Source: Natrinema pellirubrum DSM 15624
GTDB lineage: Archaea > Halobacteriota > Halobacteria > Halobacteriales > Natrialbaceae
Assembly (NCBI RefSeq): GCF_000230735.2
Contig: NC_019962.1
Coordinates: 2,356,001 to 2,420,000 of the forward strand
Direction: 5' to 3'
DNA: 64,000 bases
Positions 1 to 64,000 of this stretch are shown here, piece by piece. The notes beneath the pieces are model-generated. The model saw only the letters and a program-made list of their open reading frames with translations. It had not been told where the DNA came from and made no database searches. How positions within the stretch are numbered: position 1 is the stretch's first letter; each line of letters begins with the position of its first letter. A program made the translations under genes and the position numbers.

Positions 1-264
1 GGCAAGACCGAACAGCATCCCCCGTGTGAGGGCCCCTTTGGCGTATCCCGTCCCCGCCGCGACGAGGAACCCGAGCGCGGGAACCACATACAGCGCCACC
101 GCCGACAGCGCGTGATACCCGTTCGCGCCGACGGCACCGGTCGCGTACGCGAGTCGCAGGCCGCCGGCGATCGTTCCGCCGGCGAGAGCCAGCAGGCCCC
201 AGCGGAGCGCGAAGACGTGGCCCTGACTCGAGCCGAGCAGTACCGTGGGAACGACCGGAGTCAC
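1..264 (-). CDS. Partial membrane protein of unknown function
   Basis: This is the N-terminal part of a gene running off the left edge of the window on the minus strand. The frame is open from position 1 to a GTG at 264, and an in-frame stop lies just upstream near 285, so GTG at 264 is the first usable start. The 88 visible residues are hydrophobic with small residues and contain about three possible membrane helices. No family was recognised. It is divergent from the Tat-exported protein at 396, and the 130 bases between them carry a TATA box for that gene. Frame choice rests on hydrophobicity and the upstream stop, so confidence is moderate. Confidence 0.45.
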   Translation of the reverse strand, partial: MTPVVPTVLLGSSQGHVFALRWGLLALAGGTIAGGLRLAYATGAVGANGYHALSAVALYVVPALGFLVAAGTGYAKGALTRGMLFGLA

Positions 265-351
265 GGACGTAACGACGGCTACCGGGATGATAGGCGTTGC
301 TCAATAACGCTATGTGAGAGACGCTCCCACTCGGTTCGATACGGGCCACTA

Positions 352-359
352 TTATAAAA
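352..359 (+). promoter_or_regulatory. TATA box for the exported protein at 396
   Basis: TTATAAAA in an AT-rich stretch, 37 bases before the ATG at 396. Archaeal TATA spacing predicts a transcript start near 380 and a short leader. Confidence 0.55.
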
Positions 360-395
360 TTTCGTTACTTTCTGCGACGGAAGACGATCCGGATC

Positions 396-1334
396 ATGGA
401 CGAGACAGATCCGGCACGATTCGGACGACGCGGGTTCCTCGCATCGATCGCGAGCAGCGGTCTGCTCGCCGGGCTCGCCGGCGTGGGAAGCGCCGCGAGC
501 GACGACGACGCGGGACCGGTGACCGTCTCCGGTCGCCGCATCCACAAGTACCGACCGGACGGCGACTTCTTCGAACACGAACAGCGGTTCGTCAGTCCCG
601 AACTTCGGGACTACTACGGGAAAGCGACGCTGGTCTACGACGAGGGAACGATCCACCGACGGGCCGTCCCCGACGAGTACACCGACCCCGATCGCGCGTT
701 CACCCTGAACTACCGCGACACGGCGGTGATCGGTCGCTTCCGGGAGTTCGATCGACTCGAGACAAAACAGCGGGACGCGGGAAGCGCGGACGCGGCGGTC
801 GGTACGGCCTCGATCCCGGACTACACCGGGCCGCTGTACGTCTACAACTCCGACGTCGATAACCCACAGGAGGATGACCTGGGCGAGGCGACAGGTCCGA
901 TCAACGTCGGCTGGAACCGCGACCTCGATCGCGACGCCGCGTCAATCAACTCGCAGATGGAGTCGTGGGGCTGGACGTCGCTGTACGCCGGCAGCCCCGG
1001 TGACAGATACGTCATCATGGACGAGGACGCCTCCCTGCCCTACGTCACGAAACAGGACGAACACATCGTCAAGGGGCTGTCGACGCCGACGACCCAGTAC
1101 CACGTCCGCGCGTACGACCTGCCCCAGTACGAGGAGGAGAACTTCGCGGTCGCCGGCCAGGCTCACAAAGATCCCGTCCTCCACGACGGCCCGCCCTGGA
1201 ACTTCGCCGAGGCCCGCGACGCCGCCTCGAGCGCCTGGGACGACAACGGGTACTCGACCGTCCTCCACTACGTCGAAAACGGCGAGGGATACGACACCAG
1301 CGACGGACTCTTCGATCAGGTCCGGGAGAGCTGA
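396..1334 (+). CDS. Tat-exported protein of unknown function
   Basis: Encodes 312 residues with a twin-arginine signal at the N-terminus: an RRGFL motif near residue 11, a hydrophobic segment and an Ala-rich cleavage region ending near residue 34. The mature part is acidic, aromatic-rich and soluble, with no further membrane helix, so it is probably secreted folded. There is no lipobox Cys after the signal, unlike several other exported proteins in this window. I recognise no catalytic motif and assign no function. It stands alone behind its own TATA box, with the SHOCT protein about 90 bases downstream. Confidence 0.75.
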   Translation: MDETDPARFGRRGFLASIASSGLLAGLAGVGSAASDDDAGPVTVSGRRIHKYRPDGDFFEHEQRFVSPELRDYYGKATLVYDEGTIHRRAVPDEYTDPDRAFTLNYRDTAVIGRFREFDRLETKQRDAGSADAAVGTASIPDYTGPLYVYNSDVDNPQEDDLGEATGPINVGWNRDLDRDAASINSQMESWGWTSLYAGSPGDRYVIMDEDASLPYVTKQDEHIVKGLSTPTTQYHVRAYDLPQYEEENFAVAGQAHKDPVLHDGPPWNFAEARDAASSAWDDNGYSTVLHYVENGEGYDTSDGLFDQVRES

Positions 1335-1427
1335 TCGAGGACGATCGGGCGGTCCGTTCCGCCGGGCGCGGCCGACCCGCGGTCGCAGTCCCGCACAGTT
1401 ATTTCAGCCGGCACACAACTAGCGCGT

Positions 1428-1832
1428 ATGGCCAGCGGAACCGCCGGCGGCCGGGACTACTCCCTGGTCGAACTGTTCGCCATGAAGTTCGTCCTGGCCG
1501 ACGTCCTCATCATCGCTTTACTGCTGTTGGCTGGACCGATCTACGCCATTCTGGCTACTGCCGTGATCGTCCTCGGGGGACTGCTCCTGTGGTATCTCGC
1601 CGAGGGCGGGGGCGACGAGCAAGCCGCCACCGAATCGTCCGCTTCGGCCGCCGAGTCCGATGCGGCCGCCGCTGAAACAGACCCCGTGACGACCTTACAG
1701 GAACGATACGCCGCCGGCGAACTCTCCGACGCCGAGTTCGAGGCGAAACTGGACCGACTGCTCGAGGCCGACGAACGGGCTGCCGATGCCGACGTCGAGA
1801 CGGCGAACCTTTCACTCGAGCGCGAGCGGTGA
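1428..1832 (+). CDS. Membrane protein with C-terminal SHOCT domain
   Basis: Encodes 134 residues. Two hydrophobic segments (about residues 20-37 and 39-57) form a helical hairpin, followed by an Ala/Glu/Asp-rich linker and a short C-terminal SHOCT motif (LQERYAAGELSDAEFEAKL, about residues 90-110). SHOCT is a small domain found at the ends of many membrane proteins, where it is thought to mediate oligomerisation. The gene is monocistronic and is followed immediately by the first copy of an 80-base double palindrome. The specific role is unknown. Confidence 0.8.
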   Translation: MASGTAGGRDYSLVELFAMKFVLADVLIIALLLLAGPIYAILATAVIVLGGLLLWYLAEGGGDEQAATESSASAAESDAAAAETDPVTTLQERYAAGELSDAEFEAKLDRLLEADERAADADVETANLSLERER

Positions 1833-1912
1833 GACGGACTGTCGTAACGGGTTCCCCGGTGTGACCGCAGGACGGTCGCGGTCACATCGGGACTGACTTC
1901 CGACAGTCCGTC
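1833..1912. repeat. Double-palindrome intergenic element, copy 1
   Basis: Begins at the stop codon of the SHOCT gene. A perfect 12-base outer inverted repeat (GACGGACTGTCG at 1833-1844 with CGACAGTCCGTC at 1901-1912) encloses a perfect 9-base inner repeat (TGTGACCGC at 1860-1868 with GCGGTCACA at 1878-1886) and a 9-base loop. Related copies lie at 2744 and 15897. It could be an RNA hairpin/terminator, a protein-binding palindrome or a small non-autonomous mobile repeat. Confidence 0.8.
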
Positions 1913-1958
1913 TGTGCCATCCCAACACTCAATCGCCGGCCGGTCCTAGGGACGGCCG

Positions 1959-2744
1959 ATGACCGACTACGAGGCGGCGATCCTCGACGTCGACGGGACG
2001 ATCGTCCGAGGCGAGGAGTTGCTCCCCGGCGCGACCGACGGCTTACGCGCGCTCGAGGCCGCGGGCTGTTCGCGACTGCTCTTCTCGAACAACCCGACGC
2101 GGGGAAGCGCTCACTACCGCGAAACGCTTGCGCCCCACGGGATCGATGTCGATCCCGAGACCGTCCTCACCTCCGCGACGGTGTCTGCCGAGTACCTCGC
2201 CGCGACTCATCCCGACCAGCGCGTCTATCTCGTCGGCAGTGACCGGCTCGAGTCGATTCTCGAGGACGCGGCCGTCGAGTTGACGACCGAGCCCGACGAG
2301 GCCGAGGTCGTGTTGGGTTCGTTCGACGATACCTTCTCGTATGGCACGCTCTGGTCTGCCCTGCAGGCGCTCGAGGGAGACGTGCCGTTCTACGGCACCG
2401 ATCCTGACGCGACGGTTCCGATCGACGACGGCGAGATCCCAGGCTCGGGCGCGATGATCGCCGCGATGGAGGCCGTCGCCGGCCGGGAGCCCGACGCGAT
2501 CCTCGGGAAGCCCTCGTCGGTCGCGGCCACGGCCGCGATGGACCGGCTCGCGGCCGACCCCCGGAACACGCTGGTCGTCGGCGACCGGCTCGATACCGAC
2601 ATCGCGCTGGGGAATCGAGCGGGGATGGAGACCGCGCTCGTCCTCACTGGCGTCACCGATCGGGCGGACCTCGCCGATGTCGGGGCCGACGCCGAACCCG
2701 ACCACGTCCTCGAGTCGCTGGCCGCCGTCGACACGCTTCTCTGA
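1959..2744 (+). CDS. HAD-IIA family (NagD-like) phosphatase
   Basis: A 261-residue haloacid dehalogenase-superfamily hydrolase. Motif I (LDVDGTIV, about residues 9-16) supplies the nucleophile Asp and the general acid Asp. Motif II is FSNNPTRG near residue 42, and motif IV (GDRLDTDIALG, about residues 208-218) supplies the Mg-binding acidic pair. A large cap between motifs II and III matches the HAD-IIA/NagD type. These enzymes hydrolyse small phosphate esters in the cytosol (p-nitrophenyl phosphate, glycerol phosphates, nucleotides or sugar phosphates); the natural substrate cannot be read from the sequence. The second palindromic element begins at its stop codon. Confidence 0.9.
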   Translation: MTDYEAAILDVDGTIVRGEELLPGATDGLRALEAAGCSRLLFSNNPTRGSAHYRETLAPHGIDVDPETVLTSATVSAEYLAATHPDQRVYLVGSDRLESILEDAAVELTTEPDEAEVVLGSFDDTFSYGTLWSALQALEGDVPFYGTDPDATVPIDDGEIPGSGAMIAAMEAVAGREPDAILGKPSSVAATAAMDRLAADPRNTLVVGDRLDTDIALGNRAGMETALVLTGVTDRADLADVGADAEPDHVLESLAAVDTLL

Positions 2745-2820
2745 GACGATCCGTCCCAAGTTGCCGGTCCAACCGCAGGGCGGTCGCGGTTGCGCGGGAG
2801 TGACTTCCGGCGAGCCGTCT
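2744..2820. repeat. Double-palindrome intergenic element, copy 2
   Basis: Starts in the stop codon of the HAD phosphatase. The inner stem CAACCGC (2770-2776) and GCGGTTG (2786-2792) is perfect and encloses a 9-base loop differing from copy 1 by one base. The outer stem is reduced to AGACG and CGTCT. The right half shares TGACTTCCG and CCGTCTG with copy 1. Confidence 0.7.
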
Positions 2821-2836
2821 GCGACACCTCGGGAGG

Positions 2837-2845
2837 TATATTTAT
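2837..2845 (+). promoter_or_regulatory. TATA box for the glycine-zipper protein
   Basis: TATATTTAT lies 26-34 bases before the ATG at 2871, which predicts a leaderless transcript and favours 2871 over upstream starts. Confidence 0.6.
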
Positions 2846-2870
2846 CCGTGACTGTATCCATGTACGACAC

Positions 2871-3098
2871 ATGAGAGAACGAATCACAGCAGTGTTGTTG
2901 CGCGCTCGATACGCGGCCATCGGGGCGGCCGTCGGTGCAGCGATCGGCGGACTGTTCAGCCGCAACGCCGCGAGTACGGGCGGTGCGATCGGCGGGCTCG
3001 TCGGCGCGACCGTCGCCGACACCCGCGGTACGCTCGAGGGAACCCTCGGGGACCTCGGCGAACTCGACCCGCGGTCGACCGACGGCAGCGAGGAGTAA
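2871..3098 (+). CDS. Small glycine-zipper membrane protein
   Basis: Encodes 75 residues. The start was set at 2871 because a TATA box lies about 30 bases upstream; the frame is open further upstream but without promoter logic. After a short basic N-terminus, residues about 14-45 repeat small residues at three- to four-residue spacing (AAIGAAVGAAIGG, then GGAIGGLVGATVA), a glycine-zipper pattern expected to form a tightly packed helical hairpin in the membrane. The C-terminal 25 residues are acidic and soluble. Function is unknown. The gene is convergent with the thioesterase gene, with a T-rich stretch after 3136 that may stop transcription. Confidence 0.7.
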   Translation: MRERITAVLLRARYAAIGAAVGAAIGGLFSRNAASTGGAIGGLVGATVADTRGTLEGTLGDLGELDPRSTDGSEE

Positions 3099-3232
3099 CG
3101 CGACCGGGACGGTCCTCGTTTCGGGGACCCACGGACCCGTTTTTCGTTCGCACTGGATAGCGAACGGCGTTGTCACCGCGTGATAGACGAGAGTGTGGAG
3201 AACCGAGACCGGAACTGGTTCCGCCGCCCGGC

Positions 3233-3682
3233 TCAATCCGCCCGGCCCAGATCGTCCGCCAGCGCTTCCTGTCGGAGCTGTTCGCCTTCCTCGGTACTGA
3301 CGGTCAGCTCGGGGACGGTCGTCGGCGTGTTGTCGTCGTCGATCGCGACGTAGACGAAGTACGACTCGGTAGTCCGTTCGCGCTTGCGGGTCTGGAGGTT
3401 CTCGCGCTCGGCGACCAGCCGGACCTTGACGCTCGAGGTGCCGGCGTCGTAGACGTAGGCGGTGATGTAGGCGGTATCGCCGACCGGGATCGGTCGTTCG
3501 AAGTTCATCTGGTTGACGCGGGCGGTGACACACATCTCGCCGGCAAACCGCATCGCCGACATCGCGCCGACTTCGTCCATCCACTTCATGACGTTGCCGC
3601 CGTGAGCGACATCCAACATGTTGGCGTGGTTCGGCTGGACCATCTCCCGGTTCTCGATTACCGTCTCCATGAGGTCCGTCAT
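3233..3682 (-). CDS. Acyl-CoA thioesterase, hotdog fold (YciA/BFIT type)
   Basis: A 149-residue hotdog-fold protein. The conserved segment NHANMLDVAHGGNVMKWMDE near the N-terminus matches the acyl-CoA thioester hydrolase family, where the Asp in the HGG-x-MKWMDE region takes part in catalysis. Such enzymes release fatty acids from cytosolic acyl-CoA and assemble from hotdog dimers. I chose the ATG at 3682 (MTDLMETVIE) over an in-frame GTG at 3700, because homologues usually begin close to this point. The gene faces the TraB operon across a divergent promoter region. Confidence 0.85.
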   Translation of the reverse strand: MTDLMETVIENREMVQPNHANMLDVAHGGNVMKWMDEVGAMSAMRFAGEMCVTARVNQMNFERPIPVGDTAYITAYVYDAGTSSVKVRLVAERENLQTRKRERTTESYFVYVAIDDDNTPTTVPELTVSTEEGEQLRQEALADDLGRAD

Positions 3683-3839
3683 CGGCGGACGTTTTCCCAC
3701 GGCGACAATCAGTCTTACTTTCGGCGGACCGCGGACGACTCGAGCGGCGTGTCGCCGGTTCCGGAGCGCTCATCGTAGATATTTTACAGGGGTTCGTGGT
3801 CCGATACTGGTAAAAGTCGCCGCCGAGTTGGGGCGAGTA

Positions 3840-5609
3840 ATGAGCGATGCAGGCGAGGCCGACGTGCCGGAGCCGCCCGAGCCACCCGACCGCGAGCGTG
3901 GCTCCGTCCAGGTTCTCGGGACGGCACACGTCTCGCAGGCGAGCGTCGACGAGGTACGGGACACCATCGAGCGCGAGCGACCGGACGTGGTCGCGGTCGA
4001 ACTCGACGAGGGCCGGTACAACCAGATGCAGGGCGGCACGCCCGACGACATCGAGGCCGAAGACCTGCTCTCGGGCAACACCGTCTTCCAGTTTCTGGCC
4101 TACTGGATGCTGTCGTACGTCCAGTCGCGGCTGGGCGACCAGTTCGACATCGAGCCCGGAGCGGACATGCGTGCCGCGATCGAGGCCGCCGAGGAACACG
4201 GCAGCGGCGTCGCCCTGGTCGACCGCGACATTCAGGTAACGATTCAGCGGTTCTGGAGCCGACTCTCGTTTACGGAGAAACTGAAGATGGTCGGTGGGCT
4301 GGCATTGGGTATCACCGATCCCCGAACCCTCGGCCTTACCTTCGGCGCGATCGGCGGGTTGCTCGTGGGCTTTCTGGTCGCCGCGTTTATCGCCCCGCTG
4401 CTCGGGGTCGGTGACGTCTTGCTGCTCGGGATCACCGACGCCGCGACGCTGCAGTACGCCGGTGGTGCCGCTATCGGCGCACTGATCGGTGCCGTCGGCG
4501 GCCTGCTCGTCATCCCGCCGCTCGAGTCGGCCGAAGAGTACACCGGCGGGCTCCTCTCGGGGTTCTCGATACGAGTCCTTGGGGGGATCGCCCTCGGCGT
4601 CGTCGCCTGTCTCGGGCTGGTCGCGACCGACACGTTCGTCGGCCCCTTCTCGACGGCAAGTGTCGAGAGCGCCGGCATCTACGCGGTTCGCGGGAGCGCC
4701 GGAATGCTGGCAGGGCTGGGCGTCGGGGTCACGATCGGGGCGGTCGTCGGCCTCTTCCTCGACGCGGCCGGTGCTGACGTCGAGGAGATCGACGAGATCG
4801 ATATCGAGGAGATGACCGACGGCGACGTGGTCGCCGCCATGATGGAGGAGTTCCGGCAGTTCAGCCCCAGCGGCGCGAACGCCCTGATCGACGAGCGCGA
4901 CGCCTACATCGCATCGCATCTCAACGACCTTCGCGAGCAGGGGTACGACGTCCTCGCGGTCGTCGGGGCCGGCCACAGAGCCGGCATCGAACGCCACCTC
5001 GCGAACCCCGCGGGCATCCCCTCGCGGGAGTCGATCTCGGGGACCGCCTCGAGTCGCCGGTTCTCCCCGCTGAAGGTCCTCGGCTATCTCGTCATGGTCG
5101 GCTTCCTCGCGTTCTTCTTCCTGCTTATCATGGCCGGCGTCAGGAACGTCTTCCTGCTGAAGGTGTTCGCCGCCTGGTTCCTCTTTAACGGGATCTTCGC
5201 CTTTACGCTGGCGCGGCTGGCCGGCGCACGCTGGACCAGCGCGGGTGTCGGCGGCGCGGTCGCGTGGCTGACGAGCATCAATCCCCTGCTCGCGCCGGGC
5301 TGGTTCGCCGGCTACGTCGAACTCAAACACCGGCCGGTCAACGTCCGGGACATCCAGACGCTAAACGAGATCGTCGACGACACCGAGCGGCCGGTCGACG
5401 AAGCCATGGCAGCGATGTTCGACGTGCCGCTGTTCCGGCTGATCATGATCGTCGCGCTGACGAACGTCGGGAGCATGATCGCGACCTTCCTGTTCCCGTT
5501 CGTCGTGTTGCCGTGGCTGGCGCCCGAAATCGGCGGCGTCGACGCACTCATGGGGCAGCTGATACAGGGGGCGGAGAACAGCCTCGAGCTGCTCCGGGGG
5601 CTGCTATGA
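3840..5609 (+). CDS. TraB-family membrane protein
   Basis: Encodes 589 residues. The first TraB half holds the family motif GTAHVS (about residue 29) and VAVELDEGR. The second half (ALIDERDAYI, then VVGAGHRAGI) occurs only after about residue 335. Between them is a long stretch with several membrane helices, and more helices occupy the C-terminus (about residues 410-570). TraB/PrgY relatives inhibit peptide pheromones and resemble a metalloprotease fold; archaeal roles are unproven. The start at 3840 follows the GC-rich leader and begins just before the conserved domain; the frame is open upstream to 3618. The stop overlaps the next gene's start by four bases, so the two are probably translated together. 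Confidence 0.85.
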   Translation: MSDAGEADVPEPPEPPDRERGSVQVLGTAHVSQASVDEVRDTIERERPDVVAVELDEGRYNQMQGGTPDDIEAEDLLSGNTVFQFLAYWMLSYVQSRLGDQFDIEPGADMRAAIEAAEEHGSGVALVDRDIQVTIQRFWSRLSFTEKLKMVGGLALGITDPRTLGLTFGAIGGLLVGFLVAAFIAPLLGVGDVLLLGITDAATLQYAGGAAIGALIGAVGGLLVIPPLESAEEYTGGLLSGFSIRVLGGIALGVVACLGLVATDTFVGPFSTASVESAGIYAVRGSAGMLAGLGVGVTIGAVVGLFLDAAGADVEEIDEIDIEEMTDGDVVAAMMEEFRQFSPSGANALIDERDAYIASHLNDLREQGYDVLAVVGAGHRAGIERHLANPAGIPSRESISGTASSRRFSPLKVLGYLVMVGFLAFFFLLIMAGVRNVFLLKVFAAWFLFNGIFAFTLARLAGARWTSAGVGGAVAWLTSINPLLAPGWFAGYVELKHRPVNVRDIQTLNEIVDDTERPVDEAMAAMFDVPLFRLIMIVALTNVGSMIATFLFPFVVLPWLAPEIGGVDALMGQLIQGAENSLELLRGLL

Positions 5610-6235
5610 GCCACCGAACGCGGGCCGGTTCCGAGCAAGAACTCACCTTCAGCGATCGGGAGCAGCGGGATCTCGCGATCGCGTGGGTCACCCTCAGCGT
5701 CGCCTTCGCCCTGATCTTCGCGCCCGTTCATCGGGGCGAGGCGGTCGGCTTCTTCCTCACGATGGTTGTGTTGAGCCTCGTGACGGTCGGCGTCGCCTTT
5801 CTGCTCCACGAGATCGCCCACAAGGTCGTCGCGATCGAGTTCGGGCAGGTCGCCGAGTTCCGGGCCGACTATCAGATGCTGTTCCTGGCGCTTATGGGCG
5901 CGCTCGTCGGCTTCCTCTTTGCCGCGCCCGGGGCCGTCTACCATCGGGGCCGGATCACCCAGCGGGAGAACGGCCTGATTTCGCTCGCGGGACCGGTGAC
6001 GAACCTCCTGCTTGCGCTACTCTTTCTCCCGCTGATGGTCTTCCCGACCTACCTCGGGACGATCGGTCAGATGGGCGTCGGGATCAACATCGTTCTCGCC
6101 GCGTTCAACATGATCCCCTTCGGCCCGCTCGACGGGAAGTCCGTCCTCGAGTGGCACAAAGGCGTCTTCGCGCTGGTGTTCGTTCCCAGCGTGTTGCTGG
6201 CGGCGATCATCATCTTCTACGTCGGGTTGTTCTGA
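5606..6235 (+). CDS. Site-2 protease-like M50 metallopeptidase
   Basis: A 209-residue integral membrane protein with about five hydrophobic segments. The zinc-binding HEIAH motif sits in a helix near residues 72-76, and the third-ligand region FNMIPFGPLDGKS near residue 170 provides the conserved Asp, as in site-2 proteases. These enzymes cut substrates within the membrane plane and often control signalling. Its ATG lies inside the TGA of the TraB gene, implying a shared transcript and perhaps shared function. It has no PDZ or CBS domain, so it belongs to the compact M50 type. Confidence 0.88.
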   Translation: MSHRTRAGSEQELTFSDREQRDLAIAWVTLSVAFALIFAPVHRGEAVGFFLTMVVLSLVTVGVAFLLHEIAHKVVAIEFGQVAEFRADYQMLFLALMGALVGFLFAAPGAVYHRGRITQRENGLISLAGPVTNLLLALLFLPLMVFPTYLGTIGQMGVGINIVLAAFNMIPFGPLDGKSVLEWHKGVFALVFVPSVLLAAIIIFYVGLF

Positions 6236-6297
6236 TCGCCGACGGCTCGCTCGAGCGGACCGGTGATCTTTTGCTCGCCCCGGGAGGTCGTTGAGAC

Positions 6298-7290
6298 ATG
6301 ACCGACTCAGCCGACGACGCGGATGACGAGGGGCTCACCTACGCGGAGACGGGCGTCGATATCGAGGCCAGCGAGGACGCGACCGCGGCCTTGCTCGAGG
6401 CCTTCGGGAGCGGCCTACGGACCGAGTACGCCGGGATGATCGACATCGGCGACCGGTATCTGGCGCTGGCGACCGACGGCGTCGGGACCAAGCTGTTAGT
6501 CGCCGAAGCCGTCGAGGACTTCTCGACGATCGGTATCGACTGCATCGCGATGAACGTCAACGACCTCGTGGCCGCGGGCGTCGAGCCCGTCGCGTTCGTC
6601 GACTACCTGGCGATCGACGAACCCGACGAGGACCTGACCAACGGGATCGGCGAGGGGCTCGCGGTGGGGCTCGAGCAGGCGGATCTCACGATGCTCGGCG
6701 GCGAGACGGCAGTCATGCCGGAGGTCGTCAAGGGGTTCGATCTGGCAGGCACCTGTGCCGGCCTCGCGGCCAAAGACGAGATCTTCGCCGGGGAGGCCGC
6801 GGCCGGCGACGCGCTCGTCGGGTTCCCCTCGAACGGCATCCATTCGAACGGGTTGACGCTGGCTCGCGAGGCCGTCACCCGCGACCACGAGTACACCGAC
6901 GCGTTCCCACTGGACCCCGAGAAGACGATCGGCGAGGAACTGCTGCGGCCGACCCGGATCTACACCGATCTGCTCGAGCCGATGCGCGAGTGCGGGGTCC
7001 GGGCGGCGGCTCACGTCACCGGCGGCGGCTGGACGAACCTGCTGCGGATGGGCGAGTTCGAGTACGTCGTCGACGATCCGCTGCCGGCCCAGCCGATCTT
7101 CGAGTTCGTGCAGGACGAGGGCAACGTCTCCGACGGGGAGATGCACCGTACGTTCAACATGGGCACCGGCTTCGTCGTCGCGGTTCCTGAAGACCGGGCC
7201 GCCGATCTCGTCGCCGAGACCGACGGACGGGTCATCGGCCACGTTGGGGACGGCGACGGCGTCGAGATCCGCGGCTGCTCGCTGTCCTGA
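6298..7290 (+). CDS. purM: Phosphoribosylformylglycinamidine cyclo-ligase
   Basis: A 330-residue PurM (AIR synthetase), the fifth step of purine synthesis, converting FGAM and ATP to aminoimidazole ribonucleotide in the cytosol. The family start YAETGVDIEA is visible near residue 15, followed by DGVGTKLLVAE, NDLVAAGVEPVAFVDY, GGETAVMPEVV and the HVTGGGWTNL loop. Length and motif order are normal. It follows the M50 protease after about 60 bases with its own ATG behind a purine-rich leader, and no other purine gene is nearby. Assignment is secure. Confidence 0.96.
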   Translation: MTDSADDADDEGLTYAETGVDIEASEDATAALLEAFGSGLRTEYAGMIDIGDRYLALATDGVGTKLLVAEAVEDFSTIGIDCIAMNVNDLVAAGVEPVAFVDYLAIDEPDEDLTNGIGEGLAVGLEQADLTMLGGETAVMPEVVKGFDLAGTCAGLAAKDEIFAGEAAAGDALVGFPSNGIHSNGLTLAREAVTRDHEYTDAFPLDPEKTIGEELLRPTRIYTDLLEPMRECGVRAAAHVTGGGWTNLLRMGEFEYVVDDPLPAQPIFEFVQDEGNVSDGEMHRTFNMGTGFVVAVPEDRAADLVAETDGRVIGHVGDGDGVEIRGCSLS

Positions 7291-7392
7291 ACCCGGGCGG
7301 ACCGTTCGAAAAGCGCGGCGGTGTCTCCGGATGGGCGGGAAGACGCGGCGCGGACGACACGAAATCAGGGGACCGACGGACGGCCGTGACGG

Positions 7393-7815
7393 TCAGACCG
7401 CCTGAACGGGGATGTCGGTGTGTCGCATCACCCGGTCGGCGACGCTTCCGAGCGGCGTTCGTCGGTCGTCAGTCGCCCCGCGTCGCCCCATCACGATCAG
7501 ATCGGTGTCACGCTGTTCCGCGAGTGACGTGATCTCCTCCCAGGGGAGTCCCCGGTGGCACTCGCGGTCGACGTCGAGTCCCCGACCGCGGGCCCGGTCC
7601 ACGATCTCCTCGAGCATTTCGATGGCCTCGTCCTCGACTTTCGCGTGTTCGACCTCGGTACTTCCCAGCGCCGGCGTCCGTCCGTGCCGGCGTTCGTCGA
7701 CGACGTAGAGCAGCACGACGTCCGCGCCGTAGTTCTCGGCGAGGCTCAACCCCTGCTCGACCCCGCGGTTCGCCTGTTCGCTTCCGTCGGTCGGAATGAG
7801 GATCGTATCGTACAT
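7393..7815 (-). CDS. Universal stress protein (UspA family)
   Basis: A single-domain 140-residue Usp protein. The N-terminal strand ILIPTDGSEQA and the C-terminal nucleotide-binding loop (GRRG followed by GSVADRVMRH) match ATP-binding members, so it probably binds ATP or AMP as a dimer. Haloarchaea carry many Usp paralogues with little-known individual roles in stress and energy metabolism. It is monocistronic, convergent with purM and separated from the macrodomain gene by 174 bases with no evident gene. Confidence 0.92.
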   Translation of the reverse strand: MYDTILIPTDGSEQANRGVEQGLSLAENYGADVVLLYVVDERRHGRTPALGSTEVEHAKVEDEAIEMLEEIVDRARGRGLDVDRECHRGLPWEEITSLAEQRDTDLIVMGRRGATDDRRTPLGSVADRVMRHTDIPVQAV

Positions 7816-7989
7816 CAGCTATCACTCATCTTATGGTTCGACGGCAGCGGTGGTAAAACTAGCAGCCGTTCTCAGTACGTCGAAACCATCCTCGACGTTC
7901 CTACCCCCGACAGCCGTCGTTCACTGCGTGGCAGTCCGTCCGAGCGGGACTCCCCGGCGATCGGAAACCCCGTCGGCCGAGTGTTCCTG

Positions 7990-8505
7990 TCACCGGTCCG
8001 CGTCGCTCCCCGTGGCCGTCGCCGCACGAACCGTCTCGTACTCCTCGTCGCTGTAGGCGATGAACCGGACATCCGCGAGCAAGTCGGGGTCGTAGCGCTC
8101 GAGTGCCGTACCGATGATCGCGGCTCCGTCTGCGAGGTCGAAGCCGGCGACGCCACAGCCAAGCGCCGGGATCACGAGCGATCGACACCCCAGTTCGTCG
8201 GCCGTCTCGAGGCTGTTGTAGGTCGCGTCTCGAATGCTCTCGGCGGTCGCCTGCCCGTCTCCGTAGTGGGGCATTGCCGCGGCGTGGATAACGTAGTCGG
8301 CATCGAGGTCGTAGGCGTCGGTAACCGCGACGGCACCGAGGTCGACCGGCCCCTTCGCCATGGCCGCCTCGTTGATCTCCTCGCCCGCACCGCGTCGGAG
8401 CGCGCCGGCGACGCCCGATCCCATCCGGAGGCTCGTCCCCGCGGCGTTGACCACGGCGTCGGCTGCCTGTGCGGCGATGTCGCCCTGAACGACCTCGTAC
8501 TCCAT
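7990..8505 (-). CDS. Macrodomain (ADP-ribose-binding/hydrolase) protein
   Basis: A 171-residue stand-alone macrodomain. It opens with the strand MEYEVVQGDIAAQAADAVVN and continues with NAAGTSLRMGSGVAGAL (distal ribose loop). LVIPALGCGVAGFDL forms the phosphate loop. Related proteins remove ADP-ribose from proteins or deacetylate O-acetyl-ADP-ribose. The CAT at 8503-8505 gives a start that begins exactly at the domain; the frame runs on upstream to 8784 but that part reads as a shadow of the neighbouring gene. The gene follows the 107-residue protein in the same direction after about 60 bases and may be co-transcribed. Confidence 0.9.
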   Translation of the reverse strand: MEYEVVQGDIAAQAADAVVNAAGTSLRMGSGVAGALRRGAGEEINEAAMAKGPVDLGAVAVTDAYDLDADYVIHAAAMPHYGDGQATAESIRDATYNSLETADELGCRSLVIPALGCGVAGFDLADGAAIIGTALERYDPDLLADVRFIAYSDEEYETVRAATATGSDADR

Positions 8506-8564
8506 ATTCGGGCGTTCCGGATCGAGCGCAATGAAACTGAGCGTGGGTGTGGGGTGGGCTCGAC

Positions 8565-8888
8565 TCAGTCGGTCCGGCCCCACTCCGGGCCCGCCGGCTC
8601 GGTCGGGAGGTCGGCGTCCGCGACCCCGTAGAACTTCTCGCGGCCGACCGGTGAGCGCAGTCGGACGACGCAGGTGTAGTCCGTGACCGAGAACGCCGTT
8701 ACCGTTCGTGCGGATCGGCGGTGATCGAGCGCGAAGAGCCGCTCCGCGTCGGCCTCGACGGTGACGCGGTTGCCGAGCGACCAACTCAACGACTCGATGC
8801 GGCCGGTATCAACATCGAACAGGTGAGCGATCAGTTCGCGACCGCGCCGGTCCCGTGCCCCCTGTGATCGATCCCCGTGTAAGCTCAT
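8565..8888 (-). CDS. Conserved-looking small soluble protein, unknown
   Basis: Encodes 107 residues with mixed alpha/beta composition, a basic N-terminal dozen residues and then alternating strands (HLFDVDTGRIESLSW, VTAFSVTDYTCVVRL). No membrane segment, Cys cluster or catalytic motif was recognised. Codon composition and acidity match its neighbours, so it looks like a real gene. It lies upstream of the macrodomain gene in the same orientation. AT-rich sequence including ACTATATTC just upstream (about 8922-8930) could provide its promoter. Confidence 0.65.
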   Translation of the reverse strand: MSLHGDRSQGARDRRGRELIAHLFDVDTGRIESLSWSLGNRVTVEADAERLFALDHRRSARTVTAFSVTDYTCVVRLRSPVGREKFYGVADADLPTEPAGPEWGRTD

Positions 8889-9036
8889 GAGAACAACGTT
8901 TCACTCGAGCATGAAAAAGGACACTATATTCGCGTGACGGTACTGTGGTCGTCCAGAAACGCTACGATAGGCCGCCACAGCGTCGAATTCTCGATCGCTT
9001 CGAGACCGAGGAGCCGCTTGCCCCGCTCCCGAGATC

Positions 9037-9050
9037 TTAGGCCGACCAAA
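9037..9050. promoter_or_regulatory. Iron-box-like palindrome 1
   Basis: TTAGG-CCGA-CCAAA, an inverted repeat with a 4-base spacer and one mismatch, located 26 bases before a better copy at 9063. It resembles DtxR/IdeR/SirR-type operators. Confidence 0.45.
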
Positions 9051-9062
9051 ACCTTTTTAGAT

Positions 9063-9076
9063 TTAGGCTCACCTAA
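9063..9076. promoter_or_regulatory. Iron-box-like palindrome 2 before the 55-residue protein gene
   Basis: TTAGG-CTCA-CCTAA, perfect 5-base half sites with a 4-base spacer, overlapping the AT-rich core promoter (TTTTTAGATTTAGG) and ending 10 bases before the ATG at 9086. A bound DtxR-family repressor would block transcription. Confidence 0.55.
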
Positions 9077-9085
9077 CTCCTCGTG

Positions 9086-9253
9086 ATGGACGTACCCGCC
9101 CGCAGGGAGGAGCCCGAACTCGACGAGGACCAAGAGGAACCGGCGGCGGTCGTGACGAGCCACGAGACCCGCCCCGGAAAGACCGTCTTTACCGAACGCG
9201 ACAACAGTGACGGCTGGATCGCGACCGATCTGACCGTCGACCTCGAGCGGTGA
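9086..9253 (+). CDS. Small acidic haloarchaeal protein (DUF7331-like)
   Basis: Encodes 55 residues with an acidic Glu/Asp-rich first half, then VTSHETRPGKTVFTERDN and DGWIATDLTVDLER. This pattern is one I associate from memory with the small haloarchaeal DUF7331 family, of unknown function. It has no membrane segment or Cys. Two DtxR-type palindromes lie directly before it and one overlaps its promoter, suggesting control by iron or manganese. It is convergent with dpsA. Support comes from the recognisable family pattern and the promoter. Confidence 0.75.
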   Translation: MDVPARREEPELDEDQEEPAAVVTSHETRPGKTVFTERDNSDGWIATDLTVDLER

Positions 9254-9383
9254 GGTCGTCGACACCCGGTATCGACTCCTGATCGAGTAGCCACTGGCAG
9301 TCGGTGGACTCCTGCTCGCGTGAGAGCGTCGTTGAAAAAACGCGGCTCCCGGTCCGAGAGCCGTCGACGCGTCGGAGCCGTCG

Positions 9384-9929
9384 TCAGTGCGTCGCTTCCT
9401 CGAGGACCAGCGTATCGTCTTCGAGGTAGTGTTCGAAGTGGTGGCCGTCCTCCTCGAGGTCGACGAGGATCTCCCGGAGGATCTCGGCGGTGGCGTGGTC
9501 GCCGAGGTTCTCCGCGAGTTCGATGCTATCGCGCATCGACTCGATGATGTCGCCGTACATCTCGAGGTCGTTCTCGAACATCGTGCGGACGTCGTAGACG
9601 TCCTCGCCCTCGAACTCGACGGTGGCGCGCTCCTCCTGGTTTGCCGGCCCGGAGACGGGGACGCCGCCAAGCGCCTGCGCGCGCTCGGCGATGATGTCCG
9701 CACCCTCCTCGACGTGTTCGTAGGCCTCCTCGAGGAACTCGTGGAGCGGGAGGAACTCCGCGCCTTCGACGGTCCAGTGGTGCTTTTTGAGCTGGTGGTA
9801 GAGGACGTAGGCGTTGGCCAGTTCCGTGTTCAGTGCGTCGACGATCTGTTCGGCCTTCTCCTGCTCGAGACGAAGCTCGTTCTCCTCGACGGTGTCGGCC
9901 GACTGGCGAACGGTCTTTTGGGTACTCAT
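9384..9929 (-). CDS. dpsA: DNA-protecting ferritin-like protein DpsA
   Basis: A 181-residue Dps-family protein. Dps dodecamers oxidise ferrous iron with peroxide, store the iron core and protect DNA in the cytosol. The ferroxidase signature is visible: YHQLKKHHWTVEG near residue 43 with metal-binding His, followed by FLEEAYEHVEEGADIIAERA with acidic ligands. The length matches haloarchaeal DpsA. The ATG at 9929 has a TATA-like CTTTAAGT (9956-9963) about 30 bases upstream, implying a nearly leaderless mRNA, and an iron-box-like palindrome further upstream at 9986. The neighbouring 55-residue gene shares this type of operator. Confidence 0.95.
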   Translation of the reverse strand: MSTQKTVRQSADTVEENELRLEQEKAEQIVDALNTELANAYVLYHQLKKHHWTVEGAEFLPLHEFLEEAYEHVEEGADIIAERAQALGGVPVSGPANQEERATVEFEGEDVYDVRTMFENDLEMYGDIIESMRDSIELAENLGDHATAEILREILVDLEEDGHHFEHYLEDDTLVLEEATH

Positions 9930-9985
9930 CCCACTCCCAAGTACGGACGCGTTCCACTTAAAGACTTCCCTTGAGAAAACATTTC

Positions 9986-9999
9986 TTTGGTATACCTAA
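9986..9999. promoter_or_regulatory. Iron-box-like palindrome upstream of dpsA
   Basis: TTTGG-TATA-CCTAA, the same half-site and 4-base spacer layout as at 9063 with one mismatch. It lies about 22 bases upstream of the dpsA TATA-like element, a position compatible with activation or repression. Confidence 0.5.
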
Positions 10000-10133
10000 A
10001 GATCTGTTTTTGATTAGGGCACTACGGTTCCCTCAGTAGCTACGAAACGTATCGTCGAACGACACCGTCAAGTGAAACTCTATTTTTTCGAGCCTGAGTA
10101 AACATTTTCAGTGGGGAGGGCGAAGGGACGCGT

Positions 10134-11603
10134 ATGGCAACCGGAATCGCACAGCGGCGGGAGCGGCTCTACGTCGATGGCGAGTGGATCGAAACCGAGA
10201 ACGCGCTGTCGGTCTCGGATCTCGCCGACGGCGGGGCCTTCGCACAGGTAGCTGCCGCGGGGTCGGACCACGTACGCACCGCACTCGAGGCCGCCCACGA
10301 GATCAAACCGCGCATGCGGGAGACGACCGTCGTCGAGCGCGCCGAGTGGTGCGAGACGATCGCCGACCGGCTCCGCGAGCGCGAGGAGGAACTCGCGGAA
10401 GTGATCGTCCGCGAGGCGGGCAAGCCGATCTCGTCGGCCCGCGGGGAGGTCGGACAGGCGGCCGAGCGGTTCGACCGCGCGGCCGAGGAGGCACGCACCA
10501 TCGTCAGCAAGGGCGAGTACCGCGAGGGCTCGACGGCGGGCCACGAGGGCTGGCAGGCGATCGTCAAACACGAGCCGATCGGTACGGTGCTGTGTATCAC
10601 CCCCTACAACTATCCACTGGCGACGACGGCCTTGCAGGTCGCGCCCGCGATCGCGGCCGGCAACAGCGTCCTGCTCAAGCCCGCGAGCAAGACGCCGGTC
10701 TCGGCCGCGATCCTCGCCGACGTCATCGCCGACGTCGACGGCATTCCGGACGGCGCGTTCAACTTCGTCCCGGGGGAAGCAAGCGAAATCGGCGACCTGC
10801 TTGCCGGTGACGACCGCATCAACGCGATCGCGATGACCGGCTCCTCGGGCGCGGGCAAACACGTCGCCCGCGAGAGCGGGATGGTCAACCTCCACATGGA
10901 ACTGGGCGGCAACGCCCCGGCCGTCGTCTTCGACGACGCCGACCTGACCGACGTGGCGGGCGACTGCGCCAAGGGCTCGTTCAAGTACGCCGGCCAGCGC
11001 TGCTCGGCGATCTCCCGTGTCCTGGCCCACGAGTCGGTCCACGACGACCTCGTCGACCTGATCGACGGCCAGATGGACGCCTGGCAGGCCGGCGACCTCT
11101 TCGACGAGGACACCGCCGTCGGGCCGCTCATCAGCGAGGACCAAGCTGACTGGGTCGCGGAACTCGTCGAGGACGCCATCGAGAAGGGCGCGGAGATCGT
11201 CCGCGGGGGCAGCCGTCGCGCCCCCGAGGGCGTCCCGGACGAACTCGCCGACCAGTTCTTCGAGCCGACGCTGCTGGCGAACGTACCCCACGACGCCCGC
11301 ATCGTCGATGAGGAGCAGTTCGGTCCCATCGCCGCGATCACGACCTTCGAGGACGAGACTGAGGCCCTCGAGATCGCGAACGGCTCCGACCTCGCGCTCG
11401 ATGCCGCGGTCTTCACCAGTGACTACAAGCGCGCGATGCGGATGGCCGAGCGCATCGACGCCGGCGCGGTCCGGATCAACGGCGCGCCGAGCCACGGGTT
11501 GGGGGACATCCCCTTCGGCGGCAACAAGGACTCGGGAATCGGCCGCGAGGGACTGGACGCCTCCATCCACGCGATGATGCGCGAGAAGAGCATCGTCCTC
11601 TGA
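10134..11603 (+). CDS. NAD(P)-dependent aldehyde dehydrogenase
   Basis: A 489-residue ALDH-superfamily enzyme oxidising an aldehyde to its acid in the cytosol. The conserved NAD-binding PYNYPLATTALQVAPAI segment, the general-base region MELGGNAP and the catalytic Cys in AGQRCSAISR are all present, and length is normal. The GQRCSAI context resembles non-phosphorylating glyceraldehyde-3-phosphate dehydrogenases and lactaldehyde dehydrogenases more than betaine aldehyde types, but substrate is not certain. It stands alone behind an AT-rich leader (TCTATTTTTTCGAG, about 10079). A PfkB sugar kinase lies nearby but on a separate transcript. Confidence 0.9.
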   Translation: MATGIAQRRERLYVDGEWIETENALSVSDLADGGAFAQVAAAGSDHVRTALEAAHEIKPRMRETTVVERAEWCETIADRLREREEELAEVIVREAGKPISSARGEVGQAAERFDRAAEEARTIVSKGEYREGSTAGHEGWQAIVKHEPIGTVLCITPYNYPLATTALQVAPAIAAGNSVLLKPASKTPVSAAILADVIADVDGIPDGAFNFVPGEASEIGDLLAGDDRINAIAMTGSSGAGKHVARESGMVNLHMELGGNAPAVVFDDADLTDVAGDCAKGSFKYAGQRCSAISRVLAHESVHDDLVDLIDGQMDAWQAGDLFDEDTAVGPLISEDQADWVAELVEDAIEKGAEIVRGGSRRAPEGVPDELADQFFEPTLLANVPHDARIVDEEQFGPIAAITTFEDETEALEIANGSDLALDAAVFTSDYKRAMRMAERIDAGAVRINGAPSHGLGDIPFGGNKDSGIGREGLDASIHAMMREKSIVL

Positions 11604-11661
11604 GGCGGGCGATCTCGTTATCGACTCCCGTCAAACCGCGTCGGTTCCGGCCGCTTTGCCC

Positions 11662-12792
11662 TCAAAAGGAGTATGAGTACGTCCCGATGACGACCTTCTC
11701 CCCGTCCCAGACGCCGACGACAGTCAGTTCGCCCGACGCTCCCGACTCGTACTCGAACGCCGTCGTCTCGCCGGCCGCAGTCATTTCACCGCTGTTGCCA
11801 TGGTCGTCGCTGAGCTCGAGTCGCTCCGCCCGTTCCTTCGACGCATAGGTCACAGTCACCGTCCGGTCGGCGTAGTCGGCATCGAACGCGACGCCCGCTT
11901 GCGGGGTCTCCGGTGGGCTGCTCCCCTGTTCGGCGAACAGATCTAGGTAGCTGTACTCCTCGGTCGGGAAACTCCCCGTAGCCACAGCGACGTTGTCGTC
12001 GACCTCGGCCCTCACGTCGCCCTCGTTCGCCAGTCTGCTCTCGAAACCGTCGGCCGCCTCGGCGTCCGCATAGACGCCAACCTCTTGGTAGGTCGTCGTG
12101 TCGGACCCGATTGTCCAGGAAAAGGCTCTTCCGGTCCCTTCGGTCTCCGCGTACTGGCCCCAGCAGAACGTCGCGTCGGCGATGCGCTCGACCAACGAGG
12201 CGACGTTCTCGCTCGCCTCGACCCGCCGATCGGTTCCCTCGACGCCGGCCGCGAGGATCGACTCGAGATCCGCGCCGTCGTCCGGGCTCACGACGAGCGT
12301 CTCCTCGGTGACAGCTACCGAAACCCCGTCGCGCTCGAGAGTCTCGAACGCGCCGACCGAGGCGTCACCGTCCGTCTCGAGCGCGTCGGGGTCGAACGAG
12401 CCGCTGACGACCACGTTACCGACGACGCCCTTCGAACCGAACCGGAGGACGGCGTCGACCGCGTCCGTCCCGTCGGCGGCGTCCTCGACGATCCCGGCGC
12501 TGTCGCCGTCCGGCAGCGTCGGGACGCTCTCGATGACGGACGCCTGCAGGGCGTCCTCGTAGGTCTCGAGCGCGGTGAGATCGCGGTAGTGAAAGAGGAG
12601 CGGATCGGTCCCCCCGGCGGGAATCCACCGCTCGAGCGGTGTCGACGCGGACGAGTCGCGGGCCTCGGTCGGTGAGTCGGCGTCGTCGTCCGTTCCCTCG
12701 TCATCGTCGTCCATGCCGAGACAGCCGGCACCGAGCGCCGCAATCCCCGTTCCCGTCGTCACGAGTAGTTCCCGTCGGTGAGTGTGTTTCAT
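11662..12792 (-). CDS. Putative Tat-exported lipoprotein, unknown function
   Basis: Encodes 376 residues. The N-terminus carries a HRRELLVTTGTG Tat-like signal and a lipobox ending in GAGC (Cys about residue 23), followed by an Asp/Glu-rich linker. This predicts export and lipid anchoring on the outer face of the membrane. The mature part is acidic with many beta-strand-like segments and no recognised family. The start at 12792 is supported by TATATATG on the minus strand about 30 bases upstream; the frame stays open to 13224 but that part shadows the divergent sugar kinase gene. Confidence 0.8.
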   Translation of the reverse strand: MKHTHRRELLVTTGTGIAALGAGCLGMDDDDEGTDDDADSPTEARDSSASTPLERWIPAGGTDPLLFHYRDLTALETYEDALQASVIESVPTLPDGDSAGIVEDAADGTDAVDAVLRFGSKGVVGNVVVSGSFDPDALETDGDASVGAFETLERDGVSVAVTEETLVVSPDDGADLESILAAGVEGTDRRVEASENVASLVERIADATFCWGQYAETEGTGRAFSWTIGSDTTTYQEVGVYADAEAADGFESRLANEGDVRAEVDDNVAVATGSFPTEEYSYLDLFAEQGSSPPETPQAGVAFDADYADRTVTVTYASKERAERLELSDDHGNSGEMTAAGETTAFEYESGASGELTVVGVWDGEKVVIGTYSYSF

Positions 12793-12913
12793 ACTGATTG
12801 TATCCTGTTGAAAGTTCCGGCATATATAGCTGTTCGATCGCCCTGCCTCGAGCGCAATCGGGCCAAACGGGGACGCCGAAGGAGTTACCGGTACCGGTGG
12901 TGGAGAGTCGGCC

Positions 12914-13873
12914 ATGTCCCGTGACATCCTCGTGGCCGGCGAAACGCTGATCGACTGGGTTCCGGAGCGGTCGGGGCCGCTCGAGGACGTCGCCGGCTTC
13001 GAACGCCGCCCCGGCGGTGCGCCCGCAAACGTCGCCGTCGCGCTCGCCCGCCTCGGGGAGCCGCCGCTGTTCTGGACCCGCGTCGGGGCGGACCCGTTCG
13101 GTCGGTATCTCGAGCGGACGCTGGCCGACCACGAGATTCCCGACCGGTTCGTCGAGCGCGATCCCGCGGCGAAGACGACGCTCGCGTTCGTCACCCACGA
13201 CGAGGGTGGCGAGCGCGAGTTCACGTTCTACCGGGACGGGACCGCGGACACGCGGCTCGAGCCCGGCCGGATCGACGACGCGACCCTGTCGGACTGGGAG
13301 TGGGTCCACGCTGGGGGCGTGACCCTTTCGAGCGGTTCCGCGCGTGAGGCGACGCTCGACCTGCTCGAGCGGGCCGCGGCCGCCGACTGCACCGTCTCGT
13401 TCGATCCGAACCTGCGGTCCGAACTGTGGCCCGACGAAGAGACGTTCGCGACCGTGGTCGGCGAGGCGCTTGCTCACGTCGACATCTGTCTCGCGACGGG
13501 GCCGGAGCTGGCAGCGCTGGGATACGACGGCGACTCCCCGACGGCGCTCGCCCGGGCGGCGGTCGAGCGGGGGCCAGTCCACACGGCGGTCGTCACCCGG
13601 GGCGCGGCGGGGGCTGTCGCCGTCGCGAGCGCGGACGCGCCCTGGGGCGAGGCGGCGGTCGAACATCCGGGCTTTGCGGTCGAGACCGTCGATACCACGG
13701 GTGCGGGTGACGCCTTCGTCGCCGGCGCGATCGCCGCCCTGCGAGACGGCGACGACCTCGAGGCCGCGATAACCGTCGCGAACGCGGTCGGAGCGCGGGC
13801 GACTACCGCTGCCGGTGGGATGACGGCGCTGCCGACCCGCGCCGAGGTCGCCGCGCTGCTCGAGGCGGAGTGA
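12914..13873 (+). CDS. PfkB-family sugar kinase (fructokinase-like)
   Basis: A 319-residue ribokinase-superfamily kinase phosphorylating a sugar with ATP. It starts with the LVAGETLIDWVP strand, has the substrate-binding RRPGGAPANVAVALARLG motif near residue 38 and the catalytic DTTGAGDAFVAG signature near residue 257, whose Asp is the general base. Overall pattern is nearest fructokinases, though 2-keto-3-deoxygluconate kinases belong to the same superfamily and cannot be excluded. It is divergent from the lipoprotein gene and is followed closely by the YihY gene. Confidence 0.88.
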   Translation: MSRDILVAGETLIDWVPERSGPLEDVAGFERRPGGAPANVAVALARLGEPPLFWTRVGADPFGRYLERTLADHEIPDRFVERDPAAKTTLAFVTHDEGGEREFTFYRDGTADTRLEPGRIDDATLSDWEWVHAGGVTLSSGSAREATLDLLERAAAADCTVSFDPNLRSELWPDEETFATVVGEALAHVDICLATGPELAALGYDGDSPTALARAAVERGPVHTAVVTRGAAGAVAVASADAPWGEAAVEHPGFAVETVDTTGAGDAFVAGAIAALRDGDDLEAAITVANAVGARATTAAGGMTALPTRAEVAALLEAE

Positions 13874-13933
13874 GCGCCGGTGCCGTGTGGTTGCAAGCCG
13901 GAGTGGTATCCGGGATTGCGTCGGATAACGAGT

Positions 13934-15100
13934 ATGGGTAGCAACGTCCGCGGTGCGGTCCCGTTCGCGAAGTCGGTCGTGACGGGGATCAGCGACAAGA
14001 ACGTGACGTTCATGGCCGCCGGTATCGCGTATCAGGCCTTCATCTCGCTGCTCCCGTTGCTCGTCCTCGTGTTCTTCCTCGTCGCGTTCGTCGGCGACGA
14101 GGCGCTGGCCCAGCAGGTGTCGTCGATCACCGAGGGCTTTCTCCCCGAGAGCGGACAGGTGGTACTCGAGCAGGGGATCGAGGGCGACACCGGCAGCGTC
14201 GGGACCTCGATAATCGGGATCGTCGCGCTCCTGTGGGGGTCGCTGAAGATCTTCCGCGGGTTGGACACCGCCTTCTCGGAGATCTACGCGACGACCGACG
14301 AGAACTCGCTGGTCGATCAGCTCCAGGACGGGGCCGTCGTCTTCGGCGCGATCGGGATCGCGCTGGTCGCCGCGGCGCTGACGACCATCGTCTTTGCGTT
14401 CTTCCCGACGATACCCTTCCTCGGGCTGTTGTACCCGCTGTTGCTCGTCGTCGGGCTGACGCTCGCGTTCCTGCCGATGTACTACCGCTTTCCCGACGCC
14501 GACCTCTCCGTCCGGCAGGTGCTGCCGGGCGTCGTCGTCGCCGCGGTCGGCTGGGCGCTCCTCCAGTCGCTCTTTCAGGTCTACGTCGCCGTCTCGAGCA
14601 GTTCCGACTCGGCCGGCCCGATCGGCGCGATCCTGCTCTTGCTCACGTGGCTGTACTTCGGCGGGCTGATCCTGCTGGTCGGGGCCGTCGTCAACGCGAT
14701 TCACTCGGGCCACCTCGAGATTGCCCCCGACGAGAGCGAGGCCGAATCCCGCGAGGGCATCCCTGAGGACGCCGAGCGGGAGCCGTTCGTCGACGACGGC
14801 CGACGCGAACGCGAGCGTCTCGAGGCGCGATTGACCGAGCTACGGCGGGAACGAGACCAACTCCGGAACGACCGAAAGGCCCAGCGCAGCCGCCGCTACC
14901 GGCTGGAGGACCGCGTCGACGACCTCGAGGCGCGGATCGAGGCTCTCGAGACCGAAAACCGCGACCTCACCGAGGAGAACGAACGCCTTCGGCGCGACCT
15001 CGCGGCCAGCCGGGGCTCGTCGTGGCGGCGACGGCTGCGCGGCGTGCTGGCGCGAGTCCGGACGCTGAACATCGGCGTCCTCGAGGACCGGGGCAAATAG
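13934..15100 (+). CDS. YihY/BrkB family membrane protein with coiled-coil tail
   Basis: Encodes 388 residues from the ATG at 13934 (an in-frame start at 13880 would add 18 residues lacking family character). Residues about 10-265 form the YihY/BrkB domain with six hydrophobic helices; the motifs FMAAGIAYQAFISLLPLL and ILLLLTWLYFGGLILLVGA are typical. The last 110 residues are highly charged with heptad-like Leu/Glu/Arg spacing, predicted to form a long cytoplasmic coiled coil before a basic end. The family was once misnamed ribonuclease BN; its function is unclear, with transport or envelope roles suggested. It closely follows the sugar kinase. Confidence 0.85.
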   Translation: MGSNVRGAVPFAKSVVTGISDKNVTFMAAGIAYQAFISLLPLLVLVFFLVAFVGDEALAQQVSSITEGFLPESGQVVLEQGIEGDTGSVGTSIIGIVALLWGSLKIFRGLDTAFSEIYATTDENSLVDQLQDGAVVFGAIGIALVAAALTTIVFAFFPTIPFLGLLYPLLLVVGLTLAFLPMYYRFPDADLSVRQVLPGVVVAAVGWALLQSLFQVYVAVSSSSDSAGPIGAILLLLTWLYFGGLILLVGAVVNAIHSGHLEIAPDESEAESREGIPEDAEREPFVDDGRRERERLEARLTELRRERDQLRNDRKAQRSRRYRLEDRVDDLEARIEALETENRDLTEENERLRRDLAASRGSSWRRRLRGVLARVRTLNIGVLEDRGK

Positions 15101-15473
15101 GGCCGACGGCTGGGGCCACAGTTCGGAAGTGACCGCCGTCTCGGTCCGGACTGACCAATCCATCTGCGGTGGCGCGCGCTGTCGGTCGACCGGAGCGCTA
15201 GCGAGGCCGAACGGAGTGAGGCCTCGAAACGCGAACGGTGGCCGGAGGGAACCGTGAGCCCAGCGAGGGCGACCGACGACACCGTGCGAGGGATGAGCGA
15301 ACGAGTGTAGCGAGTGAGTGAATCGGTTGGGGAGGTCGTGGCTGCTCCCCGCTGCCACGATAGCAGGACACCGTTTCCGACGTTCCTGGTCCAAAACACC
15401 ACTCAACCAGTCGTATCCGAGATTCGAAAACGGAGTCGAGACGCATTAGTGGCTCCCCGCCCCACCGCAACCC
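15101..15473. repeat. Non-coding region with clustered short hairpins
   Basis: About 370 bases without a credible gene. It contains consecutive short inverted repeats, for example CGAGGC and GCCTCG around 15205-15228, and a GTGTAGCGAGTGAGTGAA stretch near 15304. This GCGAGYGA-type sequence is common between haloarchaeal genes and may be a degenerate dispersed repeat. Long reading frames here have Arg/Ser-rich translations unlike the acidic proteins around them. Confidence 0.5.
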
Positions 15474-15896
15474 GTGTCCCATCCAGTCCGGGCCGCTCGC
15501 CGCTACGTCCAGCGCGACCACGCGTCGATCGTCAGCGGGATCGACGCCTGTGCCGACGCGGTCGCCGAGCCCTGGGATACCGCCCGCACCACCGACGCCG
15601 ACGCCGTCGCCGACGGGCTCCACCGGGCGCTCGAGGAGACCGGCATCCTCGAGTCCCTGCCCGGCGTTCTCGCCGGTGCCGTCGATGCGACTGGCCACGA
15701 ACTGCGGGCCCGTCCCGTCGCGGGACCGCCCTACGTCGTCGTGACGAGCCGCGGCCCCGTCCTCCGGGCGACCATCGATCCCGGCCGACTGGTGATCCGC
15801 TTCGACGCCTTCGAGGTCGTTCGCGATTCCGAACCGGGCCACCCGCCCGCCTACCGCCGCCGCGACGGGGTCGAACTCGCCGTCTCGATCGAGTGA
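15474..15896 (+). CDS. Hypothetical soluble protein
   Basis: Encodes 140 residues from a GTG start. A helical N-terminal half (about residues 15-65) is followed by strands (PPYVVVTSRGPVLRATID, RLVIRFDAFEVV). No membrane segment, Cys or catalytic motif is seen, and no family was recognised. Acidity and codon composition resemble real neighbours. It lies alone after the hairpin-rich non-coding stretch, and its stop codon leads directly into the third copy of the double palindrome. Confidence 0.7.
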   Translation: MSHPVRAARRYVQRDHASIVSGIDACADAVAEPWDTARTTDADAVADGLHRALEETGILESLPGVLAGAVDATGHELRARPVAGPPYVVVTSRGPVLRATIDPGRLVIRFDAFEVVRDSEPGHPPAYRRRDGVELAVSIE

Positions 15897-15976
15897 GACG
15901 GTTCGCTGTAACGATGTACCGGTGCGACCGCGACACGGCTTGCGGTGGCACCGGAAATGACGGACAGCCGACCGTA
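15897..15976. repeat. Double-palindrome intergenic element, copy 3
   Basis: Begins directly after the stop of the preceding gene. The inner stem CCGGTGCGACCGC (15919-15931) pairs with GCGGTGGCACCGG (15942-15954) with one mismatch. The outer arms ACGGTTCGCTGT (15898-15909) and ACAGCCGACCGT (15964-15975) pair at 10 of 12 positions. It shares the GACGG start, the TAACG block and inner GACCGC with copy 1. Confidence 0.75.
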
Positions 15977-16087
15977 TGACCGACGCGACGCTCACCGCCC
16001 TCGGTTCGCACCGTCCGCGACTCGACGCTAGTAACTCAGATCGCTATTCCACCACGATTTGTTAACAGACGCCGTCATCGACGACGC

Positions 16088-16128
16088 TTGTTAATAACTT
16101 GGGCCAGTGAGATAATAACTCTTATACC
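16088..16128 (+). promoter_or_regulatory. Promoter and candidate operator of the metal importer
   Basis: CTTATACC at 16121-16128 is a TATA element 22-29 bases before the ATG at 16150, predicting a leaderless mRNA. Upstream, TTGTTAATAACTTG (16088-16101) contains the near-palindrome GTTAATAAC, and a second GTTAAC lies at 16061. These are candidate sites for a metal-responsive repressor; the regulator is unknown. Confidence 0.45.
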
Positions 16129-16149
16129 CCGACGGACCGACGTTCGGGT

Positions 16150-17178
16150 ATGAAGCTGACACGACGCGCGCTGGTGAAAGCGGGAACCGGCGCGGTCACG
16201 ACGGGGGCGATTGCCGGCTGTCTCGACGATATCGATCCAGCGAGCGCCCAGATCGACGCCGGCTACGCCGCCTTCTTCACGCTCTGGGACTGGGCCGAAC
16301 AGGTCAGCGGCGACGCGATCGACTTCGAGAACCCGGTCGGAACGGGCGAGGCCGGCCACGGCTGGCAACCGAGCGGGGACCTCACCCGGAACGTCGCCGA
16401 CACCGGGGCCTTCGTCTACCTCGATACGCCCGAGTTCTCGTGGGCGCAGGACCTCGCGGCGACCCTCGAGTCCGACTACGACACCGTCGCCGTGATCGAC
16501 GGCCTCGAGGGACTGGAAGACCGACTCCTCAGGTGGGACCACGAGGTCGACACCGGGGGTCACGACGGGAACGATCACGACGAGACCGAAAGCGACGACC
16601 ACGAGGGCCACGATCACGACGAGACCGACTACGACCCCCACGTCTGGCTCGATCCCGTCATCGCGGGGGAGATCGTCGACACGATCGCGACCGGGCTGGC
16701 CGACGCCGATCCGGACAACGCCGACACCTACGAGGAAAACGCCGCGGCGTACGTCGACGACCTCGAGTCGCTGGACGAGCGACTGCAGGATCTCTTCGGG
16801 TCGGCCGATCGTCGGACCGCCGTCTTCGCCGGCCACGACTCCTTTACCTATCTGCAGGATCGATACGGGTTCGAACTGCACACGCCCGTCGGCGTCTCGC
16901 CCCAGGAGACCCCGTCGTCGGGAGAGATCTCCGAGACGATCTCGCTTATCGACGACGAGGGGATCGAGACGATCCTTTACGATCCGTTCGAAGCGCCCAC
17001 CGGCGAGTACCCACAACTCGTCGAGACGCTGCTTCGGGACAGCACGGCGACCGACGCGATGCCATTGAGTCACCTCTCGGGAACCCTCTCGGCGTGGGAA
17101 GACGAGGGGTGGGGGTACCGCGAGCAAATGGAAGAAATAAACCTCCCCGCGCTCAGAGAGGTAGTAGACGCACAGTGA
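16150..17178 (+). CDS. znuA: Zinc/manganese ABC transporter substrate-binding lipoprotein
   Basis: A 342-residue cluster A-I (ZnuA/TroA-like) metal-binding protein. The signal has an RRALVKAG Tat motif and a lipobox ending in IAGC (Cys about residue 25), so it is probably anchored outside the membrane. A His/Asp-rich loop (residues about 138-158, with HDGNDHDE and HEGHDHDE) precedes DPHVWLDPV, the family metal-binding segment, as in zinc-specific ZnuA proteins. Later parts include AGHDSFTYLQDRYG and GVSPQETPSSGE. Its TGA overlaps the start of the ATPase gene, so the three genes form one operon. Zinc is favoured by the His-rich loop; manganese remains possible. Confidence 0.9.
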   Translation: MKLTRRALVKAGTGAVTTGAIAGCLDDIDPASAQIDAGYAAFFTLWDWAEQVSGDAIDFENPVGTGEAGHGWQPSGDLTRNVADTGAFVYLDTPEFSWAQDLAATLESDYDTVAVIDGLEGLEDRLLRWDHEVDTGGHDGNDHDETESDDHEGHDHDETDYDPHVWLDPVIAGEIVDTIATGLADADPDNADTYEENAAAYVDDLESLDERLQDLFGSADRRTAVFAGHDSFTYLQDRYGFELHTPVGVSPQETPSSGEISETISLIDDEGIETILYDPFEAPTGEYPQLVETLLRDSTATDAMPLSHLSGTLSAWEDEGWGYREQMEEINLPALREVVDAQ

Positions 17179-17912
17179 CCGTCGTCGACCTCGAGAACGT
17201 GACCTTCGCCTACGGCGAGCAGCCGGCCGTCCGCGACGTCTCGCTGACCGTCGCGGAGGGCGATTTCCTAGGACTGATCGGCCCGAACGGCTCGGGCAAG
17301 ACGACCCTGCTGCAGCTCATGCTCGGGCTGCGCAGCCCCGACAGCGGCTCGATCGAGCTGTTCGGCGAGCCGGTGTCGTCGTTCGAGGACGGCGAGCGGA
17401 TCGGCTACGTCTCCCAACAGGCGACCAGCGGCGGCGGCTCGATGCCGGTCACCGTCCGCGAGGTCGTCACCATGGGCCGGTTCGCCCACGCGGGCCACGG
17501 CCGACTGACCAACACGGACCACGCGGCCGTCGACGACGCCCTCGAGACGGTCGGCATCACCGACCTCGCGGACCGACAGATCAACGCGCTCTCGGGCGGC
17601 CAGCGCCAGCGGGCCTACATCGCGCGGGCGCTGGCCTCCGAGGCCGACCTGCTGGCGCTTGACGAGCCCACCGTCGGCGTCGACGCCGAGTCCCGCGACG
17701 CCTTCTACCAGCTGCTCGAGTCGCTCAACGCCGACGGGATCACGATCATCCTGATCGAACACGACATCGGCGTGGTCACCGACCGGGCGAGTCGGATCGC
17801 CTGTATCAACACCGACCTCTACCACCACGGTGACACGGAATCGTTCGTCGAAAGCGACGCGTTGACCGAGGCCTACGGCGCGAGCGGCCAGGTCGTCCAC
17901 CACCACCACTGA
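17175..17912 (+). CDS. znuC: Zinc/manganese ABC transporter ATP-binding protein
   Basis: A 245-residue ABC ATPase starting at a GTG that overlaps the stop of the binding-protein gene. Walker A (GPNGSGKTTLL, about residue 37), the Q-loop SQQATSGG, the signature LSGGQRQR (about residue 140) and Walker B LLALDEPTVGVD are intact. It powers metal import through the permease encoded immediately downstream. The protein ends with VVHHHH, and another HH occurs in the last 30 residues. This may give metal sensitivity, which is an inference. Spacing to the permease gene is two bases. Confidence 0.93.
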   Translation: MTVVDLENVTFAYGEQPAVRDVSLTVAEGDFLGLIGPNGSGKTTLLQLMLGLRSPDSGSIELFGEPVSSFEDGERIGYVSQQATSGGGSMPVTVREVVTMGRFAHAGHGRLTNTDHAAVDDALETVGITDLADRQINALSGGQRQRAYIARALASEADLLALDEPTVGVDAESRDAFYQLLESLNADGITIILIEHDIGVVTDRASRIACINTDLYHHGDTESFVESDALTEAYGASGQVVHHHH

Positions 17913-17914
17913 CG

Positions 17915-18934
17915 ATGTCGACTCGCTCTTCCCTTCGCCGACGGCTCGAGCGTGTCGGGATCGGCCTGACCGCGATTCTGGCGGTGGCGATGGTCGGCCT
18001 ACTGGCGATCGATGCGCTCCGTTCGTATCCGGTCGTGGACGTGATCTACGAGCAGGCCCGGATCGCGGGCTGGTGGCTCGATCACTACCTGGGGACGAAC
18101 GTCTTCTACCATCCCTTCATGTGGCGCTCGATCGCGACGGGGATCCTGATCGGCGTCGTCGCGCCGCTTGTCGGGACCTATCTCGTCCACCGCGAGATGG
18201 CCCTGATCGGCGAGACGCTGGCACATACTGCGTTCGCCGGCGTTGCCGTCGGGCTCGTGGTGAGTTCGATGACCGGCTGGAGCGGCTCGCTGATGCTCGT
18301 CGCACTGGTCGTCGGCATCCTCGGGGCGCTTGGCGTCCAGTGGCTGGCCGAGCGGACCGACACCTACGGCGACGTCCCGATCGCGATCATGCTGACCGGG
18401 AGCTTCGCCGTCGGCACGCTCATCATCAGCTACGGCCGCGGAATGACCGGGTTCAACGTCGAGGGCTATCTCTTCGGGAACATCTCGGTCGTCACCCCCT
18501 CAGGGGCGCGCCTGATGGCCGTCATCAGCGTCGTCGTCGTCCTCGTTACCGTCGCGACCTACAAACAACTGCTTTTCATCACTTTCGACGAACAGGCCGC
18601 CCGCGTCGCGCGACTCAACGTCACCTGGTACAACACCCTACTGATCGTGATGACGGCCGTCGTCGTCGTCGGCGCGATGCAGATCCTCGGCGTGATCCTC
18701 GTCGCCGCAATGTTGGTCGTCCCCGTCGCGACCGCGACGCAGGTCGCCCACAGCTTCCGCGAGACGCTGACCCTGTCGATCCTCGTCGGACAGATCGCGG
18801 TCGTCGGCGGCTTTGCCCTCTCGATCTCACAGGGGCTGCCCACCGGCGGCTCGATCGTCGTCGTCGCGATCGCTTGCTACCTGCTCGCAATCTTCGCCTC
18901 GAGTCGCTCGACGGCCGCGATCTCGACGCACTGA
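17915..18934 (+). CDS. znuB: Zinc/manganese ABC transporter permease
   Basis: A 339-residue ABC-3 family permease with eight or nine hydrophobic helices. The N-terminal 50 residues, including one helix, extend beyond the usual family start; the conserved domain begins near FMWRSIATGILIGVVAPLVGTYLV. ERTDTYGDVPIAIMLTGS and FDEQAARVARLNV match the coupling regions of ZnuB/TroC proteins. It would form the membrane channel with the ATPase and binding protein encoded upstream. The operon probably ends here, since the next gene is on the opposite strand six bases later. Confidence 0.92.
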   Translation: MSTRSSLRRRLERVGIGLTAILAVAMVGLLAIDALRSYPVVDVIYEQARIAGWWLDHYLGTNVFYHPFMWRSIATGILIGVVAPLVGTYLVHREMALIGETLAHTAFAGVAVGLVVSSMTGWSGSLMLVALVVGILGALGVQWLAERTDTYGDVPIAIMLTGSFAVGTLIISYGRGMTGFNVEGYLFGNISVVTPSGARLMAVISVVVVLVTVATYKQLLFITFDEQAARVARLNVTWYNTLLIVMTAVVVVGAMQILGVILVAAMLVVPVATATQVAHSFRETLTLSILVGQIAVVGGFALSISQGLPTGGSIVVVAIACYLLAIFASSRSTAAISTH

Positions 18935-18939
18935 GCCGT

Positions 18940-19386
18940 TCACGAACCGGATTTTGCGCGTCCCTCGTCGACGAGCTGTACGAGCGCACCGACGCCGGAA
19001 CAGAGGATGCCGATCGGAACGAGCGCGAGTCCGATCCCGAGCCCGTATCCGGGAACGAAGACGTCGAACACGTGCGCGATCAGCATGGGGACAACTAGCA
19101 CGACGACCGAGAGGCTCCCGATGACGGCCCCGGTCGTGAGCAACTGTCGCGACCGTTCCGCCGGTTCCCGGACGCGGTCGACGAGGAACAACAGTCCCGC
19201 TTCCGCGAGCGTGACGACTCCGACGGCGACACATAATAGCACGAAGAGTCCAGTGAGGCCCGCCGCGAACCCGTCACCGGGCGGGTTTTCCGGGATCGTT
19301 TCGACGTACAGTACCGCGGTCACGAAACTGAGGACGGCCAGCAATGCGGTGACGGTGGCGATCGGTCGGGAACGTGGCTGATACAT
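18940..19386 (-). CDS. Four-helix membrane protein, unknown
   Basis: Encodes 148 residues with four clear hydrophobic segments (about residues 8-26, 38-62, 84-107 and 112-137) joined by short acidic loops and a charged C-terminus. No family was recognised and there are no conserved catalytic residues. The gene is convergent with the metal permease gene and its end almost touches it. A small uncharacterised haloarchaeal membrane protein is the most that can be said. Confidence 0.7.
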   Translation of the reverse strand: MYQPRSRPIATVTALLAVLSFVTAVLYVETIPENPPGDGFAAGLTGLFVLLCVAVGVVTLAEAGLLFLVDRVREPAERSRQLLTTGAVIGSLSVVVLVVPMLIAHVFDVFVPGYGLGIGLALVPIGILCSGVGALVQLVDEGRAKSGS

Positions 19387-19574
19387 CGGAGGGACAGGAG
19401 TTCAGTTGACATGTCGAACTGATAACTGTACCGACCCGGCCGGTCTCGATGTATCGCCCGCTCGAGACACGGCATCGATTCCGACTCGGGAGACCGGCCC
19501 GAACACGGTCCGTCACCGGGACTCGAGTCGGCTTCGACCCCGGTAATTACGTCGTCCTGCGCCGAGGCGTTCGT

Positions 19575-19967
19575 ATGCGCAGTCGATCGACCGGCGTCCT
19601 CACGAGCGCGGTCCTCGCGTTCGCCGTCGGCTACGTTCTCTGGCCGCCCGGGTACGTCTACTGGACTCGAGTCGCGGACGTACTGGGTGAGCCGCTGACT
19701 CTCGCGCTCGTCGCGTTACTCGCCGCAGTCGGCGGCGCGGTCGCCACCCTCCGTCTGGCGGTCCCACTCGCCGACCTCGTCGCCGGCAGTGTACTCGCCT
19801 ACGCGGTCGGCATGGCGTTGCTCGAGTCGGTCATCACGGCAGATAGTCCGGTCCATTTCCTGCTGTACGGCGGGCTGGTGCTGTGGTACTGGCTCGGGGC
19901 AACGGTCGCCGCGGTCGGACGGTCGTCCCGCGACGATCGGGCCGTCAGTTCCGGCCGCCCCGAGTGA
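19575..19967 (+). CDS. Small membrane protein, unknown
   Basis: Encodes 130 residues from the ATG at 19575; the frame is open back to 19449 but that stretch is Arg-rich and unlike the protein. Three or four hydrophobic segments (about residues 9-25, 35-55, 60-85 and 92-112) predict an integral membrane protein. No motif or family was recognised. It is divergent from the other small membrane protein gene and lies 92 bases before the acd operon in the same direction. Confidence 0.65.
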   Translation: MRSRSTGVLTSAVLAFAVGYVLWPPGYVYWTRVADVLGEPLTLALVALLAAVGGAVATLRLAVPLADLVAGSVLAYAVGMALLESVITADSPVHFLLYGGLVLWYWLGATVAAVGRSSRDDRAVSSGRPE

Positions 19968-20059
19968 GGATCTCCCTTGAGCGCGGCGTTCCGACGCCCG
20001 GTACCGGATGGCGGGAACACGCCATATGCTTAACACGCTACCCGGACAACCATCGACCG

Positions 20060-22171
20060 ATGGGACGGTTATCCGCACTCTTCGATCCCGAGACCGTCGC
20101 CGTGGTCGGCGCGACCGACCGCGAGGGCGCGGTTGGCCGGGCGATCCTCGAGAACCTGCGAGACGGGTTCGACGGCGAGGTCGTTCCGATCAACCCTTCG
20201 CGCGAGACGGTTCTCGGGCTCGAGTGTTACGAGGACGCGACGAGCGCGCCGCCGATCGATCTGGCGGTGGTCGTAGTACCGCCCGATATCGTCATCGAGG
20301 CGATTCGGGACGTGGCCGACGCCGGCACCGAGAACGTCGTCGTCATCACGGCCGGCTTCTCGGAGACGGGCGGCGAGGGTGCCGAACGCGAACGGCGACT
20401 GCGCGAGATCGCCGCCGAACACGACCTCAACGTCGTCGGCCCGAACAGCCTCGGTATCATGGCCACCGAAAACGGGATGAACGCCACTTTCGGCCCCGAA
20501 GACGCCCAGGAGGGCTCGATCTCCTTTATGAGTCAGTCCGGAGCGTTCATCACCGCCGTGCTGGACTGGGCCAACGAACAGGGGATCGGCTTTCGAGACG
20601 TCGTCTCGCTGGGCAACAAGACCGTTCTCGACGAGACGGACTTCGTCCGCGAGTGGGGGTCGGATCCGAACACCGACGTCATCATCGGCTACCTAGAGGA
20701 CATCGACGACGGGCAGGGCTTTCTCGAGGCCGCCCGCGAGGTCACTGCCGACACCCCGATCGTCCTCGTCAAGTCCGGCCGCACCGATGCCGGCGCGCAG
20801 GCGGCCTCCTCACACACCGGCGCGATCGCCGGCAGCGAACGGGCCTACGAGGCCGGCCTCGAGCAGGCCGGCGTCCTCCGGGCTCGCTCGGTCCAAGAAC
20901 TATTCGACTCCGCGCGGGCGCTGGCCGGCCTGCCCGAACCCGAGTCAGACGGCGTCGCGGTCGTCACCAACGCCGGCGGCCCCGGCGTCCTCACGACCGA
21001 CGCCGTCGGCGACTCGACGCTCGAGATGGCCAGCTTTGCCGACGAGACGATCGATCGACTCGCCGCGGCGATGCCCGACGAGGCCAACGTCTACAACCCG
21101 ATCGACGCGATCGGCGACGCCGACGTCGAGCGGTTCGGCGAGGCCTTGGAGATCGCCCTCGAGGACCCCAACGTCGGCAGTGCGGTCGTCGTCGCCGCGC
21201 CGACCGCCGTTCTCTCCTACGACGACCTGGCCGAGACGGTCATCGAGAAACTCGAGACCCACGACACGCCGGTCGTCACGTGCCTGATGGGCGGCAAGCG
21301 GGCCCGCGACGCCGAGGCGACGCTGCGCGAGTCGGGGATCCCGAACTACTTCGATCCTTCGCGGGCGGTCTCGGGACTCGACGCGCTCGCGCGATTCCGG
21401 GATATCCGCGAGCGGACGGCCGACGAGCCGGCGACGTTCGACGTCGACCGCGAGCGCGCCCGCGAGATCCTCGCCCGGACGAAACGCCGTGACGACAACC
21501 GCCTCGGCGTCGAGTCGATGGAGTTGCTCGAGGCCTACGGGATCCCGACGCCGCGGAGCGAGATCGTCGACGATCCGGACCGCGCCCGCGAGGTCGCCGA
21601 GTCGATCGAGGGCGACGTCGTCATGAAGATCGTCAGCCCCGACATCTCCCACAAATCCGATATCGGCGGCGTCAGAGTCGGCGTCAGCGACGCGGACGTC
21701 GCCAACACCTACGAGGACGTGGTCGCACGGGCGCGAAACTACCAGCCCGACGCGACGATCGTCGGCGTCCAGATCCAGGAGATGCTCGATCTCGAGGCGT
21801 CGACCGAGACGATCGTCGGGATGAACCGTGACCCGCAGTTCGGTCCCCTCGTCCTGTTCGGGCTCGGCGGTATCTTCGTCGAGATCCTCGAGGACACGTC
21901 GGTTCGGGTCGCCCCGTTCGGCGAGGCCGAGGCCCGCGAGATGGTCGACGAGATCCAGGCCGCGCCGCTGTTGCGCGGCGCACGCGGCCGCGAGCCGGCC
22001 GATATCGACGGCGTCGTCGAGACGATCCAGCGGCTTTCACAGCTGGTGACCGACTTCCCGTCGATCCTCGAACTCGACATCAACCCGCTCGTGGCGGGCC
22101 CCGATGGCGTACAGGCGATCGACCTGCGGCTCACGGTCGATCCGGACGATCTCGACACGACAGACCCATGA
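20060..22171 (+). CDS. acd: ADP-forming acetyl-CoA synthetase, fused alpha-beta
   Basis: A 703-residue fused ADP-forming acyl-CoA synthetase that converts acetyl-CoA, ADP and phosphate to acetate and ATP. It is the usual archaeal route for energy from acetyl-CoA. The N-terminal CoA-binding domain (LFDPETVAVVGATDREGAVG), the succinyl-CoA-ligase-like domain with SHTGAIAGSERAYEAG (phosphorylated His region) and the C-terminal ATP-grasp part (GDVVMKIVSPDISHKSDIGG; GLGGIFVEILEDTSVR) appear in order. The ATG at 20060 follows a TATA-like ATGCTTAACA; upstream in-frame codons to 19883 shadow the previous gene. The stop overlaps the next start by four bases. Confidence 0.94.
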   Translation: MGRLSALFDPETVAVVGATDREGAVGRAILENLRDGFDGEVVPINPSRETVLGLECYEDATSAPPIDLAVVVVPPDIVIEAIRDVADAGTENVVVITAGFSETGGEGAERERRLREIAAEHDLNVVGPNSLGIMATENGMNATFGPEDAQEGSISFMSQSGAFITAVLDWANEQGIGFRDVVSLGNKTVLDETDFVREWGSDPNTDVIIGYLEDIDDGQGFLEAAREVTADTPIVLVKSGRTDAGAQAASSHTGAIAGSERAYEAGLEQAGVLRARSVQELFDSARALAGLPEPESDGVAVVTNAGGPGVLTTDAVGDSTLEMASFADETIDRLAAAMPDEANVYNPIDAIGDADVERFGEALEIALEDPNVGSAVVVAAPTAVLSYDDLAETVIEKLETHDTPVVTCLMGGKRARDAEATLRESGIPNYFDPSRAVSGLDALARFRDIRERTADEPATFDVDRERAREILARTKRRDDNRLGVESMELLEAYGIPTPRSEIVDDPDRAREVAESIEGDVVMKIVSPDISHKSDIGGVRVGVSDADVANTYEDVVARARNYQPDATIVGVQIQEMLDLEASTETIVGMNRDPQFGPLVLFGLGGIFVEILEDTSVRVAPFGEAEAREMVDEIQAAPLLRGARGREPADIDGVVETIQRLSQLVTDFPSILELDINPLVAGPDGVQAIDLRLTVDPDDLDTTDP

Positions 22172-23313
22172 CCGATCCAGATTCCGATCCCACGACCGCT
22201 GACAGCGAGACGACCACCGACACCGACGACGCGACTACCGCCGTTCGCGGCGACCCCGACACGCTGCTCGTCAGTTCGCTCGAGGAAAGCGCCGGCAAGA
22301 CGGCGATCACGCTGGCACTGGCCCGCCTCGCAGCGGCCGACGAGGGCGACAGCGTCGGCTACATGAAACCCAAGGGGACCCGCCTCCAGAGCAACGTCGG
22401 GAAGACCTTAGACGAGGACCCGCTGCTCGCCCGCGACCTGCTCGAGCTGGAGGCCGAACTCCACGACCTCGAGCCGGTCGTCTACTCGCCGACGTTCATC
22501 GAGCAGGCGATCCGCGGCCGCGAGGACCCCGACGAACTCCGCGAGCGGGTCCAAGAGGCGTTCGAGACGCTTGCGGCCGACCGCGACCGCATGTTCGTCG
22601 AGGGCGGCGGCCGCTACGACGTCGGCGGCATCGTCGACCTCGCGGACCCCGACGTGGCGGCGTTGCTCGACGCCCGCGTCCTGCTGGTCGCCCCCTACGA
22701 GATCCCCGCGGACGTCGACGATATCATCGCCGCCGCCGACCGGTTCGGCGACCGCCTCGCCGGCGTCGTCTTCAACAGCGTCTCCGATGCGGCCTACGAC
22801 GGGCTCGAGACGGACGTCGTCCCGTTCCTCGAGGGACGGGGAATTCCGATCCACGGCGTCCTCCCGAGCGAGCGGGAGCTGTCGGGCGTGACCGTCGCGG
22901 ACCTGGCCGACGAACTCGGAGCCGAGACCCTCGTCGCGGACGGGGCCGAGAGCTACGTCGAGCGCTTTACCGTCGGCGCGATGGGGGCCGACAGCGCCCT
23001 GCGACACTTCCGCCGGACGAGAGACGCCGCCGTCATCACCGGCGGCGATCGTGCCGAGATCCACACCGCGGCGCTCGAGGCTCCCGGCGTCCGCTGTCTC
23101 ATCCTCACCGGCGGTCACCGACCCTCGAGCGCGATCACCGGGAAAGCCCGGGAGAAGGGCGTCCCGATCCTGTCGGTCCGGACGGACACGCTGACCACCG
23201 TCGAGCGCGCGGAAGACGTCGTCCGGAGCGGCCGGACCCACACCGCAGACACCGTCGACCGCATGCAGCGGCTGCTGTCGGACCACGCCGACGTCGACTC
23301 GATTCTCGAGTAG
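22168..23313 (+). CDS. Phosphotransacetylase-like BioD/DRTGG domain protein
   Basis: A 381-residue cytosolic protein resembling the regulatory N-terminus of long phosphotransacetylases. A P-loop NTPase domain of the dethiobiotin-synthetase type (SLEESAGKTAITLALARL; FVEGGGRYDVGG) occupies residues about 30-215. A DRTGG-type domain follows (RFTVGAMGADSALRHFR; AVITGGDRAEIHTAAL). The catalytic PTA_PTB domain is absent, so it cannot itself transfer acetyl groups by the known mechanism. Its start overlaps the acd stop, implying coupled expression and perhaps control of acetate/acetyl-CoA flux. Confidence 0.85.
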   Translation: MTDPDSDPTTADSETTTDTDDATTAVRGDPDTLLVSSLEESAGKTAITLALARLAAADEGDSVGYMKPKGTRLQSNVGKTLDEDPLLARDLLELEAELHDLEPVVYSPTFIEQAIRGREDPDELRERVQEAFETLAADRDRMFVEGGGRYDVGGIVDLADPDVAALLDARVLLVAPYEIPADVDDIIAAADRFGDRLAGVVFNSVSDAAYDGLETDVVPFLEGRGIPIHGVLPSERELSGVTVADLADELGAETLVADGAESYVERFTVGAMGADSALRHFRRTRDAAVITGGDRAEIHTAALEAPGVRCLILTGGHRPSSAITGKAREKGVPILSVRTDTLTTVERAEDVVRSGRTHTADTVDRMQRLLSDHADVDSILE

Positions 23314-23399
23314 CGCCGGGGAACCGAGCCGTTTCCGGTCACTGGTCGCGACCGCTCGGCGATTCGCTTTTGTCGCTGGCTGAAGTGGCCTCCGTACGA

Positions 23400-24170
23400 A
23401 TGACTGACGTTATCGTTTCTCACGATAAGGCGGAGCAGTACGCGACCGTCGCGATCGACCGACCCGACACTGGCAACGCGATGTCGCCGGCCGTTATCGC
23501 TGATCTCGGAGACCACATCGAGGCGACCGCGGCGGACGACGCCGTTCGATCGATCGTCGTTACCGGCACGGGCGGGACGTTCTCGGCAGGGGCCGATGTC
23601 GACGTCTTCGCCGCTCGAGCCGACGACCCCGATGCCGTGATCGACTATCTCGACTCCTTCTCGGCGCTGTACGCCCGCATGGAGGCTGTGTCCGTCCCGA
23701 TTATCGGACGGGTAAACGGCCCGGCCTACGGCGGCGGCTACGAACTCGCGATGGCCTGTGATCTCAGGATCGCCGCGACCGACGCGACGCTCTGTCCGGC
23801 CGAGATCAGGATGGGAGTCGTCCCGCCGTTCGAGCGCCTCTGTCTGGAACTCGGCGAGGGGCTCGCCCAGGAACTGTGTTTCACCGGCGGCGTCCTCGAG
23901 GCCGAAGCGGTCGCCGACACTGACCTGTTCAGTCGCGTCGTCGCCCCCGACCGCCTCGACGACGCGGTCCGCGACGTGGCCAGTCGGATCGCCCGGCGGA
24001 GTCCGAACGCGGTTGCCCAGACGAAGCGGGCGATGGTGCGACACCGGGCCGACGAGATCGCCCGCGGACGGGCGTATCGGCACGCTCTCGACGAACAGTG
24101 CGTGCGCCATCCGGACTTCGCCGAATCGGTCGCCGCCTTCCGCGAGGGCCGGGAACCCGACTACGAGTGA
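23400..24170 (+). CDS. Enoyl-CoA hydratase/isomerase family protein
   Basis: A 256-residue crotonase-fold enzyme. The CoA-binding and oxyanion-hole segments are visible: GTGGTFSAGADVDVF (about residue 56) and RVNGPAYGGGYELAMACDLRIAA (first glycine-rich turn near residue 104). PAEIRMGVVPPFERL replaces the more usual IGLxPG-GG-T-RL segment, so the second catalytic Glu position is uncertain; the exact reaction (hydration, isomerisation or another) cannot be fixed. It is separated from the acd operon by 86 bases with AT-rich sequence and probably has its own promoter. The ATG at 23400 is preferred to an in-frame TTG at 23370. Confidence 0.88.
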   Translation: MTDVIVSHDKAEQYATVAIDRPDTGNAMSPAVIADLGDHIEATAADDAVRSIVVTGTGGTFSAGADVDVFAARADDPDAVIDYLDSFSALYARMEAVSVPIIGRVNGPAYGGGYELAMACDLRIAATDATLCPAEIRMGVVPPFERLCLELGEGLAQELCFTGGVLEAEAVADTDLFSRVVAPDRLDDAVRDVASRIARRSPNAVAQTKRAMVRHRADEIARGRAYRHALDEQCVRHPDFAESVAAFREGREPDYE

Positions 24171-24259
24171 CGGCGGACTCGAGTCGTCGCCGTCGGGTTC
24201 GCTGCGGTGACTGTCACGTCTGACCAAGAATTAAGAGTCCGCCACGCATGCACCCTGAC

Positions 24260-24553
24260 ATGGACGACACACCCCAAGAGATCACCTCCCTCGTCGGCCG
24301 CGAGGTCTACTCGAACAACGGCGTCTTCGTGGGCGAAGTCGAGGATCTCCGACTGAACATCGACGGCGAGGCCGTCTCCGGCCTCGCGCTCGCGAACCTG
24401 AACAGCGAACTGTTCGCCGAGGAAGCCCGTACCGGACAGGGCATCATCGTCCCCTATCGCTGGGTCCGCTCGGTCGGCGACATCATCCTGATCAACGACG
24501 TCGTCGAACGGGTTCGCGAACCGGACGAAGAAGAAGACGAACTGCTGGCCTGA
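24260..24553 (+). CDS. PRC-barrel domain protein
   Basis: A 97-residue single PRC-barrel protein (ITSLVGREVYSNNGVFVGEVEDLRL at the start, then PYRWVRSVGDIILIND). PRC-barrels occur in photosynthetic reaction centre H subunits and the RNA-maturation protein RimM; archaeal stand-alone forms are common and poorly characterised. AATTAAGAG about 24228-24236 serves as the TATA region and suits the ATG at 24260 (MDDTPQEI); an ATG four codons earlier is possible. It is convergent with the TrkA-N/DHH gene. Confidence 0.88.
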   Translation: MDDTPQEITSLVGREVYSNNGVFVGEVEDLRLNIDGEAVSGLALANLNSELFAEEARTGQGIIVPYRWVRSVGDIILINDVVERVREPDEEEDELLA

Positions 24554-24574
24554 TCGGATTCCGTTTCGCGGCGC

Positions 24575-26029
24575 TTAGCTCCCGTTCGAGCCTTCGCTCC
24601 CGCCGCCCTCGACGCCCATCGCATCGAACAGCGTCCGTTTGACTGCTTCTTCGGTCAGCTCGAGCAGGGTATCCCGCGTGTCCTCCGAGATCTCGATCCC
24701 CGTGAAGATGCCAAGCGGGATCTCCGCGCTGGCTTGCGTCGAGTGGCCCGCGGTCTCGCCCATCTCGCCGTAGGCGTCCTCGAGTACCTTTCCGATGTTG
24801 ATGCGGATGTCCTTCGAGCGACCGGCGAGGAAGATCGTCTCGTCGGCGATCCCGAAGACCGCGGTCGTGGTCACGCCCTCGAGGTTCAGCAGGTGGCTGG
24901 CGGCCTGGGTCAGCGCCTCGCGATCGCGGACGATGCCGGCGTTGGAGATGAGGTGACTCCCCTGGACGTCGCGGTTGGTGATCGCCTCCGCGAGGACGTC
25001 TAAGGTTTCGGGCGACATCGACGGCGATTCGACCTGCTCTAGGGTGTCGTGGTTCGCGAAGGGGTAGAGATAGGCCGCGGCGGTCAGGTCGGCAGGGGTG
25101 GTGTCGCGTTTGAAATCCAGGGTCTCCGCGCGGATGCCGTAGAGCAAGGCGGTGGCGACCTCCTCGGAGACGTTCATGTCGAACTCCTGGATGTACTTCG
25201 TCATGATCGTCGACGTCGAGGACATGTTCGGCCGAATGTCGACGAACTCGGGTTCGGACTCGGATTCGGACTCGTTGTGGTCGATGACGATGTCGACGGG
25301 CAGTTCCATCTCGCCCGCGGTGCCGTGATCGACCAGAGCGACGGTGTCGTAGACCGATTGGTCCTCGATCTCGTCCCACTGGACCAGATCGATCCCCAGC
25401 AGGTTGACGAACGCGCGGTTCTCCTGGTGGCCCACGTCGCCCAGATAGATGATGTCGGACTCGACGCCGAGATGGTTGGCGATCGCCTGCAGGGCTGCCG
25501 CCGACGCGATCGAGTCCGGATCGGGGCTGTCCTGCGTGACGATCGCCAGCCGCGTCGCCGTCTCCTCGACGAGATCCGCCAGCTTGCCCGCGTTGTACTC
25601 GAGTTCGCCCGATTCCAGTGCCCGCAGGGCGGATTCGGCGATCACCGAGGAGGGGTTGATGACGATGTCGGCCCCGAGTTCGGAGAGTTCGTCGCCGGAG
25701 ACGGGGTCGCTCGCGCGTGCGACGACGAACTGACTGTCGTCGGCCGCGCGGATGTGTTCGACGGCGCGTTTGTTCGATTCGACGTCGGAGGCCAGAATGA
25801 GGACCACGTCTCGATCGGCCACCAGTTCCGCGGCCTCGGGCTCGCGGATGTCGGCCCGCCGGGCGTCTAAGTCCTGATCGCGCAGCGACTCGACGCGGCT
25901 CTCGTCGCGGTCGATGATCCGCACGTCCTTGCCCTGTTCGACGAGTTCCTCCGCCACGGCGTATCCCACGCTCCCGCAACCCAAGATAGCGTAATCGGAG
26001 ATGGACGAAATCGTAACCCCCGTACTCAT
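24575..26029 (-). CDS. TrkA-N and DHH phosphoesterase fusion protein
   Basis: A 484-residue cytosolic protein. The N-terminal Rossmann domain (YAILGCGSVGYAVAEELVEQG, about residues 12-32) matches TrkA-N/RCK nucleotide-binding domains. It is followed by a DHH/DHHA1 phosphoesterase module: VTQDSPDPDSIASAAALQ, a central VDHG and IDHN metal-binding motif, and a glycine-rich C-terminal DHHA1 region. Archaeal proteins of this layout may hydrolyse oligoribonucleotides or cyclic dinucleotides, with the Rossmann domain sensing a nucleotide; function is inferred. The start at 26029 begins just before the Rossmann domain; an upstream ATG exists at 26146 but would add unrelated sequence. Confidence 0.9.
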   Translation of the reverse strand: MSTGVTISSISDYAILGCGSVGYAVAEELVEQGKDVRIIDRDESRVESLRDQDLDARRADIREPEAAELVADRDVVLILASDVESNKRAVEHIRAADDSQFVVARASDPVSGDELSELGADIVINPSSVIAESALRALESGELEYNAGKLADLVEETATRLAIVTQDSPDPDSIASAAALQAIANHLGVESDIIYLGDVGHQENRAFVNLLGIDLVQWDEIEDQSVYDTVALVDHGTAGEMELPVDIVIDHNESESESEPEFVDIRPNMSSTSTIMTKYIQEFDMNVSEEVATALLYGIRAETLDFKRDTTPADLTAAAYLYPFANHDTLEQVESPSMSPETLDVLAEAITNRDVQGSHLISNAGIVRDREALTQAASHLLNLEGVTTTAVFGIADETIFLAGRSKDIRINIGKVLEDAYGEMGETAGHSTQASAEIPLGIFTGIEISEDTRDTLLELTEEAVKRTLFDAMGVEGGGSEGSNGS

Positions 26030-26187
26030 TGCCCGAGTGGTCGGACCCACCGCACTTAACCCTCCCGAAGAGTGGTACGTCCTGAGAGCCGACCTGCACG
26101 ACTCGAGGGACGTACGCTCGTGGATCACTGCCACAGCACCGACCAAGGGAAACGTATTTGAAGGACCGACGGAAATTCGGAGGTACA

Positions 26188-26261
26188 GGGCCGGTAGCTC
26201 AGTCCGGCAGAGCGTCTGACTCTTAATCAGACGGTCGCGTGTTCAAATCGCGCCCGGCCCG
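26188..26261 (+). tRNA. tRNA-Lys (CTT anticodon)
   Basis: A complete cloverleaf of 74 bases. Acceptor GGGCCGG pairs with CCGGCCC, the D-arm contains TAGCTCAGTCCGGCAGAGC, the anticodon stem TCTGA/TCAGA encloses CTCTTAA with anticodon CTT, and the T-loop contains GTTCAAATC. The 3' CCA is not encoded. Degenerate copies of its 3' end occur downstream, as is common where integrases have used a tRNA gene as an attachment site. Confidence 0.96.
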
Positions 26262-26304
26262 CTTCTCGCTGCGAGCAAAACCGCGAGCGACGAGCATCGG
26301 AACC

Positions 26305-26318
26305 GGCGCGATTTGAAC
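26305..26318 (-). repeat. Inverted partial copy of tRNA-Lys 3' end
   Basis: GGCGCGATTTGAAC is the reverse complement of GTTCAAATCGCGCC within the T-arm and acceptor of the tRNA-Lys gene 44 bases upstream. Confidence 0.6.
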
Positions 26319-26375
26319 GAGACGAGTCGCAGCCCGTGAGCGAGCGCAGCGAGCGAACTGGAACGTCTCGGCGTA

Positions 26376-26394
26376 GTTCATAATCGCGCCCGGC
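26376..26394 (+). repeat. Direct partial copy of tRNA-Lys 3' end
   Basis: GTTCATAATCGCGCCCGGC matches tRNA positions 26241-26258 (GTTCAAATCGCGCCCGGC) with one inserted base. It may be a decayed attachment site. No integrase gene lies between the copies. Confidence 0.6.
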
Positions 26395-26433
26395 GACAGC
26401 GATCCGAATCCGTGGACGCCGATCGAGCGGGAA

Positions 26434-26922
26434 TCACAACTCCGCGTAGACGGCCGGCTCGTCGCCGGAACGGAGTTCGTACACCTGCCACGTGCCGCGT
26501 TTCTCGCCGCCCATTCCCGGTGACCCCGACGGCATTCCTGGCAACGCGATCCCGGCGATCTCGGGTTCGTCCTCGAGCAGCGTGGCGACGGTCGCGGCCG
26601 GGACGTGGCCCTCGACGAGGTAGCCGTCCAGTTCCACCGTGTGACAGCTCCGAAGGTCGGCGTCGATCCCGCGGTCGTCTTTCACCGCCGTGAGATCGTC
26701 CGCGACGACGGTCTCGAGGTCGGTCTCGAGGGACGCGTCGAGATGCTCTCCGTACGAATCACAGCAGCGACAGTTCGGGCCCTTGTACATCGTCGCGGTG
26801 GTGGCCGGAATCGGTTCGTCCGGCGTCCGTTCACCGGCGCTGTCGGTGAGACACCCCGCGAGGGCGAGCCCGATCGTACTCGCACCGGCCGTCAGCAGCG
26901 TCCGTCTCGACGTGTGAGTCAC
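26434..26922 (-). CDS. DUF411 metal-binding lipoprotein
   Basis: A 162-residue exported protein starting at a GTG. An SRRTLLTAGAS Tat signal leads to a lipobox ending in LAGC (Cys about residue 23). The mature domain carries the DUF411 features: MYKGPNCRCCDSYGEHL with a C-x-C-C site near residue 51, SCHTVELDGYLVEGHVP, and GIALPGMPSGSPGM with Met residues. DUF411 proteins are linked to copper and other heavy-metal handling, probably as extracytoplasmic chaperones. It is convergent with tRNA-Lys and divergent from the MBL-fold gene. Confidence 0.9.
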   Translation of the reverse strand: MTHTSRRTLLTAGASTIGLALAGCLTDSAGERTPDEPIPATTATMYKGPNCRCCDSYGEHLDASLETDLETVVADDLTAVKDDRGIDADLRSCHTVELDGYLVEGHVPAATVATLLEDEPEIAGIALPGMPSGSPGMGGEKRGTWQVYELRSGDEPAVYAEL

Positions 26923-27024
26923 GGGTACTCGGACCGTCGCGCCGCGGGTTCGTTTCCGTGGTGGTCGTTCCAGACTGGTGGGAACCGGTCTATAAGACGG
27001 TCCGCACCGTACCCTCGAGCCACG

Positions 27025-27690
27025 ATGACCGTCACCTACGAGGGGCTCGACTTCGAGCGACTGGGCCACGCGAGCGTCCGCATCGAAACCGACGACGGGA
27101 CCGTGATCTACGTCGATCCGTGGGGCGAGATCCTCGCGGGCGAACCCGCGGACGGCGACGTGGTCTTTGTCACACACGACGACATGGACCACTACGATGC
27201 GGCCGCGATCGAGGCCGTCGCGGGGCCGGACGTGACCGTCGCGGCCTACGAGGCGATCGACACTAGTGCCCTCGCGTTCGACGTCATCGACCTGCCCTCC
27301 GAGGGCGAGGCGACCGTCGACGGGATCGACGTGCGGACGGTGCCGGCGTACAACGACCCCGCGGGCGACCACGTCGACGAGGACGGGGAGCCGTTCCACG
27401 CAGATGGGGAGGTGATCGGGGTGGTGCTTGCCCTCGAGGGGGCGACGGTGTTTTTCCCCTCGGACACGGACTTCCTGCCCCATCACGAGTCGGTTACGGC
27501 CGACGTGTTCGTCCCGCCGATCGGCGGGCATTTCACGATGGATCGCCACGAGGCCGCCGCCTTCGCCCGGAGCGTCGAGCCCGAGTTGGTCCTGCCCGAA
27601 CACTACGACACGTTCGACCCGATCGAGACCGATGCCGAGGCCTTCGCCGACGACCTCGAGGCCGACGGGATCCGGGTCGAACTGTTCTGA
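27025..27690 (+). CDS. Metallo-beta-lactamase-fold hydrolase (UlaG-like)
   Basis: A 221-residue MBL-fold protein. VTHDDMDHYD near residue 51 is a variant of the metal-binding HxHxDH motif, with Asp at positions usually held by His, a variation seen in the archaeal UlaG-like group. FFPSDTDFLP near residue 150 and PIGGHFTMDRHEAAAF near residue 178 match later ligand regions. Related proteins act on phosphodiesters or lactones; the substrate is unknown. The TATA region TCTATAAG near 26990 lies about 30 bases before the ATG, and the gene is convergent with the following gene. Confidence 0.85.
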   Translation: MTVTYEGLDFERLGHASVRIETDDGTVIYVDPWGEILAGEPADGDVVFVTHDDMDHYDAAAIEAVAGPDVTVAAYEAIDTSALAFDVIDLPSEGEATVDGIDVRTVPAYNDPAGDHVDEDGEPFHADGEVIGVVLALEGATVFFPSDTDFLPHHESVTADVFVPPIGGHFTMDRHEAAAFARSVEPELVLPEHYDTFDPIETDAEAFADDLEADGIRVELF

Positions 27691-27702
27691 TCGGCCGTCG
27701 TT

Positions 27703-28128
27703 TCACTCGGTCGCGTCGGACGGCTCCGGCTCAGGTTCGTCGGCCATCGCCCGGAGATGCTCGAGCAGGAGGCCGAACCCGTCCGGTTTGATCCAGGTGG
27801 TGACGGCACCCTCGTCCTCGAGTTCGGCGAGGAGTCGGTCCTCGTCGCGGACCGGCACCGAGAACTCGACGGGCTGGTCGAACCGATCGTCGTTGCCCTC
27901 GATCAGGCGCTGTGCCTCCGCGAGTTCCCGTCGGACGTACTCGTAGGCGTGCATCGATTCGGTGTCGTCGCCGACGACGAACCGGCGGGTTCGCCCGTCG
28001 TCCAGCCGGAGCCTGACGACGCCCGACTCGATACGGCCGTCCTCGAGGTACTCGGTCAGGACGTCTTCGAAGAAGTCGGTGGTCATTCGATCGCCGCGGG
28101 GTTTCGACCCGGAACTGTCAGACGTCAT
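27703..28128 (-). CDS. Hypothetical acidic protein
   Basis: Encodes 141 residues, acidic and soluble, with strands such as GRTRRFVVGDDTES and EFSVPVRDEDRLL and a helical C-terminus. It contains no membrane segment or Cys, and no family was recognised. A minus-strand TATA (TTTATAAGG, 28147-28155) lies about 20-27 bases before the ATG at 28128, supporting this start and a leaderless mRNA; a second ATG in frame at 28086 is possible. It faces away from the IS630 element and the respiratory operons. Confidence 0.75.
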   Translation of the reverse strand: MTSDSSGSKPRGDRMTTDFFEDVLTEYLEDGRIESGVVRLRLDDGRTRRFVVGDDTESMHAYEYVRRELAEAQRLIEGNDDRFDQPVEFSVPVRDEDRLLAELEDEGAVTTWIKPDGFGLLLEHLRAMADEPEPEPSDATE

Positions 28129-28340
28129 GGTCTCAACTATCTATTACCTTATAAATGGCTGTACCGACGAATCCTACGGGCTGGGAACCGAAATCGAACG
28201 CTACCGATCAAAATTGGGTTTAGAGGCCGTAAGGAGCAGATGTTTGCCGGGGGTTCGACATGCGTTCACGACTGAAAAAACCCGCTACGAACATCTTCCC
28301 GTGACCTCTCACGAACTCGAAACGTTGCTGCCGGGTTATA

Positions 28341-29395
28341 TAGTAGTCGTTAGAATTTTCAGCCCAGAGTGTGTACGCGTAGGCAATGGATCACCTCGAC
28401 GAGATCCCCGTCGAAGACCTCCAAGACGCGCTCGACAACGTCGAGGGGAACAAACCGACACAGCGGCTGTTAGCTGCGATTGCGTACAAAAACGGCGTTA
28501 CGCAAACTGAGCTTGCCGAGTGGTACGGTACCGGCCGTCGAACCATCTACAGCTGGCTGATGCGACTGGATACGGACGAACCGCTCGAGCAAGCTGTGGT
28601 TGATGCTAAGCGAACCGGGAGAAAGCGAAAGCTCTCGGATAGACAGCAAGAAGAGTTCGAGCAGACTGTGCACGAGCCACCGACCGAGGTCGGCTACGAC
28701 GCGCCGGCGTGGACGCCGGCGCTCGTCCAGCAGTTTCTCGAAGAAACCTACGGCGTCGAGTACTCCTATCCGAGTTGCCGGCGGTTGCTGAAAGAAGCGG
28801 GGCTCAGCTATCAGAAACCCCGCCGTTCAGCCGCTGAAGCCGATGAAGACGAGCAAGAAGAATTTCACGAGGAGTTCAAAAAAAGCGGCGGGAGATGGAC
28901 GCCACCGTAGTCTGTATCGATCAGACCAAGAAATCCGTCCAGGTCGAGCCGCGTGCCGCGTGGTTTCCGCGCGGCACGCGCCCAAGCGTCGACCTCTCCG
29001 GACAGCGCGACTGGACGTGTCTGTTGGGCGCGATCACCGAGGACGGTGATCGCTTCTTCTCCCGGTTCGAAGAGTACGTCACCGCCGACCACGCGAAACA
29101 TTTCATCTTAGCATTATGTGAAGAGTTCGAGGATGACTTGCTCGTGGTGCTGGATGGTGCGCCGTACTTCCAGGCGTCGGCCGTCACGGACCTGGCGGCC
29201 CGTGACGACCTCGCCTTCGTGACGCTGCCAGCGTATTCGCCGGAGCTCAACCCGGTCGAAGAATGCTGGCGACAGCTACAACAGGCACTCAGCAACCGAT
29301 TCTTCGACTCACTCAACGAGTTAACAACGGCGATCGACACCGCTCTCGACCAACTCTCTGTTCCAAAAGTGAGCAATTATTTCTAACGCCTACTA
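28341..29395 (+). mobile_element. IS630-type insertion sequence
   Basis: A 1055-base element bounded by 15-base terminal inverted repeats: TAGTAGTCGTTAGAA at 28341-28355 and TTCTAACGCCTACTA at 29381-29395, with one mismatch. TA dinucleotides flank both ends (28339-28340 and 29396-29397), the target duplication typical of IS630/Tc1 elements. It carries one two-frame transposase. It stands 40 bases before the start of the CuA/cytochrome d1 gene, within what was probably that operon's promoter. Confidence 0.92.
28386..29386 (+). CDS. IS630 transposase (two frames, possible -1 frameshift)
   Basis: Two overlapping frames, 28386-28910 and 28895-29386. The first (174 residues) has the HTH region GVTQTELAEWYGTGRRTIYSWL; the second (163 residues) has the DDE core: VVCIDQTKK, LVVLDGAPYF and the LNPVEECW ending. 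A run of seven A at 28878-28884 would let ribosomes slip -1 (AAA AAA AGC read onward as AAG CGG), joining the frames into a protein of about 333 residues, the usual IS630 length. Programmed slippage and ordinary decay cannot be separated from sequence alone. The catalytic residues appear intact. Confidence 0.85.
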
Positions 29396-29436
29396 TAGGT
29401 GTGGGTTCCAGACGTTCGACCGGAGAGGTGCCCAGT

Positions 29437-31251
29437 ATGTCACGATCCGAGTCACCGGCGGAGTCGGTTGCGGAACACGAGGAACGAATCAAGCGCCACT
29501 TGAGCGCTTCGAGGGAGATCGCGGAGACCCTGGAGTTCGATGACGACCTCAGTTTCGAAATGGGGTTGCCCAGTCCGGGCCGCCGGACGTTCATCAAGAC
29601 CAGCGGCGTCGTCGCTGCGTCGGCTGCGCTGGCGGGCTGTGCCGGCGACGATGACGACGAGGACGACGACGAAAACGACGAGGAGGCGCCGTCGGCCGAG
29701 CGGAGCGAAACCGTCCAGTTGGCCGCCAAGCAATACGAGTTCGACCCCCAGGAGATTCGGGTCCCGCCGAACACGGAACTCACGATCGAGTTCACGCAGT
29801 CGACCTTCGAGGAGAACGAGGACTTCGCGATGCACACGTTCTACCTCGAGGACCCGTACGATGTCGGGCCCGTCGAACTCCCCGAGAACACGAACGACGA
29901 CGTCATCGATTCGGTCACGTTCGTCACCGACGAGGAGGGGACGTTCCAGTTCGAGTGTAACGTCTACTGCGGCGACGGGCACGCCCAGATGAACGGCCAA
30001 CTGTACGTCGTTCCGGAGGGCGAGTCCGTCGACAAGGTTGACTTCACCGACATGGAGACGCTGAAGGAGCGCCACGAGGTCCTCAAAGAGGAGAGCGAAC
30101 TGGCTCAAGAGCCGAGCCACGACCTCGACCTGCGCGATATCATGGTCGTCACCGAGCGCAACAACGCCTCGGTCGCGATGATCGACACGGTCAACGACGA
30201 GTTCATGGAGCGGGTCGAGAACGTCGGGAAGGCGATTCACGTCCACGACTTCCATCCCGACCTGCCGGAGCAAACGCGCGAGGGCGCGTACGTCTACACC
30301 CAGTCCCGACAGGGCGAGATGTACAAGATCGACCTGTTCGACTTCGAGCGGGTCGCCGTCGCCGACGCCGGGACGGACGCCCGTGACATCGCCGTCTCCC
30401 GGGACGGGGACTATGTGATCGGCGGGTTCTACAACCCGAACCATCTGGTCATCTGCGACGCCGAGACGATGGAGCCGATCAAGCGGATCCCGACCCACAC
30501 CGTCAACCCGGACGGCGAGAGCCTGGGGAGCCGCGTCTGCTCGCTGTACGACGTCCCCGAGGAGGGACTCTTCCTCGCGGGACTGAAAGAGGGCGGCGAG
30601 GTGTGGCTCATCGACTACACGCAGGACGACTTCCCGGTCGTCGCGACCATCGAGTGCGGCCGCACCCTCCACGACGGCTTCTTCACGGAGGACGGCCGCT
30701 ACTTCATGATCGCCTCGCAGACGGACAACCAGATGGACATCATCGACACCCACGAGCGGCGCCACGTCGCCGCGATTCCGATGGACGGGGTGCCACACCC
30801 CGGACCGGGCGCGCTGTACCCCGACGAAGACCTCGCCTTTACCACCCACGCCGGCGCGCCGAGCGTCGGCGTCTGGAACACCGAAACCTGGGAGGCCGAG
30901 AAGATGATTGACGTCAGGGGCTCGGGGCTGTTCATCCGGAAACACGAGAACAGCGACTACGTCTGGGCCGACGTCATCCTCACCGACACCGAGGACGACG
31001 CCTACGTCTACACCATCGATCCCGAGACCCTCGAGGTCGATCAGGAGATCGACTGTAGCCAGTGGGGCGCCGCGGCCGCGATCCACCCCGAGTTCAGCCG
31101 CGACGGCGAGAAGGTCTACATTAGCGTCTGGCAGGGCGAGAACGAATCGATCCTCGTGTTCGATCCGAACACGGGCGAGATGCTGACCCAGATCGAGGAC
31201 CTGCTGGCACCGACCGGCAAGTTCCTCGGCGTCCGCGCGGAGGGGCACTGA
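29437..31251 (+). CDS. CuA-type cupredoxin fused to cytochrome d1-like propeller
   Basis: A 604-residue exported protein. A Tat motif GRRTFIKTSG (RR at 49-50) and lipobox ending in LAGC (Cys68) predict lipid anchoring outside the membrane; the 48-residue N-region is unusually long and an ATG at 29560 is an alternative start. Residues about 90-195 form a cupredoxin with CNVYCGDGHAQM (Cys174, Cys178, His182, Met185) and upstream His133, the exact CuA spacing of cytochrome oxidase subunit II. Residues about 230-604 resemble the heme d1 domain of NirS, retaining His268 (AIHV), His412 (LHDGFF) and His454 (PHPGPGA), the heme-ligand and active-site positions. A nitrite-reductase-like role with CuA as electron entry is inferred. 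An IS element occupies its promoter region. Confidence 0.85.
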   Translation: MSRSESPAESVAEHEERIKRHLSASREIAETLEFDDDLSFEMGLPSPGRRTFIKTSGVVAASAALAGCAGDDDDEDDDENDEEAPSAERSETVQLAAKQYEFDPQEIRVPPNTELTIEFTQSTFEENEDFAMHTFYLEDPYDVGPVELPENTNDDVIDSVTFVTDEEGTFQFECNVYCGDGHAQMNGQLYVVPEGESVDKVDFTDMETLKERHEVLKEESELAQEPSHDLDLRDIMVVTERNNASVAMIDTVNDEFMERVENVGKAIHVHDFHPDLPEQTREGAYVYTQSRQGEMYKIDLFDFERVAVADAGTDARDIAVSRDGDYVIGGFYNPNHLVICDAETMEPIKRIPTHTVNPDGESLGSRVCSLYDVPEEGLFLAGLKEGGEVWLIDYTQDDFPVVATIECGRTLHDGFFTEDGRYFMIASQTDNQMDIIDTHERRHVAAIPMDGVPHPGPGALYPDEDLAFTTHAGAPSVGVWNTETWEAEKMIDVRGSGLFIRKHENSDYVWADVILTDTEDDAYVYTIDPETLEVDQEIDCSQWGAAAAIHPEFSRDGEKVYISVWQGENESILVFDPNTGEMLTQIEDLLAPTGKFLGVRAEGH

Positions 31252-31277
31252 CCGCGATCGACCGTTCCCACAGGCAC

Positions 31278-32420
31278 ATGTCCGATACCAGTAACGCGAC
31301 CCCGCGAACGCGGACGGACCGACGACCGGCGGGACCGCTCGCACTCGTCAAGCACCTCCGCGGGGAGGGGCTGACGGTGATCGACGCGGCCACCCACGAG
31401 CCGCTCGGCCGGATCGGCGACGGCCGCCAGCCACACGCGCTGGCCGTCCGTCCCGGCGGCCGCTGGGCGTACGTCCCCTACATGGGGTCGAACGCGCTCG
31501 AGATCCTCGATTGCTGGACGCTGTCCGTCGTGGATCGCGTCGACGAGGTCGGGACTGCGCCCGTGGGAGCGGTGCTGAGCCGGACGGGACGGTACCTGTT
31601 CGTCAGTACCTACGGCGGCCTCCCGGACGACGACCGCCCGGGACTGGCCGTCTTTCGGACGGCCGGCGAGCGGATCGAACCGGTCGCCGAACTCCCGATC
31701 GGGAAGGCGGCCGGGCTCGCCGTCGACGCCGGCAACGACGTGTGGGTCGCGCTGCGAGACGACGACGAATTGCTCCGGATCGGCGCAACGCCCCCGTTCG
31801 ACGTCCTGGATCGGTTCGCGGTCGGTGCCGGGCCACAGGACCTGGCCCACGAACCGACCCGGGGATTGCTGGGCGTGAACAACGCCGATGGGGACAGCGT
31901 GACCGTCGTCGACACGCTCGAGGCGACGGTCCTCGGGACGGTCCCGGCCCCGAACCCGAGGGGCGGGACCGCCGTCCCGGGACGTGATCGGTGGGTCATC
32001 GGAGACACGGAGGACGACGGCCTCACGGTCGTCGACCTCGAGTCGGTCCGCCGCGGCGAGACCGATGCGACAGCCACGGATCGCGTCTCGCTGGGGACGC
32101 CCACGGCCTTTCCCGACGTTACCCCCGATGGGTCCTTGCTCGCCGTCGACGCGTACGACGACGACCGCGTCGCGTTCCTCGACCCCGCGAGCCTGGACGT
32201 CGTCGCGCGCGTCGAGACCGGATCGACGCCGCGTCACCCGCGGTTCAGCGCGGACGGCCGGGTCTGTTACGTCCCCAGCGTCGACGCCGACACCGTGACC
32301 GTCGTCGACGTCGACGGCGTTCGAGCCGGCGACCCCGACCCGATCGCGGCGACCATCGACGTGCCCGACGGGGCGGCCCCTGCGGGCTGTTTTCGTACCG
32401 ATAGAGGGAGATACTCATGA
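31278..32420 (+). CDS. YVTN/cytochrome d1-like beta-propeller protein 1 (NirF-like)
   Basis: A 380-residue protein built of repeated propeller blades (for example AVRPGGRWAYVPYMGSNALE and VTPDGSLLAVDAYDDDR). It has no signal peptide, so it is probably cytosolic. It belongs to the same broad family as NirF, a propeller enzyme of heme d1 synthesis, and NirN. It is clearly paralogous to the next gene product, sharing blade order and the PVGxxLxxxGxxLFV segment. It lies 26 bases after the d1-like gene and its stop overlaps the next start by four bases. A role in making or inserting heme d1 is inferred from context. Confidence 0.78.
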   Translation: MSDTSNATPRTRTDRRPAGPLALVKHLRGEGLTVIDAATHEPLGRIGDGRQPHALAVRPGGRWAYVPYMGSNALEILDCWTLSVVDRVDEVGTAPVGAVLSRTGRYLFVSTYGGLPDDDRPGLAVFRTAGERIEPVAELPIGKAAGLAVDAGNDVWVALRDDDELLRIGATPPFDVLDRFAVGAGPQDLAHEPTRGLLGVNNADGDSVTVVDTLEATVLGTVPAPNPRGGTAVPGRDRWVIGDTEDDGLTVVDLESVRRGETDATATDRVSLGTPTAFPDVTPDGSLLAVDAYDDDRVAFLDPASLDVVARVETGSTPRHPRFSADGRVCYVPSVDADTVTVVDVDGVRAGDPDPIAATIDVPDGAAPAGCFRTDRGRYS

Positions 32421-33556
32421 CACCGGATACTGACACCGTCACCGCCGCGAACGACCACTCGTCCGGCGCACCGACGATCGTCAAAAACGCCGCCAGCAGC
32501 CACTTCAGCGCGGTCGATCTCGCCGCGGGCGAGGTCGTCGCGGACCTCGGCGAGGGCCGATACCCGCACACGGCGCTGTTTCACCCGGACGAGCCGGTCG
32601 CGTACCTGTTGTACATCGCCAGCGCCCACCTCGAGGTGGTCGATCTCGAGGCGCTCGAGACCGTCCAGCGCGTCGAGCAGCTCGGGACGATGCCCGTCGG
32701 GAGCGCGCTCGGGCCGGCCGGCGACGCGCTGTTCGTCGGGACCGCAGTCGACCTGCCCGCGTCGTCTGATCCGGGCGTCCTCGCGTTCGCGATCGGCGAG
32801 GACGGTCGGCTCGAGCGCGCGGGAACGCGCCCGCTCTCACGGAGTTCCGGGATGCGAATCGGCCCGGACGATCGGCTCTACGTGGGCCAGAAGACGGAAC
32901 ACGAGATCGCCGTCCTCGGTGCCGACTCCGGCCTCGAACTGGCGGCCGAGATCCCGGTCGGGGCGGAGCCACACGACCTGTACGTCCTCGCGGAGGGGCT
33001 GGTGGTCGCCAACCACGCCGGCGGATCGTCGGCCTCGTTCGTCGACGCGGCCGCCGAGCGGGTTCGCTGTACCGCCGAGACGGGGACGAACCCCCACGGG
33101 TTCGCGGTCGCCGACGGCCCCGACTACCGATACGGCCTGTTTCCGGCCCGCGAGGACGACCGCATCGCCGTCGTCGACCTCGAGGCGGTCGCGGCCGGCG
33201 ACGACTCGCCGACCGAACGGCTGCTCGAGGTCGGGACGACGACCGGCTTCGCCGCGACGACGTCGGACGGTCGCTACGCCGTCGTCGACTCCTACGAGGA
33301 GCCGTTCGTGACGATACTGGACCTGACCGACCTCACCGTCGCCGACCGCGTGGAAGTCGGTGGCGAACCGCTCCACGTCGTCTTCGGGCCCGACGGCGAG
33401 GAGTGTTACGTCGGGAACATGGAACGGACCGATCTCGCAGTACTCGACACGCGGCCGCTGGCCGACGACCGCCCGACGGACGTCACCGTCGGCCGCCGAA
33501 TCGACGGACTCGGCGCGAAACCGAGCGGCATCTTCCGCCCGGAGGTGGACCAATGA
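32417..33556 (+). CDS. YVTN/cytochrome d1-like beta-propeller protein 2
   Basis: A 379-residue beta-propeller, tandem paralogue of the preceding gene product: similar length, no signal peptide and matching blades (GRYPHTALFHPDEPVAYLL; PVGSALGPAGDALFVG; GFAATTSDGRYAVVDSY). Its start overlaps the preceding stop and its stop overlaps the radical SAM start, each by four bases, so the operon is translationally coupled. The two may form a heterodimer or act at successive steps of d1-type heme maturation; both ideas are inference. No Cys-rich or redox motif is visible. Confidence 0.76.
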   Translation: MTPDTDTVTAANDHSSGAPTIVKNAASSHFSAVDLAAGEVVADLGEGRYPHTALFHPDEPVAYLLYIASAHLEVVDLEALETVQRVEQLGTMPVGSALGPAGDALFVGTAVDLPASSDPGVLAFAIGEDGRLERAGTRPLSRSSGMRIGPDDRLYVGQKTEHEIAVLGADSGLELAAEIPVGAEPHDLYVLAEGLVVANHAGGSSASFVDAAAERVRCTAETGTNPHGFAVADGPDYRYGLFPAREDDRIAVVDLEAVAAGDDSPTERLLEVGTTTGFAATTSDGRYAVVDSYEEPFVTILDLTDLTVADRVEVGGEPLHVVFGPDGEECYVGNMERTDLAVLDTRPLADDRPTDVTVGRRIDGLGAKPSGIFRPEVDQ

Positions 33557-34773
33557 TCGATCTCACGCGACTCATCAGAGGACTCGACAACCGACCGGAA
33601 CAGATCCGATACGAGAAGCGCCACGCGAGCGACGCGCTCGTTCCGCTGGTCGTCTGGAACACGACCCCCGCCTGTAACCTACAGTGCAAGCACTGCTACT
33701 TCGGGGCCTGCGACGAGCGCGACAGCGAGGAACTGTCGACGGCCGAGGCTAAATCGTTCATCGACTCGCTGGCCGCGGTGAACGTCCCGGTACTCGTGTT
33801 TAGCGGCGGCGAGCCGTTCTTCCGGGACGATATCGCCGAACTGACCCGCTACGCGTCCGAGCAGGGGATTCGGCCGATCGCCTCGAGCAACGGGACCTTC
33901 CTCACCGAGGAGCGCGCACAGGCGGTCGCCGACGCGGGGATGCAGTACGTCGGCGTCTCGCTTGACGGCGTCGGGGCGACCAACGACGAGTTCCGCGGCG
34001 TCGACGGCGCGTTCGAGCGGGCCCGGAACGGGCTTCGCAACGCCCGCGACGCCGGGATGGGGACGGGCATTCGGTGTACGATGACCGAGGGGACTGTCGA
34101 CGACGTCCCCGACGTGATCGACCTCGCCGTCGAGGAGGGGATCGACCGGGTGAACGTCTTTCACCTGATCTACTCCGGGCGCGGCGGTGATATCACCGAC
34201 GCGGACTTATCGTTCGAGCGCACGCGGGAGGTCGTCGACGCCCTCTACGAGCGCACCAAAGCCCTCGCCGACACCCATCCCGACATGCAGATCCTGACCG
34301 CCGGCAACTACGCCGACGCGGTCTATCTCTACCACCGGATTCGGGAGGACATGCCGGCCCACGCCGATCGGGCTCGAAAACTCCTGTTCGACGACGGCCC
34401 CGGTCGAGTGGTCAAGAACGGCGACGCCGGCCCCAAGGTCGTCAACGTCGACCACCGCGGCGACGTCCACCCGAGCATGTTCCTCTCGCAGTACACGCTC
34501 GGGAACGTCCGCGAGCGCCGCCTCGACGAGATCCTCGCCGACAGCGACCTTTGGGACGAACTGGCCGAACCGACCGACCACCTGAAGGGGAAATGCGGCC
34601 GCTGTCCCTGGAAGGAGGTCTGTGGCGGGAACTCCCGAGCCCGCGCCGCGGCGGTCCACGACGACCTCTGGGCCGAGGATCCCCGGTGTTACCTCACCGA
34701 GGCCGAGTACAGCACCGACGAACTGCCGACCGATCACGCGCCACCGGTCGACGCGACCGCAGCGCTCGAGTAG
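33553..34773 (+). CDS. Radical SAM/SPASM protein, NirJ/AhbC/AhbD-like
   Basis: A 406-residue radical SAM enzyme. CNLQCKHC (Cys41, Cys45, Cys48) binds the SAM-coordinating [4Fe-4S] cluster, SGGEPFF is the SAM-binding GGE motif, and the C-terminus has a SPASM-type auxiliary cluster (CGRCPWKEVCGG, then DPRCYL). The last pattern is typical of heme-modifying members: NirJ of heme d1 synthesis and AhbC/AhbD of the siroheme-dependent heme pathway. Position in a d1-like operon makes the NirJ role most likely, but sequence alone does not separate these. Its start overlaps the preceding stop. Confidence 0.86.
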   Translation: MIDLTRLIRGLDNRPEQIRYEKRHASDALVPLVVWNTTPACNLQCKHCYFGACDERDSEELSTAEAKSFIDSLAAVNVPVLVFSGGEPFFRDDIAELTRYASEQGIRPIASSNGTFLTEERAQAVADAGMQYVGVSLDGVGATNDEFRGVDGAFERARNGLRNARDAGMGTGIRCTMTEGTVDDVPDVIDLAVEEGIDRVNVFHLIYSGRGGDITDADLSFERTREVVDALYERTKALADTHPDMQILTAGNYADAVYLYHRIREDMPAHADRARKLLFDDGPGRVVKNGDAGPKVVNVDHRGDVHPSMFLSQYTLGNVRERRLDEILADSDLWDELAEPTDHLKGKCGRCPWKEVCGGNSRARAAAVHDDLWAEDPRCYLTEAEYSTDELPTDHAPPVDATAALE

Positions 34774-34777
34774 GCCC

Positions 34778-36079
34778 ATGCACGCCCCCGATTCAGTGCC
34801 CCCGGATGCGCGGACCGAGCCCGAGCCGTCGCCTGTCGCGGCGGTACCGAAGAGCGTCCGCCGACTCGCGTGTTACCGGATCGACCACGAGAGCCGCTCG
34901 ACCGGGGAACTGGGCGCGGTCGCTCCGGACGATCCCCTCGCTGCCGCCCGGCGGATCGCGGCCCACGACCGCGTCACCGAGGCGGTCGTCCTCTCGACGT
35001 GCAACCGCGTCGAGGCGTATCTCAGCACGCGGACGCCCGCCGACCGGGACGCAGGGCTCGATGCCGCACGCGAGGCACTGGGCGATCCCGACGGCGCGCG
35101 GACCGAGACCGAACTCGCAGTCGCCGAACACCTGTTTCGCGTTGCCTGCGGCCTCGAGAGCGCTGTCATCGGCGAGGCACACGTTCTCGGCCAGCTCCGA
35201 CGGACGTTCGACGCGGCGCTCGAGGCGGACCTCGCCGGCGGCGTGGTGACCCGGGCCGCGGACGCGGCCGTCTCGGTGGGGCGGCGCTGTCGCGACGAGA
35301 CCGACATCGACGAGGGGACGGTCGGCTACGGGAGCGCGACCTGCGAGGCCATCGCCGACGCGGGCGGGGTCCCGGATCGGCTCGTCGTCGTCGGTGCCGG
35401 CGAGATGGCGACCGAAGTGGCCAGCGCCGCCGGCCACCGCTGGGACTGCCGCGTCGACGCCGTCAACCGCTCGGCCGCGCCCCAACTCCCGACCGAGGAT
35501 GGTCGGTACTGGCCGCTCGAGGCCCTCGAAGCCGCGCTCGCCGACGCCGACGCGATCGTAACGGCGACGGGCGCACCGAACCCGGTGGTAACGCTCGAGA
35601 CGATACAGGGGGAGGGGGTCGACCCCGGGACGCCGGTCGTGGATCTGGCGACCCCGCCGGACGTCGCCAAACCCGTCCGCCGATCGGCCGTGCAGGTCGT
35701 GGCCCTCGACGCGATCCAGCGTCGGATCGAGGCCGCCGTCGCGGGTCGGCGGGCGGCGGTGCCGGCGGTCGAGGACGCGATCACTGACGCGGTCGCGGCC
35801 TTCGTCGATCGGGAACGCGAGAACCGTGCCGAAGACACGCTTCGCGAACTCCACCGGACGGCGGCCGCGGTCCGCGAGAGCGAACTCGAGCGGGCCCGTG
35901 ACCGGCTCGCGAGCGGGGCCGACGCCGAGGCGGTCCTCGAGGACTTCGCGAGCGCACTGACCGGATCGTTGCTTGGTACGCCGACCGAGCGCCTCCGGGC
36001 GGCCGCCCGGGACGGCGACGACGCGGTTATCGAGGCCACCCATCAGCTGTTCGACCTCGACTGCGAGGGGTCGGAGTGA
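34778..36079 (+). CDS. hemA: Glutamyl-tRNA reductase
   Basis: A 433-residue HemA, reducing glutamyl-tRNA with NADPH to glutamate-1-semialdehyde, the first step of tetrapyrrole synthesis. The catalytic Cys lies in STCNRVEAY (about residue 70); GLESAVIGEAHVLGQLR and the NADPH-binding VVVGAGEMATEVA follow, with a C-terminal dimerisation helix region. An N-terminal extension of about 25 residues precedes the domain. It comes four bases after the radical SAM gene, so it appears dedicated to this operon. Whether it is the only hemA in the genome or an extra copy boosting heme d1 supply cannot be seen here. Confidence 0.9.
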   Translation: MHAPDSVPPDARTEPEPSPVAAVPKSVRRLACYRIDHESRSTGELGAVAPDDPLAAARRIAAHDRVTEAVVLSTCNRVEAYLSTRTPADRDAGLDAAREALGDPDGARTETELAVAEHLFRVACGLESAVIGEAHVLGQLRRTFDAALEADLAGGVVTRAADAAVSVGRRCRDETDIDEGTVGYGSATCEAIADAGGVPDRLVVVGAGEMATEVASAAGHRWDCRVDAVNRSAAPQLPTEDGRYWPLEALEAALADADAIVTATGAPNPVVTLETIQGEGVDPGTPVVDLATPPDVAKPVRRSAVQVVALDAIQRRIEAAVAGRRAAVPAVEDAITDAVAAFVDRERENRAEDTLRELHRTAAAVRESELERARDRLASGADAEAVLEDFASALTGSLLGTPTERLRAAARDGDDAVIEATHQLFDLDCEGSE

Positions 36080-36222
36080 CTGCGGTCGCTGGTGCCCGCG
36101 CTAGCGTCGGTTCGCGGCCGCCGGTTACCGCGGGCGGTCGTCGGAACGGCTACCGTGTACTTTCACCCTCACTTGAAAACCCCTCATTAGCGGGATTCTG
36201 GCGGTAGCGTCCCCAACGCGTG

Positions 36223-36236
36223 GGAACAGCCGTTCC
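36223..36236. promoter_or_regulatory. GGAAC-N4-GTTCC operator-like palindrome before the reductase operon
   Basis: Perfect inverted repeat GGAAC-AGCC-GTTCC, followed by a TATA-like GGGTTAAAG (36237-36245) and an ATG at 36308. It resembles the GAAC-N4-GTTC-type site I recall for the anaerobic regulator NarO in Haloferax. Confidence 0.55.
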
Positions 36237-36307
36237 GGGTTAAAGAATCGAGTAGCAACGTCGGCGTGTATGCTATCGAAACGCTCCGCCACACGAGGTG
36301 GTCGACG

Positions 36308-39300
36308 ATGAGTCTCTCGCGTCGCGATTTCCTGGCGGCTGCCGGGACGGGGACGGTCGGTGCCCTGCTCGGCTCCGCGTGGGGAGCGACCCAATCCGTC
36401 GACTCCATCACACAGGTCGACAACCCGCTCAAGGCCTACCCCAACCGTGACTGGGAGGAGGTCTACCACGACATCTACGAGTACGATTCGGTCGATTGGA
36501 CCGTCTGCCACCCCAACTGTACGCAGTCGTGTGCCCTGAACTTCTACATGAAAAACGGGGTCCCGATCAGGGCCGAACAGATCTATCACGAGGAGGAGGG
36601 CAGCCCCGGTCCGGGCGGCCCCGGCGGCTACGAGGAGGCGGGGGTCACCCGCCACTGGAACCCGCGTGGCTGCATGAAGGGGCTGACGCTCCACCGCCGG
36701 ACGTTCGAGCCCAGCCGGATCAAGTACCCCATGGTCCGCAAGGGGTGGAGTCCCGACGACCCCAACCCCGAGGGCCGCGGCGAGGACGAGTTCGAGCGCG
36801 TCTCCTGGGACGAAGCGATCGACCTGATCGCCGAGAAGATGGCGAGCCTCGAGGACGAAAAGCGCTTCCACATTTTCAACGCGATCAAATCGGACGGACT
36901 GATCACCCGCCACGGGGCCGGCCGACGGCTGGCCTCGATCTTCGGCGGCTGCGAGTGGACGGAGTACGACTGGTACGCCGATCTGCCGCCGGGTCACGTC
37001 ATCACGACGGGCTATCAGACCAGCGACGCCGACGCGTCGGCCTGGCGGGCCGCCGACTACACGATCATGCAGGGGAAGACCTGATCCACAACAAGCTCGC
37101 GGACAATCACTTCCTCCAGGAGACCCGCGAGCGCGGCGGCAAGATGGTCGGCGTCTACCCCGACTACTCGCCGACGGTCCAGAAGTGCGACCGCTGGCTC
37201 CCCGTCCGTCCGGGTAGCGACCCCGCCTTTGCCCTGGGCGTGGCCCACGTCATCATCGACGAGGAACGCTACGACGAGGAGTTCATGCGGAAGTTCACGA
37301 CCCTGCCGCTGTTGATCCGGCAGGACGACGGGAAGTACCTCCGCGCCCACGAGGTCTTCCCCGATCACGAACCGCCCGCCGAGGACAGCGAGCAGCGCCA
37401 CGAGGAAAACGACTGGGGCGACTTCGTCGCCCTCGACGAGAACGGCGATCCCGTCCCCGTCACCCGCGAGGAAGTCGGCGAGGAGACGCCCGCGACCCCG
37501 CAGCTCGAGGTCGACACCGAACTCGAGCTGGCAAACGGCGAGTCGGTCGGCGTCCACACCGACTTCGTCCGCCAGAAGTCGAACATCCTCGAGAACTACG
37601 ATCCGGAGACGGTCGAGGAGATCACGACGATCCCGGCTGACGGGCTCCGGAAGACGGCCCGCGAGTTCGCCGACGCCGAGAAGGCCCAGTGGTTCACCGG
37701 CGAGGGGATCAACCACTGGTTCCACTCCAACGACTCGCTCCAGCGGACGATCTTTTTCATCCAGTCGATGCTGGGCAACATCGGCGAGCGCGGGGCCGGC
37801 TACTACAACTACTCCGGCCAGTACAAGATCGAACTGCTGGACGGCTACCCCTCCTACGTCAACCCCGACGGCAACGCCGCCCACGGGATGTATCCCGGCT
37901 ACGCGTTCGCGTTCTTCGGTGGCGAGCAACTCGACGCCCACGAGATCCGCGGGGACTTCGACCGCGAACTCGACCTGGTTCCACAGGGCGACGCCGAGGA
38001 GCCGGTGATGCCGACCAACGCCGAGTCGTACACGATGTCGAAGCCGACGGTCCTGTGGACGATGAACTGCAACCTCCTGAACCAGACCAAACATCAGGAG
38101 CACGTCATCGAGAACTTCGTCAAACATCCGGACACGAGCAACGAGCTCTCGATCGTCTCGGACATGCACATGACCTACTCCGCGCGCCACGCGGACATCG
38201 TCCTCCCGGTCCCCTCCTGGCTCGAGTGCGATTACCCGGACATCACCGTCGGGCCGGAGAACCCGTTCATCCACATGGACCACGGGGTCATGGATCCGCT
38301 GTACGACACGAAGCAGGACGGCGAGGCCGTCGCGATGGTTGCCGAGAAACTTGACGAGAAGATCCCGCCGGAGGAGCGCAACGTCGACTCCTATCGGGCC
38401 TACTTCGACAAGTTCCTCGACGACGACAAGGACGTCCGCGACTACATCCAGGAGACGCTGGACGCGGGGATGACGACCCGCGACATCGACGTCGAGGACA
38501 TCGAGGACGGTCCCGAACGCCTCCAGCTGAAGACGTATCCGCGGATCCCCTTCTACTCCCAGATCAACGAGGACCGGCCGTTCTACACCAAGACCGGCCG
38601 GATGGAGTTCCACAAGGAGGAAGACCGGTTCCTCGAGCTGGGACGGGCCGACCTCGACCACATCGAGAGCCCCGAGGGGACGCCCTACGGGGTGAACAAG
38701 AAGTGGGACGAGGCAAAAGACGAGGAGAACCCGCTGTATCACGACGAGGAGTACCAGTTCTACTACAACACGCCTCACCCGAAGTACCGGACCCACTCCT
38801 CGTGGGGGATGACCGACTGGAACCTGATCTGGTCCTCGCGTGACTTCGGCTCGACCAACGCCGATCCCGAGGGGACCGAGCGGCTGGTCGACGACTTCTC
38901 GTTCCCGCAGGGCGAGGGCGAGACCGAGGAAACCCCGCCGCTTGGCGAGGCGTTCGTCGAGATGCACCCCGAGGACGCCGCGGACATCGACGTCGAGAAC
39001 GGCGACTACGTCCGGATCACCGGCAAGCGCGGCGACCTCGTCGTGCGCGTGATGGTCAGCGAGCGCCAGCGCCCCCGCTCGGCCGGCGACATGGGCCAGC
39101 TGACGATCTGGCACGGCTGGTGGCCCCAGCACTTCCCCGACGACGAGGAGCAAGGCGACGGCGTCAAGGGATACAACGTCACGACGAACATCTGGCTCGA
39201 CCCGGCCCAGGAGACCGACGACCTCGTCCACAAGTCCGTCTTCGGCGATCCGAACATCTCCGAACACGTCGAGGACGACATCGTCTGGCAGGGGGCCGAA

Positions 39301-39468
39301 CTCGAGCACGGCTACGAGGAGACCGTCTGGGCACCGACGGGAACGAACCGCGACGACCTCGTGGAAGTCGAGAAATACGAGGAGGCGGACTGGTGGCCCG
39401 GCGACGCACGGAAGGACGAACTGTTCCAGGACTACGTGAGCGGATCGCTGCAGGGAGGTGACAGCTGA
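36308..39468 (+). pseudogene. Type II DMSO-reductase-family molybdoenzyme catalytic subunit, frameshifted
   Basis: An exported molybdopterin oxidoreductase of about 1050 residues if repaired. The ATG at 36308 follows a GAGGTGG ribosome-binding-like sequence and begins with a Tat signal (SRRDFLAAAG). C-x3-C-x3-C (CHPNCTQSC) and RGCMKG supply the [4Fe-4S] ligands, with Cys where NarG has His. YADLPPG contains the Asp equivalent to the NarG molybdenum ligand. The frame stops at 37082-37084 but homology continues in the next frame to 39468: GGG AAG ACC TGA would restore GK-NLIHNKLADNHF if one A were added near 37078. Nitrate, selenate, chlorate or a related substrate is possible. One-base overlap couples it to the Fe-S subunit. 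Confidence 0.85.
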
Positions 39469-40649
39469 TGCCGGAGACCTACAACCCACAACTCGGCCGC
39501 GAGCACAGCTACCCCTACGAACACCGCGAAGAGGAACGCGACTGGCACTGGGGGATGATCATCAACATCAACCGGTGTATCAACTGCAACACCTGCTCCT
39601 TTGCCTGCAAGTCCACCTGGACGAGCGGCGAGGGCGAGGAGTACATGTGGTGGATGAACGTCGAGACCGAGCCCTACGGCGGCTACCCGATGGGCTGGGA
39701 CATGCGCCTGCTCGACGATCTCGGCGAGAACGAGACCATCTTCGAGGCCGCCGAGGACGGCGAGACGGCCAAGGGCTACATCGCCCAGAAGGAAGAATGG
39801 GAGTACCCCGCGCTGGGCGACGACCAGGTCCACGGCGAGTACCCCACCGGCGACGTCGTCGAGAGCGACCTCGAGGAAGAGGAGTACCACGACATGTGGC
39901 AGTTCTACCTGCCGCGGCTCTGTAACCACTGCAAGAACCCCGCCTGTCTGGCCGCGTGTCCGCGCAAGGCGATCTACAAGCGCGAGGAGGACGGCATCGT
40001 CCTGCTCGACCAGGAGCGGTGTCGGGGCTACCGCAAGTGCGTGAAGTCCTGTCCGTACCACAAGCCGATGTACAACCCCGAGACGGGGGTCTCGGAGAAG
40101 CCGGTCGGCTGCTTCCCCCGCATCGAGGAGGGCAACGTCCCCCGCTGTGTCTCCTCGTGTATCGGGAAGACGCGCCTGCACGGCAACATAAATCGTGGTC
40201 CCGACGCCGGCCACCCAGGCGGAAACACGTCGGCGGCGGCCGGCCGGAGCCCGGTCAACTACCTCGCGAAGAGCGACGAGAAGATCGCGCTCCCGCTGTA
40301 CCCGCAGTTCGGGACCCGGCCGCAGGTGTTCTACATGCCGCCCTACCACGTGCCGCCGGAGTTCCTCACCCAGATGTTCACGCCCAACACCGAGGACAAG
40401 CAAAACGAGTGGCCCGGCAGCACCTTCGAAGAGTCGGTCAAGATCGTTCAGGATCGGGTCCGCAACCCGAGCCACCACACCCTCGGCATCCTCCAACTGT
40501 TCGGCGCGACCACCCGCCTCATCGAGACCTACACCGTCAAAGAACACCGCGTGAAGGGGTGGGACCGCAAGGGGAACAAGGTCGTCGACATCCCCTTCGA
40601 GGAGGAGATGGAGGTCCGTGAGGGCGAGATGTGGACCAATCAGCCTTAG
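39468..40649 (+). CDS. Four-cluster Fe-S electron-transfer subunit (NarH/DmsB type)
   Basis: A 393-residue Fe-S protein of type II DMSO-family reductases. Four Cys groups are visible: CINCNTCSFACK, CNHCKNPACLAACP, CRGYRKCVKSCP and CFPRIEEGNVPRCVSSCIGK. In the third group an aromatic Tyr replaces one Cys, as Trp does in NarH, which implies one [3Fe-4S] and three [4Fe-4S] clusters. It has no signal peptide and would be exported with the Tat-bearing catalytic partner. Its ATG overlaps the stop of the catalytic gene by one base. It would carry electrons from the heme b subunit to the molybdenum centre. Confidence 0.93.
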   Translation: MPETYNPQLGREHSYPYEHREEERDWHWGMIININRCINCNTCSFACKSTWTSGEGEEYMWWMNVETEPYGGYPMGWDMRLLDDLGENETIFEAAEDGETAKGYIAQKEEWEYPALGDDQVHGEYPTGDVVESDLEEEEYHDMWQFYLPRLCNHCKNPACLAACPRKAIYKREEDGIVLLDQERCRGYRKCVKSCPYHKPMYNPETGVSEKPVGCFPRIEEGNVPRCVSSCIGKTRLHGNINRGPDAGHPGGNTSAAAGRSPVNYLAKSDEKIALPLYPQFGTRPQVFYMPPYHVPPEFLTQMFTPNTEDKQNEWPGSTFEESVKIVQDRVRNPSHHTLGILQLFGATTRLIETYTVKEHRVKGWDRKGNKVVDIPFEEEMEVREGEMWTNQP

Positions 40650-40653
40650 ACCA

Positions 40654-41355
40654 ATGACACCGAACGACATACCCGATTCCGAGTACCACGCCGCGCGGGC
40701 CACCCTCTACTGTGGCGCTGCCGCGGCGTTTACCTATCCGAGCGAGGAGACAGTCAGCGAACTACTCGATCCCGCGGCCCGCGAGGGGATCGAACGCGCC
40801 GCCGAGACCGTCGGCGTCACCGAGGAGGCGACCGCACTGCTCGAGGCACTCGAGGAAACGGGCCTCGAGGACCTGCAGGTGGCCTACAACAACCTGTTCG
40901 GCCTGCCAAGCGACGACGGCACCTACGCGGTGATCCCCTACGAGGCCCACTACACGACCCGCGACGAGATCAGCAGCGAGCAGCGCCGGATCGCGACCGT
41001 CGTCGGGCTGCTAGAGGAGTTCGGCCTCGAACCCAGCGACGACTTCGCCGAGCGACAGGACCACGTCGCCGCCGAACTCGAGTTGGCGCAGGTCCTGGCC
41101 GGCCAGCGAGCGGTGGCGCTCGAGTCGGACGAGCCGGTCGCGGCCGAGCGGGTCGCGAAGGCCGAGGCGACGGTGCTTGCCGATCACCTCGTCGAGTTCG
41201 TCCCGGCGCTGGCACATGACCTGCGGCAGGCGACCGACGAGGACGCCTACGTCGCCGCGGCGAACCTCGTCGAGGAGCTGGTGACCTACGACAACGGGCA
41301 ACATCCCGAGCCGACCGTCTCGGCGGAGGCGGCGAGCGGAGGTGAGGCTCCGTGA
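40654..41355 (+). CDS. TorD/NarJ-like molybdoenzyme assembly chaperone
   Basis: A 233-residue mostly helical acidic protein with the features of the TorD/DmsD/NarJ family: ARATLYCGAAAAFTYPSEE at the start, then LQVAYNNLFGLPSDDG and PYEAHYTT, where family members have the YxxLF and PYxSxY segments. Such chaperones bind the Tat signal of the catalytic subunit and help cofactor insertion before export. The ATG at 40654 lies four bases after the Fe-S gene stop; an in-frame start at 40618 would overlap it. The stop overlaps the next start. Confidence 0.85.
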   Translation: MTPNDIPDSEYHAARATLYCGAAAAFTYPSEETVSELLDPAAREGIERAAETVGVTEEATALLEALEETGLEDLQVAYNNLFGLPSDDGTYAVIPYEAHYTTRDEISSEQRRIATVVGLLEEFGLEPSDDFAERQDHVAAELELAQVLAGQRAVALESDEPVAAERVAKAEATVLADHLVEFVPALAHDLRQATDEDAYVAAANLVEELVTYDNGQHPEPTVSAEAASGGEAP

Positions 41356-42383
41356 GCGACCGCACCGAGATCGGGCCGATCTCGATCGAACACGACGCTG
41401 CACGGGGCGCGACGAAGCTGGCCGCGGTCGTGTTGTGTCTCGTGCTGGTCGTTCAGGTCGCGGTCGTCGCAGTCCTAACGATCGGCCCGCAGCCGATGGA
41501 CTCGGTGGAGTCGGTGCCCGCGGAGCCCGACGCCGACGCGTGGGGCGATGCTGACACCGAGACGCTGTCGCTCGACGCCCAGCAGATGGCGACCCCCTAC
41601 GGCGGCGGGAGCATCGACGAAGTTGACGTCCAGGCCGTCACGAACGACACGCACGTCGCCTTCCGTCTGGAGTGGGAGGACCCGACCGAGGACACCGAGA
41701 TCAACGAGCCCAACGCCTACAGCGACGCCGCGGCGGTCATGCTCCGCAGCGGGAGCGAGCCGCCGATCGTCATGGGCGCGAACGGCGACCCGGTCAACAT
41801 CTGGTACTGGCGCTCGAGCTGGCAGTTCTCGGACTCCGATCCGGGCGGTGACATGTACTCGTACCCGCATCCGGACGACCGGACGAAGCCGGGACAGGCG
41901 GCCGGGAACCCGCTCTCGCAGGCGAGCTACACCCGATACGGGCAGAACTACTACGCGACCGGGTACGGCTCGCTGACCCACGCGGAGACCCAGCCCGTCT
42001 CGGCCAACGGCGAGCGGACCGACGACGGCTGGGCGGTCGTGTTCCAGCGCGAACACGACGCCAGCGGTGAGTACGACGCCGAGTTCGAGGACAGCGAACA
42101 GATGTATCTCACCTACGCCGTCTGGAACGGCAGCGCGGATGAGGCGAACGGCCAGAAGTCGCTGTCGTACCAGTACCTGACGCTGGATACCGACGACGGC
42201 ACGCTCAGTGCGGCCGACGACGAGAGCGACGACGGCGACACCGACGCGAGCGACGGCGGTGCGGTGGCCAGCGTGACCGAGACGGCCGGCTGGCTTGCCA
42301 GTTCCGCGACTAACTGGCCCGCCGTGACGCTGCTCGCGACGGTCGCCGCGTGGCTCGTCAGCTACTGGAGGCTCAGGCAATGA
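41352..42383 (+). CDS. Ethylbenzene-dehydrogenase-type heme b subunit
   Basis: A 343-residue membrane-anchored protein starting at a GTG inside the previous stop. A hydrophobic helix (about residues 23-45) and a C-terminal helix (about residues 318-338) bracket an extracytoplasmic domain of the EB_dh/DdhC/SerC heme-binding fold. Met141 (PIVMGANGDPVNIWYW) and Lys269 (NGQKSL) occupy the axial heme ligand positions known from ethylbenzene dehydrogenase gamma. It would link the Fe-S subunit to an external or membrane electron donor. The two anchors differ from the soluble gamma subunits of bacterial type II enzymes. Confidence 0.85.
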   Translation: MSDRTEIGPISIEHDAARGATKLAAVVLCLVLVVQVAVVAVLTIGPQPMDSVESVPAEPDADAWGDADTETLSLDAQQMATPYGGGSIDEVDVQAVTNDTHVAFRLEWEDPTEDTEINEPNAYSDAAAVMLRSGSEPPIVMGANGDPVNIWYWRSSWQFSDSDPGGDMYSYPHPDDRTKPGQAAGNPLSQASYTRYGQNYYATGYGSLTHAETQPVSANGERTDDGWAVVFQREHDASGEYDAEFEDSEQMYLTYAVWNGSADEANGQKSLSYQYLTLDTDDGTLSAADDESDDGDTDASDGGAVASVTETAGWLASSATNWPAVTLLATVAAWLVSYWRLRQ

Positions 42384-43264
42384 CCGACTACGCGAACCGA
42401 AGTGCCCGCGGCCGGGCACCCGACGACGACGAGGCAACGCTTCGAAACCGGCTCGAGTCCGACCGGGAACGCGATCGCCGACGCGGGGCGCTCGGGCTGG
42501 TCGATCTAGCCGCTGACGGCGGACTGGCACCGGCGACCGTCGGAGCGCTGGCCGAGCGGGCGACCGGTGACGGCTCCGAGGACGTGCGGCAGTTCGCCGT
42601 CGAAGCCCTCGGACTCGCCGCCAGTTCGGGCGACGCCGAGCCGGCCCACGAGGCGATCCGGGCGGCGCTTTCCGACGACGCCGAGTGGGTCCGTTCCGAG
42701 GCCGTCGTGGCGCAGTCGCGGGCCGAACCGGGCAACGAAGAGCCGCTCCGGACGGCCCTCGAGGACGACAGCGGCTGGGTGCGGCGCAACGCCGTCATCG
42801 CCCTCTCGAAGACCGGGGCGGCCTCCCAGGAGCTGTTGATCGAACGGATCAAGAACGATCCCCACTCCGGCGTTCGGGAGTACGCGGCCGACTACCTCCG
42901 GGAGTACGCCGACGAGGTCGAAGACGCGGTCCGGATCCTCGCGGCCGTCCTGGCCCGCGATCCGGAGGCGTTCGTCCGCGCCAAGGCCGCGACCAGCCTC
43001 GGGGATCTTGGCACCGACCGCGCCGAGGCAGTCCTCGAGCGCCACGGACTGAACGACCGCAGCGACGACGTGCGCCGGTCGGCAAAGCGGGCGCTCGCGA
43101 CGGCCCGCGGCGTCGACCCCGACCAGATCGACGCCGGACTCGAGGAGGGCGCCGCGCCCGGCGGCGGGCCGGGCTCCCGACGGGAGCAGCAGGGCCCCGG
43201 CCCGGCTCGGGGACCGGCCGGCTCGATCGACGGCCTGACACAGGGACAGCGTGATCGACGATGA
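42380..43264 (+). CDS. HEAT-repeat protein of the reductase operon
   Basis: A 294-residue soluble protein made of about six HEAT/PBS-lyase-type helical repeats (for example DVRQFAVEALGLAASSGD; WVRSEAVVAQSRAEPG; WVRRNAVIALSKTGAAS; FVRAKAATSLGDLGTD) and a Gly/Pro/Gln-rich tail. HEAT repeats form protein-binding solenoids. It has no signal and overlaps both neighbours by four bases, so it is part of the operon and may help assemble or recruit the molybdoenzyme, which is inference. No catalytic residues are seen. Confidence 0.85.
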   Translation: MTDYANRSARGRAPDDDEATLRNRLESDRERDRRRGALGLVDLAADGGLAPATVGALAERATGDGSEDVRQFAVEALGLAASSGDAEPAHEAIRAALSDDAEWVRSEAVVAQSRAEPGNEEPLRTALEDDSGWVRRNAVIALSKTGAASQELLIERIKNDPHSGVREYAADYLREYADEVEDAVRILAAVLARDPEAFVRAKAATSLGDLGTDRAEAVLERHGLNDRSDDVRRSAKRALATARGVDPDQIDAGLEEGAAPGGGPGSRREQQGPGPARGPAGSIDGLTQGQRDRR

Positions 43265-43905
43265 CCTACGAACTCGACAGCACACCCACGGGCGAGGAAC
43301 CGCATGCGACCACCGACACGGAGTCGGCCGGCGACGACGGCTGTACGACCGATGGCAGCGCCGCCGGCCTCGAGGAGTCACTCGGCGTGACGATCCCCGA
43401 CGATCACGTCGGCGCGTTCGTCGCGCAGGCGTTCGAGGACGTCGAGCGCTCGACCGAGTGGACGGAAGCGATCGAGGCCGTCGTCGCCGACGAGGCCCGC
43501 GACGCCTGGAACCGACTCGAGACGCGGAAACAGGTGATCGAGCTGTTGAAGATGGCCGATCAGTTCGATCGGAAAGCGACCGCGCTGCTCGAGGAGATCC
43601 CGCTGGATCGGGGTGGCCTCGACGACGACCTGCGCGAGCAGTTCGACGACGCAAAGCGGCTCCGTCGCAACGCCGACGTCGTCCGGGACGGCATCGCGGC
43701 GGGCTACGCGGAGGGCCGAGTGAGCGACGACGAGTTGGTCGACGCCGTCGAGACCTTCGAGTTCGATACGGCGGCGATCGCCGAGCGCGAGGACGCGTTG
43801 GACGACGTCGCGAACGCGTACAACCTCGATTTCCGCCCCTACGGCGGGACCCTGATGAACGAGCGCGACCCCGACGACGACGCAGAAGAGTTCGAGGCCT
43901 GGTAA
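43261..43905 (+). CDS. Unknown helical protein of the reductase operon
   Basis: Encodes 214 acidic residues: a disordered first 45 residues followed by helices (about residues 55-190) rich in Glu/Asp/Arg/Leu, ending in DFRPYGGTLMN and an acidic tail. It has no membrane segment, signal or motif I recognise. It overlaps the HEAT gene start to stop and is one base from the Mrp gene, so it is co-expressed with the molybdoenzyme. It may be an assembly partner of either neighbour. Confidence 0.75.
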   Translation: MTYELDSTPTGEEPHATTDTESAGDDGCTTDGSAAGLEESLGVTIPDDHVGAFVAQAFEDVERSTEWTEAIEAVVADEARDAWNRLETRKQVIELLKMADQFDRKATALLEEIPLDRGGLDDDLREQFDDAKRLRRNADVVRDGIAAGYAEGRVSDDELVDAVETFEFDTAAIAEREDALDDVANAYNLDFRPYGGTLMNERDPDDDAEEFEAW

Positions 43906-43906
43906 T

Positions 43907-45181
43907 ATGGCAAAAGACGATATCGTTCCCGACGAGGTACCGACCGACGACCTCGCGGCCCGCGTCCGCGAGGGACTGCGCGCCGTCGACGACCCCGATC
44001 TGGGGACCGACGTCCTCGAGTCCGGGCTGGTGACCGACGTCTCGGCCGAGGGCGGGGCCGTCCGGATCGCCGCCGATCTCGCGGGGTTCGACGAGCCGAC
44101 GGCCGAGGACGTGACCGAGGCAATGCGCCGGCGGGCGCTGTCGACGCCCGGCGTCGAGCGGGCGACGGTCGAGGGCGAGCCGACTGGCGCGGCAGACGAC
44201 GACATCGACGGCGCGGCCGGCGTCGACACCGTAATCGCCGTCGCCAGCGCCAAAGGCGGCGTCGGCAAGACGACGGTCTCGACCCAGCTCGCCCGGGCAC
44301 TGGCCGCCGATCCTGACCGCGACGTCGGCATCTTCGACGCCGACCTTTACGGGCCGAACGTCCCGGAACTGCTGGACCTCGAGGGGCCGGTGTCGGCCAA
44401 CGCGGACGGCGACGCCGAGCCGATCGAGGCCGGTGACCTCACCGCGATGAGCGTCGGCCTGATCGCCAACGACGAGCCGCTGGCCTGGCGGGGCGCGATG
44501 GCCCACGAAGCCGTCAGCGAACTGTTCGAAGACACCGCGTGGGGTGAGCTGGATACGCTAGTCGTCGACCTGCCGCCGGGGACCGGCGACATCGTCCTGA
44601 CGGCGCTGCAGTCGCTGCCGATCGACGGCGCAGTGCTTGTGAGTACGCCACATCCGACGAGCGTCGGCGACACGTCCCGCAGCGCCACGCTGTTCGAGGA
44701 GAACGGCGTCCCGCTGCTGGGCACGGTCGTCAACATGCGCGGGTTCAGCTGCGAGTGTGGCCGCGAACACGACCTCTTCCCCGAGGCCGACGTCGAGGCG
44801 GCACTCGACCAGCCCGTGCTGTGTGACTTCCCCTTCGACGAGCGGGTCCGCGAGTTCGACGACGACGTGCCACCAGAGGCCTGCGAGTTGGCCGCGGCCG
44901 TCGACGAGCGACTCGAGGCGGTCGGGGACCTCTCTGTGCCCGACCACGCGCTGGACCTGCGCGGACTGCCAAAGCGGATCCGCCACGAGCAGGCCACCGA
45001 GGAGTTCCGCGCGACCGAGCCGGGCGAGACGTTCTACCTGATCAACGACCACGACCCGTCGCCGCTTGCCAACGAACTCGTCTCGGCGGTCGACCGGGAG
45101 GGCGCGCCCGGCGACGCCTTCGCGGAGTATCAGGTCCGCAGGCAGGCACCCGACGAGTGGGTGATGGCCGTCGCCCGGTAG
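43907..45181 (+). CDS. Mrp/ApbC-family ATPase with C-terminal DUF2249-like domain
   Basis: A 424-residue three-part protein. Residues about 10-85 form a MIP18/DUF59 domain, followed by an Mrp/NBP35-type P-loop (SAKGGVGKTTVSTQ), IFDADLYGPNVP, VVDLPPGTGD and GFSCECGREH, where C-x-C replaces the usual C-x2-C. The last 70 residues (TFYLINDHDPSPLANEL, then EYQVRRQAPDEWVMAV) resemble DUF2249, a small domain often found with denitrification and nitric-oxide-related genes. Mrp proteins carry and deliver Fe-S clusters, so it may mature the four-cluster subunit encoded upstream. The gene is one base from its upstream neighbour. Confidence 0.88.
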   Translation: MAKDDIVPDEVPTDDLAARVREGLRAVDDPDLGTDVLESGLVTDVSAEGGAVRIAADLAGFDEPTAEDVTEAMRRRALSTPGVERATVEGEPTGAADDDIDGAAGVDTVIAVASAKGGVGKTTVSTQLARALAADPDRDVGIFDADLYGPNVPELLDLEGPVSANADGDAEPIEAGDLTAMSVGLIANDEPLAWRGAMAHEAVSELFEDTAWGELDTLVVDLPPGTGDIVLTALQSLPIDGAVLVSTPHPTSVGDTSRSATLFEENGVPLLGTVVNMRGFSCECGREHDLFPEADVEAALDQPVLCDFPFDERVREFDDDVPPEACELAAAVDERLEAVGDLSVPDHALDLRGLPKRIRHEQATEEFRATEPGETFYLINDHDPSPLANELVSAVDREGAPGDAFAEYQVRRQAPDEWVMAVAR

Positions 45182-45247
45182 CCGAGTCTGGTGTCGCTTC
45201 GGCGGCGGTCCGAACGGGGCTTGTACCATCGTCCGAAACGAACTCGT

Positions 45248-45799
45248 ATGAGTCAGGACTCGAGACTGCGAGTCGTCTGTCTGGCGGGCCCGAGCGACGC
45301 GGGGAAGACGTCGCTCGTCGAGCGGTTGGTCCCGCGGCTGGCCGCTGACGGCCGCGTCGCGACGGTCAAGTCGATCCACCACGACATCGAGATCGATACC
45401 CCGGGAACCGACACCCACCGCCACCGGAGCGCCGGTGCCGAAACCGTCGTCGGCGTGACGCCAGAACTCACCTTCGAGGTCTCGACCCGCGGGAAGCGGA
45501 ACCCGCCCGAGCCGACCGTCGACGAACCGCTGCTCGAGACCGACGACCCCGAACTGCGGGCGCTCTCGCACACGCTCGAGCGCCTCGCCGACCGAGGCTA
45601 CGACACCGTGATCGTGGAGGGCTTCGCCGACGCGCCGCTGCCAACGATCCTCGTCGGGGACCGGGACCCGGAAGCAGTCGGCGGGACCGTCATCGGCCGC
45701 GGCGACGACCCGGTCGACGACCTCCTCGCGGCGATCCGTTCGCTCGAGGGGCTCGCAGTACCGGCGGACGGCGGACGAACGGACGAGTCGGCGGACTGA
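45248..45799 (+). CDS. mobB: Molybdopterin-guanine dinucleotide adaptor protein MobB
   Basis: A 183-residue P-loop protein of the MobB family. LAGPSDAGKTSLVERLVPRL is the nucleotide-binding loop, VATVKSIHHDIEIDTPGTDTH matches the MobB segment after it, and VIVEGFADAPLPTILVG is the later conserved strand. MobB binds GTP and assists attachment of GMP to molybdopterin, giving the cofactor needed by DMSO-family reductases. The ATG at 45248 gives a compact domain start; 45191 would add a basic extension. It lies 66 bases after the Mrp gene in the same direction. Confidence 0.9.
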   Translation: MSQDSRLRVVCLAGPSDAGKTSLVERLVPRLAADGRVATVKSIHHDIEIDTPGTDTHRHRSAGAETVVGVTPELTFEVSTRGKRNPPEPTVDEPLLETDDPELRALSHTLERLADRGYDTVIVEGFADAPLPTILVGDRDPEAVGGTVIGRGDDPVDDLLAAIRSLEGLAVPADGGRTDESAD

Positions 45800-45961
45800 C
45801 TGAGGACGGCCGGTCGGCTCGCCGACTCGATGGGGCGATCAGCGCCGGCGGGTTCGTAGTCGCCGTCCGCCCCGCCGGCATCGCGTAACCACATTCAATT
45901 GCTTTCCCACGGAATAGGAATGGAAACCAGTTTTCTTTGTACGGCCGTTCGAAGGGAACGC

Positions 45962-46912
45962 ATGCGCAGTCACGACGGCAACGGGACGGACCCGACGAGC
46001 CGTCGGGCGCTCCTCGCTACGGCCGGCGGCCTGACGGCGGGGCTGGTCGGGACGGCGGGCTGTCTCGGTGCCACCGACGAGGTCCGCGTCCTCGCCGCCG
46101 GCAGTCTGGCCAGCGCGTTCGAGAACGGGGTCGGACCGACCTTCGAGTCCGACGCCGAGTTCGGCTACGCGGGCGAGTACTACGGGACCAACGCCGTGGT
46201 ACGGCTGGTCGCCGACGGGACGAAGTACCCCGACGTCGTGATCGGGGCCGACGCCGCCCTCCTCCGGGACCGACTCTACCCCGATCATGCCGACTGGGAC
46301 GTGACGTTTGCGGCCAACGAAGTCGTCATCGCGTACGCCCCGGAGACCGCGCTGGGCGAGCGCCTCGCGGCCGGCGAGCCGTGGTACGACGTCTTCGCCG
46401 ATGCCGACGACGGCGAGATTGCGATCAGTGACCCCGACATCGACCCGCTGGGCTACCGGGCGCTGCTCCTGTTCGAACTCGCCGAGCGTGAACACGGCCT
46501 CGAGGGGTTCCGGGCGGCGATGGCCGACCGCGTCGCCCACGTCGCCGACGAGCCCCGACTGCTCGCCGGGCTCGAGAACGGCGCCCGGGCCTGTGTCGTC
46601 GCCTACAGCAACATGGCGACCGAGCGCGACGTGGCCGTCCGGCGGCTGGCAGACGCCTACAACTTCGGGAACCGCGCGGACGCCGACCGGTACGCGCAGG
46701 CGAGTTACACCACCGAACGCGGCCACACCGTCATGGGGTCGCCCGTCGTCTACAACGCGACGGTCCCGGCCGACGCCGACGATCCGGACGCCGGACGGGC
46801 GTTCGTCTCCTTCCTGCTCGAAAACGAGGGTCTGCTGGCCGACCACGGCCTGCGGGTGGATGATGCCATCCCTCGGTTTCACGGCGATCCACCGGAGGGG
46901 ATCGCGCCGTGA
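45962..46912 (+). CDS. Molybdate/tungstate-type ABC substrate-binding lipoprotein
   Basis: A 316-residue extracellular binding protein. An SRRALLATAGG Tat motif and lipobox ending in TAGC (Cys about residue 36) predict lipid anchoring. The mature start VRVLAAGSLASAFENG is the oxyanion-binding signature of ModA/WtpA-type proteins, and ISDPDIDPLGYRALLLF matches the second binding region. Archaeal WtpA proteins prefer tungstate or molybdate; this sequence does not decide. A CGTTC-GAAGG-GAACG palindrome lies just before the ATG at 45962. Its TGA overlaps the permease start, and the pair sits beside mobB and a molybdoenzyme operon. Confidence 0.87.
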   Translation: MRSHDGNGTDPTSRRALLATAGGLTAGLVGTAGCLGATDEVRVLAAGSLASAFENGVGPTFESDAEFGYAGEYYGTNAVVRLVADGTKYPDVVIGADAALLRDRLYPDHADWDVTFAANEVVIAYAPETALGERLAAGEPWYDVFADADDGEIAISDPDIDPLGYRALLLFELAEREHGLEGFRAAMADRVAHVADEPRLLAGLENGARACVVAYSNMATERDVAVRRLADAYNFGNRADADRYAQASYTTERGHTVMGSPVVYNATVPADADDPDAGRAFVSFLLENEGLLADHGLRVDDAIPRFHGDPPEGIAP

Positions 46913-47841
46913 TCCCCCCGAACCGCGAACCCGAACAGGTGTCGGGACCCGATCGCGGTCACGAGGACACCTCGGACCGCGGGCCCGAGCGCGCGTCGGA
47001 CGCCGATTCCGAGCGTCGACCCGACTCGAGCGATGGCCGCGGCTGGTTCGGCGTCGATCGACCGTGGACTTCCGGCGGTCTGGCCGTCCCCGCGTTGCTC
47101 GGGACAGTGTTGCTCGCGTACTTCGTCGTCCCCTTCGCGGCCTTTCTGTTCCGGAGCCGGCGAGTCGACGTCGTCGCCGGGCTCACCGATCCCGCCGTCC
47201 GTGATGCGATCGCGACGTCGCTGCTGACGGCACCGGTCTCGACGGCCGTCGCAACCGTTTTCGGCGTGCCGCTGGCCTACGTCCTCTCGCGGGCCTCGTT
47301 CCGCGGGAAGCGACTGGTCGAAGCGCTGGTCCTGTTGCCGCTGGTCGTCCCCCCGATCGTCGGCGGCGTCATGCTGTTGACCGTCGTCGGCCGCTACACG
47401 CCGATCGGCGCCGCGGCGGCGGCGATCGGAGTGCCACTGACCGGTAGCGCCGCCGGCGTCGTCCTCGCCCAGACGTTCGTCGCCGCGCCGTTTCTGGTCG
47501 TCACCGCCCGCGCCGGCTTCGACGGGGTCGACCCCCGCCTCGAGGAAGCCTCGCGGACGATGGGCTACGGCAGACTGCGGACGGTACGGCTCGTCTCGCT
47601 GCCGCTTGCCCGCAACGCCATCGCCGCGGGGATCGTCCTGACGTTCGTCCGGGCGATCGGCGAGTTCGGCGCGACGATGATGGTCGCGTACACGCCGCGG
47701 ACGATGCCGACCCGGATCCGCGTCGCCTTCATCGCTCGCGGGGTCGACGCCATCGTCCCGATCGCGCTCGCCTTGCTCGCGATCGCCGTGATCGTCGTCG
47801 TCGCCGTTCAGTTGCTGGTCGGCACCCCTCGTCGAGGCTGA
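46909..47841 (+). CDS. Molybdate/tungstate-type ABC permease
   Basis: A 310-residue permease starting at a GTG inside the previous stop. A disordered acidic N-terminus of about 45 residues precedes six hydrophobic helices. The coupling EAA-type loop reads EEASRTMGYGRLRTVRLVSLPLARN, and the following RAIGEFGATMMVAY is typical of ModB/CysT-type permeases. It should import oxyanion delivered by the binding protein encoded upstream. No ABC ATPase gene follows, since the next gene is a regulator, so an ATPase must come from elsewhere in the genome. Confidence 0.9.
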   Translation: MIPPNREPEQVSGPDRGHEDTSDRGPERASDADSERRPDSSDGRGWFGVDRPWTSGGLAVPALLGTVLLAYFVVPFAAFLFRSRRVDVVAGLTDPAVRDAIATSLLTAPVSTAVATVFGVPLAYVLSRASFRGKRLVEALVLLPLVVPPIVGGVMLLTVVGRYTPIGAAAAAIGVPLTGSAAGVVLAQTFVAAPFLVVTARAGFDGVDPRLEEASRTMGYGRLRTVRLVSLPLARNAIAAGIVLTFVRAIGEFGATMMVAYTPRTMPTRIRVAFIARGVDAIVPIALALLAIAVIVVVAVQLLVGTPRRG

Positions 47842-47975
47842 TCGACGGCGACCGTGGCGCTCCCGCCGAGTCCGAACGAAAAACAGATCAGATCGCGTGA
47901 AAGTCGCTGTAGCCGTTTCTAAGTGCTTTGGAAGTGGGGTTATGGCCGTCGTCGCTGTACGGAGAAACGAGACTC

Positions 47976-48644
47976 ATGACATCCATCGCAGACATCGAGA
48001 TCCCGGCCGACGGCACCGGCACTGGTCAACTGTTCGAGGCCGTCCCCTCCCTGACCTGCGAGATGGAGCGGGTGATCGCCTCGAGCGGCCACGGCCTCTG
48101 GCTGGCGGGGCCCTCGCAGTCCGAGATCGAAGCGGCGCTCGACGAGGTCGACGCGATCGGCACGTACTCCCAGATCAGCAGCGACGAGGACCGCTGGCTC
48201 TACGACATCGAGTTCGAGCCGGATACGGTCGACCCCTTCGAGATCGTCCTCGAGGAGGGCGGCACCGTCCTGAGCGCCTCGGCCTCGGACGGCACGTGGC
48301 TGCTCAGCATCCGCGTCGTCGACCGCGAGAGCGTGAGTTCGCTCTACGACCGACTCGACGACAACGACGTGACGCCGACGATCGTTCGCCTGTTCGATCT
48401 CGCGGAGGAGAGCCACTCCCAGTGTGGCCTGACGGCACGCCAGTACGAAACGTTGGTCGCGGCCATCGACCACGGCTACTTCGAGATTCCCCGCGAGGTA
48501 TCGATGCAGGAACTCTCCGAAGAACTCGGTATCTCCCACCAGGCGCTGTCCGAACGGCTGCGTCGGGCCTATCGTGCGCTCGTCACCGCCGAACTCAACG
48601 TGACCGAGGAAGACACCGCTGCGCCGCCGATTCCCTCGAACTGA
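47976..48644 (+). CDS. Bat/DmsR-type HTH_10 transcription regulator
   Basis: A 222-residue haloarchaeal regulator. Residues about 1-150 form the Bat-type sensory domain with many strands (DRWLYDIEFEPDTVDPFEIVL), and residues about 155-210 form the C-terminal HTH_10 DNA-binding domain (LTARQYETLVAAIDHGYF; ELSEELGISHQALSERLRRA). DmsR, which activates DMSO reductase genes in halophiles, has this layout; the position beside the molybdoenzyme and transport genes suggests that this protein controls them, as an inference. It has no extra PAS or GAF domain. The start at 47976 matches the domain start; an in-frame codon at 47928 is also possible. Confidence 0.88.
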   Translation: MTSIADIEIPADGTGTGQLFEAVPSLTCEMERVIASSGHGLWLAGPSQSEIEAALDEVDAIGTYSQISSDEDRWLYDIEFEPDTVDPFEIVLEEGGTVLSASASDGTWLLSIRVVDRESVSSLYDRLDDNDVTPTIVRLFDLAEESHSQCGLTARQYETLVAAIDHGYFEIPREVSMQELSEELGISHQALSERLRRAYRALVTAELNVTEEDTAAPPIPSN

Positions 48645-48825
48645 CTTCGCTCCGGCCGCGTCGTCCCGCGACGGTCGACTCGATGTTTTCAACCGCCAGC
48701 AGTAGCGAGATCGCCGTTCGAGTGACGACCCCCGAGCGCACGCCAGCCGATTCCGCGCGCCTCGAGCGACGTCGCACGACCGCGAACCGCCCACAGTTAC
48801 TATCCGGGGGGCCCATGTGTGGCGC

Positions 48826-49587
48826 ATGCGAATCACTGACGATGACGGCGTGTTGCGACTCACGTTCGACCGACCGGACGCGCTCAACGCGATCACCGGA
48901 GAGGCGGCCGTCGAACTGGCCGACGCGATCGAGGACGCGACCCCCGCGGAGTACGACGCGATCGTCCTCACGGGCGCGGGCGATGCGTTCAGCGCCGGTG
49001 GCGACCTCGAGATGCTGGCGGAGACGCCCGACACCTCACAGGACGCCTACGAGGAAGTCACCGCGAGCTTCGGCCGCGCCGTCGAGGCGATGCTCGAGTG
49101 TCGAGTGCCGATCGTCGCGAAGGTAAACGGCGACGCAATCGGCGCGGGGCTGTCGCTCGTCGCCGTCTCCGACATCGCCTACGCGGCCGAGGACGCGACC
49201 TTCTCCTGTGCGTTCGTCAGAGTCGGGCTCGTCCCCGACACCGGTGGCACGGTCATGCTGCCCCACATCGTCGGCCTGCGGGCGGCCAAGGAACTGGCCT
49301 TCACCGGCGAGTTCTTCGACGCCGAGCGAGCGGCCGACCTCGAACTGGTCAACGAGACTGTGCCCGCCGACGAACTGGATGCTCGCGTCGCCGACACCGT
49401 CGACGCGCTCGCGGCCGGTCCGACGGAGACGATCGGACTGATGAAACAGGCCATGCACGAGAACCTCGGGCGCTCCTGGGACGAGGCGCTTGACTACGAG
49501 AACCTACTGCAGGCCCAGGCCCGGACGTCCGAGGCCCACGAGGAGGGCGTCGCCGCCCTCCTCGAGGACAGGGAGCCGGAGTTCTAA
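48826..49587 (+). CDS. Enoyl-CoA hydratase/isomerase
   Basis: A 253-residue crotonase-fold enzyme. GAGDAFSAGGDLEML supplies the first oxyanion-hole residues, KVNGDAIGAGLSLVAVSDI the second, and GLVPDTGGTVMLPHIVGLRAAKELAFTG the family region after them; GLMKQAMHENLG ends the helical C-terminus. It probably hydrates or isomerises enoyl-CoA in fatty acid or aromatic acid breakdown. ACTATCC about 26 bases before the ATG at 48826 may be a TATA element with a leaderless mRNA. It is the second such gene in the window and is not adjacent to other beta-oxidation genes. Confidence 0.9.
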   Translation: MRITDDDGVLRLTFDRPDALNAITGEAAVELADAIEDATPAEYDAIVLTGAGDAFSAGGDLEMLAETPDTSQDAYEEVTASFGRAVEAMLECRVPIVAKVNGDAIGAGLSLVAVSDIAYAAEDATFSCAFVRVGLVPDTGGTVMLPHIVGLRAAKELAFTGEFFDAERAADLELVNETVPADELDARVADTVDALAAGPTETIGLMKQAMHENLGRSWDEALDYENLLQAQARTSEAHEEGVAALLEDREPEF

Positions 49588-49690
49588 CTCGCTCGAAGGC
49601 GGTGACGGCGGTCCGTTCACGCGCTCGAACCGACCGCAAGCACCCGCAAGCACCACGGCCTTGCCCGAATCGACCGTCAACCGAACCGCA

Positions 49691-50251
49691 ATGTCCCCAC
49701 AGTTTACCGACGACGACATCGGCAAAGACGTCGTCAACGACGCGGGCGACGAGGTCGGCATGGTCGTCGACGTCGACCACGGCACGGCCCACGTCGAACC
49801 CGATCCCGGCATCACGGACTCGATCAAGGCGGCGCTCGGCTGGACCGACAGCGGCGAGGATACCTACCCGCTGCAGGAAGCCGCGGTCGGTCACGTTACC
49901 GACGACGCGATCCACCTCGAGGGCGACCGCTCGAGCGGTCGCTCGGCCGGGACGGGCGGCACCACCGACACGGACCCCGACGTCGGGATGACGGATACCG
50001 GAACGGGCGATACCGACACGGAGCTGACCGGCTCCGACACGGACACCGGGACAGGCGAAACCGAACCCCACTCGAGAACCGGTGGTTCCGGGACGGAGAG
50101 CGACCGCGGCATCGATCGGGACGAGGACGACATCAGCGGGGCCGACGACGAAGGGGCGGTCCGCCGTGACGAGGACGACCCGCTCATGGACGACGATGAC
50201 GACGGGCTGATCGGCGACGACGATGACGACCGCACCAGCAGCACCCGCTAA
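49691..50251 (+). CDS. PRC-barrel-like protein with long acidic disordered tail
   Basis: Encodes 186 residues. The first 78 form a PRC-barrel-like domain (FTDDDIGKDVVNDAGDEVGM; DTYPLQEAAVGHVTDDAIHLEG). The remaining 108 residues are low complexity, rich in Asp, Thr, Gly and Ser, with repeated TDTGTGDTD-type segments and a final poly-Asp stretch. The tail is probably disordered and salt-soluble. Role is unknown; PRC-barrels often act in protein or RNA binding. The frame runs upstream to 49490 but that part is Arg/Pro-rich shadow sequence, so the ATG at 49691 was chosen. Confidence 0.78.
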   Translation: MSPQFTDDDIGKDVVNDAGDEVGMVVDVDHGTAHVEPDPGITDSIKAALGWTDSGEDTYPLQEAAVGHVTDDAIHLEGDRSSGRSAGTGGTTDTDPDVGMTDTGTGDTDTELTGSDTDTGTGETEPHSRTGGSGTESDRGIDRDEDDISGADDEGAVRRDEDDPLMDDDDDGLIGDDDDDRTSSTR

Positions 50252-50430
50252 TATCGGCGGTCCGCGTTCCGCCCGCCCACGGAGCCGGCCGTCTCTCGGA
50301 CGGTAACCGACGACGAGCGTTTGCTTGTCCGTCGTTCGACAGCGTCGCTCTCGAGTATGACTCACCACTGCCGGGTGCCCGCGGCCGTTTCGCGAGCCAC
50401 GAGCCGCGAGTTCTCACGCCGGCGGGGAAC

Positions 50431-51729
50431 TCACTCCTCTTCCGGCGGCTCGTCGGTAGCCGCCCGCTCGGTCGGCGGCCGGGGCTGGTCGGGTGGCACG
50501 TCCGTGTCCGCCATCCCGTGTCGCTCCGACGACCGATCCGATTCGGTCCCCTCGCCGCGATCGATACCGCCCTGCTCACGCTCGCCCCGATCGGTGTCGG
50601 CCCGTCGTGCGTACTGCTCCCGAATCCGACCCTGCTCGGTCCGTCCCGGTCCCGGCACCGACTGTCCCCCCTCCGTCGGTCGGTCGTCCGCTCGAGCGGC
50701 GTGTGATCGATCGCCGCCCCCCATCGACTCGCCGGACTGGCCGTGTCCCCGCTGTGAGTCGGCCGTCGGTCGTCGCTGCGGTTCTCGCGGCTGTCCTGGT
50801 CGCCTTCCCTGTTGGCCCCGTTCGATCCCGGTCGACGACGGACCCCGCTGGGACTCCTGTGGGGCCCCGGTTTCGTCCCCCTGTGGCCGCCCCTCAGTCA
50901 CTCGAGAGCCCTCCGACGGCGACGGATTCGGCGCGGCCGACAGCGGCCGCTGCTGGTACTCGGCCGTCCCCGTCGATTCGTCGCCGTATTCCTGTGGCGT
51001 GACCCATTCCCCGGTCTCGGGATCTGCCTCGCCGGGTCGGGCGGACTGCTGGGGCCACTGTGACTGGGAGCGACCGCTCGGGGCCTGTCGGCTGCGTTGC
51101 TGTTGGTTCGATTGCTGTCCGGCCATCGACTGGAACGAGCGTTGCTGGCCGCTCATGGGCTGTTGGGGCGACCGTTGCCCGCCGGTGGGCTGGCGGTCGG
51201 TCGGCGGTCGGTTGCTTCCCATCGACCGGTACTGGCCGGTCGGCTGGCGTCCGCCCATCGACTGCTGACTCGGCTGTGGCTGCTCGCCTATCGACTGGTT
51301 GGTCGGCCGCTGGCGTCGCTCCATCGTCCCGCCGCGTTCCCCGCCTCCCTGCTGGCCCTGATACGCCTGCCCGCTCGAGTACCCCGTGCCGGCGGCACCG
51401 GGGGTTCCGGGATGGGTAACTGCCCGGGTCCCCGCTTCCATCGCGTCTTCCATCTCCGGCACGATCGCCTCCATCCCCTCGAGATAGCGCTCCATCATCG
51501 AGGCGGTGAACTGCGGCCCCGGCGCGCTCTCGAACATCGACTGGGTCATCTCCATCCCCTGTCGCTGGGCGCTTTCACCCCACTCGAGGGCACTCAGTGT
51601 CATCTCCGCCATGTTCCGCTGGAGGTCGATCAACCGCTCCATGGTCTGTTGACTCCGTTCGATTGTCGACTCCGCCATCCGCTCCGTATCGGTGGATTGC
51701 TGGCTCTGATGGTCTCTCATCGTATGCAC
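50431..51729 (-). CDS. Gln/Gly/Arg-rich disordered protein with phasin-like helical N-terminus
   Basis: Encodes 432 residues. The first 105 (QQTMERLIDLQRNMAEMTLS; ESAPGPQFTASMMERYLEGME) look like a helical, Met/Gln/Glu-rich coiled region similar in style to phasin-type proteins. From about residue 115 onward the sequence is low complexity: Gln, Gly, Ser, Pro and Arg in imperfect QPTGQ, SMGG and QQS repeats, turning more charged (Arg/Glu/Asp) near the end. Such composition is unusual for a haloarchaeon and suggests a flexible or condensate-forming protein, which is inference. A TATA-like CTTTATTTGC lies about 60 bases upstream (about 51789). No enzyme domain is seen. Confidence 0.7.
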   Translation of the reverse strand: MHTMRDHQSQQSTDTERMAESTIERSQQTMERLIDLQRNMAEMTLSALEWGESAQRQGMEMTQSMFESAPGPQFTASMMERYLEGMEAIVPEMEDAMEAGTRAVTHPGTPGAAGTGYSSGQAYQGQQGGGERGGTMERRQRPTNQSIGEQPQPSQQSMGGRQPTGQYRSMGSNRPPTDRQPTGGQRSPQQPMSGQQRSFQSMAGQQSNQQQRSRQAPSGRSQSQWPQQSARPGEADPETGEWVTPQEYGDESTGTAEYQQRPLSAAPNPSPSEGSRVTEGRPQGDETGAPQESQRGPSSTGIERGQQGRRPGQPREPQRRPTADSQRGHGQSGESMGGGDRSHAARADDRPTEGGQSVPGPGRTEQGRIREQYARRADTDRGEREQGGIDRGEGTESDRSSERHGMADTDVPPDQPRPPTERAATDEPPEEE

Positions 51730-51998
51730 CTGAGGACGCGGTTACCGTCGTCGCTCCTCGGTCACGGGAGAGCGCGACCGAGACGCAAATAAAGGGCGGC
51801 GTCAGTTCCGATCCGAAGCCCGACCCCAATCGTTCGTAACTCCGAAACTCGGGTGACTGGCGACGTAATCGAGAACGGCCGAGAAACGCGACTAGTATGG
51901 CGTAATAGCGTCCAACGGTGCTGTACAAACGCGTAATCGTTCGTTAGGAGTGGCGAGCCGAGCATCGTCGCCCCCTCGGACTCGAGCGGAATCGCTGG

Positions 51999-52841
51999 TT
52001 ACGCGTCCGGATCGCCGGGTTCGCCGTGGGTCACGCCCTCACGTTCGTCGGCCTGCATCCGGCGCAACGCGGCGCGGCCCTTGCTCGCGTCGTAGCCGAA
52101 GAAGACTCCCTCGGCGTACTCCTCGGCGACCTCGAGGGCGTGAATCAGGTTCTCGACGTCAATGTTTACCGCGTACAACTCGATATTAAAGGGCGTCTCG
52201 AGGGCGCTCTCGAACCCCTTCGCGATCGTCTCGAGCCAGTAGGTCGTCCCGTAGGCGGTATCGTACAGCGGGACGACGAACTCGTCGACGTGTTCGGCGA
52301 CGGCCTCGAGGTCGATGCCGGCGCGCTCGTAGAGGTGGCCGGGATAGGGATCGGGATACAGCGTCATGTAGACGGTCCCGGGGATGCGGTCGGCGGCTTC
52401 GGCGACGAACTCCGTGATGACGCTGGCCCGCCAGTCCATGCGGTCGTCGTACTCGCTTTCGGCGAAGGCCTGCTCGCAGACGCCACACCGGCAGTATTCC
52501 GCGCGGGGAAAGCCGATGTCGTCGAGGCGGACGTCTTCGTTTTCGGCGACGCAGTCGTCGATGACCTCGAACAGGCCCTGCCGGTAGTCCTTACGGGAGG
52601 GACAGATATACGCCCAGTCGAAATAGGACCGTTCGCGGTCGGCGGGGCGGCCCATGTCGTCGACGGGGACCAGCGACGGGTCGGCGTCGGCGGCGGCGTT
52701 GTCGCCGAAACACGAGACCATGTTCACCCCGTCTTCGATCGGTTCGGCGGACCGGCCGGTCACGTCCTTGACTTCGTAGAAGCCGCGGTCGAACTCCGGC
52801 CACCGTACTTCCTCGGCGTTACGGGTGACGACGCCGTACAT
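51999..52841 (-). CDS. Conserved-looking haloarchaeal protein, TIM-barrel-like, unknown
   Basis: Encodes 280 residues. The sequence alternates strands and helices in a way that suggests a glycosidase-like barrel (SYFDWAYICPSRKDYRQGL; TVYMTLYPDPYPGHLYERAG; EGVFFGYDASKGRAALRRM). RAEYCRCGVCEQAF contains three Cys as C-x-C-x2-C, with another Cys in VSCFGDN and in YICPS, so metal binding is possible. No signal peptide or membrane segment is seen. Function is unknown. It runs in the same direction as the pyrimidine genes on the minus strand but is separated from them by a 37-residue small gene. Confidence 0.75.
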   Translation of the reverse strand: MYGVVTRNAEEVRWPEFDRGFYEVKDVTGRSAEPIEDGVNMVSCFGDNAAADADPSLVPVDDMGRPADRERSYFDWAYICPSRKDYRQGLFEVIDDCVAENEDVRLDDIGFPRAEYCRCGVCEQAFAESEYDDRMDWRASVITEFVAEAADRIPGTVYMTLYPDPYPGHLYERAGIDLEAVAEHVDEFVVPLYDTAYGTTYWLETIAKGFESALETPFNIELYAVNIDVENLIHALEVAEEYAEGVFFGYDASKGRAALRRMQADEREGVTHGEPGDPDA

Positions 52842-52887
52842 ACCTCAGTGTCCGGCCCCGCACCCGTAAGCCGTTCGGAATCGAGCG

Positions 52888-53001
52888 CTATTCTTCGGTC
52901 GGTTCGTAGTCGACTTCGACCTCCGAGGAGCCGCCGAAGGCGACCTTGTAGAGGACGGCGATGACGAACAGGGCGAGTACGACTTTGACGGTACGTGACA
53001 T
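52888..53001 (-). CDS. 37-residue single-helix membrane protein
   Basis: A short gene beginning MSRTVKVVLALFVIAVLYKV, one membrane helix, then GGSSEVEVDYEPTEE. It is supported by a natural start, a complete helix, an acidic tail typical of haloarchaeal proteins, and an AT-rich palindromic element 24 bases upstream. It could be a subunit or regulator of a membrane complex, but there is no direct clue. Confidence 0.55.
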   Translation of the reverse strand: MSRTVKVVLALFVIAVLYKVAFGGSSEVEVDYEPTEE

Positions 53002-53024
53002 GTACGGGGGAGAATACGCCCGGC

Positions 53025-53040
53025 GAATACTTAGGTATTC
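53025..53040. promoter_or_regulatory. 16-base palindrome upstream of the 37-residue gene
   Basis: GAATAC-TTAG-GTATTC, perfect 6-base arms, 24-39 bases before the ATG at 53001, where the TATA region is expected. It may be a promoter-operator or a hairpin ending the pyrBI transcript, which stops at 53087. Confidence 0.4.
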
Positions 53041-53086
53041 TGGATAGTGATCCGGACGTGAAAATCCGACGCCGAGCGGGCGGCGG

Positions 53087-53575
53087 TTACGTCTCGATCA
53101 GCGAGGCGATCTCCTCGCGGACGATCGTCTCGCAGTACGAACAGCGGACGCCGTCCTCGAGGACGGTAAACCGTGAGGTGACGGGCTCGTCGCCGGTCGT
53201 AATACAGCCGGCGTTGGGACACGAGAGGACACCTTCGACGACGTCGGGGCGTTCGACGCGGTGTTTCTCGACGACGTCGTAGTCGCGGACGATGTTGATC
53301 GTCGCGTCGGGCGCGATCAGCGAGAGGACGTCGACCTCGTCCTGACTGAGTTCGCGACCCTCGACCTTGACGATGTCCTTGCGTGCGAACCGGTTGGAGG
53401 GAACGTTCATCCCGACCGAGACCTCCTCGCCGTTGGTCCCGTCGATGCCGAGTATCGCGAGGACGTTCAGTGCCTGTCCGCCGCGGACGTGATCGATGAC
53501 GGTCCCGTCACGGATCTTGCTGACCCGCAGTTCGTGGTCGTCGTTACCGTCGTGGTGGTCGTGATCGTTACTCAT
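53087..53575 (-). CDS. pyrI: Aspartate carbamoyltransferase regulatory chain
   Basis: A 162-residue PyrI, which binds nucleotides and regulates PyrB in the first committed pyrimidine step. The nucleotide-binding domain is present ([20 protein letters not shown]), then [20 protein letters not shown], and the C-terminal zinc domain with CPNAGC and CSYC. A His/Asp-rich N-terminus ([11 protein letters not shown]) is unusual and may bind metal. The ATG at 53575 overlaps the pyrB stop by eight bases, so the two are translationally coupled. Transcription is leftward. Confidence 0.95.
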
Positions 53576-54512
53576 CGGTCTCACCTCGAATCCCACGGTC
53601 GTCGCTCAACAACAGGTCCAACAGCGCCATTCGGACCGGGACCCCGTTGTGTGCCTGGTCGAAGTAGGCCGCGTAGTCGGTATCGTCGATCTCCGGGGCG
53701 ATCTCGTCGACCCGCGGCAGCGGATGCATCACGGTCAGGTCGTCGCTTGCGGCCTCGAGGGTCTCGGCGTCGATCTGGTACTCGCCGGCGACCTTCTGGT
53801 ACTCGTTCTCGTCGGGGAACCGCTCGCGCTGGATCCGGGTCACGTAGAGGACGTCCAGCGAGGGCAAGACCCCCTCGAGCGACTCGTGTTCCTTGATCCC
53901 CGTCCCGTCCTGTCGCTGGTGGAGGTCGTAGACGACCTCGCGGGGCAACTGCAGACTCTCCGGACTGATGAAGTGTTGCTGGGTCTCGAAGTTCGTCAGC
54001 GCGTGGGCCAACGAGTGGACGGTCCGGCCGTATTTGAGATCGCCCATGATGCCGATCGTCAGGTCGTCCAGGCCGGCGTTTTCCCGGATGGTGTAGAGAT
54101 CGAGCATCGTCTGGGTCGGGTGATGACCCGCGCCGTCGCCCGCGTTCAGCAGCGGGACGTCGACGAACTCGCTGGCCATCGTCGCCGCCCCCTGCTTGGG
54201 ATGGCGCAGGACCAAGGCGTCGGTATAGCCCTCGATGACACGGACGGTGTCGGCCAGCGTCTCCCCTTTCTTCACGCTCGAGGATTCGACCGAACCCATG
54301 TCGACGACGTCGCCGCCGAGCCGTTTCATCGCAGTCTCGAAGCTCATCTTCGTCCGCGTACTCGGCTCGAAAAAGAGCAATCCGAGCAGCGTGTTCGCGT
54401 GGCGATCGGCGACCGCCGACGGGTCGGCGTCGATCTCGGCCGCGCGGTCGAGTACCGTCTCGATGTCTCCCCGCGAGAGTTGTTTGCTCGTGATGAGGTG
54501 ATCGTGGCGCAT
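53568..54512 (-). CDS. pyrB: Aspartate carbamoyltransferase catalytic chain
   Basis: A 314-residue PyrB that joins carbamoyl phosphate and aspartate. [20 protein letters not shown] is the carbamoyl-phosphate site (STRT), HPKQGAA and [13 protein letters not shown] supply the later active-site His and Gln, and LPRVDEI marks the aspartate-binding loop. Length is normal. The ATG at 54512 begins at the conserved N-terminus ([16 protein letters not shown]); upstream in-frame codons belong to the leader. It is followed by pyrI, and the divergent KaiC-like gene begins 153 bases away, so the region between holds both promoters. Confidence 0.96.
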
Positions 54513-54629
54513 TCGTTCGTGTAGGCTGTGGCGTGCCCCTTGAATCTCTCCATTCGACGACGGGCCCCCGAACCGGTCGGGAGACGCCCGCGTCGACGGT
54601 TGTTTTCGAGTCAGTAACCTAAGGAAAAG

Positions 54630-54639
54630 TGTTATACAG
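54630..54639 (+). promoter_or_regulatory. TATA region of the RecA/KaiC-like gene
   Basis: TGTTATACAG, in AT-rich sequence, lies 27-36 bases before the ATG at 54666 and predicts a short or absent leader. Confidence 0.5.
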
Positions 54640-54665
54640 ATACTACAGCAATTGGTCACAACTGT

Positions 54666-55292
54666 ATGGTCGGCCGGCTAGACACTGGGATCGACGTCCT
54701 TGACCGGAAACTCGACGGTGGGCTCCCCCCGGGGTGTATCGTCGCGTACACCGCCGAGCCGGCCAGCCAGTCCGAACTCCTCCTCTACGAACTCACGGCC
54801 GCCCGCGGCACGCTGTATCTCACCACTGAGCGCGACGACGACGCCGTCCGTCACGCCATCGAGACCTCGCCTTCCTCGGTCGGCAGCCCGACGGTCAGGC
54901 ACGTCACCGGTGAGGACACCCTCGAGGAGGCGACCCGACTCATCGGCGCCTTGCCCGACGGCGCGAACCTCATCATCGATACGATGGACGTCCTCGAGCG
55001 CTGTGACACCGACGAGTACATCGCCTTCCTCAACGAACTCAAGTCGCACATGCTGGAGACGGGCAGCATCGCCGTCCTCCACTGTCTGAAAGGGGAGGAC
55101 GAGCCCCCGAACCGATCCCGGACCTACCACGCCGCCGACGCCGTCTTCGACCTGCGGACCGAGATCTCGGGGACCGAACTCGAGAACCACCTCACGATCC
55201 CGAAGTTCCGCGGCGGGAGCCAGCCGACCGACGCGATCAAGCTCGAACTCACCGAGGAAGTGGCGATCGACACGAGCCGCGATATCGCCTGA
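54666..55292 (+). CDS. RecA/KaiC-like superfamily protein lacking Walker A
   Basis: Encodes 208 residues with the RecA/KaiC fold order: [24 protein letters not shown] at the start, [11 protein letters not shown] as a Walker B-like strand, then [10 protein letters not shown]. The segment where KaiC-type proteins carry GxxGxGKT reads [17 protein letters not shown] here, without Gly-Lys-Thr, so ATP hydrolysis is unlikely. Halobacteria have such HTR-like degenerate members near signalling genes. It may act as a binding or regulatory protein, which is inference. It is divergent from pyrB. Confidence 0.85.
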
Positions 55293-55467
55293 GTCCGGCT
55301 GCCCGGCCGATTCCTACCCCTCCTGCGGGGCATCGTCCTGTACCTCGGCTTCGCTCGTCGATCCGACACTCCGCCCTCTCTTCGGCGGTTACGCACGCAA
55401 AAAAGTCGATCCGTACATGCTCGTTGTCCGTCGGTAACGACCGGTGAGCGGCCGGGTCCGCGTCGGT

Positions 55468-56412
55468 TTACTCTTCTGCGCCTTCGAGTTCGTCGACGAT
55501 CTCGTCGGCGTCGACGTCGGCGTCCTCGAGGGCCTCCTCGATGTCGCCGCCGCCCATACCGCCCATGCCGCCCATCATACCGCCCATGCCCATGCCACCC
55601 ATGCCGTCGATGACTTCCTGGACGATGACGCGGTCGACGCCGACCTTCTCGATGATGTCCTGCCCGATCTGCTGTTTGCCCATCATCCACTGCTGGTTCA
55701 TGGTCATCTGGGGCGTGGCCTCGAGGTAGAGCGTCTCCTTCTCGACCGTTTCGGTCTCGAATTCGGGCTCAGCGTCCTCGTCGTCCTCGTCGGGTTCGAC
55801 GGGGACCTCTTCTTCGACCTCGTCGGTCTCGATCCAGAGTTCGGGCTCCATCCCGAGGTACATCTCGAAGAGACCGGCGGCCTGCTGTTCGCGGTCGTCG
55901 ACTTCCTCGACGATCGTGTACTCGTACTCGACGTCCTCGCCGGCCAGCGGGTGGTTGAAGTCGACGCGGGCGCGGCCGCCGATGATCGTGCTGATGTAGC
56001 CCTGCTGGCCCTCGATCTGCACGTTCGCGCCGGGGTAGCGGTCGTCCTCGTCGATCTTCTCGGCGCTGACCGTCTGGACGTCGTCGGGGTCGTATTCGCC
56101 GAAGGCGTCCTCGGCGGGGACGGTCACGGTGCCGGCGTCGCCGGGCTCGGAGCCGACGATGTCGTCCTCGACGGCCTCGAAGATGTGGCCCTCGCCGACG
56201 ACGATCGTTCGGGGCTTGAACTCCTGGCCCTGCTCGTCAACGCCCTCTTCCTCGGCGACCTCGGGGTCGGTCGTGTCGACCAACTGGTCGTCCTCGACAG
56301 TGTAGGCGGTGTACTCGAGTTCGACGAAGTCGCCCTCTTGGAGTCCGTCGGCTACTTCTTCGTCGACGTCATCGGCCTGCTCGTCTGGCTCGGCTTCTTG
56401 TTCCTCAGTCAT
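55468..56412 (-). CDS. SlyD-like FKBP peptidyl-prolyl isomerase with Gly-Met-rich tail
   Basis: Encodes 314 acidic residues. The N-terminal FKBP/SlyD part (GDFVELEYTAYTVEDDQLVDTT, then IVVGEGHIFEAVEDDIVG and VDFNHPLAGEDVEYEYTI) catalyses prolyl cis-trans isomerisation and acts as a chaperone. An acidic linker and helical region follow, then residues about 270-290 have a Gly-Met repeat (MGGMGMGGMMGGMGGMGG), similar to GroEL and thermosome tails. The ATG at 56412 has a TATA-like element about 22-30 bases upstream (minus strand CTTAAATG, about 56434-56441). The gene is divergent from the CYTH gene. Confidence 0.9.
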   Translation of the reverse strand: MTEEQEAEPDEQADDVDEEVADGLQEGDFVELEYTAYTVEDDQLVDTTDPEVAEEEGVDEQGQEFKPRTIVVGEGHIFEAVEDDIVGSEPGDAGTVTVPAEDAFGEYDPDDVQTVSAEKIDEDDRYPGANVQIEGQQGYISTIIGGRARVDFNHPLAGEDVEYEYTIVEEVDDREQQAAGLFEMYLGMEPELWIETDEVEEEVPVEPDEDDEDAEPEFETETVEKETLYLEATPQMTMNQQWMMGKQQIGQDIIEKVGVDRVIVQEVIDGMGGMGMGGMMGGMGGMGGGDIEEALEDADVDADEIVDELEGAEE

Positions 56413-56500
56413 ACGTTGTACGTCCGCCCGTCCACATTTAAGTACGACGTTTTCGGGCGAGAGCGACCGATTCTTACGATCCCCCTGCGTCGACTCGAGC

Positions 56501-57043
56501 ATGTACGAGGTCGAAGTAAAGGTCCCCGCCGACCTCGCGGCCGTCCGTGAGCGGCTCGTGGCCCTCGAGGCGACGCCCGAGGGTGCGGTCGTGCAGGTCG
56601 ATACCTACTACGACGCGCCCCATCGGGCGTTCGTCGAGACCGACGAGGCGTTGCGGATCCGGTCGGAGCGACCCGAAGACGGCGAGGCGGAGACCCGCAT
56701 CACCTACAAGGGGCCGCTCGTCGACGACGAGTCCAAGACCCGCGAGGAGGTCGAGACCGCCGTCGCGGACGGCGAGAAGGTCGACGCGATCCTGACGAAC
56801 CTCGGCTTCGAGCCCGCCGCGACGGTCCGGAAAGAGCGCGAGCGGTTCTCGCTCGAGGGGTATACCGTCACCCTCGATTCGGTCGCCGACGTCGGCGACT
56901 ACGTCGAGGTCGAGACCGAACTCGAGTCCGAAGCGGAACTCGAGTCCGCCCGTGAGGGGGCCTACGACGTCCTCGAGCGGCTGGGGCTGGATCCCGACGA
57001 GCAGCTCCGAACGTCGTATCTCGGCCTGTTGCTCGAGTCCTGA
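56501..57043 (+). CDS. CYTH domain protein (class IV adenylate cyclase/ThTPase-like)
   Basis: A 180-residue CYTH (CyaB-type) protein. The N-terminal EVEVKVP matches the family ExExK signature, followed by VDTYYDAPHRAF and a strand-rich tunnel (ALRIRSER; TRITYKGPLVD; RKERERFSLEGYTVTLDSV; YVEVETELES). CYTH enzymes hydrolyse thiamine triphosphate or polyphosphate, or cyclise ATP; archaeal activities are mixed, so the substrate is unassigned. The ATG is at 56501, divergent from the FKBP gene. Confidence 0.9.
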   Translation: MYEVEVKVPADLAAVRERLVALEATPEGAVVQVDTYYDAPHRAFVETDEALRIRSERPEDGEAETRITYKGPLVDDESKTREEVETAVADGEKVDAILTNLGFEPAATVRKERERFSLEGYTVTLDSVADVGDYVEVETELESEAELESAREGAYDVLERLGLDPDEQLRTSYLGLLLES

Positions 57044-57111
57044 GAGAGTACGAAAGCGACGCCGGCGAATCCATAACCTACAGGCATTTTACGGCCCGTA
57101 TCTGTTTCCGC

Positions 57112-57120
57112 AAGTTATAC
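57112..57120 (+). promoter_or_regulatory. TATA element of the S-adenosylmethionine synthetase gene
   Basis: AGTTATACG, 26-34 bases before the ATG at 57146, consistent with a leaderless or nearly leaderless mRNA. Confidence 0.5.
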
Positions 57121-57145
57121 GAACGCGGTCCGTCAAGAACCGCCA

Positions 57146-58351
57146 ATGAGCGAGCGGAACATCCGTATCGAATCCATCGACCGGCAGGCGGTCGAGGATC
57201 AGGAGGTCGAAATCGTCGAACGAAAGGGAATCGGTCACCCCGACTCCATCTGTGATGGCATCGCCGAGAGCGTCGCCGGGGCGCTTGCCCGCGAGTATCT
57301 GGACCGCGTCGGCGAAGTACTGCACTTCAACACCGACGAGACCCAGCTCGTCGCGGGCGAGGCCGCGCCCGCCTTCGGCGGCGGCGAGGTCGTCGACCCG
57401 ATCTATCTACTGATCGTCGGCCGCGCGACCAAACACTACGAGGGCCAGACGATTCCCGCCGAGACGATCGCGCTGCGAGCGGCGCGGGAGTACCTCGAGG
57501 CAAACATCCCGCAACTGACCGTCGGCGAGGACGTCGTCGTCGACGTCAAGCTCGGCGAGGGCAGCGGCGATCTGCAGGAGGTCTTCGGCGAGGACGAAGT
57601 CAGCGTCCCGATGGCAAACGACACCAGCTTCGGTGTCGGCCACGCGCCGCTGACCGAGACGGAGCAGATCGTCCTCGAGGCCGAGCGACGGCTGAACGGC
57701 GAGTACGCCGACGAACACCCCGAACTCGGGCCGGACGTGAAGATCATGGGCAAACGCGAGGGCGACGAGATCGACGTCACCGTCGCGGCCGCGATGGTCG
57801 ACGAGTACGTCGCCGATCTCGACGAGTACGTCGAGGCAGTCGAGTCGGTTCGCGAGTTCGTCGACGGCGTCGCACGCGACCACACCGATCGCGCGGTCGA
57901 CGTCCACGTCAACACGGCCGACGACTACGACGAGGGGTCGATCTATCTCACGGTGACGGGCACCTCCGCCGAACAGGGCGACGACGGCTCCGTCGGTCGC
58001 GGCAACCGCGCCAACGGACTCATCACGCCGAACCGCTCGATGTCGATGGAAGCGACCAGCGGCAAGAACCCGGTCAATCACATCGGGAAGATCTACAACC
58101 TGCTCTCGACGGCGATCGCCGAGGAGGTCGTCGGCGAGGTCGACGGCATCCGCGACCTGCGCGTGCGACTGCTCTCCCAGATCGGCCGGCCGATCGACCA
58201 GCCCCACGTCGCCGACGTTCAGGTCGTTACCGACGACGGCGTCTCGGTCGCGGACGTCGAGGACGACGTCGCGGCCATCGTCGACGCGGAACTCGCCGAC
58301 GTCACCGGGATCACGCGCAGCGTGATCGAGGGCGAACTCTCGACGTTCTGA
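57146..58351 (+). CDS. mat: Archaeal S-adenosylmethionine synthetase
   Basis: A 401-residue archaeal-type methionine adenosyltransferase, which makes S-adenosylmethionine from methionine and [22 protein letters not shown] (about residue 26), [15 protein letters not shown], and the glycine-rich [19 protein letters not shown] are diagnostic of the archaeal MAT family, which differs from bacterial MetK. Length and motif order are normal. It stands alone after the CYTH gene with a TATA element near 57112 and provides the SAM used by radical SAM and methyltransferase enzymes. Confidence 0.96.
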
Positions 58352-58447
58352 GCGCGCGTCTCGATCCGAACTGCGGCCCAGTCCCGAAACCGATAGCGCC
58401 ACGTCGGATGGGTGACGTTTTGTCCACGGATCGCGTGCCGTCCGGTA

Positions 58448-59317
58448 ATGGCCCTCCGCAAGCCGTTCGACGAGCGCGCGGCAACCCACCGGGTCATCAC
58501 GCGGCAACCGTCCGGCGTCGCCGACGACGACGAGACCGGCTGGATCACCGTCGAGAACCGTGTCGTCGACGCCGTGACCTCCTTGGGAACCGCAGTCCAT
58601 CTGCGTCTCGAGGACGGGGCGGCTTCCCGATTGGACCCCGACGGACGACTGGAGCGCGTCCGCGGACCCGATCGGGTTCTCACGGGTTCCGGGACGGAGT
58701 ATCGGGCGACGCTCCCCGACGACGCCGATGTCGTCCGGTCGGTGCTGGCCGTCGATCGGGACGATACCGACGCGTGGGTCGATCGCGTGTTCTCCCTCGA
58801 GGAGTTCGTCGTCCGTACCGACACCACGTGGTATTATCGGTCGGTTCCCCATCACGCCCATATTCGGGAACTGCACGCGGACGGCTGTGACGCGCTACTG
58901 CAGGCCGTCACCGACGCACTCGAATCGGTTCCTCGCTCGACCGTCGTTCCGATCGACGGACTCGTTACGTGGCGATCGAACGGCGACCGGTACGAACTGT
59001 CGTGGGACGTACTGCGCCGGCGTGAGGGAGACACCGATCGAGACCGCTGGTCGGCGTTCGAACTAGATCGACTCCAACGTGTTCGTCCCGTCCCGAACCG
59101 CGAGGAACTCGTCCTCCGGTGGGCTCCGTCGGCCGGGGATACGTGGCCACGCCGGATTCTGCGGTACCTGCTCGATCCCGAATCGGTGGCTCCCCCGACC
59201 CGAATCGCGTTCCCCGACCGAGACACGATGCGCGCGGCTACCGACGCCCTGGGGAGGCTGCGGGAACGTCTCGAGTATTCGTACGTAATCGCCGAGTCCG
59301 AGAGCGAGCAGGGATGA
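58448..59317 (+). CDS. Hypothetical haloarchaeal protein
   Basis: Encodes 289 residues from the ATG at 58448 (MALRKPFDERAATHRVIT); an in-frame codon at 58412 would add a Cys-containing stretch that looks like leader. The sequence is acidic, rich in Arg/Asp/Glu and in strand-like segments (RVLTGSGTEYRATLPDDADV; WYYRSVPHHAHIRELH). No domain or motif is recognised. No signal or membrane segment is present. It lies between two housekeeping genes in the same direction. Confidence 0.7.
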   Translation: MALRKPFDERAATHRVITRQPSGVADDDETGWITVENRVVDAVTSLGTAVHLRLEDGAASRLDPDGRLERVRGPDRVLTGSGTEYRATLPDDADVVRSVLAVDRDDTDAWVDRVFSLEEFVVRTDTTWYYRSVPHHAHIRELHADGCDALLQAVTDALESVPRSTVVPIDGLVTWRSNGDRYELSWDVLRRREGDTDRDRWSAFELDRLQRVRPVPNREELVLRWAPSAGDTWPRRILRYLLDPESVAPPTRIAFPDRDTMRAATDALGRLRERLEYSYVIAESESEQG

Positions 59318-59439
59318 CCCCGGTACCGGCCGAGGGCCGCCACGTCGGGTGATCGCCGGGTTCGACAGATCCTTTGGCGACGACAGTGTGTAACACTGAT
59401 AGCACGTTACGAATCGGCATCCCTCGAGAACGATCATCC

Positions 59440-60693
59440 GTGAACCTCCCCTCAAGCGGTTCGAATCGCGTGGTCTACGCCGTCGTCGCGAGTACCTTCT
59501 TCGTCGGTTTCGGCGGCGGGGTCGTCTTCCCGATCCTGCCGAACCTCGGCGAGGTACTCGGGATCTCGGCGTTTATGGTCGGCGTCATCCTCTCGGCGAA
59601 CCGCTGGACGCGGCTGGTCGCCAACGGGCCGGCCGGCGCGCTCGTCGACCGGATCGGGACCCGGAAACCGTTCGTCGCGGGGCTGGCGATCGAAGGGGCC
59701 GCGACCGCGGGCTACGTCGTCGCGATCACGTCGTCGGTGCCCGAGTTCTGGTTCGTCCTCGCGCGGGTCTGCTGGGGGGTCGGCAGCGCCCTCGTGTTCG
59801 CGACGGCCTACACCATCACCGCCGACGTCAGCGACGCCGGATCGCGGGGCGAGAGCATGGGGATCGTCCGCGCCGGGATCACGTTCGGCTTCCCCGCGGG
59901 CATGGTACTGGGCGGGATCGTCAGCGAGGTCTACAGCAACGCGACGGCCTTCGTCCTCGCTGCCTGCTTCGCCGGGCTGGCGAGTATCATCGCCTACTTC
60001 ATCGTCCCCGAGACCCACGTCGACAGTCCTGATACCTCGATCAAGCCGTGGGACCTCGAGACCACCCTCCCCGCGCTGACCGTCGGCCTGGTCAACTTCG
60101 GACTCTACTTCGCGTACTTCGGCGTCCTCTTCTCGACGCTCGTGTTGTACCTCGACGCGGAGTCGACGGTCCTTACCCTCGAGTTCGCCGGCGTCGGCCT
60201 CGAGTACGGCGAGCAGGGGACCTCCGGGCTGCTGATGGCCGTCTCGGCGCTGTCGGGCGCGCTCTTTACCATTCTCGGCGGAAAGATCAGCGACACCGTC
60301 GGGGCTCGCGTTCCGGTGTTGCTCGTTTTCCTCGTGACGAGCTGTCTCGGGTTCGCCGTCCTGACGCTCGCGCCGTCGCTCTCGATCGTCGTCGGGGCCT
60401 GCGCCCTGATCGGTGCGGGACAGGGTGGCGTCGGCGGCCCGCTGACCGCACTCTTGGCCGACCTCACGCCCGAGGACCGGATGGGACGGGCGATGGGGAC
60501 CAACAACGTCTTCGGCGACGTCGGCGGCGCGGTCGGCCCGCTGCTCTCGCTGCCCTTCGCCGAGGCGATCGGCTTCGACGTGCTGTACGCGCTCAGCGCG
60601 ACGATCCCGCTGCTGGCCGGGGCGACCCTCGTGGTCGGGATCTATACCTACACCGGCAGCCTGAGCCCGACGGTCGAGGAATCGATCGTCTGA
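59440..60693 (+). CDS. MFS transporter
   Basis: A 417-residue, 12-helix major facilitator superfamily transporter. The loop between helices 2 and 3 carries the MFS signature variant GPAGALVDRIGTRKPFV, and the equivalent second-half motif is GGKISDTVGARVPV. Substrate is unknown; drug or small-metabolite export is usual for such proteins. A GTG at 59440 (VNLPSSGSNRVVYAVV) just before the first helix was preferred over an in-frame TTG at 59374. It is followed by thiI after 83 bases. Confidence 0.9.
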   Translation: MNLPSSGSNRVVYAVVASTFFVGFGGGVVFPILPNLGEVLGISAFMVGVILSANRWTRLVANGPAGALVDRIGTRKPFVAGLAIEGAATAGYVVAITSSVPEFWFVLARVCWGVGSALVFATAYTITADVSDAGSRGESMGIVRAGITFGFPAGMVLGGIVSEVYSNATAFVLAACFAGLASIIAYFIVPETHVDSPDTSIKPWDLETTLPALTVGLVNFGLYFAYFGVLFSTLVLYLDAESTVLTLEFAGVGLEYGEQGTSGLLMAVSALSGALFTILGGKISDTVGARVPVLLVFLVTSCLGFAVLTLAPSLSIVVGACALIGAGQGGVGGPLTALLADLTPEDRMGRAMGTNNVFGDVGGAVGPLLSLPFAEAIGFDVLYALSATIPLLAGATLVVGIYTYTGSLSPTVEESIV

Positions 60694-60776
60694 GAGCGTC
60701 CGCGACTCGTCGGGATCGCTCGAGGCCGAGACGTACCTCGCAACCCCCTTATAGCTCCGATCATCTATCACAGTCC

Positions 60777-61955
60777 ATGCACCCCCCGGGAGCCGACACC
60801 GTCCTCGTCCGTCACGGGGACGTCAACACCAAGAGCAACACCGTCAAGCGGTACATGGAGGACCTCCTCGCCGAAAACCTCGAGGCCCTCCTGTCCGCAC
60901 GGTCGATTCCCGGCGAGGTCGAGCGCCGGTGGAGCCGGCCGCTGATCCACACCGACGCCGACGCCGTCGAGGCCGCCACCGACGCCGCGACCGACACCTT
61001 CGGCGTCGTCTCCGCCAGCCCCGCCCTGACCACCAGCACGGAGAAAGCGCGGATCCTCGAGGCCCTCGAGGAGACGGCCCGCGAACACTACGACGGCGGG
61101 ACGTTCGCCGTCGAGGCCCGCCGAGCGGACAAGAGCCTGCCCTACGACAGCGAGGACCTCGCCCGCGAGGCGGGCAACGCCATCTGGGCGGCCGTCGAGG
61201 ACGAGTTCGAGCCCGACGTCGATCTCGACGATCCCGACCTGACCTTCGGCGTCGAGGTCCGCGAAGACGCGGCCTTCCACTACCTCGAGCAGCGCGAGGG
61301 GCCGGGTGGGCTCCCGCTGGGTTCCCAGGAGCCGGTCATCGCCCTGGTCAGCGGCGGCATCGACTCGCCGGTCGCGGCCTACGAGATGATGCGTCGCGGC
61401 AGCCCGATCGTGCCGGCCTACGTCGACCTCGGTGACTACGGCGGGATCGACCACGAGGCCCGCGCGATGGAGACGGTCCGACTCCTCTCGGACTACGCGC
61501 CGAACTTCGACATGCAGGTCTACCGGATCCCTGGCGGCGAGACGGTCGACCTACTCGTCCGGCAGATGGAACAGGGCCGGATGCTTTCCCTGCGGCGCTT
61601 TTTCTACCGGGCCGCCGAGACGCTGGCCGAACGCGTCAACGCCGACGGCATCGTCACCGGGGAGGCCGCCGGCCAGAAGTCCAGCCAGACCGTCCGCAAC
61701 CTCGGGGTCACCAGCCGCGCGACCCGGCTCCCGATCCACCGGCCGCTCCTAACCTGGGACAAGCAGGACATCGTCGCCCGCGCCCGCGAGATCGGCACCT
61801 TCAGCGACTCGACGATCGACGCCGGCTGCAACCGCGTCACTCCCGATCAGGTCGAGACTAACGCCCGCCTGAAGCCCCTGCTCGAGCACGAGCCGGACGA
61901 CCTGCTCGAGCGCGCCGAAGAAGCCGCGAAACGGGCCGAACTGGTCGAACCCTGA
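60777..61955 (+). CDS. thiI: tRNA 4-thiouridine synthase ThiI
   Basis: A 392-residue ThiI. The N-terminal ferredoxin-like and THUMP regions (VLVRHGDVNTKSNTVKRYME; TFAVEARRADKSLPYDSEDL) bind tRNA. The PP-loop adenylation domain carries SGGIDSPVAAYEMMRRG, and GEAAGQKSSQTVRNL and DAGCNRVTPDQ are later conserved. The rhodanese domain of bacterial ThiI is absent, as is usual in archaea, so sulfur transfer uses another route. Its role is 4-thiouridine formation in tRNA. CTTATAG about 25 bases upstream of the ATG at 60777 supports this start and a leaderless mRNA. Confidence 0.95.
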   Translation: MHPPGADTVLVRHGDVNTKSNTVKRYMEDLLAENLEALLSARSIPGEVERRWSRPLIHTDADAVEAATDAATDTFGVVSASPALTTSTEKARILEALEETAREHYDGGTFAVEARRADKSLPYDSEDLAREAGNAIWAAVEDEFEPDVDLDDPDLTFGVEVREDAAFHYLEQREGPGGLPLGSQEPVIALVSGGIDSPVAAYEMMRRGSPIVPAYVDLGDYGGIDHEARAMETVRLLSDYAPNFDMQVYRIPGGETVDLLVRQMEQGRMLSLRRFFYRAAETLAERVNADGIVTGEAAGQKSSQTVRNLGVTSRATRLPIHRPLLTWDKQDIVARAREIGTFSDSTIDAGCNRVTPDQVETNARLKPLLEHEPDDLLERAEEAAKRAELVEP

Positions 61956-62127
61956 GCCGTCTTCGAACCGCTCGTTTTCACGCCGTTCCTGCCCGCCCGA
62001 CCAACCACCGCTTGGGTGGGTCTGAAAGGGGCTTTCGTAGTCGTGCTGTCTCCGCCAGCGGATCCAGTCGATCCTCATCACAGAGAAGCCGAAACCCCCA
62101 TTACGCCGTCGGACACACCACGAACCA

Positions 62128-62718
62128 GTGACCCGCGTCTGTCTCATCGGCGAGGCCGGGAGCGACCTCCAGTACGAACTCCTCTCGCGGGAGACGGCCC
62201 GCGAGGCGCTCGCGACCTACGACTTGGAGCGGCCGTTCGAGAACTCGCTGGCCCTGCGGACGGTCAGCGTCGGGGCCGCCGTCTCGCTGCTGAACGACCT
62301 GAACTGGTACTGCACGCGGTTCGTCGACGAGGCGTTCGTCCAGGAACCGAGCATCAGCGACGACGAGTGGCTCTCGCGAGCGCTCGCGACGCAACTCCGG
62401 AACGGCGAGGTCGACGCCGACGAGACCGGCGAGTTCTGCAAGATCTACGGCCTCGAGCGAGTCGCCCCCGCCGTCGACGACGAGGTCGACACACCTGATA
62501 CGGCGGCCCCGAGCGGGGACGACGAGTCCACGACCGCGAGCGAGGGTGGAGAAAACGAAGCCACTGCAGCCTCGAGCGGAGCCGGCGGGGGACCGACCTA
62601 TCGGCTCGTCGAGCCGCTGTACGTCCGGCGAACGGACGGCGATCTTCCGGAGTACGATCTCCGGGACGTCGCGGAGACGCTGGTCGTTCGCCTGACCGAG
62701 ACGGAATATACGCCGTAG
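62128..62718 (+). CDS. Haloarchaeal conserved protein, DUF5804-like
   Basis: Encodes 196 residues from a GTG start. The first 120 (VCLIGEAGSDLQYELLSRETAREAL; VSLLNDLNWYCTRFVDEAFV; SDDEWLSRALATQLR) resemble the haloarchaeal DUF5804 family from memory. A Ser/Thr/Glu-rich linker (about residues 125-155) then leads to a short C-terminal strand region (RLVEPLYVRRTDG). No catalytic residues, signal or membrane segment are seen. It lies 172 bases after thiI and is convergent with the following lipoprotein gene. Confidence 0.75.
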   Translation: MTRVCLIGEAGSDLQYELLSRETAREALATYDLERPFENSLALRTVSVGAAVSLLNDLNWYCTRFVDEAFVQEPSISDDEWLSRALATQLRNGEVDADETGEFCKIYGLERVAPAVDDEVDTPDTAAPSGDDESTTASEGGENEATAASSGAGGGPTYRLVEPLYVRRTDGDLPEYDLRDVAETLVVRLTETEYTP

Positions 62719-62742
62719 CGGGGCCGTCGTTCGCTCGAGCGG

Positions 62743-63549
62743 TTACGAGCCGTCCTCGGCCGTTCCGTCGTCCGACTCGACGCTCGTACTCTCCGACGCG
62801 CTGGCGCTGTCGCTGCGCATCAAGGCACCGCTGGTGTTGCCCTCGTGATCGACGACCGTCGCGGAAAGCGCCGTCAGCGGCTCCGATTCGAAGGTCACCC
62901 GAACGAGCCGGCCGACGGTCGTGATCACCGGGGTACAGGCCTCGTTCTCGTCCGCCGTGTCCCGTACACCTGCCTCGAGGACGAGTTCCTTGTCGGCGCT
63001 TCCGTCCGTCCCATCGCTATCGGTCTCGCCGTCGCCGCCGGTACTGCTGCTACTGGGTTCGTCGTCGCCGTCGGTCTCGCTCCCGTCGTCGGTTTCGTTC
63101 CCCTCGTCGGTCTCGTCGTCCTCGATCGGTTGGACATCGATCGACTCGAGGACCAACTCGTAACAGGGGTTCGGTGCCTCGGACTCGAGCGAGACCAGGA
63201 CCGACGTCTCGAAGTCGGTGTCGTCGACGAAGCCGGTGAGGGGGTCGGTGTCGGAGAGCGTACGCGTCTCGAGCCACTCGGTCGCGTCGTCGGCGTCCCG
63301 GACGAGGTCGACAGATGACGTCTCCGTCTCCGTATCCGTGGAGAACTGGTAGTTTTGTGTCTCGTAGCCGGCCACCTCCTCGGGGAGGTCCTCGCCTCCG
63401 TCGTCCGATCCGGGGTCGTCTTCGCTGGGATCGTCACTCTCGTCGTTGTCGTCGGGCGAGTCGTCGGTCCCGTCGGCAATACAGCCGGCCGAGAGCGCGA
63501 GCAATCCTGCAGTGCTACTCAGTAGCGTCCGCCTGGAGGGGCGTGTCAT
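62743..63549 (-). CDS. Putative Tat-exported lipoprotein, unknown function
   Basis: Encodes 268 residues. A PSRRTLLSSTAG Tat-like signal leads to a lipobox ending in SAGC (Cys about residue 22), then a long Asp/Glu/Ser-rich linker. The mature part has strand-like segments (FETSVLVSLESEAPNPCYEL; RLVRVTFESEPLTALSATVV) interrupted by a second acidic Glu/Asp/Ser/Gly-rich linker (about residues 145-190). Three Cys after the lipobox could form a disulfide. No family was recognised. It is probably surface-exposed on the lipid anchor. Confidence 0.78.
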   Translation of the reverse strand: MTRPSRRTLLSSTAGLLALSAGCIADGTDDSPDDNDESDDPSEDDPGSDDGGEDLPEEVAGYETQNYQFSTDTETETSSVDLVRDADDATEWLETRTLSDTDPLTGFVDDTDFETSVLVSLESEAPNPCYELVLESIDVQPIEDDETDEGNETDDGSETDGDDEPSSSSTGGDGETDSDGTDGSADKELVLEAGVRDTADENEACTPVITTVGRLVRVTFESEPLTALSATVVDHEGNTSGALMRSDSASASESTSVESDDGTAEDGS

Positions 63550-63680
63550 TGTACCTGACCGTACGAAGGGGACCCTAAAGGCGGTTCGGCTAGGTCAAAG
63601 AGTTATTTTTACCAGATCGATTCGGGGAACGGGTCGACGAAGACACGACGAGCCGGGCGAAATCGCGCTGCTCGAGCCGG

Positions 63681-64000
63681 TCAATCGAAGAGGCCGGTCG
63701 AGAGATAGCGCTCGCCGCTGTCCCAGAAGACCGTGACGACGAGCGGGCAGTCGTCGACCTGTCCGCCGTCGGTCTCGGGCGAGGCCGGTTGCGTGCCCTC
63801 GTCGAACGCCGTCGGGACCTCCGGACACTCGAGGGCGGGATCGGCGATCTCGCGGGCGACCCGCTGGGAGACGAGACTGGTCGCGCCGCTCGATTGGCCC
63901 ACGAGGATTCCCTCTTCGCGCGCGAGGCGGCGACACTCCGCCTCGGCGTCCTCGAGCGCCACCGTCTCGACGCGATCGAGCAGGTCGAGATCGAGGTTGT
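63681..64000 (-). CDS. Cysteine synthase family enzyme, C-terminal part (runs off window)
   Basis: The C-terminal 106 residues of a gene that continues past the right edge. AREEGILVGQSSGA is the PLP-enzyme segment where the Ser of GxSSGA lies near the pyridine nitrogen of PLP, and VTVFWDSGERYLSTGLFD is the typical C-terminus of cysteine synthases (CysK/CysM/OASS) and related beta-synthases. The lysine that binds PLP lies upstream and is not visible. An acidic insertion (FDEGTQPASPETDGGQVDD) precedes the final strand. Substrate cannot be assigned from this part. Confidence 0.88.
   Translation of the reverse strand, partial: NLDLDLLDRVETVALEDAEAECRRLAREEGILVGQSSGATSLVSQRVAREIADPALECPEVPTAFDEGTQPASPETDGGQVDDCPLVVTVFWDSGERYLSTGLFD

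Follow-up and report, generated by a model that had tools for sequence, protein, structure and literature searches.

A haloarchaeal protein family joining a predicted CuA domain to a cytochrome d1-type propeller

Natrinema pellirubrum DSM 15624 has a gene in which a predicted CuA cupredoxin domain precedes a heme d1-type propeller, in the place where the NirS nitrite reductase carries heme c. It lies in a window of 64,000 nucleotides of contig NC_019962.1, and positions below are those of the window. We propose that its product is a membrane-tethered, Tat-exported nitrite reductase of the cd1-like kind, with a binuclear CuA centre in place of heme c, and we assign this reading a probability of about 0.62. 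The architecture itself, with a CuA domain for heme c and a d1-type catalytic propeller in one chain, had been proposed in a first-pass annotation and is well supported, because sequence, conservation, fold, and operon context agree on it. In NirS, by definition, heme d1 receives its electrons from heme c. Since the cytochrome c domain, one of its defining features, is absent, we do not file the protein as NirS but treat it as NirS-like, with another route of electron entry. The features of the gene, all on the plus strand, are as follows.

29437-31251, plus strand: CuA-d1 fusion gene (604 aa), NirS-like, heme c motif absent
29437-29580, plus strand: N-terminal extension (aa 1-48) preceding the Tat motif, conserved across genera
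29581-29640, plus strand: Tat motif RR49-50 and lipobox Cys68, from Pfam TAT_signal and invariance
29704-30027, plus strand: CuA cupredoxin domain (aa 90-197), with CoxB, NosZ, and CuA matches and a fold matching ba3 CuA and NosZ
29833-29835, plus strand: His133 codon, upstream CuA ligand, invariant and aligned to the CuA His of NosZ
29956-29991, plus strand: CuA loop C174-x3-C178-x3-H182-x2-M185, invariant in 10 homologues
30127-31230, plus strand: heme d1-type eight-bladed propeller (aa 231-598), PF02239, structural match to cd1 NirS
30238-30240, plus strand: His268 codon, predicted proximal heme ligand (P. aeruginosa His182), from alignment
30670-30672, plus strand: His412 codon, predicted catalytic His (P. 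aeruginosa His327), from alignment; Asp in NirN, Tyr in NirF
30796-30798, plus strand: His454 codon, predicted catalytic His (P. aeruginosa His369), from alignment

The ATG at 29437 opens the 604-aa reading frame, and relatives favour it as the start. The same frame can be extended upstream to 29263, a start that we discarded because the extension reads back into an IS630 element. This element (28341-29393, with ORFs at 28386-28910 and 28895-29386) sits within a TTATA sequence of a conserved intergenic block, about 40 bases before the fusion start codon. It is absent from relatives and may alter expression of the operon in N. pellirubrum.

Two features identify the product as a Tat lipoprotein, in keeping with its earlier description as exported: RR49-50 and the lipobox Cys68, both invariant among nine homologues. 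The Pfam TAT_signal model matches residues 49 to 66 (E = 2.7e-4, slightly under its cut-off). The roughly 48 aa before the Tat motif (IKRHLSASREIA...) are kept between genera and exceed the usual Tat n-region. They include a helix predicted at residues 11 to 31 in a low-confidence model, and the extension may serve to dock a maturation partner in the cytoplasm.

The CuA ligand set of His, Cys, Cys, His, and Met is complete (H133, C174, C178, H182, and M185), and each residue is where the first-pass annotation had placed it. That annotation also claimed the exact spacing of cytochrome oxidase subunit II. The claim holds for the Cys-Cys-His-Met loop, but a match was not established for the interval between H133 and C174. 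The pattern C-x3-C-x3-H-x2-M arose in 3 of 20,000 shuffles of the fusion protein and does not vary among ten homologues, the most distant at 52% identity. Therefore, the motif is not a product of chance.

Profile searches also led to CuA proteins. Pfam Cupredoxin_1 gave a weak match at residues 86 to 176 (E = 4.4e-5, under Pfam's cut-off), the NCBIfam CoxB and NosZ models reach the cupredoxin end of the protein, and a PDB search matched its N-terminal part to the CuA domain of Thermus ba3 oxidase. When a profile of the domain built from 10 sequences was compared with the PDB, CuA proteins came first (nitrous-oxide reductase, E = 5e-5; ba3 oxidase subunit II, E of about 1e-4). Structure prediction had been suggested as a check on the CuA site. 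Modelled alone (pLDDT 71), the cupredoxin domain matched ba3 CuA (Foldseek E 8e-5), an engineered CuA, and the CuA domain of NosZ (Z 10.5). The CuA loop had low confidence in the full-length model. We consider it very likely that the protein binds CuA.

The rest of the protein belongs to the d1 family. PF02239 (Cytochrom_D1) covers residues 231 to 598 with an E-value of 9.5e-76 and 255 bits, against a cut-off of 25.5. No CxxCH heme c motif was found in the 604 aa, and the cupredoxin stands there instead. Alignment with P. aeruginosa NirS equates H268, H412, and H454 with His182, His327, and His369, as had been claimed for the three d1 histidines, and all three equivalents are present in 8/8 fusion representatives compared. 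The CuA and d1 ligands are intact in all homologues compared residue by residue, to about 50% identity. Homologues lacking the three histidines had been named as evidence that would count against the first-pass annotation, and every homologue compared by residue keeps them. The propeller therefore has the histidines of NirS, and it probably, with only a little less assurance than for CuA, carries a d1-type tetrapyrrole.

NirN and NirF have propellers of the same superfamily. This raises the alternative that the fusion protein is a biosynthesis or delivery protein for heme d1, with CuA accepting electrons from dehydrogenation of dihydro-heme d1. A PDB search with the propeller matched NirN, cd1 NirS, and NirF, and phmmer gave 143 bits for NirN and 140.6 for NirS. 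An AlphaFold2 full-length model run on ten sequences was of moderate quality (mean pLDDT 70). Foldseek E-values rank NirN first for this model, whereas structural Z favours cd1 NirS (1e2r, 46.6) over NirN (44.3) and NirF (37.0). The position of His327 separates the three proteins. Among our reference sequences it is His in NirS, Asp in NirN, and Tyr in NirF, and His412 occupies it in all fusion homologues compared. We therefore rejected identity with NirN or NirF. A biosynthetic role would fit the other tetrapyrrole-type genes of the operon, but the only obvious user of the cofactor would then be a cytoplasmic paralogue that is absent from two of the genomes (G021 and G028). Overall, we regard this alternative as improbable.

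In a phylogenetic tree, the fusion family is a clade (97/95), distinct from those of NirN and NirF, and falls outside NirS plus NirN with moderate support (92/88). A single clade of fusion and NirS was not rejected (p-AU 0.25). Membership in NosZ or L-NosZ was rejected, with 48.3 bits for L-NosZ (cut-off 700), 19 bits for the NosZ models (cut-off 625), and a propeller of the d1 type.

Arg156, Arg198, and Arg372 of NirS bind heme side chains (PMC7278500). The fusion protein keeps the equivalents of Arg156 and Arg198, and Arg372 is replaced by Pro457. Ruegeria NirS, the nearest bacterial relative found (up to 40% identity over the propeller), also has Pro at this position.

Four genes follow the fusion gene on the same strand.

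31278-32420, plus strand: propeller 2, cytoplasmic, YVTN/NirF-like, with no signal peptide seen; adjoins the fusion gene in every locus compared
32417-33556, plus strand: propeller 3, cytoplasmic, with a NirF-like C-terminus (PSGIF); its start overlaps the stop of propeller 2
33553-34773, plus strand: radical SAM/SPASM enzyme of the AhbC/NirJ group, CxxxCxxC intact; its start overlaps the stop of propeller 3
34775-36079, plus strand: second hemA (glutamyl-tRNA reductase), TIGR01035 at 224 bits, over the cut-off

This order is kept in Natrinema, Halorubrum, Natronomonas, and Halobiforma. One locus (G037) has the first four genes of the operon, with hemA absent. The N. pellirubrum genome has two hemA copies and three genes of the AhbC/NirJ group. 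The operon radical SAM gene is the third of these; the other two are a TIGR04347-type and an AhbD-like member. Among 29 Natrinema genomes, the operon radical SAM gene (92 to 100% identity) is found in exactly the 8 with the fusion (Fisher p = 2e-7, relatedness ignored). Fusion-less genomes have copies of at most 44 to 47% and 36 to 39% identity, and these housekeeping copies are present irrespective of the fusion. The operon and this co-occurrence fit a d1-type cofactor in a protein whose CuA replaces heme c.

Propellers 2 and 3 both lack a visible signal peptide and align end to end with NirF, and the PSGIF C-terminus is that of propeller 3. A NirF-like role for them is a guess because a generic YVTN propeller matches both better than NirF does. 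In the bacterial periplasm, NirF acts with NirC to install the heme d1 keto groups (PMC13168839). We found no NirC, NirN, or NirE in the operon.

The radical SAM enzyme belongs to the AhbC/NirJ group but within none of its curated subfamilies. It scores 338 bits against a cut-off of 515 for TIGR04051 (NirJ), 352 of 650 for AhbC, 372 of 650 for NirJ1, and 383 of 525 for TIGR04347. These equally good fits, all under cut-off, could mean that the ligand of the propeller is a precursor of d1 or a different tetrapyrrole, for example an Fe-coproporphyrin or siroheme derivative, produced by this AhbC-like enzyme, and that the protein is a new-cofactor enzyme. NirC and NirN not being found in the operon and the replacement of Arg372 point the same way. 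However, the Arg-to-Pro change is shared with the Ruegeria protein, which is at once the closest bacterial relative found, at 40% identity, and part of a standard nir operon. We judge a new cofactor improbable as well, marginally more so than a biosynthetic role. A doubtful but wider proposal is that the family is a separate class of heme nitrite reductase, in which CuA supplies the electrons, the cofactor is inserted in the cytoplasm, and Tat exports the folded protein. Its members would depend on a short cofactor route of their own, made up of HemA, two propellers, and a radical SAM enzyme of the AhbC type, without NirC or NirN. Such a class may make a previously unknown d1-like tetrapyrrole.

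DMSO-reductase-type genes begin at 36266. None was found beside the operon in other genera, and they were excluded from the system. Among them, the molybdopterin alpha subunit of a DMSO-reductase type II complex (36266-39468) has a one-base deletion after 37078, seen against two Natrinema relatives (AAG-ACC versus AAGAACC), that splits its frame. This is either a real pseudogene or a sequencing error.

The first-pass annotation had also suggested looking for the same fusion across archaea. After removal of duplicates between collections, it is found in about 15 species of at least five haloarchaeal genera. With a conserved operon in addition, this spread rules out chance or an annotation artefact. 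The nearest relative is the N. thermotolerans protein (97% identity). Besides the 8/29 Natrinema genomes, the fusion is present in Halorubrum, Natronomonas, Halobiforma, and one more genus of the same family. At the order level it was found in 14 of 392 sampled genomes, the additional ones matching over the whole length, beyond the set compared by residue. A looser threshold at the phylum level gave matches in 7 of 393 sampled genomes. One of the seven (L061, G430:C1:3132787-3133917), from a genome labelled as the same phylum, has a heme c motif and is a canonical NirS of bacterial appearance. An alignment-based scan of contigs, using patterns specific to close relatives that more distant CuA-d1 fusions could escape, found nine loci. 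A single-sequence scan of genome contigs gave no match, and tblastn of plasmids returned d1 parts only and never the fusion.

N. pellirubrum also has a propeller-only paralogue elsewhere in its genome (L002, L034; G000:C1:1977723-1978913). It is 44% identical, lacks CuA and a signal peptide, and keeps all three heme histidines. It occurs in five other Natrinema and in two fusion-bearing genomes of another genus. Its place in the tree is within the fusion clade, and therefore it has probably lost the CuA domain.

NirK was detected in every fusion-bearing genome searched, as fragments only in one of them (G014). Within Natrinema, it is in 8/8 fusion genomes and 11/21 others (p = 0.027, uncorrected for relatedness). 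A NorB-like gene is present in 11 of the 13 fusion hosts searched. In one relative, NirK (G011:C8:14814-15746) shares a contig with the fusion gene at a distance of about 10 kb. We rejected replacement of NirK because it is in every host searched; the fusion therefore appears to be an additional enzyme of denitrifier-type genomes. The first-pass annotation had set the gene against a group usually described as using copper NirK. There is a d1-type gene in that group, but the contrast has to be adjusted, for NirK coexists with it.

The presence of NirK leaves room for the same cofactors serving another reaction. The substrate could be NO, oxygen, hydroxylamine, or some further small molecule, and the enzyme might, for instance, work alongside NirK in defence against NO or oxygen. 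Cytochromes cd1 reduce oxygen and hydroxylamine too. In Halobiforma nitratireducens (L059:4964-9532), genes for COX1 and SCO1/SenC are close upstream of the fusion, and the SCO1/SenC type is known for CuA assembly. However, the fusion protein retains both catalytic His residues of NirS, and the hosts are of the denitrifier type, with NirK and mostly a NorB-like gene. We consider another reaction unlikely, although less so than the two alternatives above. Nitrite reduction by the fusion protein is plausible, and nitrite is somewhat favoured as the main substrate.

In the mechanism that we propose for nitrite reduction, a small donor outside the membrane, probably halocyanin, would reduce CuA. 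A halocyanin-type donor has been suggested for NirK in Haloferax (PMC8301774). The electron would move from CuA to a d1-type heme that His268 holds in the propeller. Nitrite over the iron would receive protons from His412 and His454, its reduction would yield NO outside the membrane, and a NorB-type enzyme could remove this NO. For cofactor supply, the second HemA would raise tetrapyrrole flux, and the extra radical SAM enzyme would divert an AhbAB-type intermediate to a d1-type isobacteriochlorin. The two cytoplasmic propellers would act like NirF in tailoring or delivery. Their location leads us to propose that the propeller of the fusion is loaded before Tat export.

Known systems share parts of this design. 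The cd1 NirS proteins (P. aeruginosa 1NIR, P. pantotrophus 1QKS, and Ruegeria) have in common with the fusion a full d1 propeller, His182/327/369, Arg156, Arg198, and export. The fusion differs in having a CuA cupredoxin for the heme c domain, a Tat lipoprotein signal, Pro for Arg372, and an operon without the nirC/nirN/nirE/nirDLGH set. In passages of PMC8756737, Chloroflexi NirS proteins are described that carry an extra cytochrome and, in some cases, a cupredoxin at the N-terminus, and so also have a copper-type domain upstream of the NirS domain in one chain. There, as those passages have it, the cupredoxin is added onto heme c domains (C1-C2-NirS), whereas in the haloarchaeal fusion CuA alone replaces heme c. 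CuA stands in for heme c in qCuANOR of Bacillus azotoformans and other CuA-type NO reductases, according to passages of PMC3475470 and PMC8756737. Like the fusion, these are denitrification enzymes with CuA as the electron entry, but the catalytic subunit of qCuANOR is unrelated, being of the heme-copper oxidase superfamily. NosZ, the top CuA profile match, also has a CuA domain and a beta-propeller in one exported chain. Its domain order is the reverse, the propeller of the fusion is of the d1 family, and NosZ models match the CuA end only, at low score.

Several lines of evidence count for a CuA-fed, cd1-like nitrite reductase. These are the complete and invariant ligand sets, the His327 equivalent, the Arg156 and Arg198 equivalents, and the structural Z for NirS; the CuA profile and fold matches, the kept operon, the radical SAM co-occurrence, and the second hemA; and NirK with mostly a NorB-like gene in the hosts, together with the CuA-for-heme-c logic of qCuANOR. 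Against it, the activity may be redundant or different with NirK in every host searched. The radical SAM enzyme under the NirJ cut-off with an equal AhbC-type fit, the operon without NirC, NirN, or NirE, the YVTN match above NirF, Pro457, possible branching outside NirS plus NirN, the low-confidence CuA loop in the full-length model, and the locus without hemA also count on this side.

The protein is partly known from gene surveys. Table 6 of PMC11052009 catalogues haloarchaeal genes as nirS in nirK genomes, and in a passage of PMC10999283 (Pold 2024), a cytochrome d protein of Halobacteriota that lacks the c domain is set aside as an outgroup. These are very probably the fusion family, because the Natrinema, Halorubrum, Natronomonas, and Halobiforma species or genera in Table 6 are those in which we found the fusion. 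The main-text passages of both papers mention neither a CuA domain nor a conserved operon, and we found no description of CuA in a haloarchaeal nirS-like protein in the openly available main texts covered.

The fusion resembles a nitrite reductase of the heme type, in organisms often credited with the copper type only. NirK is stated to be the only respiratory nitrite reductase of haloarchaea in a passage of PMC8400030, which our reading would contradict. Gene surveys are affected, since fusion sequences are either excluded or counted as ordinary nirS. The operon is a putative compact gene set for synthesis of a heme d1-type cofactor outside bacteria. A d1 enzyme fed by CuA would mean that its electron-entry module is exchangeable, as in NO reductases.
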